Below the pieces are notes generated by a model that was given only the letters and a program-made list of their open reading frames with translations, searched no databases and was not told the DNA's origin. Below, in pieces: positions 1 to 23,887 of a DNA stretch of 23,887 bases (position 1 is its first letter; every line of letters starts with the position of its first letter). Source of the DNA: a virus; the IMG/VR virus record IMGVR_UViG_3300017751_000232, positions 1 to 23,887 of that record; one strand, written 5' to 3'. The translations under genes and the position numbers were made by a program.

Positions 1-71
1 GAAACTCCACCGAGTAAGATCCCACCCAATCCAATTAAAAAATATGTTGTTAGCATGTTCTCATTCTCCAT
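1..71 (-). CDS. Start of a small membrane protein, clipped by the left edge
   Basis: Reading leftward, an ATG at 71 opens a frame that stays open to the window edge (23 codons seen), beginning MENENMLTTYF and continuing with a glycine- and leucine-rich hydrophobic run that looks like a transmembrane segment. A GAGGA ribosome binding site lies about 8 bases upstream, overlapping the end of the portal gene, and the start is only 4 bases beyond the portal stop, so it should be co-transcribed and possibly coupled. It could be a small head-region membrane protein or a holin, but the visible part is too short to decide. An internal ATG five codons in is an alternative start. Confidence 0.5.
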   Translation of the reverse strand, partial: MENENMLTTYFLIGLGGILLGGV

Positions 72-75
72 TTTG

Positions 76-2928
76 TTAATCCTCAATTATTACAGGTGCG
101 ATAGTACAACGGCAATTTATGTCCATCGCAGCAGCTCCAAACGAAGCAGGCGCAGGACCTGAATAGCCATCCACATTGAAATCATCGTTAACAGGGATCG
201 GGGCATCGTCGTCTAGTATCGCGTGTGTTTCTCTGACTGAATCGTCACGACTTGAGATCCATTCTTTTAACACTTTGACACCCTCCTCTTTTTCAAACTG
301 CTTGTATGATTCATTTGTAGCTGTGTTAATCGCCTTTGTGGTTTCAGTCTGTGCGATACGTTGAGCGCGCGCCTGTGAAAATGTTGTGCTTTGTCGTATC
401 TTTTCCCCGATCTCAGCATTGCTTAGACCCTGCTCGATTCCTGATCTCACTACTCGCTTGATTTGCTTTTCATTTGTGGCGTTGATCTGTTTTGCAAACT
501 CTAAGATCTGTCGTTCCATTATTGGACGCTCACCAAACAACAGAGCAAGGGGCTTTGTCTTGCCTGTCATATCATAAAGACTTGATACAATATCATTTCC
601 AGTCAGTAGATAGACAGAACGATAAGCGCGCCCGATCACCTTGCCGATCTGCTCAATTTCAAAAGCACGTCCAAGAATCGTTGTATAGTTGATCGCCTTG
701 TTTTGCTGTTGATTAATGATCGCCTGTGCTAGTTTCTCAGCTCGTCTTGCATATCGTGCAGAAGCATCTTCAAGATAGATTTCAACGGCTCTCTTCATTG
801 TGCGCTCAGCAGGTACTACGCTTTTTTGCATCCACTGCTTCCAATATACGTCTTTCTGTACTTTTGTCATGCTCTTAGTTAGCGATCTGCTCTCTGTTAG
901 TCGCTTCTTTTCTTCACTAATCACTTTTCGCATGTGTGACAGCCCACGAGATCCAACTGTTAGCCATTTGATTTGTGCAACTACACCTGCAAGCCTGAAA
1001 TCTTTGAAGTGTCTTGCGCTCCATGCTTCGCGAAGTCGGATCGCTTTCTCTTCTGTGCGCGTTTGTGCAATGCTTGATTTTCTATTGGCTATTGGAAGCA
1101 GTCTTTTGAATTGCTTGTTGCCTAGAATGTTGCCGCCTTTATTCCATATCTGTGGCCATTCTTCTTTTAATTTTAGCGCTTCTTCATGTGGGAATCTTTC
1201 GTATTCTGAATTTCTCAATGCGACTTGTTGATCTTGCCCATCATCGGGAAAGTTTGTCGGATCTTTGTCGCCAACTGATCCCCTTATTTCTAGATCGACC
1301 ATCTTTTTTTTTTCGTCTTTCTTAGACATTGGATGATCTTTGGGAAGTAAATCTGTGTCATGCTTTCCGCTTCGATACTTGCCATTTCTTAGCGCGTACA
1401 GATAGGAATTAACTCTAGCCATTGCCCACTGCTCAGGGCTTGATACAGATGGTCTGACGCTTGCGGGATTTGATTTAAAAGCCCCGATCCCTCTCCAGTA
1501 CACAACAGCAAGCCGAAACTTTGTAGTCGTCTTGGATTTGTTTTGATCTACGTCTTCATTGTGATCTGTTGCTTTTGTAGTTAGTGCCTTTTGTGTTCGA
1601 TCGGGTAGTTCTGCAAATGACTCTTTCATGTTGCCGATCTTTGCTAGCTCATCCTCTTTTGCCTTGCTGACTAGCTGCGTTAATGCCTGTTCAATTGTTT
1701 CTTCTGTCTGACTGGCTGCATCTTCTTCTGTTTCTCTGAATGGGCTATCAGTTAAGCCCTCGTACGCGTACGCTTCAGATGCTGTCATACCTGCATCCAT
1801 ATGAACAGTTATGCGATCTAGTTTCTCAGTGCGTATAAACTGCAGCGCGTCAACATTCTGAAAGTCGATCTGTACATGGAAAGCAGGATCGAACATCTTT
1901 GCGATCCTTGTCATGAATTGTTCAAGTTTCTTTGCTCGCTTTTCTTGGATCTCCCAGTATGTGATCGTTGCCTGTCGTGCTGTTGCGTAGTTGGCATCAG
2001 GCAAGCCGAGCACAGTTGACGGAACGCCACAAACAGCAGATATGTTTTCTCTTACCATTTGACGCAGTGATTGGAATTCGAGATCTCGAGGGGATAGAGT
2101 CAGCGTTTCAACTTTAATCTGTCCACTGAGAGCCATAGCACCCCCGTTTTCTGTCATGCCCTTGTATGCTTGCATGATCTCCTGTCGTCGTCTTCTATCC
2201 CATATATCAGCAGGATCAATAGGCGATAAAAGCACATCAGGGCGTCCTTGCTTGCTTACACTGCTCGCCATGCGTTGCGCGTTGATGTCGGCTGTGATCT
2301 CTTCGTTAAGCGCTTCAACGATACCCGATCCGTACAACTCACCACTAGATCCATTATCCCATGAAGCATTGCGAATATGTACGATTCTTTCAGGGGCATA
2401 TACAACGCTTGATCCTCCGTCGCTGTACTCATAGCCCTGTATCATTTTGACAGGATCGGGAATAATGCGCACGTTTTCAGGATGCAATCTGTATAGGCTT
2501 GTAGGCTTGTTCAGATCTCCAACTATCAACGTGTAACAGTTACCAGTCATCATGAGATCAACAATAAACTGTTCACGAAATAAATACCCGTCAGTAATGC
2601 TTGACGGTTGATTGAACAGTTCAAGCAATTCATGATCTGTTATCTCTGTTGTGTTCTCTCCTTGCCCTCTCAGCAACTTTACAGGCAATGACGCTATATC
2701 TTGACTGGCACGCGTTACACAGGCGTGTGAATAGGCATGCTTGCCGAATACAGCCATAGACTGGCGAGGGGAAAAGACGGGGGCTACTCCGTTTCCTGTA
2801 CTCCATGAAGCGCCATGCTCGGGGGCTTGTGGGTTGCTTTCTACTTGACCAAATGCGCGCGCTATAAAGGATGGAATGAATCGAGTTGCCCAGTTACTTT
2901 TGATGGGCGGCTGCTTCTTCTGTGTCAT
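76..2928 (-). CDS. Portal protein fused to a MuF head-morphogenesis domain (950 aa)
   Basis: The first ~395 residues look like an HK97-type portal protein, which forms the dodecameric DNA gate at the capsid vertex. Typical segments include SHACVTRASQDIASLPVKL, the GNCY region, YRLHPENVRI and VCGVPSTVLGLPDANYATA. The last ~160 residues are a MuF/gp7-type minor head domain: ARAQRIAQTETTKAINTAT, then W-x-SSRDDSVRETH and the closing INCRC motif. Between them, at roughly residues 470-540, is a third conserved-looking block (YWRGIGAF, QWAMARVNSYL, KHDTDLLPKDHP) that I recall from proteins near phage head-maturation genes, without being able to assign a function. Portal alone is usually 400-550 aa, so this is a true fusion. 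AGGAG lies just upstream of the ATG. Confidence 0.93.
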   Translation of the reverse strand: MTQKKQPPIKSNWATRFIPSFIARAFGQVESNPQAPEHGASWSTGNGVAPVFSPRQSMAVFGKHAYSHACVTRASQDIASLPVKLLRGQGENTTEITDHELLELFNQPSSITDGYLFREQFIVDLMMTGNCYTLIVGDLNKPTSLYRLHPENVRIIPDPVKMIQGYEYSDGGSSVVYAPERIVHIRNASWDNGSSGELYGSGIVEALNEEITADINAQRMASSVSKQGRPDVLLSPIDPADIWDRRRRQEIMQAYKGMTENGGAMALSGQIKVETLTLSPRDLEFQSLRQMVRENISAVCGVPSTVLGLPDANYATARQATITYWEIQEKRAKKLEQFMTRIAKMFDPAFHVQIDFQNVDALQFIRTEKLDRITVHMDAGMTASEAYAYEGLTDSPFRETEEDAASQTEETIEQALTQLVSKAKEDELAKIGNMKESFAELPDRTQKALTTKATDHNEDVDQNKSKTTTKFRLAVVYWRGIGAFKSNPASVRPSVSSPEQWAMARVNSYLYALRNGKYRSGKHDTDLLPKDHPMSKKDEKKKMVDLEIRGSVGDKDPTNFPDDGQDQQVALRNSEYERFPHEEALKLKEEWPQIWNKGGNILGNKQFKRLLPIANRKSSIAQTRTEEKAIRLREAWSARHFKDFRLAGVVAQIKWLTVGSRGLSHMRKVISEEKKRLTESRSLTKSMTKVQKDVYWKQWMQKSVVPAERTMKRAVEIYLEDASARYARRAEKLAQAIINQQQNKAINYTTILGRAFEIEQIGKVIGRAYRSVYLLTGNDIVSSLYDMTGKTKPLALLFGERPIMERQILEFAKQINATNEKQIKRVVRSGIEQGLSNAEIGEKIRQSTTFSQARAQRIAQTETTKAINTATNESYKQFEKEEGVKVLKEWISSRDDSVRETHAILDDDAPIPVNDDFNVDGYSGPAPASFGAAAMDINCRCTIAPVIIED

Positions 2929-3002
2929 GTTGTTCTCCTATCATTAAGAGCACTATATCAGATCGGGGCGAGTATTGACACAGACATACATTTCTAAAAT
3001 AG

Positions 3003-3027
3003 AAAAGGGAGCGATCGCCCCCCTTTT
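3003..3027 (-). terminator. Hairpin terminator after the 105-aa gene
   Basis: Read leftward the hairpin has AAAAGGG pairing with CCCTTTT around a GCGATCGC core, then continues into a T-rich stretch. It follows the stop of the 105-aa gene by 14 bases and has the same design as the hairpin at 13950-13972. Confidence 0.7.
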
Positions 3028-3041
3028 GCTTTATTGATTGA

Positions 3042-3359
3042 TTATTCGTAAATCTCACCAGTTTTGATTCGCAATGTGTAAAGTGGAGTTTTTACAGCGC
3101 CTGTTTGTGTGTATGTTTTTCCGTTAAACTCAAAAGACATAGTCCAGTCATACTCGAATTGTACTAATGCCGTATCACCATATTCAAGGGCTTCATTTGC
3201 TAGGATTTCAGTTGCACAGATTGCAGCGCCCTCTTCTGCTTTGTCATATCTGTATAAAGCTACTCTACACTCTCCTATTTGTTGCATGTCAGATTTTGCA
3301 AGTTGTGAAAATGTTTCTGCTTGTGCTTTTACTGTGTTGATGATTTCTTGTTTAGTCAT
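3042..3359 (-). CDS. Small acidic ORFan, box-promoter cassette gene (105 aa)
   Basis: I do not recognise a family. The protein starts MTKQEIINTVKAQAETFSQL with a helical N-terminal half. It ends in a beta-rich part with aromatic residues (VQFEYDWTMSFEFNGKTYTQ). There is no signal peptide or membrane segment, so it is probably cytosolic. It has its own promoter of the shared box type (3398-3439), the (CAA)n leader with GGGATACAAA before the ATG, and a 3' end of TAATCAATCAA followed by a hairpin. That makes it a complete self-contained cassette inserted between portal and terminase genes. Such accessory genes often modify the host or block defences, but nothing in this sequence shows its function. 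Confidence 0.75.
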   Translation of the reverse strand: MTKQEIINTVKAQAETFSQLAKSDMQQIGECRVALYRYDKAEEGAAICATEILANEALEYGDTALVQFEYDWTMSFEFNGKTYTQTGAVKTPLYTLRIKTGEIYE

Positions 3360-3397
3360 TTTGTATCCCGTTGTTGTTTGTTGTTTCTTACATACTC

Positions 3398-3439
3398 AAT
3401 GTAATTCATTATTCTAGGTATGACAACTTATTTATACAA
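3398..3439 (-). promoter_or_regulatory. Box-type promoter A
   Basis: On the minus strand: box TTGTATAAATAAG (3427-3439) directly abuts a -35 TTGTCA (3421-3426), then 17 bases, then a -10 TACATT (3398-3403). The leader after it contains ATGTAAG and then AACAACAACGGGATACAAA before the ATG at 3359. It is one of six promoters with the same arrangement. Confidence 0.7.
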
Positions 3440-3470
3440 CTTTCAACAAAATAAACGAAAAAACATAGAA

Positions 3471-3505
3471 AAGGGGATCGCATAGTCCCACTTAGCGATC
3501 CCCTT
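3471..3505 (-). terminator. Hairpin terminator after the SWIM gene
   Basis: AAGGGGATCGC (3471-3481) pairs perfectly with GCGATCCCCTT (3495-3505) around a 13-base loop. Read leftward it is followed by TTTTCTATGTTTTTT, fitting a Rho-independent terminator about 50 bases past the stop of the SWIM gene. Confidence 0.8.
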
Positions 3506-3555
3506 ACAAAGAACATTGATCGAAGTCCCTACCAACAATCAAGATGTATAGGCTA

Positions 3556-3984
3556 TCACGTTCTTTTGAATTCAACACCGATCTGATTTGAGTTTATAGA
3601 AACTGTTTTCATTAAGTCAACGACGATCTCTTTTGATCGTGGTGGTCTTTCCAGTACAAGAGCAAGCGCGATAATGTGTTTACAATAGCCCTCTTTCTTG
3701 AAGTGCCTATACTCGAACGAGGGGCAAGAGCAAGACGCGCGCCCCTTGCTTGTTATGGATGTGTGATAGCCATCCTGATCGGGCTTGCCTACTGAAGCAT
3801 AAAATATGTATTGCTCTAATACTGATATATGAGCCTGCAAATAATGCTTTGTTTCAAGTTCCATAACTTTTTCAATATGGGCTTTGAGTTTCTTTTCATC
3901 TGTTGCGAGCAGGTCATAGATCTGAGTGAAGAAATAATCAATGATGTCTTTTGACGCGTGTTTGAAAATGTGAATCTTGTACAT
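3556..3984 (-). CDS. SWIM zinc-finger protein (142 aa)
   Basis: Residues 85-103 form a C-x-C-x13-C-x-H pattern (Cys85, Cys87, Cys101, His103; core CSCPSF and YCKH). This is the signature of a SWIM zinc finger, a fold used for DNA or protein binding. The N-terminal 65 residues are helical, and no catalytic domain is attached, unlike most SWIM proteins (helicases, MULE transposases, ubiquitin ligases). The frame is open upstream to 4083. The start is placed at 3984 because GGATAACAAC sits directly before this ATG and the extension would cover the end of the neighbouring gene and a hairpin. It is probably transcribed from promoter B together with the 55-aa gene upstream. Confidence 0.8.
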   Translation of the reverse strand: MYKIHIFKHASKDIIDYFFTQIYDLLATDEKKLKAHIEKVMELETKHYLQAHISVLEQYIFYASVGKPDQDGYHTSITSKGRASCSCPSFEYRHFKKEGYCKHIIALALVLERPPRSKEIVVDLMKTVSINSNQIGVEFKRT

Positions 3985-4020
3985 GTTGTTATCCGTTGTT
4001 GCATATTCTAGAATTTGGAA

Positions 4021-4041
4021 AGGGGAGCGATTACCCCCCCC
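4021..4041 (-). terminator. Weak G/C hairpin between the 55-aa gene and the SWIM gene
   Basis: GGGG and CCCC runs flank TAATCGCT on the minus strand, followed by TTTCC. It lies between two copies of the CAAC-rich leader and may be an attenuator or RNA-processing hairpin rather than a full terminator. Confidence 0.4.
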
Positions 4042-4051
4042 GTTGTTGTTG

Positions 4052-4219
4052 TTAGTCGATGATTGTATAATACTTGATATCACTTGGAAAAAGTATAGTT
4101 ACGCCCGAATCAGGATTGTAAATGTCATACCAAATATCACCATGATAATTTGTAATTTCTACAACTGTCCATGTTCCATATTCATTTTTAAGTTTTGTTC
4201 CGAGTGTTAATTTTGTCAT
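4052..4219 (-). CDS. Very small ORFan behind a box-type promoter (55 aa)
   Basis: The ATG at 4219 opens a 55-codon frame (MTKLTLGTKLKNEYGTWTVV onward, ending KYYTIID). It is placed perfectly behind GGGATACAAA and an ACAACAACGGG leader, identical to those of the 105-aa gene and the 109-aa gene. The sequence is beta-rich and reads like a small SH3- or Sm-like barrel (G-T-W-T-V-V-E-I, then D-I-W-Y-D-I-Y-N-P-D-S-G-V), but I cannot name a family. Its own promoter (4262-4303) and shared leader are the main evidence that it is real. It ends in a hairpin and is followed by the SWIM gene. Confidence 0.7.
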   Translation of the reverse strand: MTKLTLGTKLKNEYGTWTVVEITNYHGDIWYDIYNPDSGVTILFPSDIKYYTIID

Positions 4220-4261
4220 TTTGTATCCCGTTGTTGTGTAAACTTGATTGCTTACTTATAC

Positions 4262-4303
4262 AGTATATATACATATGTATACAATTGCAACTTATTTACA
4301 CAA
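4262..4303 (-). promoter_or_regulatory. Box-type promoter B
   Basis: Minus strand: box TTGTGTAAATAAG (4291-4303), abutting -35 TTGCAA (4285-4290), a 17-base spacer (4268-4284) that is itself an imperfect second box (TTGTATACATATG), and -10 TATACT (4262-4267). The early leader GTAAGCAATCAAGTTTAC is nearly the same as that of promoter D on the other strand 18 kb away. Confidence 0.75.
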
Positions 4304-4318
4304 GATAAGTAAAATAAA

Positions 4319-4561
4319 TCAACTATCACGCAATATTGCCCTGCTTGCATTGAGATAAAGGATCTCTTCTTCGCAGTCTGTGATCTGTGCAAGTGCTTTA
4401 AGTAGAAAGACGAAGTAGGCTGTTTTCGGGATACTCCGACCCCTGATCCAGTTTCTAACGTCCTTTCTTGATACGCCTGTTCTATCTGCCAACTGTGCGA
4501 TCTCTATGTCGTTACGATTCATGATCCCCATAAGCCATTTAGCAAAATGTGTACTTTCCAT
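4319..4561 (-). CDS. XRE/Cro-CI type helix-turn-helix regulator (80 aa)
   Basis: Residues ~15-60 hold a helix-turn-helix: IEIAQLADRTGVSRKDVRNW followed by IRGRSIPKTA, the usual Cro/CI pattern of scaffold helix, turn, recognition helix and a following helix. The protein is a single DNA-binding domain with a short tail, so it is likely a dimeric repressor or activator. The frame extends to a TTG at 4591, but the ATG at 4561 is preferred because GAGGATCAGAAA places a ribosome binding site just ahead of it. The gene begins 12 bases after the TerL stop. It sits beside promoter B and is a candidate for the protein that reads the shared promoter box, but that link is inference. Confidence 0.8.
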   Translation of the reverse strand: MESTHFAKWLMGIMNRNDIEIAQLADRTGVSRKDVRNWIRGRSIPKTAYFVFLLKALAQITDCEEEILYLNASRAILRDS

Positions 4562-4572
4562 TTTCTGATCCT

Positions 4573-6045
4573 CTATTGGTGCATTTGCCAACGTTTGAGA
4601 AAAGCGATCTCATATCTCAGAGCGTCAAGCGCGTGATCATTCGCCTTATGTGGTCGATCACCCTTTTGACTTTTCGCCCATCTATATAAACGAAACTCTT
4701 TAAGCAGTGCCCTACAATTATCATGTATTACAAGATGCGGCTTTCCAACTGCATCAAGTGCAAGTCTTTCTTTTACCCAGTTAATCGTTTCTACTACTCC
4801 CAAATGTTTTGGGGCGGGCTTGTTATCAATTCCACATTCTCGCATCAGTGTCATACGCCCATCACGCGATTCAGGATCAGCAACTGTCCATCTGTATTCT
4901 TCATTGTATCGCTTCTGTATGTTGTTTAAGGCGCGCCCATTCTCTAGGCTAGTCTTCTCTGTTTGATAGTATTCTCTATACACGTGTAGCACGTCCTCCC
5001 GTTCATCATGTGCAAAGAATAAACAGGCGAAAGGATTTCTAACTCCGAAATCAATAGCTCGATCGCGTGGCCAATGAGCAGGCGGATCAAAACTTTCTAC
5101 AACGTGAACATTCCGATCAAACTCAAGATATACAATCCCTTGTTGATTTGTGAATTCTCCAAATAGTCTAGATCGTTGACTTGCATCAGACATGTGAGCG
5201 ATCGCCTTACGCATTTTGACACTTGATACATAGGGATTATCTAGCCCTGAGATCGAATACTGCCCATATCCGACTTGTGGATTTTCAAGAAATACATCAT
5301 GAACCCACGTGATCCCCTTTAGTGGTGTCATTGTGCAGATCACTTTTCCCTTGAAGTCGATACAGCGCAACATAGATTCATCAAAGATCGGTTTCGGATG
5401 TTCTTCATCCAAGATCACAAGAGATACAGCGCCCCCTTGAAACTTCTCCCGTCCTGACTCAGCAGACATTGATAGAATCTTCCCCCCGTTTGGAAGCAGT
5501 GCATGCCCGCGATCCTGTGCTTTCCATCTCACAAACTTTGTTCCAACTGGGCAATACTTTTCGATCTTTGGGCGTAGGTATGTCAAAGCATCCCCATAAG
5601 ACAAGGCAGACACCCATACTTCACTTGGATCTTTTGGGATAAGTTCGATCGGTATCTGATTCAACTTTGCCCATTCTTGAACCCACCACTGGCCCGATCC
5701 TGCTGCAAAAGCAACTGGAAGCATCCCCGCCCCGCTTTCTGTCTTGCCTGATCTGTTACCTCCTGACAATAGAAAGGCTTCGCTGTGTCTTAGGGCGTTA
5801 AGTATTCCCTCTCTTTGGCTTGTGCGCTTCTCTGTGATGTTACAACGCTTGCAAGTATACAGCCCATTACCTACGAAGATCATAGCCTGACCGCACCCCC
5901 TCCCTCTTTCTGACTGGCTGCTTTTTCCATCCCATCTATGACAATATGGAGTCCACAATCTAGCAAGTGCAAGCGGGTATTCTTTGGCGATCGTTTCGAT
6001 CTTGTTTGATACTTGCAGGTATTTGATCAGATTGCTTTTATCCAT
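4573..6045 (-). CDS. terL: Terminase large subunit (490 aa)
   Basis: This is the DNA-packaging motor and headful nuclease. The ATPase domain shows a Walker A GGNRSGKT (95-102), a Walker B SLVILDEE (208-215) and a coupling motif CTMTP (237-241). The C-terminal RNase H-like nuclease has its acidic residues at AIDFG (Asp332), VADPE (Asp390) and NDHALDALRY (Asp470/Asp474). The first 70 residues contain a four-cysteine cluster (Cys35, Cys51, Cys65, Cys68), probably a zinc-binding site, which occurs in only some terminase lineages. Length is normal. The start at 6045 is preceded by AGGG and TTACAAC. TerS lies upstream with several small genes between the two. Confidence 0.97.
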   Translation of the reverse strand: MDKSNLIKYLQVSNKIETIAKEYPLALARLWTPYCHRWDGKSSQSERGRGCGQAMIFVGNGLYTCKRCNITEKRTSQREGILNALRHSEAFLLSGGNRSGKTESGAGMLPVAFAAGSGQWWVQEWAKLNQIPIELIPKDPSEVWVSALSYGDALTYLRPKIEKYCPVGTKFVRWKAQDRGHALLPNGGKILSMSAESGREKFQGGAVSLVILDEEHPKPIFDESMLRCIDFKGKVICTMTPLKGITWVHDVFLENPQVGYGQYSISGLDNPYVSSVKMRKAIAHMSDASQRSRLFGEFTNQQGIVYLEFDRNVHVVESFDPPAHWPRDRAIDFGVRNPFACLFFAHDEREDVLHVYREYYQTEKTSLENGRALNNIQKRYNEEYRWTVADPESRDGRMTLMRECGIDNKPAPKHLGVVETINWVKERLALDAVGKPHLVIHDNCRALLKEFRLYRWAKSQKGDRPHKANDHALDALRYEIAFLKRWQMHQ

Positions 6046-6130
6046 GTTGTAACCCTATCACAATTGTAAAAGTCTTGACACAAAAAGAGAGAGTCAGCAA
6101 GACAGCCAACTCCCTCAAATATAAACGGGG

Positions 6131-6301
6131 TTATCTAAGATCTATCAATGATCCCTGTATATACTCAGCAACTGATCCACAGGGATATACAAGCCTTGTA
6201 TGATGATGTATTCTAACAGACTGGAGAGCCTGCACAACGTCTTCAAATGTTTGTTCTATCCATCCATAATCAGATCCATCATTGATTAACAGTCTGTACA
6301 T
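6131..6301 (-). CDS. Small ORFan overlapping its upstream neighbour (56 aa)
   Basis: The ATG at 6301 opens a 56-codon frame (MYRLLINDGSDYGWIEQTFE onward, with a HHHT segment and ending SLIDLR). It overlaps the end of the 68-aa gene by 23 bases, and CAGGGGGTCACA before the ATG gives a ribosome binding site. The protein is mixed alpha/beta with no recognisable motif. It belongs to a tight run of small genes (6131-7156) between the terminase subunits. The support is a good ribosome binding site, continuous packing and normal codon use, with no homology recognised. Confidence 0.6.
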   Translation of the reverse strand: MYRLLINDGSDYGWIEQTFEDVVQALQSVRIHHHTRLVYPCGSVAEYIQGSLIDLR

Positions 6302-6485
6302 TGTGACCCCCTGCCATTTTGATCAGTGCATCCTCAATCTTTGCAACGATGTGATCAATTGATTCTGTGCTAGTTACGGATATATTAACAAGATGCACGT
6401 AAACATTTTTCTCGTACACTTCGACCTTTTGAACCTTGAAAACATTGATCCACTGATAGCCGTCTTTTGTTTTTAATTTGATCAT
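6279..6485 (-). CDS. Small beta-rich protein, FlbD-like pattern (68 aa)
   Basis: The protein begins MIKLKTKDGYQWINVFKVQ and continues with short beta strands and TESIDHIVAKIEDAL near the end. This order (IxL, a turn, a hydrophobic-N position, a V-x-V-x-L strand, then S-x-E/D-I helix) resembles FlbD/Sm-like small proteins. The resemblance is by eye only. Its start overlaps the stop of the 99-aa gene by 4 bases (ATGA), so the two are translationally coupled, and their patterns suggest they are distant paralogues. Confidence 0.65.
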   Translation of the reverse strand: MIKLKTKDGYQWINVFKVQKVEVYEKNVYVHLVNISVTSTESIDHIVAKIEDALIKMAGGHNVQTVNQ

Positions 6486-6781
6486 TGTTGCTTCTCCTTG
6501 ATCCTTTTTTCTGCTTTCTGACTGGCTGTCTTGTTATTATCAAAGGCATGAAAATCAGCCCCTGCACGTTTGATAACATCAGTCAGATCAATCATAGACC
6601 CCTCAACAATGAAAGGATCAGGATCGTTAACTGTCTGAATTCTACAAAGAGAATCCTCGCGCGGTGGTCCATGTGCTTCGATAGATACAATATGATCTAC
6701 GTTGAGCAATACAGATCCAGTACGATAGATCTGATCGTTGTCGTCTAGTCGTGCAATGTTTAAGCCTATAAACTTTGACAT
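6482..6781 (-). CDS. Small beta-rich protein, possible paralogue of its neighbour (99 aa)
   Basis: The sequence runs from MSKFIGLNIARLDDNDQIYR through VLLNVDHIVSIEA, a short insertion (HGPPREDS), FIVEGSMIDLTDVIKRAG and a lysine-rich helical tail. The central pattern (a hydrophobic-N position, then I-x-S-I-E, a strand, then S/E-x-I-D-L) parallels the 68-aa protein it overlaps. No family can be named with confidence. GGGGGCGAC upstream of the ATG is a strong ribosome binding site. It follows the HTH-containing 121-aa gene by 9 bases in the same transcription unit, expected to start at promoter F. Confidence 0.7.
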   Translation of the reverse strand: MSKFIGLNIARLDDNDQIYRTGSVLLNVDHIVSIEAHGPPREDSLCRIQTVNDPDPFIVEGSMIDLTDVIKRAGADFHAFDNNKTASQKAEKRIKEKQQ

Positions 6782-6790
6782 GTCGCCCCC

Positions 6791-7156
6791 TTATGCTCTT
6801 TCAGCGTTGATCTTAGTTGTATAGAGCATGTACGCGCTCAAAGTGTCTTCAGGGTGCAAGCACTCAGCAAGGCGATACAAAAAGTGTACAGCAGGAAATA
6901 CTTCGCCCCCTTTCCATTTGTTGATCGATGCACTTGATGTATTAAGAGCAGCTGCGATCTCTTTTACTTTGAAATCTGATACTTTGATCTCTGCATTGAT
7001 CAGATCTGCAAATGTTCCGTTCTTTCGTAGACGGGTAACAGTTCGCCCCCATTCTTTGATCTCTTTCCGTTCGTTGCTCATTTTATCCATTACCTCTAAT
7101 GTTTGTTTTGTTGTTGTTGTGTTGTTTAGTTGTCTTTGTATGTCTGCTAGGTTCAT
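6791..7156 (-). CDS. Helix-turn-helix DNA-binding protein (121 aa)
   Basis: The C-terminal half has an XRE-like arrangement: SDFKVKEIAAALNTSSASIN followed by KWKGGEVFPAVHFLYRLAEC. The N-terminal ~45 residues form a charged, probably coiled-coil arm (MNLADIQRQLNNTTTTKQTL). The start is set at 7156 because AACAACAACGGAGCAAAAA, the genome's standard leader, sits directly before this ATG. The longer frame to 7240 would run through the end of the 44-aa gene. As one of two XRE-type proteins here, it is a candidate regulator of the shared promoter box, although which sites it binds is unknown. Confidence 0.78.
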   Translation of the reverse strand: MNLADIQRQLNNTTTTKQTLEVMDKMSNERKEIKEWGRTVTRLRKNGTFADLINAEIKVSDFKVKEIAAALNTSSASINKWKGGEVFPAVHFLYRLAECLHPEDTLSAYMLYTTKINAERA

Positions 7157-7178
7157 TTTTTGCTCCGTTGTTGTTAAA

Positions 7179-7313
7179 TTATATACCAAGAATGAATAGA
7201 AGTACTTTTGCGACTGATTGCTTAGAATTTCCTTTTGCAATTATTTTATCGCCCTGCTTCAGTAAGAATAATGTCTTGCCTGAAATGTTGTATGATGTGA
7301 TTTCGTATCCCAT
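7179..7313 (-). CDS. Tiny ORFan behind box-type promoter F (44 aa)
   Basis: The ATG at 7313 opens a 44-codon frame (MGYEITSYNISGKTLFLLKQ onward, ending LLFILGI), with CAACAACAACGGAGCATATC directly before it, the same ribosome-binding leader as the 71-aa gene at 11742. The protein is beta-rich with a hydrophobic C-terminus and resembles no family I know. It is the first gene after promoter F (7355-7396). It is placed on the basis of its leader and promoter, not homology. Confidence 0.65.
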   Translation of the reverse strand: MGYEITSYNISGKTLFLLKQGDKIIAKGNSKQSVAKVLLFILGI

Positions 7314-7354
7314 GATATGCTCCGTTGTTGTTGTGTACGCTGTGTACATTATCA

Positions 7355-7396
7355 ATGTAATACATATTTACACACTATGCAAACATATTTATACAC
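7355..7396 (-). promoter_or_regulatory. Box-type promoter F, overlapping the stop codon of the gene before it
   Basis: Minus strand: box GTGTATAAATATG (7384-7396), -35 TTTGCA (7378-7383), a 17-base spacer containing a second box TGTGTAAATATG, and a weak -10 TTACAT (7355-7360). The TAA stop of the 57-aa coiled-coil gene lies inside the box. The -10 is poorer than in the other five copies. Confidence 0.6.
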
Positions 7397-7562
7397 TTAT
7401 CTGTAATTTTATGTATTCGAGGATCGCGATCTGCATTGTAAGCCTGTTTATCTTCGTCGAATCTAGCGCGTTGATCGCAATGTACAGTTTAGATTGTAGC
7501 CTACAGATTTCTTTTTCGATTATTTCTATCTGACTATCTAACTGGCTATTTTTATTCTTCAT
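7389..7562 (-). CDS. Small coiled-coil protein (57 aa)
   Basis: From the ATG at 7562 the protein is almost entirely helical with heptad-like spacing (NSQLDSQIEIIEKEICRLQS, then INRLTMQIAILEYIKL). It should form a dimeric coiled coil. Its start overlaps the end of TerS by 11 bases, indicating coupled translation, and its stop lies inside the box of promoter F. The frame could start at a TTG at 7571, but the ATG is more likely. It may assist the terminase or be an unrelated accessory protein. No family is recognised. Confidence 0.65.
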   Translation of the reverse strand: MKNKNSQLDSQIEIIEKEICRLQSKLYIAINALDSTKINRLTMQIAILEYIKLQISV

Positions 7563-7986
7563 CGAGATCAATAATCGGAGGGGCTAGTTGTGCCATGTTT
7601 TGGGATACAGATTCAACTTCTTGAAGCAGCTGTGTAACGCTCATATTTTCAGGCGTGATCGCGATCTGTACTTGTGGCTCTTCGCGCTTTCCCCATCCTG
7701 TCTTTTTCTCTAGCCACCACTGAGCCGATCTAACATCTCCATCTTTGATCGCCCTGTGTACGATTCCCATTGCCATTATATCAGGCCTTGCTTCTGCCTG
7801 TCTATATTCACAAACAAAATCATGATACAGCCCTTTATTTGCTCGCCTACCTCGATCTAGCCAGTTCAAAAGCGTTGTTAAAGTTATCCCCGCATGTTTG
7901 CAGGCTAAAGACTTTGATCCTCCCACAGATATAACTTGTAGGATCTCCCGTCGTGCCTTATCCGTCAGTTTGCTTTTGCGTCCCAC
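7552..7986 (-). CDS. terS: Terminase small subunit (144 aa)
   Basis: An N-terminal helix-turn-helix (KSLACKHAGITLTTLLNWLD) recognises the packaging site. It is followed by a helical oligomerisation region with the typical IVHRAIKDGDVRSAQWWLEK and TGWGKREEP segments of small terminase subunits, then an acidic tail that would contact TerL. The start is a GTG at 7986 (MGRKSKLTDK), preceded only by a weak ribosome binding site. The gene overlaps the coiled-coil gene downstream. TerS and TerL are separated by five small genes here, which is unusual since they are normally adjacent. Confidence 0.88.
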   Translation of the reverse strand: MGRKSKLTDKARREILQVISVGGSKSLACKHAGITLTTLLNWLDRGRRANKGLYHDFVCEYRQAEARPDIMAMGIVHRAIKDGDVRSAQWWLEKKTGWGKREEPQVQIAITPENMSVTQLLQEVESVSQNMAQLAPPIIDLDEE

Positions 7987-8012
7987 ATTGTCACCACTTA
8001 TTCAGTTTTAAA

Positions 8013-8357
8013 TTATTGCTCAATCTTATGAAGCAATTGTGTCTTGTAGTCTGTTTCAAACCTACATTCTATTTGACTAAAAAATTCTTCAAATGTTTTG
8101 AAATCATCAGTAGATCCGCAAGAGGAGAGCTCAACCCAAATATATTTGTATTCGATCCAATAATGAACAGCGAAATGAGATTCAGACAACAAATACAACC
8201 CTGTAAATCCTCCATTATCAAATATGTGATCGATTGATGACACAACATTTAATGAGGTTTTATTATCTATAAATTCCTTGACACGATGCCAAAATACTAT
8301 AATGTCAAAATTATCCTCATGATACAAGTTCCACGCTTTGCAATTAATCAATTTCAT
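8013..8357 (-). CDS. S-adenosylmethionine decarboxylase-like protein (114 aa)
   Basis: The central segment (NGGFTGLYLLSESHFAVHYW, then IEYKYIWVELSSCG) matches the core of prokaryotic class 1 AdoMet decarboxylases, which self-cleave to a pyruvoyl enzyme and make decarboxylated AdoMet for spermidine synthesis. The cleavage serine (Ser60, in E-S-H), the histidine five residues on (His65) and the cysteine 20 residues after the serine (Cys80) are all present with the family's spacing. Length is close to the usual 115-135 aa. The start at 8357 is chosen because AGGGG lies 9 bases upstream; an ATG at 8372 is possible. It overlaps the end of the methyltransferase gene by 14 bases. No spermidine synthase is seen in the window. 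Confidence 0.8.
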   Translation of the reverse strand: MKLINCKAWNLYHEDNFDIIVFWHRVKEFIDNKTSLNVVSSIDHIFDNGGFTGLYLLSESHFAVHYWIEYKYIWVELSSCGSTDDFKTFEEFFSQIECRFETDYKTQLLHKIEQ

Positions 8358-9687
8358 CTTCCAACCCCTCATATGAGAATTCAGTAAAGTTCTCTTTTAT
8401 ACGCTTCTGATCTCCTTTGTAGAATACAAGAACATTTTGATGTGTGCGCCCAACCTTTCGGCTTGCATTCATATAATTTTTAACTCTAAGTTGTAAATTA
8501 CCCATTACATTTATCAAAATTATTTCATTCCAATATTGATAGCCCGCTTCAACCATAAACTGAATGGTTTTTGGAACGACACTGATATATTCGCCTGTTT
8601 TTTTATCTCTAACTTCTGAAATCACGATACAAGCAAAGCGATTGTCTTTTAAAACACTATAAGTATTTTGCAGTACACTTTTAAACACATCAAAGAAATC
8701 ATCGTGTTTCATGTTAGATAAATCTCTTGGATCATCACTATACTGTTCGAGATCAGCATAAGGGGGGCAAGAGAAAATCATATCTACACTGTTCGGATCA
8801 ATATACTTATTAAGGTTTTGAGCGTCATCATTATAATACACACAATCCAACTCAGATGTTCGTTCGTTATTTAAACGCGCTTGCTCTTCTCGCAATTCCG
8901 TCCCTCTAAATTTTCTTTCCAAACTGCCCGCAACATATCCAAAAACAGTATCTCCAGCAAATGGATCGAAGCATAGCCAGCCTTTTTCGGAAAACCAAGT
9001 AACTAGTATTTCGGCTAGCACCGCATCCAAAAGAGATACAGATTTTTGTGTTGTTTTCGACCCTTGCAAATATCCACTTTGGTGCATAAATTTAGATGTT
9101 GATAAAGTGCCTTCTCTTGATTCCCCATTATCTCCAATAAATGAATTCCAATACCTTTTACGCTCTTGCCACCTCCCCGATCTAGTATCCAAAATAGACA
9201 CAGGCGGAACAACAAAAATATCAGATAAAACATTTATTGGTTGCTCTTTATTTTCTCCAAATAAATCAGGGTCGTCAAAGCCTTGTAACAGTTCATCAAG
9301 TTCTTCATCCTCAAAACCAAGCACGTCCAGATCTTCGCCCTGCTCTTTCAAGCCAGTAAGAAGATCAGACAGTTGATCTGTATTCCAGTCTGCTTTTTCT
9401 CCAAGTTTGTTATCAGCAATCATCAACAATTCAGCATCAACAGGAGAGAGATCCACATACACAACAGGCACAGTTTCAAGCCCGATTTGCTTGCTTGCCT
9501 TGAATCTCGTATGACCTGCCAAGATCGTCCCGTCTTTATTGGCTACAATCGGGCTAGTGAATCCGAAGCGCTTGATCGAGTTTGCGACACTATCAACAGC
9601 GTGATCGTTGTGTCTTGGGTTCTTGTGATGTGGATGAAGTTTGTCGATCCGTACAAACTCGCCCACTTTCTGATCTTCTGTGCTCAT
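8344..9687 (-). CDS. ParB/sulfiredoxin-domain protein fused to a DNA methyltransferase (447 aa)
   Basis: Residues ~10-100 form a ParB-like nuclease/CTPase-fold domain (LHPHHKNPRHND, AGHTRFKA at 57-64, MIADNKLGE). Residues ~215-425 form an N6-adenine/N4-cytosine DNA methyltransferase: AdoMet motif FDPFAGDTVFG (240-250), an acidic residue in RGTELREEQ, and the catalytic SCPPY (306-310). ParB-methylase fusions are familiar in phages and are thought to modify phage DNA. The AdoMet motif lacks the usual G-S-G-T after FAG, so activity should be checked. The start overlaps the upstream ribbon-helix-helix gene by 4 bases (ATGA). The methyltransferase half is more AT-rich and poorer in GATC than the ParB half, which suggests a mosaic origin. 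Confidence 0.92.
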   Translation of the reverse strand: MSTEDQKVGEFVRIDKLHPHHKNPRHNDHAVDSVANSIKRFGFTSPIVANKDGTILAGHTRFKASKQIGLETVPVVYVDLSPVDAELLMIADNKLGEKADWNTDQLSDLLTGLKEQGEDLDVLGFEDEELDELLQGFDDPDLFGENKEQPINVLSDIFVVPPVSILDTRSGRWQERKRYWNSFIGDNGESREGTLSTSKFMHQSGYLQGSKTTQKSVSLLDAVLAEILVTWFSEKGWLCFDPFAGDTVFGYVAGSLERKFRGTELREEQARLNNERTSELDCVYYNDDAQNLNKYIDPNSVDMIFSCPPYADLEQYSDDPRDLSNMKHDDFFDVFKSVLQNTYSVLKDNRFACIVISEVRDKKTGEYISVVPKTIQFMVEAGYQYWNEIILINVMGNLQLRVKNYMNASRKVGRTHQNVLVFYKGDQKRIKENFTEFSYEGLEDEID

Positions 9688-9875
9688 TTAATCCCCTTGT
9701 GTTCTTTCTTGATTGCATCTCTTACGATTCTGCTTTTGCTCTTGCCTGTTCTGTCGTGTAGTTCTTTCAGCTGCTTCATGCTGTCAGGTGTCATTGATAT
9801 ACAGATATTTTTTGTCTTCACTGTAGCCCCATGACAATCACAGGGATCACAATCACAAGCAGGGCACGCGCTCAC
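9684..9875 (-). CDS. Ribbon-helix-helix protein with a cysteine-rich N-terminus (63 aa)
   Basis: Residues ~22-58 (ICISMTPDSMKQLKELHDRT then GKSKSRIVRDAIKKEH) form a CopG/Arc-type ribbon-helix-helix, a dimeric DNA-binding fold used by repressors and by plasmid ParR-type proteins. The first 16 residues hold five cysteines and a histidine (CPACDCDPCDCH), a likely metal-binding patch that is unusual for this family. The start is a GTG overlapping the preceding stop (GTGA), so translation depends on the 75-aa gene upstream. It may be a regulator; a link to the 11-base repeat arrays at 12431-12582 is inference. Confidence 0.75.
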   Translation of the reverse strand: MSACPACDCDPCDCHGATVKTKNICISMTPDSMKQLKELHDRTGKSKSRIVRDAIKKEHKGIK

Positions 9876-10099
9876 CGTCGCACCAAATAAAGGCGATCGG
9901 CTACGTGCTGCAGTATGATCTTTCTACAATACACAGCAGGATCTTCGTTGTGTGCAACTTGTGCAAGTACGTTGATCTGTTGCATTTGTACAGGTGTGAG
10001 ATCTATCTGTAGCCCTAAGACTTCGACAGGAGTTTCTTGCTTGTGTGCTTGCTCTCTGTCTGTCTGTTTAATTTCTTTTGTTTTTCGTTTTGTTGGCAT
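9872..10099 (-). CDS. Probable second ribbon-helix-helix protein (75 aa)
   Basis: After a basic, glutamine-rich N-terminal arm (PTKRKTKEIKQTDREQAHKQ) comes VLGLQIDLTPVQMQQINVLA followed by EDPAVYCRKIILQHVADRLY. This fits a beta strand plus two helices, as in ribbon-helix-helix proteins, although the match is less clear than for the neighbour it overlaps. AGGGGAATAA precedes the ATG, and the gene starts one base after the stop of the 64-aa gene. The pair may form a heterodimer or two separate regulators. Confidence 0.65.
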   Translation of the reverse strand: MPTKRKTKEIKQTDREQAHKQETPVEVLGLQIDLTPVQMQQINVLAQVAHNEDPAVYCRKIILQHVADRLYLVRR

Positions 10100-10294
10100 T
10101 TATTCCCCTATGATTTTTAATCCTGAATAGTGTTTTAATGGTTCTATGTTGTAGCAATACCATTCAATCGATTCTTCCCTGTTCCAATTATACGCTTTTA
10201 TCATTGTATCAATCAACAGATCAAAATCATACACAACTGGATCAGCCTGCACTATTGCAGAATCAAAAATTGATCTTGGTTCTAAATATATCAT
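10100..10294 (-). CDS. Small acidic ORFan (64 aa)
   Basis: The protein runs from MIYLEPRSIFDSAIVQADPV to KHYSGLKIIGE. It is acidic and rich in aromatic residues (EWYCYNIEPL), with no recognised family. The start at 10294 is chosen because GGAGCAACAG lies directly before it. The longer frame to 10489 would run through a strong hairpin (10315-10333) and the end of the 323-aa gene. It heads the group of 64-aa, 75-aa, 63-aa and methyltransferase genes, which overlap or abut each other. Confidence 0.65.
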   Translation of the reverse strand: MIYLEPRSIFDSAIVQADPVVYDFDLLIDTMIKAYNWNREESIEWYCYNIEPLKHYSGLKIIGE

Positions 10295-10314
10295 CTGTTG
10301 CTCCAATAGAAAAA

Positions 10315-10333
10315 GGGGATCATAACGATCCCC
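10315..10333 (-). terminator. Hairpin terminator after the 323-aa gene
   Basis: GGGGATC (10315-10321) pairs with GATCCCC (10327-10333) around ATAAC. Read leftward it is followed by a T-run (TTTTTCTATTGG). It separates the 323-aa gene from the 64-aa gene and may set expression levels within the leftward early operon. Confidence 0.75.
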
Positions 10334-10361
10334 CTCACTATATAGGATTATATTGTTGTCG

Positions 10362-11333
10362 TCAATGCTTTGTATCCGATGGAACATAAACCATATTATC
10401 AACAATATGCGCCTGTACTTTGTTTCTGTGTGCGCTTCTTGCTTGCTCTGCCTGATCATGTGCTTGACCTGCCCCAAAGGCATCAGCAAGAGATACAGGC
10501 TTTTTGTACTTTCTTGGATCTTCGTCGATCTTTGTTTGTATTCGTTGCCGTTTCTGTATGTTACGCCCTGCTGTATATCCGTTTATGTCTTGGCGTGTCT
10601 TTTGGTATTTCTGTTCGATCTCAGGTGGCATTGTGAAGCCGTATCTTTGACACATCATCGATCCAAATACACTACTCCAAAGAGGATGATCCCAACAAGG
10701 ATAGTGCAGCCCCTCATCCTCTCCAAACTCAGGATCTCCATATCTGATTATTCCATCGTTGATCTTCTTCTCCCAGTGGTGTTGGCTTTGCTCTTGTGCT
10801 GTTACGATTCGATCTTGATCAGCGTCGTAGTAGCTGCAATGTATTTCAGCAAAATTATCCTGTGCTCTCATCCAGTCCATGATCTCTAAGTATGATTGTA
10901 CTGTCTTCTTAGATGCTAGATCACAAGTGCAAGCCCCCTTGTAATGTGCTTCTGCTTTGCGTTGCATAGATTGACGGAATCCATAGAAATAGACTTCGCG
11001 AAATCCTCCCTCTTTGCCGTCGCTGTCTGTTCTGCAGTGTTCGCAATATGTCTGATCGAGGGGTACGCTGTGCCAGTGCATTTTGAAATCGTGCCTGCTC
11101 TGCATGTACTCAGCAACTTTCTTGATTGTTGGCAGCCATTCCATTTCATTCATTAGATAGTCTTGAAATGAATGAATCAAGTATGTTTCGGGGATGTTCT
11201 TAAACTTCTTGATATACAGCGTGTATTGTGATTTGATCCAAAATGTATTTTTGTTGTAGTGGTCAGAGAGATTCGACAAGAATCGAAAAACGATCTGCCC
11301 TCGTTTGGTTGTTACATAGTCAGGGTATTTCAT
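10362..11333 (-). CDS. Zinc-ribbon protein, possibly replication-related (323 aa)
   Basis: Four cysteines are arranged CxxC (Cys97, Cys100) and CxC (Cys135, Cys137), with an acidic and glycine-rich segment after the first pair. This pattern is typical of a zinc ribbon. The N-terminal ~80 residues are helical (FRFLSNLSDHYNKNTFWIKS, then WLPTIKKVAEYM), reminiscent of the N-terminal halves of phage replication initiators or helicase loaders. No Walker motif or nuclease motif is visible. The C-terminal part is basic and glutamine-rich. Its position in the leftward early operon fits a replication role, but that is inference. AACAACAACGGAGCAAAT sits before the ATG, which overlaps the preceding stop (TAATG). 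Confidence 0.75.
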   Translation of the reverse strand: MKYPDYVTTKRGQIVFRFLSNLSDHYNKNTFWIKSQYTLYIKKFKNIPETYLIHSFQDYLMNEMEWLPTIKKVAEYMQSRHDFKMHWHSVPLDQTYCEHCRTDSDGKEGGFREVYFYGFRQSMQRKAEAHYKGACTCDLASKKTVQSYLEIMDWMRAQDNFAEIHCSYYDADQDRIVTAQEQSQHHWEKKINDGIIRYGDPEFGEDEGLHYPCWDHPLWSSVFGSMMCQRYGFTMPPEIEQKYQKTRQDINGYTAGRNIQKRQRIQTKIDEDPRKYKKPVSLADAFGAGQAHDQAEQARSAHRNKVQAHIVDNMVYVPSDTKH

Positions 11334-11527
11334 TATTTGCTCCGTTGTTGTTTTGCTAGTTTCAATAATCGTCTAGCTGTGTTGTATGATAGTTTGTTTT
11401 CTTTTGCGTATGCTGTCAAGTTGATCTTTTGTCGTCGTAGTATCATCAAGTACAGCTGTGAATAATGCCATACAGCCTGCTGATCCTCTTCTAGCAGGCT
11501 GATCGGCATCTTGATATACAGATCCAT
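11333..11527 (-). CDS. Small helix-turn-helix protein (64 aa)
   Basis: Residues ~34-60 (INLTAYAKENKLSYNTARRL) read as a helix-turn-helix in which NKLSYNTARRLLKLAKQ would be the recognition region. The N-terminal half (LEEDQQAVWHYSQLYLMILR) is helical and hydrophobic and suggests dimerisation. The gene is joined to both neighbours by one-base TAATG overlaps at 11333 and 11527, so the three proteins are made together. It may be a transcription regulator or a DNA-binding partner of the zinc-ribbon protein. Confidence 0.7.
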   Translation of the reverse strand: MDLYIKMPISLLEEDQQAVWHYSQLYLMILRRQKINLTAYAKENKLSYNTARRLLKLAKQQRSK

Positions 11528-11742
11528 TATCTTACGCGCTGTGCGTTGTACTGGATACAGCGATCAAACGTACAGTAATAGATCACCACTGAATAAGTAT
11601 GATTGGCACATTCTGAAAGTACATACCACCGTTCAGCCTTGAAAGTGTGATCTTGATTCTGTGGAATACTGCCATACATTCCAAGAAAGCGATCGTATGA
11701 TATAGCCCGATAATGTGCGTTGATTGTTTGCATTGTGTGCAT
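11527..11742 (-). CDS. Small ORFan (71 aa)
   Basis: From the ATG at 11742 the protein reads MHTMQTINAHYRAISYDRFL onward, with an RWYVLSECANHTYSVVIYY beta-rich centre and a short CTFDRCIQYNAQRVR tail. There is no recognised motif. The start is decided by ACAACAACAACGGAGCATATC directly upstream. The longer frame to 11817 would translate the intergenic hairpin and leader and is rejected. It is the second gene of the leftward early operon. Confidence 0.68.
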   Translation of the reverse strand: MHTMQTINAHYRAISYDRFLGMYGSIPQNQDHTFKAERWYVLSECANHTYSVVIYYCTFDRCIQYNAQRVR

Positions 11743-11764
11743 GATATGCTCCGTTGTTGTTGTG

Positions 11765-11782
11765 GCGGGGGATTGCTCCCCC
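11765..11782 (-). terminator. G/C hairpin between the ArdC-N gene and the 71-aa gene
   Basis: GGGGGAGCAATCCCCC on the minus strand forms a compact hairpin with CAACAAC-type leader sequence on both sides. It lacks a clear T-run after the stem, so it may be a partial terminator or an RNA-stability element. Confidence 0.5.
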
Positions 11783-11791
11783 TGTTGTTGT

Positions 11792-12142
11792 TTATGCTCG
11801 TTCACAGATTTGATCAAGTTGCTGCAATGATAAGGCTGTGAAGTCGTCTGCTGTTTCTGCTTCCATCAAGTCTGATTCTGTTACGATCTTGGCTACCTGT
11901 GCAATGTTGAATACTGTATAGTATCTTGGTACAAGTTTTTGCTTATGCTCTTTCTTACAGATGATCTTTACCATCTTTGTAATCCGCTCGCCCTTTTGTC
12001 CTTTCTGTACTTGATACCCTAGATCCTGCCATTGTCTATATGTTGCCCATACTTGATCGGTGTAGTCATTCTGTAGAAGAATTGTTGTATTTCCTCCTGT
12101 GTATGCTTTGCCTGTCTTTGCGTTTGTTGGTTGAGTTGTCAT
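11792..12142 (-). CDS. ArdC-N-terminal-like protein (116 aa)
   Basis: The segments TNAKTGKAYTGGNTTILL, WATYRQWQDLGYQVQKGQKG and YYTVFNIAQV follow the pattern of the ArdC N-terminal domain, a single-stranded-DNA-binding module found in plasmid anti-restriction proteins and phage primases. The usual C-terminal metalloprotease part (HExxH) is absent, so this is the domain alone with a short acidic tail (ESDLMEAETADDF). The start at 12142 follows ACAACAACAACGGAGCACAAC; the longer frame to 12169 would read through that leader. It is the first gene after promoter G. A role in protecting incoming DNA or in replication is plausible but not shown. Confidence 0.78.
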   Translation of the reverse strand: MTTQPTNAKTGKAYTGGNTTILLQNDYTDQVWATYRQWQDLGYQVQKGQKGERITKMVKIICKKEHKQKLVPRYYTVFNIAQVAKIVTESDLMEAETADDFTALSLQQLDQICERA

Positions 12143-12173
12143 GTTGTGCTCCGTTGTTGTTGTGTACATATTT

Positions 12174-12216
12174 ATAGTAATGTATTCGATCAGGTATTGC
12201 CAACATATTTATACAA
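12174..12216 (-). promoter_or_regulatory. Box-type promoter G, driving the leftward early operon
   Basis: Minus strand: box TTGTATAAATATG (12204-12216), abutting -35 TTGGCA (12198-12203), an 18-base spacer, and -10 TACTAT (12174-12179). A second, partial box (TATAAATATG) overlaps and follows the -10. It is the most likely promoter for the genes from 12142 leftward. Confidence 0.7.
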
Positions 12217-12430
12217 ATAGAAGAAATTAAATTATAGAAAGTTAGATAGATAGCCCGATCATCTTGCAAAAATGGGGATTGTAGGATATGATCGTTTTAG
12301 GATCTTCTATATAATTTGGAGTACCTCACTTTTTTCCTATCTGTCTAACTGGCTATAAATTTAATTGTAATTATGGTTATTATTATTATGTCGACGTATC
12401 TCCCTGTATTCCTTGCACTTTTTTCTCCTT
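12217..12430. other. AT-rich non-coding stretch of the central control region
   Basis: About 210 bases without a convincing gene on either strand. It includes GGCTATCTATCTAAC (minus strand, near 12241-12256) and TCTGTCTAACTGGCTA (near 12340), two members of a short dispersed motif family described in the findings. Beyond that and its AT-richness I see no clear structure. Its position between divergent operons and beside the repeat arrays would suit an origin or transcription control. Confidence 0.5.
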
Positions 12431-12485
12431 TTTGTGTTGTGTTTGTGGGCTATTTGTGGGATGTTTGTGTTGAGTTTGTGGGCTT
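12431..12485 (+). repeat. Array 1: five TTTGTG repeats at exact 11-base spacing
   Basis: TTTGTG begins at 12431, 12442, 12453, 12464 and 12475, so every unit is exactly 11 bases. The units are TTTGTGTTGTG, TTTGTGGGCTA, TTTGTGGGATG, TTTGTGTTGAG and TTTGTGGGCTT. One helical turn per unit would present all copies on the same DNA face, as expected for cooperative protein binding. Confidence 0.92.
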
Positions 12486-12527
12486 AAAAAAATATATGCA
12501 ATGATTACAGGGGGTTAGAGGGCTGGA

Positions 12528-12582
12528 TTTGTGGGGTGTTTGTGGTCTATTTGTGGGCTGTTTGTGTTTGATTTGTGTTTGA
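12528..12582 (+). repeat. Array 2: five TTTGTG repeats at exact 11-base spacing
   Basis: TTTGTG begins at 12528, 12539, 12550, 12561 and 12572, again every 11 bases and in the same orientation as array 1. The units are TTTGTGGGGTG, TTTGTGGTCTA, TTTGTGGGCTG and two copies of TTTGTGTTTGA. The last two copies overlap the -35 region of the rightward promoter, so a bound protein should affect transcription of the exonuclease gene. The 42 bases between arrays (12486-12527) are A-rich then G-rich and could hold another weak promoter (TTGAGT at 12470, TATATG at 12493). Confidence 0.92.
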
Positions 12583-12596
12583 TACTATTTTATACA
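12568..12596 (+). promoter_or_regulatory. Rightward promoter for the DnaQ-like operon
   Basis: TTGATT (12568-12573), 17 bases, then TATACA (12591-12596), lies about 70 bases before the ATG of the exonuclease gene. The -35 is embedded in the end of repeat array 2. A TATACT at 12610 is an alternative -10 without a well-spaced -35. Confidence 0.55.
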
Positions 12597-12664
12597 ATCA
12601 ATACAGGCGTATACTGTGCGATTTCGCTATATTTTGTATAGAATACACAACAATGGAGCTAAGA

Positions 12665-13252
12665 ATGAAATACATAGTCATAGACACAGAAACAACAGGA
12701 TTAGACGCTCGCAAACATGAAATGCTATCTTTGGGCGCTATGGTAATGATTGACGGGGTCATAACTGAAACGATAGAAGTCAAGATCCGACCTCGCAACA
12801 TTGATCAGGCTGATCCAAAAGCCTTACAAGTGAATGGGTATTCAGCGTATAGATGGAAGAACGCGATCGAGGGTGAATATGCCAACAGTATTATCAAGCA
12901 TTTTCTCATATCACATCAAGACGGGATCTTGGTTGGGCACAATGTAAACTTTGACATCAAGTTTTTACGCGCCTTTGCTGATGAGTTTAACACTGAATAC
13001 ATGATCCCAACTCCATACATTGATACAAGGGATGTCTGTAGGGTCAATCTTGCCCCGTATGGCTGTTCTAGCATGTCGCTAGACAATATATGCCTGTTCT
13101 TAGGCTGGAAGCGTAGAAAGGCACATACAGCCCTTTCAGATTGCGAAGATTGTATTAAGATCTTAAGGTGTATGTGCCCACCCTCTCCAAAGTTTATTGC
13201 GTATCTTCGTCTTAGAGGGATGATCGCACGCTTCAAAGGATTGATCTCATGA
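12665..13252 (+). CDS. DnaQ-like DEDDh 3'-5' exonuclease (195 aa)
   Basis: All five DEDDh residues are visible: Asp7 and Glu9 in IDTETTG, Asp97 in GHNVNFDIKFL, and His154 with Asp159 in HTALSD. This is the fold of DNA polymerase III epsilon and RNase T, which remove 3' nucleotides from DNA or RNA. Length is typical for a free-standing exonuclease. The start at 12665 is used because GGAGCTAAG lies just upstream; the frame extends to 12575 but that part would overlap the repeat array. The gene begins the only rightward operon in the centre of the window and overlaps the next gene by 4 bases (ATGA). It may act in replication, recombination or host-DNA breakdown. Confidence 0.93.
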   Translation: MKYIVIDTETTGLDARKHEMLSLGAMVMIDGVITETIEVKIRPRNIDQADPKALQVNGYSAYRWKNAIEGEYANSIIKHFLISHQDGILVGHNVNFDIKFLRAFADEFNTEYMIPTPYIDTRDVCRVNLAPYGCSSMSLDNICLFLGWKRRKAHTALSDCEDCIKILRCMCPPSPKFIAYLRLRGMIARFKGLIS

Positions 13253-13656
13253 ACATGAAAAGTATTAACAGAGTAACAAGCAGAACAGCTATAAACGGGA
13301 TAGGCTCGTCGTTTGATCTAGCCAAAAGAATCGACATTGATATGGAGATGTTCCCACCCTCGCAAAACTTTGAGGGGTATCTGTCGTTGATTGTTTTACA
13401 GCTGTCCAGTATCAACACAGCAACAGAGATCACGATTCGTCTATGTAGAGATCAAGCAGGTGATGAAATGATCGTTACAGATACAGTATCAGACATCTAC
13501 ACAGGCATAACAACAGCCACAAAAGGATCGGCAATCTTTGCCCTGAATAGTTTTGTGAAGTTGGATCGGGCTGGCGATCTGTTCGCATTTGTAAAACTGA
13601 ATACTGGTTCATGTAATATGGATTTCGTAGAGATCACATATCAAGGGGATCGATAA
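13249..13656 (+). CDS. Beta-rich protein, probably virion-associated (135 aa)
   Basis: The sequence is strongly beta-patterned (GYLSLIVLQLSSINTATEIT, then CRDQAGDEMIVTDTVSDIYT and GDLFAFVKLNTGSCNMDFVE). It resembles small structural proteins that I associate with phage neck, decoration or tail-fibre regions: a C-R-D-x-A-G-D-E-M-I segment and a closing F-V-K-x-N-x-G strand. No enzyme motif is present. The ATG overlaps the exonuclease stop and the TAA overlaps the next ATG, so the three genes form a tightly coupled unit. A virion role is inferred from pattern and from its neighbour. Confidence 0.65.
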   Translation: MNMKSINRVTSRTAINGIGSSFDLAKRIDIDMEMFPPSQNFEGYLSLIVLQLSSINTATEITIRLCRDQAGDEMIVTDTVSDIYTGITTATKGSAIFALNSFVKLDRAGDLFAFVKLNTGSCNMDFVEITYQGDR

Positions 13657-13943
13657 TGTCAGTTGTACAGATCATCAATAGAAGCGGTGGAACACATGCA
13701 GGCAATGCAGGTGGATCGGCTACACTCAAGATCGACAATCTGAGCGCTCAAGTGAACGGCTCTAACATCAATTTTTCAACTACTGCGATCTTTGTAGAGG
13801 ATAGCGCTCAAGTGTTCTATAATGGCGTTCTGCAGATTCAAAACGACGATTACACAGAAGATACAGACGAGAACGGGATCACTTTTGCGCTTGCTCCTGA
13901 ATCAGGATCTAAAGTTGTTGTGATCTATTCTGTGAGTGCCTAA
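13656..13943 (+). CDS. Small beta-sandwich protein similar to the tail-fibre C-terminus (95 aa)
   Basis: After a glycine-rich N-terminus (NRSGGTHAGNAGGSATLKID), residues ~45-95 (IFVEDSAQVFYNGVLQIQND, DYTEDTDENGITFALAP, SGSKVVVIYSVS) follow a module common in phage fibres and baseplates: strand, N-G turn, D-Y, I-x-F-x-x-A-P, then V-x-V-x-Y. The C-terminus of the tail fibre at 14548-15837 shows the same order (FVVTVNGLVMEYKG, NYKID, RIVFGANLNDSDRVTV). AAGGGGATCGATA upstream is a good ribosome binding site. It probably forms part of an accessory fibre or spike. Confidence 0.65.
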   Translation: MSVVQIINRSGGTHAGNAGGSATLKIDNLSAQVNGSNINFSTTAIFVEDSAQVFYNGVLQIQNDDYTEDTDENGITFALAPESGSKVVVIYSVSA

Positions 13944-13949
13944 AACAAG

Positions 13950-13972
13950 AAAGGGAGCGCTTGCCCCCTTTT
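13950..13972. terminator. Bidirectional hairpin terminator between convergent genes
   Basis: AAAGGG(A)GC pairs with GC(C)CCCTTT around GCTT, with T after the stem on the plus strand and T-rich sequence on the minus strand. It lies between the rightward trio ending at 13943 and the leftward 112-aa gene ending at 13989, and can stop both. Confidence 0.8.
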
Positions 13973-13988
13973 GTCGTGCGTTGATTGA

Positions 13989-14327
13989 TTATTGTATAAA
14001 TGTACAAAGCACGCGATACATGTACATTTCCTTAACAAGGTACATTTGTGACATTTCTAAGATCTTTTCACTTTGAGATCCGTCTTGACTGTGACAGCAT
14101 CGCAATATGCTTTCTTCTAGTTTTTTTAAGCATCTTTCGAGTAATTTTTGATCGGTGGCTGTGCCATTTGTAACTAACTGACTAACTCTTTCCATCGCTA
14201 ACCTTATTCTAAGATTTAGCCAATCAGTATCATGTGCTTCAATAGCCGCTTGATATTTTTCATTTTCATTGTAGCCCCTGTAGAATAATCCAGTACGCTT
14301 TCCATTTTCAAACATTTTAGGTTTCAT
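13989..14327 (-). CDS. Helical ORFan, box-promoter cassette gene (112 aa)
   Basis: The protein reads MKPKMFENGKRTGLFYRGYN onward and is mostly helical (DWLNLRIRLAMERVSQLVTN, then QKLLERCLKKLEESILRCC). It has no membrane segment or recognised domain. It has its own promoter C, an ACAACAACAACGGAAAAACT leader, and ends with TAATCAATCAA followed by the hairpin at 13950-13972. The flanks match those of the 105-aa and 109-aa genes, so it belongs to the same class of movable-looking cassettes. Its position next to the fibre gene has no obvious functional meaning. Confidence 0.75.
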   Translation of the reverse strand: MKPKMFENGKRTGLFYRGYNENEKYQAAIEAHDTDWLNLRIRLAMERVSQLVTNGTATDQKLLERCLKKLEESILRCCHSQDGSQSEKILEMSQMYLVKEMYMYRVLCTFIQ

Positions 14328-14372
14328 AGTTTTTCCGTTGTTGTTGTGTATGCTTTATTGCTTACATTCTTA

Positions 14373-14414
14373 ATGTTAATTCATTCTTTTCTATATGTCA
14401 ACATATTTATACAA
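14373..14414 (-). promoter_or_regulatory. Box-type promoter C
   Basis: Minus strand: box TTGTATAAATATG (14402-14414), directly abutting a consensus -35 TTGACA (14396-14401), a 17-base spacer, and -10 TAACAT (14373-14378). The leader has ATGTAAGCAATAAAG, as in promoters B and D. This copy has the best -35 of the six. Confidence 0.75.
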
Positions 14415-14493
14415 GTTTATTTTATAAATAGTCAGATAGTTAGACAGATCGCCAGTTGCTGTCGGCATTGTAGAAAGAGATCCCTATAAAAAA

Positions 14494-14524
14494 GAAGCCC
14501 TGATCAGAGGATGATCAGGGCTTC
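14494..14524 (-). terminator. Strong terminator at the end of the late tail/lysis operon
   Basis: GAAGCCCTGATCA (14494-14506) pairs perfectly with TGATCAGGGCTTC (14512-14524) around a 5-base loop. Read leftward it is followed by TTTTTT. It lies 24 bases past the fibre stop codon. Confidence 0.92.
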
Positions 14525-14547
14525 AAGGGTTGGAATGTTGAGGGAGA

Positions 14548-15837
14548 TTAATCGTTGATAAATCCGCGTACAGTAACACGATCAGAGTCGTTTAAGTTCG
14601 CACCGAATACAATGCGTCCTACTCCACCTGCGCCACCGTTATCGATCTTGTAGTTGTCCTGTGCGTCAGGTGTGCCTTTGTATTCCATAACCAAACCATT
14701 AACGGTCACGACAAACATTTCAACAAAGTCGAGATCAACCGCAGCACCAAACGCAAAAGCAAGGGTCGATCCGTCAGCGTCATAGCCCTGAAAGAAAGCG
14801 CCAAACTTCAATTTTTGAGTTGTGATCTGTGCATCAGGAATTTTGTTTGTTACGACTGATCCGTCAGCAAGTTGAGAAGAATCAACGCCACCTGCAGCGA
14901 TAGAAATACCATCTGCAGCAAGAGCAAGAGTTGATCCGTCAAGATTGATCTGTAAGTTTCCACCAATTTCTTCGACACCGTTACCCAAGTTCAATTTATC
15001 AGCAGGGATCGATCCTGCCAGTTTTACAGCAGTTACAGCACTGTCAGCAATTTGAGCAGTTGCAATAGTTCCCGACAGGCTTGATGTTGGATAATCAGTT
15101 GCATTTGAAAGATTAAATGCGGGTGTAGGATTAGAACCGCCCAAAGACAAAGACACGCTACCAAATGAAACGCTAGAGTTTGCAAGTTTTGCATTTGCGA
15201 TCGAGCCTGCAAGCATTGCATTTGTGATCCCGCCTGCTTTAACTTGCAACGCATCAGAAGAAACTCCAATAGAAGAATCATCAACAGCGACATCAAGACG
15301 ATTTCCCGTTTTTGTCAGGGCTGCGCCTGCTTCTACCTGTCCCGCGCCTGTAAACTGAACGAATGTGATTTCAGTTGTTCCAACTGTTACAGCAGCGTCA
15401 TTTGTACATACATATCCAGTATCTGCAAAGGTTGATCCCTCACGAATGAATACGGCTGATCCTGAAAACTCATCGCTTTCGTTCATGTCTGCAGTGCGTT
15501 CCCATGCGCCTGCTTTACACAAATACAAGCCGTTTTCTTCGCCTGAAGTTTGATTCTTAACCAGTACGCGCTGATCGGCAATTACTGCGATCCCGTCAAT
15601 TGTCTGAGTGCCTGAAAGAGTGATGTTTGCAGTAGTAGCAACACGAGCACTGTCTTTCCAGTGAAGTCCTTGTGCGATGCTGTCAACGTATGCCTTTGTC
15701 GCAGCTTGATTATCAGAGCTAGGCTCGGAAACTTGTAATACGGCATTTTGAAAATCAAAAGTACCACTTGAAAGATCTAATTTGTTTACGTCAACCGCAG
15801 CATTTGCGATCTGACGTCCAGTAATTTGTACAGCCAT
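14548..15837 (-). CDS. Tail fibre / receptor-binding-type protein (429 aa)
   Basis: The N-terminal ~55 residues end in AATKAYVDS (45-53), a segment typical of phage fibre proteins. It is followed by a domain often seen in fibres (GLHWKDSARVATTANITLSG, TIDGIAVIADQRVLVKNQTS, GLYLCKAGAWERTADMN). The middle is a low-complexity shaft with repeated A-D-S-A-V-T-A-V-K-L-like units (ITNAMLAGSIANAKLANSS, IADSAVTAVKLAGSIPADKL), which should trimerise. The C-terminus is a beta-sandwich resembling the 95-aa protein at 13656. It should bind the host surface. It is the last gene of the leftward late operon, behind the lysis genes, with GAGGATATAAAAC before the ATG. Confidence 0.88.
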   Translation of the reverse strand: MAVQITGRQIANAAVDVNKLDLSSGTFDFQNAVLQVSEPSSDNQAATKAYVDSIAQGLHWKDSARVATTANITLSGTQTIDGIAVIADQRVLVKNQTSGEENGLYLCKAGAWERTADMNESDEFSGSAVFIREGSTFADTGYVCTNDAAVTVGTTEITFVQFTGAGQVEAGAALTKTGNRLDVAVDDSSIGVSSDALQVKAGGITNAMLAGSIANAKLANSSVSFGSVSLSLGGSNPTPAFNLSNATDYPTSSLSGTIATAQIADSAVTAVKLAGSIPADKLNLGNGVEEIGGNLQINLDGSTLALAADGISIAAGGVDSSQLADGSVVTNKIPDAQITTQKLKFGAFFQGYDADGSTLAFAFGAAVDLDFVEMFVVTVNGLVMEYKGTPDAQDNYKIDNGGAGGVGRIVFGANLNDSDRVTVRGFIND

Positions 15838-15932
15838 GTTTTATATCCTCATGAGTTAATTTTGAGCGTTTGCTCAGGTTGATTGTATACACGTTTTACA
15901 CGTTTCACAGTTTGAAGATCGGAAATGCTTTG

Positions 15933-16232
15933 CTATGCTCTCAAGAAAACTTTTTGTTTAATCTCGTTTACAACTGCGCCTATCATTTCCAATTTTTGTT
16001 CTAGTAAGGTCATCCGCTTATCAAGATCCCCGATCTCTTTTACTACTTCTTTACGCATTTTGTCTTCACGAGATTGTAGATCAATAATTACTCTGTCGTA
16101 TCGGTTGCGCAAATCCAGTTCTCGACTGTCTGATCTCTTCTGTTGCTCTTTGTACTGCCATAGTAAAAACATAGCAAAGGCGACATTTGAACCCCCCTGC
16201 ATCAGTACATTGATCATATTCTCTTCAATCAT
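15933..16232 (-). CDS. Holin-like small membrane protein (99 aa)
   Basis: A single hydrophobic segment near the N-terminus (about residues 8-25, VLMQGGSNVAFAMFLLWQY) is followed by a charged coiled coil (QQKRSDSRELDLRNRYDRVI onward). This resembles the BhlA/UviB group of holin-like proteins: one membrane helix plus a basic/acidic coil. It follows the probable cell-wall enzyme, starting 2 bases after its stop, which fits a lysis pair. A structural or accessory membrane protein is the alternative. Confidence 0.65.
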   Translation of the reverse strand: MIEENMINVLMQGGSNVAFAMFLLWQYKEQQKRSDSRELDLRNRYDRVIIDLQSREDKMRKEVVKEIGDLDKRMTLLEQKLEMIGAVVNEIKQKVFLRA

Positions 16233-16233
16233 T

Positions 16234-16836
16234 TTATAACCCCATTAACAGCGTGTAAGAAAAACGATCAATTCCTAAATGCTCGATCTGTAGATCACAT
16301 AAGGATAAAAATTGATCAAAGTCTTTAGGATCTGCGATTACTTGGCATCCTGCGCTGTATTTATTTACGTTTTCTGTTTCTCTAACTGCACTGGCTCTAT
16401 GTATATTTATTCCAAAGTATCCGCATTCCTCATTTTGTCCGTAGTCGTGCACGCTGTCACCGTTGCGATCTCTCCATACACAAACATCATTACCACGTTG
16501 TACAAGTGCCCTATATTGCCCTCGATGTTTTCCGATAATGTATGCGCCCCTGTATTGTCTATTGTGTACTAGGATCGCAGTGCCTTTCTTGTTTCTGTTC
16601 TCATCCTTGAGCCAGTATTTCCCTGCATCTGTCGTGCATAGAAAAGCGTACCACTGCCATTGTCCATCTTCCAAAAAGAGTACATGTATCCAGTCATCAA
16701 ACTTGTTGGTTTCTCCGTTTGGATTGCGCTCGCCTATTATGTTTATATCGTAGTCGTTAGACTCAAATACAACAAAGCCCGCATCTTTGACGCGCTGTAA
16801 AATGCTTGGATATGCTTCTTCTGTTAGTATTCTCAT
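16234..16836 (-). CDS. YkuD/L,D-transpeptidase-like cell-wall protein, probable endolysin (200 aa)
   Basis: Residues 143-166 read GINIHRASA and then KYSAGCQV. This is the order of an L,D-transpeptidase-like (YkuD) active site, with His146 and Cys164 in S-x-G-C as the catalytic pair. The first ~60 residues have no clear match, and DRNGDSVHD (122-130) looks like a calcium-binding loop. Together with the holin-like gene downstream it makes a plausible lysis cassette, the enzyme cutting or blocking peptidoglycan cross-links. The start at 16836 is chosen because it overlaps the preceding stop by 4 bases (ATGA); the open frame to 16998 lies inside the tail gene. A tail-associated wall hydrolase is also possible. 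Confidence 0.68.
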   Translation of the reverse strand: MRILTEEAYPSILQRVKDAGFVVFESNDYDINIIGERNPNGETNKFDDWIHVLFLEDGQWQWYAFLCTTDAGKYWLKDENRNKKGTAILVHNRQYRGAYIIGKHRGQYRALVQRGNDVCVWRDRNGDSVHDYGQNEECGYFGINIHRASAVRETENVNKYSAGCQVIADPKDFDQFLSLCDLQIEHLGIDRFSYTLLMGL

Positions 16837-18368
16837 GACATAACGCCCAGTGTAAGATTGACAGTACTTTGTGAGGGATTCCAACGAACACCCAAGACCA
16901 TTGCGCGTCTTTGGTTGTAAGTATCTCCTGATCCCTCTCTGAGTCCATAGATATACATACTCGAAATCTGCACGATGTCGCCCGCTGTGAGCAGGCAATG
17001 CTTTTCGGTTACAGTTAGTGATAATTCTTCAAACGGCTCTGCATCCCATCGACGCATCCGAGTTAGATCGGCTGTTGCCTGTGTTGGCTGTATAGGGCTA
17101 TCAACACGATAGATCAAGCGCAGATCCCGCGTGATTTCGGCTGATCCAGGCAAAACGGCAATAGAATTCCCTGAAAAAGAAACGTCTTGATTCAGGCTTG
17201 TTGTGCTGTTGTATGTATTGATTGTGCTTACTGCATACGTTGCAGATTGTGACGGGCTATAAAGGGAGTGGCTGTCTATGCTGATAATGTCACGATCTGA
17301 AATGTAATCAACTACTGCTATCCAATTAGCCTGATTTGGATTTTGACAAACTCGCCAAGACAACTCATTTTGTCGCCATACTGGCCACATACCCATTTTC
17401 AAAACAGCATCAAGAAACGTATTAATTCCCCCTGATTGCATGATCAACAGTTCGATCTCATGTGTTCCGCTTGAAGTTGTCCATGCTTTTGCATAGTACG
17501 CGTTCAGGGATTGCAGATCAAACAAGTTAGGATTCCACTCAACGCCCATACCCCATGAAGCAGGGTAATCATCGAATGATCCTTGAGTGCCTGATCCTGT
17601 GCTCATTACAAGACGTGCAAATACATAATCTGGACGCCCTCGAAGTCTTGCAATACTTGTAACTTTGTCATTGATATGTAAATGTGTATGACTGGCTACA
17701 CTTGGATAATTGCCAGTACTCACAATAGTTAAGTATCCTGCTGATCCTGAAGTTGTTGTCTTACTACTCCAAGTCCAGTAATCAGTTTCTCCATGTTGAT
17801 CGTCAGTTACAAAGATCATTCCATTCTGACCCGTTTCTTTTTCGAATATTGTAATGTCATCAAGATACAGATTTGGATCACTTGAAAAGTTGTAATTTAT
17901 TGTGACTTTTGCCGTCTTTCCTGCGTTTCTCCAAAATGCCGATTCTGAAACTTTACCCGTTAGTCTTGATTGCATCATTGTTAAGAAGTCTACAAACTCC
18001 AAACGCCATACGCCACGCCCCCCAACAATGTTGCGTAACTGTCCAATGCTTACTCTATTTCGTATTCCATCACGTACCATAAGCAATTCAGCAACAGCCC
18101 CCTTTCTGAGTGAGGTATTCAGCACAGGGCGCAGATCTCCATTTAATACAATACTGAATCCTCCAAAGTTTACAGACCAACGTTGTGGGGTGATCTGTAC
18201 GCTATCTATTGTAACGTCAGCAGATCCGATCTTGATCTCTGTAGTCAATGAATGAGTATCCCCGAAAGACAGCCCATAATCTTTTGACGGGGGCAAGAAT
18301 TTTAGTATATAGCTGATCCTTTTCGCTTTGCGATCTAAGCTATCAATAAACTGTTGTGACCATGCCAT
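16833..18368 (-). CDS. Tail protein, distal tail or baseplate hub type (511 aa)
   Basis: The protein begins MAWSQQFIDSLDRKAKRISY and has beta-rich N-terminal strands. It has a carbohydrate-binding-like central part (GSGTQGSFDDYPASWGMGVE, SSGTHEIELLIMQSGG), then TADLTRMRRWDAEPFEELSL and LLTAGDIVQISS near the end, a pattern seen in siphovirus tail-hub proteins. Its place after the tape measure and another tail protein, and before the lysis genes, agrees. It starts just after the stop of the upstream gene (TGATATG) with GGGACTTG as ribosome binding site. The exact counterpart in lambda-like or SPP1-like tails cannot be fixed from sequence alone. Confidence 0.75.
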   Translation of the reverse strand: MAWSQQFIDSLDRKAKRISYILKFLPPSKDYGLSFGDTHSLTTEIKIGSADVTIDSVQITPQRWSVNFGGFSIVLNGDLRPVLNTSLRKGAVAELLMVRDGIRNRVSIGQLRNIVGGRGVWRLEFVDFLTMMQSRLTGKVSESAFWRNAGKTAKVTINYNFSSDPNLYLDDITIFEKETGQNGMIFVTDDQHGETDYWTWSSKTTTSGSAGYLTIVSTGNYPSVASHTHLHINDKVTSIARLRGRPDYVFARLVMSTGSGTQGSFDDYPASWGMGVEWNPNLFDLQSLNAYYAKAWTTSSGTHEIELLIMQSGGINTFLDAVLKMGMWPVWRQNELSWRVCQNPNQANWIAVVDYISDRDIISIDSHSLYSPSQSATYAVSTINTYNSTTSLNQDVSFSGNSIAVLPGSAEITRDLRLIYRVDSPIQPTQATADLTRMRRWDAEPFEELSLTVTEKHCLLTAGDIVQISSMYIYGLREGSGDTYNQRRAMVLGVRWNPSQSTVNLTLGVMS

Positions 18369-18369
18369 A

Positions 18370-19248
18370 TCAAGTCCCTATTTTATTTAATTGAGGATTA
18401 GATGGAGAAGCAAATTCAAGACCTGCATCAGCCGATCCAAAATCTCTAGCATAATGCGGCATTCCATCAAGAGAGATCCCTACTCCCTGCTTTCCCTCTG
18501 AAGTACTAGAAGCAAGCGATCTTCCAAATGATACCCCTGATTCACCTATCGTGTCAGGATGCGCGGCATATAAAACTTCATAGTCTACAACTAGACGAAT
18601 CGATAGACTGAAAAGTCGCCCGCCCTCATTTGTAATTATTGATTGCCCTATGTCTGATTGTGGTCTTTTGAGTACTGGATAAAATCTATAATGACGAAGA
18701 AAAGCGGGCTGATCATATTGAAACTTTATGCGATCAACAGTTGTAATTGTGCCACCTTGAGCCGTTACAGCACTTCCACTCAACACCTTGATCATTTCCT
18801 GTATCATTGCAGGGCTTGAGGTTTCTATTGTGCAGTAGTCGCCTGATGTTGGCAATGTTGTAAAGGGTGCAGTTAGATTCTGAAAAGGATCAGCATAAAG
18901 ATTGACACTTGTCGCTCCGTTCCTCAGTGATCCCCGTATTGGGAAACAAAAAGCATTATCTTCATCAGCTGCAAAAGATACAGAGAAACCCCGATCAAGG
19001 TGGTTCTGTAAAGCGTGAAACTGTATAGCTAGATCCTCACCTCCTATCATCCGATCGCGTTGTATTGTTACGATCTCTTGTGTACGTCCTACAGATCTCT
19101 GAATAGAGCCAGTCAGAGAAACAGCATCAACGGCTTCAACTGATATATCAGAATACATCTCGCCAAGCGCTTCGCCTAGATCGATTACTTGCAATATTGG
19201 TCCTGTTCCAAATGGTTCAGGTGTATAGTAAAATCTTGCATTTCCCAT
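18370..19248 (-). CDS. Tail protein following the tape measure, distal-tail-like (292 aa)
   Basis: The protein is beta-rich: MGNARFYYTPEPFGTGPILQ, TGSIQRSVGRTQEIVTIQRD, FHALQNHLDRGFSVSFAAD. The first strand and ligand-like loops resemble distal tail proteins that cap the tube and attach the hub, but no single motif proves it. The ATG at 19248 is chosen because GGAGGGCGTTAAA sits directly before it. The open frame to 19338 would overlap the tape measure and is rejected. The spacing (2 bases to the hub gene, overlap region with the tape measure end) shows one tail operon. Confidence 0.72.
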   Translation of the reverse strand: MGNARFYYTPEPFGTGPILQVIDLGEALGEMYSDISVEAVDAVSLTGSIQRSVGRTQEIVTIQRDRMIGGEDLAIQFHALQNHLDRGFSVSFAADEDNAFCFPIRGSLRNGATSVNLYADPFQNLTAPFTTLPTSGDYCTIETSSPAMIQEMIKVLSGSAVTAQGGTITTVDRIKFQYDQPAFLRHYRFYPVLKRPQSDIGQSIITNEGGRLFSLSIRLVVDYEVLYAAHPDTIGESGVSFGRSLASSTSEGKQGVGISLDGMPHYARDFGSADAGLEFASPSNPQLNKIGT

Positions 19249-19249
19249 T

Positions 19250-21586
19250 TTAACGCCCTCCGAAAAGACTGCTTGACGATGTGCCAAATTGATTATTGAA
19301 ACGGATCTCAATCTCTCTAACGAGAGCATCAACAGCATTCCGATCCACGACTGCGCTATTTATATTGATAGTCATTCCGCCCCCTGTTGTATTGTTCAAC
19401 TGTCGATCGACTTGTTGCGGGCGTTGTCCACTTTGTGGCACTACAAATTCGCCCCTGTGAAGCATTGCAAGCCCGTCTTGCATGCCTGTAAATCTGATCC
19501 CACCTTGAGCCTTTGGAATGAATCGACCACCTGAAGCGAAAGTCTGCTCATATGGATTAAAAAAATCTTGCACACCTGATACATATTGCCTGCCTGCTTT
19601 TTGTCTATTTTCTTTATCTCTAAAACTAAACAGTAATTCTATTCTCTTTTTAAAAATTTTAATTATGTTTATAATCGCTAAAATTAACCCATCCCTTATC
19701 GCTTCGATTAATCCTAACGCTAACAATGGCACAAGTTCAAACAGGATCTCAGGTAAATACGAGATCCCAAGCCTGATCGCGTCAACTTGTGCCTTAATCT
19801 GTTCGCGCATTTCGTCAGGTGTTGTTTCTCCTATCGCTTGGAGCGCTCCAGTTATAGCCCCTGCAACTGGATTGATTAGGCCTATTATTGATGCTGGATC
19901 TAGGGTTGCAACTGACGAAATAGTATCAACAACACCTCCAATATCATCTTGGATTTTTTTCTTTTGTTCTGCACGCGCCTTTCTTGTCACCTCTTCCCTA
20001 GCATCAGCAAGATTTAGCTCTGCTTTTGCAAGCAACTCCTGAGCTTTTACAGTTGAGAATCCTGCTATTCCTAGATCAAGAATTGCCTGTTGTAGTTCTT
20101 CGATGTCGTCTAGTGATTTCTGTACAGTCGGATCAATACCACTAAACTTTTTACTAAAATCCTCAATTGTCCCAAGTGCTCCGAGTAGGTTTTTTTCTAT
20201 CTGACTATCTGACTTCTTTGATTCTGTCCCTAGTTTTTCTATGGATTCAGTTAATTCATCAACAGGGGGGATCGATTGCCCTGCTCCTGATCCAAGCCCT
20301 TTCAATAATTCAGAAAGCAATCCCTCAACATCACTTGCACCCGTTCGACCTCCAACCCCTTTCCCTGTTGCTCCTGAAAAATCAACATCTCCCAGCCTTG
20401 TAATTATCTCTGTTAGTTTTGATACAGACTTTTCAGCACTTTCAGCACCGTTGATCATCTTAAGAAATGAAGCGTCTGAAAGCACTCCGACCGCGTTCAT
20501 TGCAGAAGCGACAAGCAAAACATTTTGATTAACAATCTTAAATGCAGTATTTACAAACGTTGCAAAAGGTCCGATCATTGATTGTAAAAATCCGATCAGA
20601 TCTCCACCAGTTTGTGCTAAACTTGCGCCAAATTCTTTAAACAATTCTTTATTATCTGCTATGAAGTCTTGGAGTGTTACAACAATTTTGATTGCTTTCA
20701 ATAGTTTATCATTGAAGAAATTAACACCACCAACAGACTCAACAAATTGCTGTTTAAGCCCTCCAACAACAACATTTAAAAAGGCTAATTGCTCTTGGAA
20801 TTTTGCTGCTGCTGCACTTGCCTCAGGTCCTGTTTTAACTCCAAATCTTTCTGTGATTGCGAGAAAGTTTTCAAACTCTGAAGTTGATCCAAAAGCCTGC
20901 AAAAATTGACCTGCTGATCTTCCAAATAATAAAAACCCCTCTGTTGCTCTTTCTGTTGGATCTTTTACTGCTTGAAGTCCTCTAGTAACATCAATCAAAA
21001 TCTGATCAGCACTTTTCATGTTGCCTGCTGCGTCCGTCAACCCAACGCCCAATCTTGCCGCTGCTTCGCTTGCTCGCCCTGCCCCTGATGCAAGATCTGC
21101 AAACAATCTAGGGAATCGACCAACAAAAGACGCTGCTGCACCTGCCGACTGTCCTGATCCCTCAAATGCAGCCGTAACCGCCTGAATTGATCCCGCTGTT
21201 AATCCTGATTGAGCACTCAGATCATTAAGATCGTTAATACTATCAACAACTTCTCTAGTGAAATTAAAGGCTGCTTTTTGTGCTGTTATATATGCAGCAC
21301 CAAGAGCAACAATTGTTCCAACTGTAGCAACTGCAGCTGTAGCAACTGCGTTGATCCCTACCTTTGCCGCCTTTGATGCAACTTCTAATTTATTGATCCC
21401 CTTGCCCGCTTTTGTGCTTGATTGTCCTGTATCTTCTAGCCCCTCATTTGTATCTGATGATTCTGATTGCAGCTTATCAAGACTTTTCGATAATTTATCT
21501 GCACTTTTTGCCGTACCATCCAGCCCTTTTTGCGCGCCTTTTGAATCAACTTTGAGCACATACTGTACAACTGTATTGCTTGCCAT
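19250..21586 (-). CDS. Tail tape measure protein (778 aa)
   Basis: This is the longest protein of the tail operon. It has a helical N-terminus rich in K, S and D with coiled-coil spacing, a hydrophobic stretch at ~76-105 (VATAAVATVGTIVALGAAYI) and a second at ~609-645 (LPEILFELVPLLALGLIEAI). The C-terminal ~90 residues contain ASGGRFIPKAQGGIRF and GLAMLHRGEFVVPQSG (starting ~706), segments typical of tape measure C-termini. The hydrophobic parts probably help DNA cross the host membrane. At ~1.5 angstrom per residue a tail of about 110-120 nm is expected, a siphovirus-like length. It follows the chaperone pair and has GAGGTG before the ATG. Confidence 0.93.
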   Translation of the reverse strand: MASNTVVQYVLKVDSKGAQKGLDGTAKSADKLSKSLDKLQSESSDTNEGLEDTGQSSTKAGKGINKLEVASKAAKVGINAVATAAVATVGTIVALGAAYITAQKAAFNFTREVVDSINDLNDLSAQSGLTAGSIQAVTAAFEGSGQSAGAAASFVGRFPRLFADLASGAGRASEAAARLGVGLTDAAGNMKSADQILIDVTRGLQAVKDPTERATEGFLLFGRSAGQFLQAFGSTSEFENFLAITERFGVKTGPEASAAAAKFQEQLAFLNVVVGGLKQQFVESVGGVNFFNDKLLKAIKIVVTLQDFIADNKELFKEFGASLAQTGGDLIGFLQSMIGPFATFVNTAFKIVNQNVLLVASAMNAVGVLSDASFLKMINGAESAEKSVSKLTEIITRLGDVDFSGATGKGVGGRTGASDVEGLLSELLKGLGSGAGQSIPPVDELTESIEKLGTESKKSDSQIEKNLLGALGTIEDFSKKFSGIDPTVQKSLDDIEELQQAILDLGIAGFSTVKAQELLAKAELNLADAREEVTRKARAEQKKKIQDDIGGVVDTISSVATLDPASIIGLINPVAGAITGALQAIGETTPDEMREQIKAQVDAIRLGISYLPEILFELVPLLALGLIEAIRDGLILAIINIIKIFKKRIELLFSFRDKENRQKAGRQYVSGVQDFFNPYEQTFASGGRFIPKAQGGIRFTGMQDGLAMLHRGEFVVPQSGQRPQQVDRQLNNTTGGGMTININSAVVDRNAVDALVREIEIRFNNQFGTSSSSLFGGR

Positions 21587-21649
21587 GTCTACACCTCACC
21601 TATGCGCCTATGATAGCCGATTTCATGAGTTATGGCATTGTAAGCAATT

Positions 21650-21922
21650 TCAACCCAGTATATCAATAAGATCAGTTAGTGAAACTGTCGGCTGAACGCC
21701 ACTCTTTTTATATCGCTTCAATAGTCGATTCATTCTAGCCCCTCGATGTTTGATACATTTCAGGCAGAGCATAAGATCGAACCAGTCAAGTTTTGCGATC
21801 TCACTTGGAAGCGTGCCATATGTGCGCGCTATGATGTCTATTATATGAAAGTAGTCTTCTTGATCAGCGAAACATTGACAGCCGTTTGGCTGCCGCTCCT
21901 TGCCCCTTGAGAGCATGATCAA
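21650..21922 (-). CDS. Tail assembly chaperone, downstream half (frameshift product)
   Basis: This frame holds HIIDIIARTYGTLPSEIAKL then DWFDLMLCLKCIKHRGARMN, a pattern typical of the downstream (T) part of phage tail assembly chaperones, in particular Y-G-x-L-P-S-x-I. It lies in the +1 (or -2) frame relative to the 167-aa gene and overlaps its last 59 bases. Its only in-frame start codons, TTG at 21922 and ATG at 21916, have no ribosome binding site. Both facts support production as a C-terminal extension by programmed frameshifting. The exact slip site is not proven; TTT-C at 21869-21872, just before the TGA, is one candidate. Confidence 0.72.
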   Translation of the reverse strand: MIMLSRGKERQPNGCQCFADQEDYFHIIDIIARTYGTLPSEIAKLDWFDLMLCLKCIKHRGARMNRLLKRYKKSGVQPTVSLTDLIDILG

Positions 21923-22367
21923 GGATTACAGATCGATCAGGCTTTGACAGCATGCCGATCCATAGCATATTGCGTTCAGCGTTTTGCTCTTGTTGAGTTA
22001 ATACGATCTGTATACGCTCCCATTGATCATCTTGTGACTTCTTCGCCTGCGTTACACATTGTGCAATCAGTTGATCCTGTGATTCTGCTATCTTTTGCAT
22101 TTGCTCAGGTCGAATCTTTGATAACATTGAATACGCTTGCTGTAGTGTTTCTTCATCAGGATCGTCTTGTAGTTGCTCGCTCATTTTCTGAAACTGGCTG
22201 ATCTCTCCTGTACTGGAAAGTCCCTGTAATAATAGAGAGTTGGCAAGACTTGCTTTTTCAATCTCAGCAGGTGACAAGATGCGCCCTTTAACGATTAACT
22301 GACCGCCAAAAATCTCCGCTTCAAACTCACTGACTGCCTGCACTTCTTTCAAAAAATCTTTTAACAT
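21864..22367 (-). CDS. Tail assembly chaperone, upstream half (167 aa)
   Basis: This acidic, helical, glutamine-rich protein (MLKDFLKEVQAVSEFEAEIF onward) sits between tail tube and tape measure, the position of the G-type tail assembly chaperone that coats the tape measure during tail assembly. Its 3' end overlaps the 90-aa frame, as in lambda G/GT and many other siphoviruses. Sequence identity with named families is not visible to me; the call rests on position, overlap and composition. CGGAGGAGATC before the ATG is a strong ribosome binding site in a CAACACAAC leader. Confidence 0.78.
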   Translation of the reverse strand: MLKDFLKEVQAVSEFEAEIFGGQLIVKGRILSPAEIEKASLANSLLLQGLSSTGEISQFQKMSEQLQDDPDEETLQQAYSMLSKIRPEQMQKIAESQDQLIAQCVTQAKKSQDDQWERIQIVLTQQEQNAERNMLWIGMLSKPDRSVILDHALKGQGAAAKRLSMFR

Positions 22368-22446
22368 GATCTCCTCCGTTGTGTTGTGTGATTTTCGATA
22401 GTTTAACGGATCGGGGATCTTCTATCTCAAATTATTTTCATTTATT
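22368..22446. promoter_or_regulatory. Divergent control region between the tail chaperone and the rightward cassette
   Basis: This short region separates the leftward tail chaperone start (22367) from the rightward promoter D. It holds the chaperone's ribosome binding site and an A/T-rich stretch with TTTATTTT just before the D box, a feature also seen before boxes A and B. No confident leftward promoter is seen. Confidence 0.4.
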
Positions 22447-22488
22447 TTGTGTAAATAAGTAGACATTGTATAAATATGTTATTATACT
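22447..22488 (+). promoter_or_regulatory. Box-type promoter D
   Basis: Plus strand: box TTGTGTAAATAAG (22447-22459), -35 TAGACA (22460-22465), a 17-base spacer with a second box TTGTATAAATATG (22466-22478), and -10 TATACT (22483-22488). It is followed by AAGTAAGTAATCAAGTTTAC and the ACAACAACAACAGGATACAA leader. It is the only rightward copy of the six. Confidence 0.8.
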
Positions 22489-22531
22489 ACTTAAGTAAGT
22501 AATCAAGTTTACAACAACAACAGGATACAAA

Positions 22532-22861
22532 ATGTCATACGGACTTTACTCATACTACCATCAACGCAAAGAAGCAATCGACAACATTCGCAATGAGATC
22601 ACTTGTGGGCAACTCTGTTACTATCGCACTTTACGAAATATCACACTTTTTCAAACTGATACCCGCGAACTCTTACAATACAAAAGCACCTTCTTGGAAT
22701 ACAGGATTTATTGGAATTCAGGCGAGATTGAATTTATTTATTCAAACGGAAATACAGCAAAAGCAACTTTTCAAAATGAAGCCCAGTGTATCGAAAAGAT
22801 CCGCGATGAAAGAGAGCAAAGAGCGGGATACAGAACACTCGGATGGATGAACTTAGATTAA
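22532..22861 (+). CDS. Rightward ORFan in the tail operon (109 aa)
   Basis: The protein reads MSYGLYSYYHQRKEAIDNIR onward: a tyrosine-rich start, an IRNEITCGQLCYYRTLRNIT segment with two cysteines, a beta-rich centre (FLEYRIYWNSGEIEFIYSNG) and a charged helical end. No family is recognised. Its start follows promoter D and CAGGATACAAA. It ends in TAATCAATCAA and then a GGGCG-CGCCC hairpin. It is transcribed against the late operon, which marks it as an independently expressed accessory gene. Confidence 0.78.
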   Translation: MSYGLYSYYHQRKEAIDNIRNEITCGQLCYYRTLRNITLFQTDTRELLQYKSTFLEYRIYWNSGEIEFIYSNGNTAKATFQNEAQCIEKIRDEREQRAGYRTLGWMNLD

Positions 22862-22872
22862 TCAATCAACTC

Positions 22873-22890
22873 GGGCGGCTACGGTCGCCC
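22873..22890 (+). terminator. Small G/C hairpin between cassette genes
   Basis: GGGCG pairs with CGCCC around GCTACGGT. No T-run follows, so it is more likely an attenuator or RNA-stability hairpin. The next gene's ACAACAACGGAGCACAAC leader starts 3 bases later. Confidence 0.45.
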
Positions 22891-22912
22891 ACTTACAACA
22901 ACGGAGCACAAC

Positions 22913-23101
22913 ATGAAAATCACAATTAACAATCAAGTCATAGACATCGAATATAATGTACTGATCGCAATGATAGTAACAGGGGCAATCAGTCAAGATA
23001 CAGAAATCATCATAGAAACAAAGACAGTGGTTTGGGAGTGGAACAAACGAATTGATTACTCTCCAACTGTAGCAATCTTTGATCCTGTATCATCTAAATA
23101 A
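22913..23101 (+). CDS. Small ORFan of the rightward cassette (62 aa)
   Basis: The protein begins MKITINNQVIDIEYNVLIAM and continues VTGAISQDTEIIIETKTVVW. It is beta-rich and acidic, ending in a short flexible tail (DPVSSK). There is no membrane segment or known motif. ACAACAACGGAGCACAAC directly before the ATG matches the leader of the ArdC-N gene. It lies between the 109-aa gene and the 42-aa membrane peptide. Confidence 0.7.
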   Translation: MKITINNQVIDIEYNVLIAMIVTGAISQDTEIIIETKTVVWEWNKRIDYSPTVAIFDPVSSK

Positions 23102-23120
23102 ACAACAACGGAGCAACGAC

Positions 23121-23249
23121 ATGAACAGACAACAAGCAAAAGCACTGGGCGAGAATATAGGAATCTTCTTTGTGTGTATTGGGATCGCTATTTGGTGGAT
23201 TCCCTTAATGCGGATACTTGTAAAGATTGCAGAAATGATCACATACTAA
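23121..23249 (+). CDS. Small single-pass membrane peptide (42 aa)
   Basis: The ATG at 23121 opens 42 codons (MNRQQAKALGENIGIFFVCI onward). A hydrophobic segment at ~12-36 (IGIFFVCIGIAIWWIPLMRI) is a clear transmembrane helix preceded by a short basic/polar end. AACAACAACGGAGCAACGAC before the ATG is the standard leader. It could be a superinfection-exclusion or membrane-modifying peptide, but no function can be shown. It is the last gene of the rightward cassette. Confidence 0.7.
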   Translation: MNRQQAKALGENIGIFFVCIGIAIWWIPLMRILVKIAEMITY

Positions 23250-23258
23250 AACACAAAA

Positions 23259-23302
23259 GCATGCACCCCCACAACAACGGAATAACCAAAAGGGGTGCAT
23301 GC
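23259..23302 (+). terminator. Long-stem hairpin with a leader-like loop
   Basis: GCATGCACCCC (23259-23269) pairs perfectly with GGGGTGCATGC (23292-23302). The 22-base loop contains ACAACAACGGAATAACC, a copy of the translation leader used across this phage. A T-run does not follow directly; the real stop is probably the next hairpin. Confidence 0.65.
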
Positions 23303-23327
23303 AGTTTGTAACGTCTAGATTACAAGT

Positions 23328-23351
23328 GAAGACTAACCGTCTTCTTTTTTT
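23328..23351 (+). terminator. Rho-independent terminator of the rightward cassette
   Basis: GAAGAC (23328-23333) pairs with GTCTTC (23339-23344), followed by seven T. It ends rightward transcription before it meets the leftward tail tube gene (stop at 23363). Confidence 0.88.
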
Positions 23352-23362
23352 GTGTCAAGTGA

Positions 23363-23887
23363 TTAAATTGCACTTGTTGATGCGTTCTTGATTTCGATTG
23401 TTAATCCTGCATCTGTTGCGCTTGCGTATCCTCTCAAACTGAATGTACGTTCAACACGTCCAAATGCTGTGATATTGTCGTTGTAGTCTTCAATAGTACA
23501 AGCATCAAGCAAGATCTTAAACTTGTGAGTTGTATCAGCTGATCTTGTAAACTCGATTGATACATCTCCTGAGTTCCCTGCAAGGCTATCAGCGTACAAG
23601 CTGTTATCTGTAACATCACAAGTAATAGACAAGGTAACTTCTCGAACGTCTGTCGGCACTGGCTCGCCTGTCAACTTTGATCCAAGTAGATTGCGTCTAT
23701 CTAGTTTATTATCAAGTGACAATTCGAAAGAACGTATATCAAGGGAAGCAATAGACAAAGTTCCGCCCATTGTTAACGCGCCTGATTCATAGTGATAAAC
23801 TTGATCAAATGTTGGAGCTGTGAATGGAATGTTTGCACCTCGTGCGTCGGCATCTTTACAGATTAAATCAAATGAACAAGTCATTTC
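23363..23887 (-). CDS. Tail tube protein, start cut by the right edge
   Basis: The visible 174 codons are the C-terminal part of a siphovirus-type major tail protein. The segments LSIASLDIRSFELSLDNKLD, RRNLLGSKLTGEPVPTDVRE and VTLSITCDVTDNSLY are characteristic, as are a beta-rich fold and a DYNDNITAFGRVERTFSLRG end. Tail tube proteins stack as hexamers to make the tail channel. An ATG occurs at 23884, but the frame stays open to the window edge, so the true start is likely outside. It is the first tail gene in the window of the leftward late operon, before the chaperone pair, with a rightward cassette inserted between them. Confidence 0.85.
   Translation of the reverse strand, partial: EMTCSFDLICKDADARGANIPFTAPTFDQVYHYESGALTMGGTLSIASLDIRSFELSLDNKLDRRNLLGSKLTGEPVPTDVREVTLSITCDVTDNSLYADSLAGNSGDVSIEFTRSADTTHKFKILLDACTIEDYNDNITAFGRVERTFSLRGYASATDAGLTIEIKNASTSAI

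Follow-up and report, generated by a model that had tools for sequence, protein, structure and literature searches.

An intergenic element with two sets of five phased 11-bp repeats is the most likely replication origin in a group of uncultured phages

Introduction

The centromere of plasmid R1, parC, is built from repeats that are 11 bp in length. These are direct repeats that are arranged in two sets of five (PMC4949242). The stbDRs of R388 comprise two sets of five 9-bp repeats with 2-nt spacing, and StbA confers stability in that system without an ATPase partner (PMC3098194). The presence of two sets of five in both systems suggests that this layout was reached more than once, and the 11-bp period of the stbDRs indicates that it is not diagnostic of ParR/parC. 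Direct repeats are also found in replication origins. The known origins of SPP1 combine direct repeats with an AT-rich unwinding element, a binding protein and a loader (PMC6316719), and the iterons of plasmids are phased with the DNA helix (PMC5043065).

Here, we describe two arrays of 11-bp repeats within a stretch of viral DNA that represents one entire virus record of 23,887 bp (hereafter the window). The initial annotation of this DNA offered a segregation site, a replication origin and an operator as possible functions and placed likeness to parC at its head. We find that the origin is the best supported of these three options, whereas the parC option did not hold.

Results

Two arrays of five phased repeats

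The ten TTTGTG motifs first noted in the window are all present on the + strand with exact 11-bp spacing and with 42 bp between the two arrays, the starts of which are 97 bp apart (Table 1). To evaluate chance, the surrounding 300 bp were subjected to 1000 dinucleotide shuffles, in which the longest chain of the same 6-mer at 11-bp spacing was 2, compared with the chain of 5 that was observed twice. Matches at a lag of 11 bp reached 34 per 44 bp in the window, compared with a mean of 19.7 and a maximum of 29 among the shuffles. The 5 + 5 phasing of TTTGTG is far beyond chance. Arrays 1 and 2 are the highest lag-11 peaks in the window, and the corresponding element is the top lag-11 peak in both relatives of approximately 30 kb, which have no strong lag-11 signal other than the 11-bp arrays. 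A search of positions 12001-12800 against Rfam returned no match.

The element also contains an (ATT)n stretch that we consider a putative DNA unwinding element. According to nearest-neighbor energies, the counterpart of this stretch is the least stable 40 bp in each of the two ~30-kb genomes, G001 (position 9687) and G002 (position 15561). In the window, by contrast, the least stable 40 bp are not those of the (ATT)n stretch, and the lowest 200 bp are at 12189, within the same intergenic region as the arrays.

Table 1. Positions of the element, its parts and neighboring genes in the window
Feature	Positions	Strand	Remarks
CopG-type ribbon-helix-helix protein	9684..9875	-	Pfam E = 1.4e-6
Conserved small protein, ribbon-helix-helix-like by eye	9872..10099	-	Homolog wherever its place is covered
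F0, 323-aa candidate helicase loader with Cys motif	10362..11333	-	Closest N-terminal resemblance to lambda P, then DnaD
F9, helix-turn-helix protein of 64 aa, candidate initiator that binds iterons	11333..11527	-	In every locus covering its position
F2, conserved small protein, same leftward operon as ArdC-like gene	11527..11817	-	
ArdC N-terminal-domain (anti-restriction-like) protein	11792..12169	-	Pfam E = 1.8e-16; first gene of leftward operon
TATAAT and near-invariant TTTGGAGYAYCTCAC, possible rightward promoter	12310..12329	+	By eye; not reported by window scan
(ATT)n AT-rich stretch, putative DNA unwinding element	12363..12390	+	End 106 bp from box 2 in 22/22 loci
Box 1, inverted copy of box 2	12405..12417	-	Degenerate in window, TGTATTCCTTGCA
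Array 1	12431..12485	+	Five 11-bp iterons: TTTGTGTTGTG TTTGTGGGCTA TTTGTGGGATG TTTGTGTTGAG TTTGTGGGCTT
Box 2	12497..12509	+	TGCAATGATTACA, imperfect dyad; present in every clade with minor variation
Array 2	12528..12582	+	Five 11-bp iterons: TTTGTGGGGTG TTTGTGGTCTA TTTGTGGGCTG TTTGTGTTTGA TTTGTGTTTGA
Box 3	12593..12605	+	Degenerate copy in window, TACAATCAATACA
DnaQ-like 3'-5' exonuclease	12665..13252	+	First rightward gene

Relatives keep the frame of the element while the repeat word changes

Searching IMG/VR for TTTGTG in four phased copies yielded 34 loci, half of which (17/34) have the same intergenic element. Using the near-invariant sequence AATTTGGAGYAYCTCAC in a second scan revealed further members with the same flanks and an altered repeat word, and a scan with an F0 profile added L066, L070 and L071. 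The conserved intergenic element is thereby found in a single group of uncultured phages, represented by approximately 25 IMG/VR contigs, and the phage of the window is probably marine. Among them, G001 is 29,865 bp with an exact terminal repeat of 127 bp, and G002 is 29,953 bp with its start repeated near its end, which suggests that both genomes are complete. No DNA match and no F0 match were found among cultured phages, and plasmids yielded none. The prokaryote genomes searched contained no relative of F0 or TerL, and consequently no host was found.

The repeat word differs among three clades, in which it is TTTGTGGGCTA, AGTGTTGGCTA and TTTTATGTCTA. The unit consensus is TTTGTGgkCWR in clade A, AGTGTTGGCTA in clade B and TTTwwTgTCtA in clade C (L066). 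The identity of iterons within a genome was 0.74, 0.64 and 0.53, compared with 0.39-0.49 between clades. Spacing was constant: across the three clades, each of the 22 loci measured has 106 bp between the end of its (ATT)n stretch and box 2, with array 1 in the same frame, and 31 bp between the start of box 2 and array 2. Register held throughout these loci. Array 2 of L070 is one 11-bp unit longer than that of L046 with its register preserved, and array 2 of clade C features three good units rather than five.

Array 1 is flanked on both sides by TGYAAYGATT boxes in inverted orientation, and most members of clade A have a third copy downstream of array 2. Box 1 is TGTAATCATTGCA in L020, L044 and L070, and box 3 is TGCAGTGATTACA in many relatives. 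In L066, in which the element is on the reverse strand (~2120-2420), an inverted repeat of ~30 bp, TTTGTGTAAYGATTYTARGTACTTAGA, surrounds array 1 and is longer than those of other clades. We also considered an origin that depends on DnaA; a pair of TTATACACA is present at the element in L045 and L050 only, and DnaA boxes are inconsistent across loci, which led us to reject this candidate. GC skew showed no clear turning point or origin signal.

The neighborhood encodes a candidate binder and a candidate loader

The relatives share a gene order that consists of TerL, small genes, the ParB_N-methylase, the ribbon-helix-helix gene, a second small gene, F0, F9, F2 and the ArdC-like gene, followed by the element, a Cro-like gene, the DnaQ-like exonuclease and tail genes. 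In most relatives, the Cro-like helix-turn-helix (HTH) gene, which we refer to as F1, is located between array 2 and the DnaQ-like gene. This gene is absent from L040 and from the window (at 12583-12664), and boxes 1 and 3 are degenerate in both, with box 2 intact. The window also differs in its ParB_N and N6/N4 methylase (8344-9687), which is 447 aa compared with 550-555 aa in G001 and G002, and the methylase domain seems shortened. A gene resembling S-adenosylmethionine decarboxylase (8013-8372; Pfam E = 8.5e-12) is in the window, whereas the genes listed for G001 and G002 do not include one. No integrase (PF00589) was detected in six records, and the control for this family matched.

Several proteins encoded near the element could bind the arrays. 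The Cro-like F1 was rejected as the array binder: it is absent from the window and its counterpart in L011 is only 36% alike, yet the TTTGTG word persists, and the retention of the word when F1 is lost or replaced excludes this protein. F1 may bind the boxes. The initial annotation described two small ribbon-helix-helix proteins, one of which is borne out by its Pfam match (9684-9875), whereas the other (9872-10099) matched neither Pfam nor PHROGs and resembles this fold only by eye. L011 and L066 both keep the arrays but lack a homolog of the former at its usual place. For the latter, the presumed strand residues, assigned by eye, vary within clade A (QD, SK, TT, TE and AQ), which would be unexpected for a protein that reads one fixed word. 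Together with the exclusion of F1, these findings favor F9.

The model of F9 is a four-helix HTH protein with a mean pLDDT of 90. Its recognition helix is YNTARRLL in clade A (YNKARRLL in L035), YTTARRLL in clade B and YVTIRRLY in clade C. One residue of this helix, either N, T or V, changes with the repeat word across the three clades and is constant inside each of them, a covariation that rests on two or three clade differences. KorA, ArdK and the DNA-binding domain of StbA (7pc1, Z 4.3) are fold matches to F9 within a tied group of many HTH proteins. We found no sequence match of F9 to known replication proteins or in the PDB, and its PHROGs matches were weak, with terminase small subunits among them. 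In a profile comparison with a DnaD-like winged-HTH set, F9 aligned on the HTH with E = 0.055, which is not significant. The iteron binder is probably F9.

F0 has no match to a sequence family or to known replication proteins, and its AlphaFold model is of middling quality (pLDDT 72, pTM 0.43). For residues 8-84, lambda P was the best of 667 aligned chains (3.2 Å over 76 residues), with a Z of 6.0 that is within the range of common helical arrangements. DnaD was second (Z 4.6), and the matches beyond these two were unrelated helical folds. Another match to F0 is a viral model that carries the annotation G39P N-terminal protein. F0 is the principal one of the larger reading frames in G001 that falls outside the structural proteins and the assigned enzymes. 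We therefore regard F0 as a candidate helicase loader, in part by elimination.

11-bp arrays are found in the initiator genes of unrelated phages

The loci from the TTTGTG scan other than those of the relatives represent 13 independent groups. In four of these (L008, L010, L017 and L029), the array lies inside a gene assigned by PHROGs as a DnaD-like helicase loader or a replication initiation O-like protein, and always on the strand opposite the initiator gene. The chance of at least four such groups is roughly 1e-4 to 3e-3, assuming that initiator genes account for 2-5% of a genome. Arrays with an 11-bp period and other words are also present in the DnaD-like gene of cultured phages such as Staphylococcus phi575, IME1361_01, Vibrio 1.133 and Enterococcus EH-TP1, and in several cultured phages such arrays in DnaD/replication genes are located beside ATT-rich tracts. 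For Vibrio 1.167 and SL25, the period is 23 bp instead of 11 bp. These initiator-gene arrays in unrelated phages are the strongest outside support for origin iterons.

Other occurrences were also recorded. L025 (6514-6563) and L032 (2557-2606) belong to another phage group and feature one intergenic TTTGTG array of five 11-bp units with similar flanks, near which no initiator gene was recognized. L039 (262-316), which is a large phage contig, contains five units of TTTGTGTAACT located immediately upstream of a gene that resembles T4 gp32.

Operator and segregation functions explain less of the element

As an operator array, the ten repeats would be bound by a protein that switches the divergent ArdC-F2-F9-F0 and F1/DnaQ operons, with replication starting elsewhere. 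The location of the element between divergent operons, with promoter-like sequences on either side, is consistent with this function, and cooperative repressors often use phased direct repeats. However, the promoter that was initially thought to overlap array 2 could not be recovered: a scan of 12100-12720 yielded two promoter-like sites, compared with a shuffle mean of 2.5, and neither falls on array 2. No promoter-like site overlaps array 1 or lies in the spacer between the arrays, which contains box 2 in all loci. The TATAAT of the possible rightward promoter is accompanied in relatives by a -35 TTGATC at 17 bp, and this promoter motif was not seen in clade C. Other features argue against an operator as well. 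The invariant spacing is that among the AT-rich stretch, boxes and arrays, whereas clades differ in how far array 2 lies from the rightward start region; array 2 is a full unit longer in L070 than in L046; the arrays were retained in the window although the F1 gene and its promoter region were lost; and the arrays within the initiator genes of other phages would be left unexplained. We consider an operator unlikely.

The arrays could instead represent a segregation site that functions without a motor, in which case F9 would be a StbA-like protein that coats the two sets of five repeats and holds the phage genome at the nucleoid. The stbDRs of R388 share the count and period of the repeats, StbA is among the fold matches of F9, and an ArdC-like gene adjoins the element. 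However, those fold matches form one tied group of many HTH proteins, the repeat sequence of the stbDRs, TTGCATCAT, is unrelated to that of the window, and neither a relaxase nor the stb operon of R388 was seen in a proteome scan, which, with the lack of an integrase, leaves a plasmid life style unsupported. Furthermore, a centromere needs no fixed distance to a melting stretch, whereas here an AT-rich stretch is adjacent at a fixed distance with a replication-like gene next door. Such a site is accordingly very improbable.

Likeness to R1 parC extends to the two sets of five 11-bp repeats and not to a promoter in the spacer or an actin-like NTPase partner. Consistent with the initial report that the window lacks a ParM-like gene, none was found in a scan that covered six records, and the suggestion to look elsewhere for an actin-like or tubulin-like NTPase gave no candidate in these records, which include two ~30-kb genomes. 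For ParA-type (PF13614) and tubulin (PF00091) families, both controls matched; for actin-like PF06406, the controls were also silent, and this family was absent among the 25 of 30 families listed in a Pfam scan of all G001 reading frames. A ParMRC-type centromere, in which the arrays would be bound by a ParR-like protein of the ribbon-helix-helix type that partners a filament-forming NTPase, would fit the two small proteins of that or a similar type encoded ~2.5 kb away but is highly implausible given no ParM, ParA or tubulin match, a ribbon-helix-helix gene that is not constant (no 9684-9875 homolog in L011 or L066) and strand residues of 9872-10099 that vary within one word clade, and the resemblance to a plasmid centromere looks superficial.

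Discussion

We conclude that the element at ~12360-12605 is most likely the phage replication origin and of the iteron type. Two hallmarks of such origins are present, namely phased direct repeats, with binding predicted, and an adjacent AT-rich unwinding element at a fixed distance. We propose that phage initiator molecules, probably F9, would occupy the ten iterons as neighbors along a single face of the helix, as permitted by the 11-bp phasing. The resulting initiator-iteron complex would open the (ATT)n stretch adjoining array 1, and the neighboring F0 would load the host replicative helicase at the opened stretch.

This work locates the likely origin for a whole uncultured phage group. 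It also presents a natural experiment, with ten sites whose word differs in three clades, spacing that is constant to the base and a 64-aa candidate binder encoded adjacent to them, which makes the co-evolution of initiator and iteron directly testable. More tentatively, the element may be part of a minimal replicon, in which a free-standing 64-aa HTH protein replaces the DNA-binding domain of O/DnaD-type initiators, and the two-by-five frame is frozen while the word is swapped wholesale; we regard this idea as possible though rather doubtful. If it is true, co-infecting relatives could perhaps replicate independently.

The two-by-five layout with an 11-bp period recurs in R1 parC, which is a centromere, in the R388 stbDRs, which confer stability without a motor, and here in a probable origin, which indicates that function cannot be read from the layout alone. 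Like oriL and oriR of SPP1 and the lambda origin, the element described here combines phased direct repeats beside an AT-rich stretch with DNA-binding and loader-like proteins. In contrast to SPP1- and lambda-type origins, it is intergenic, consists of two sets of five repeats and features inverted boxes around the first set. Known O-type origins are often inside the initiator gene, whereas this element lies outside, and where DnaD/O-like initiators bind through their N-terminal domain, the candidate binder here is a separate 64-aa HTH protein.
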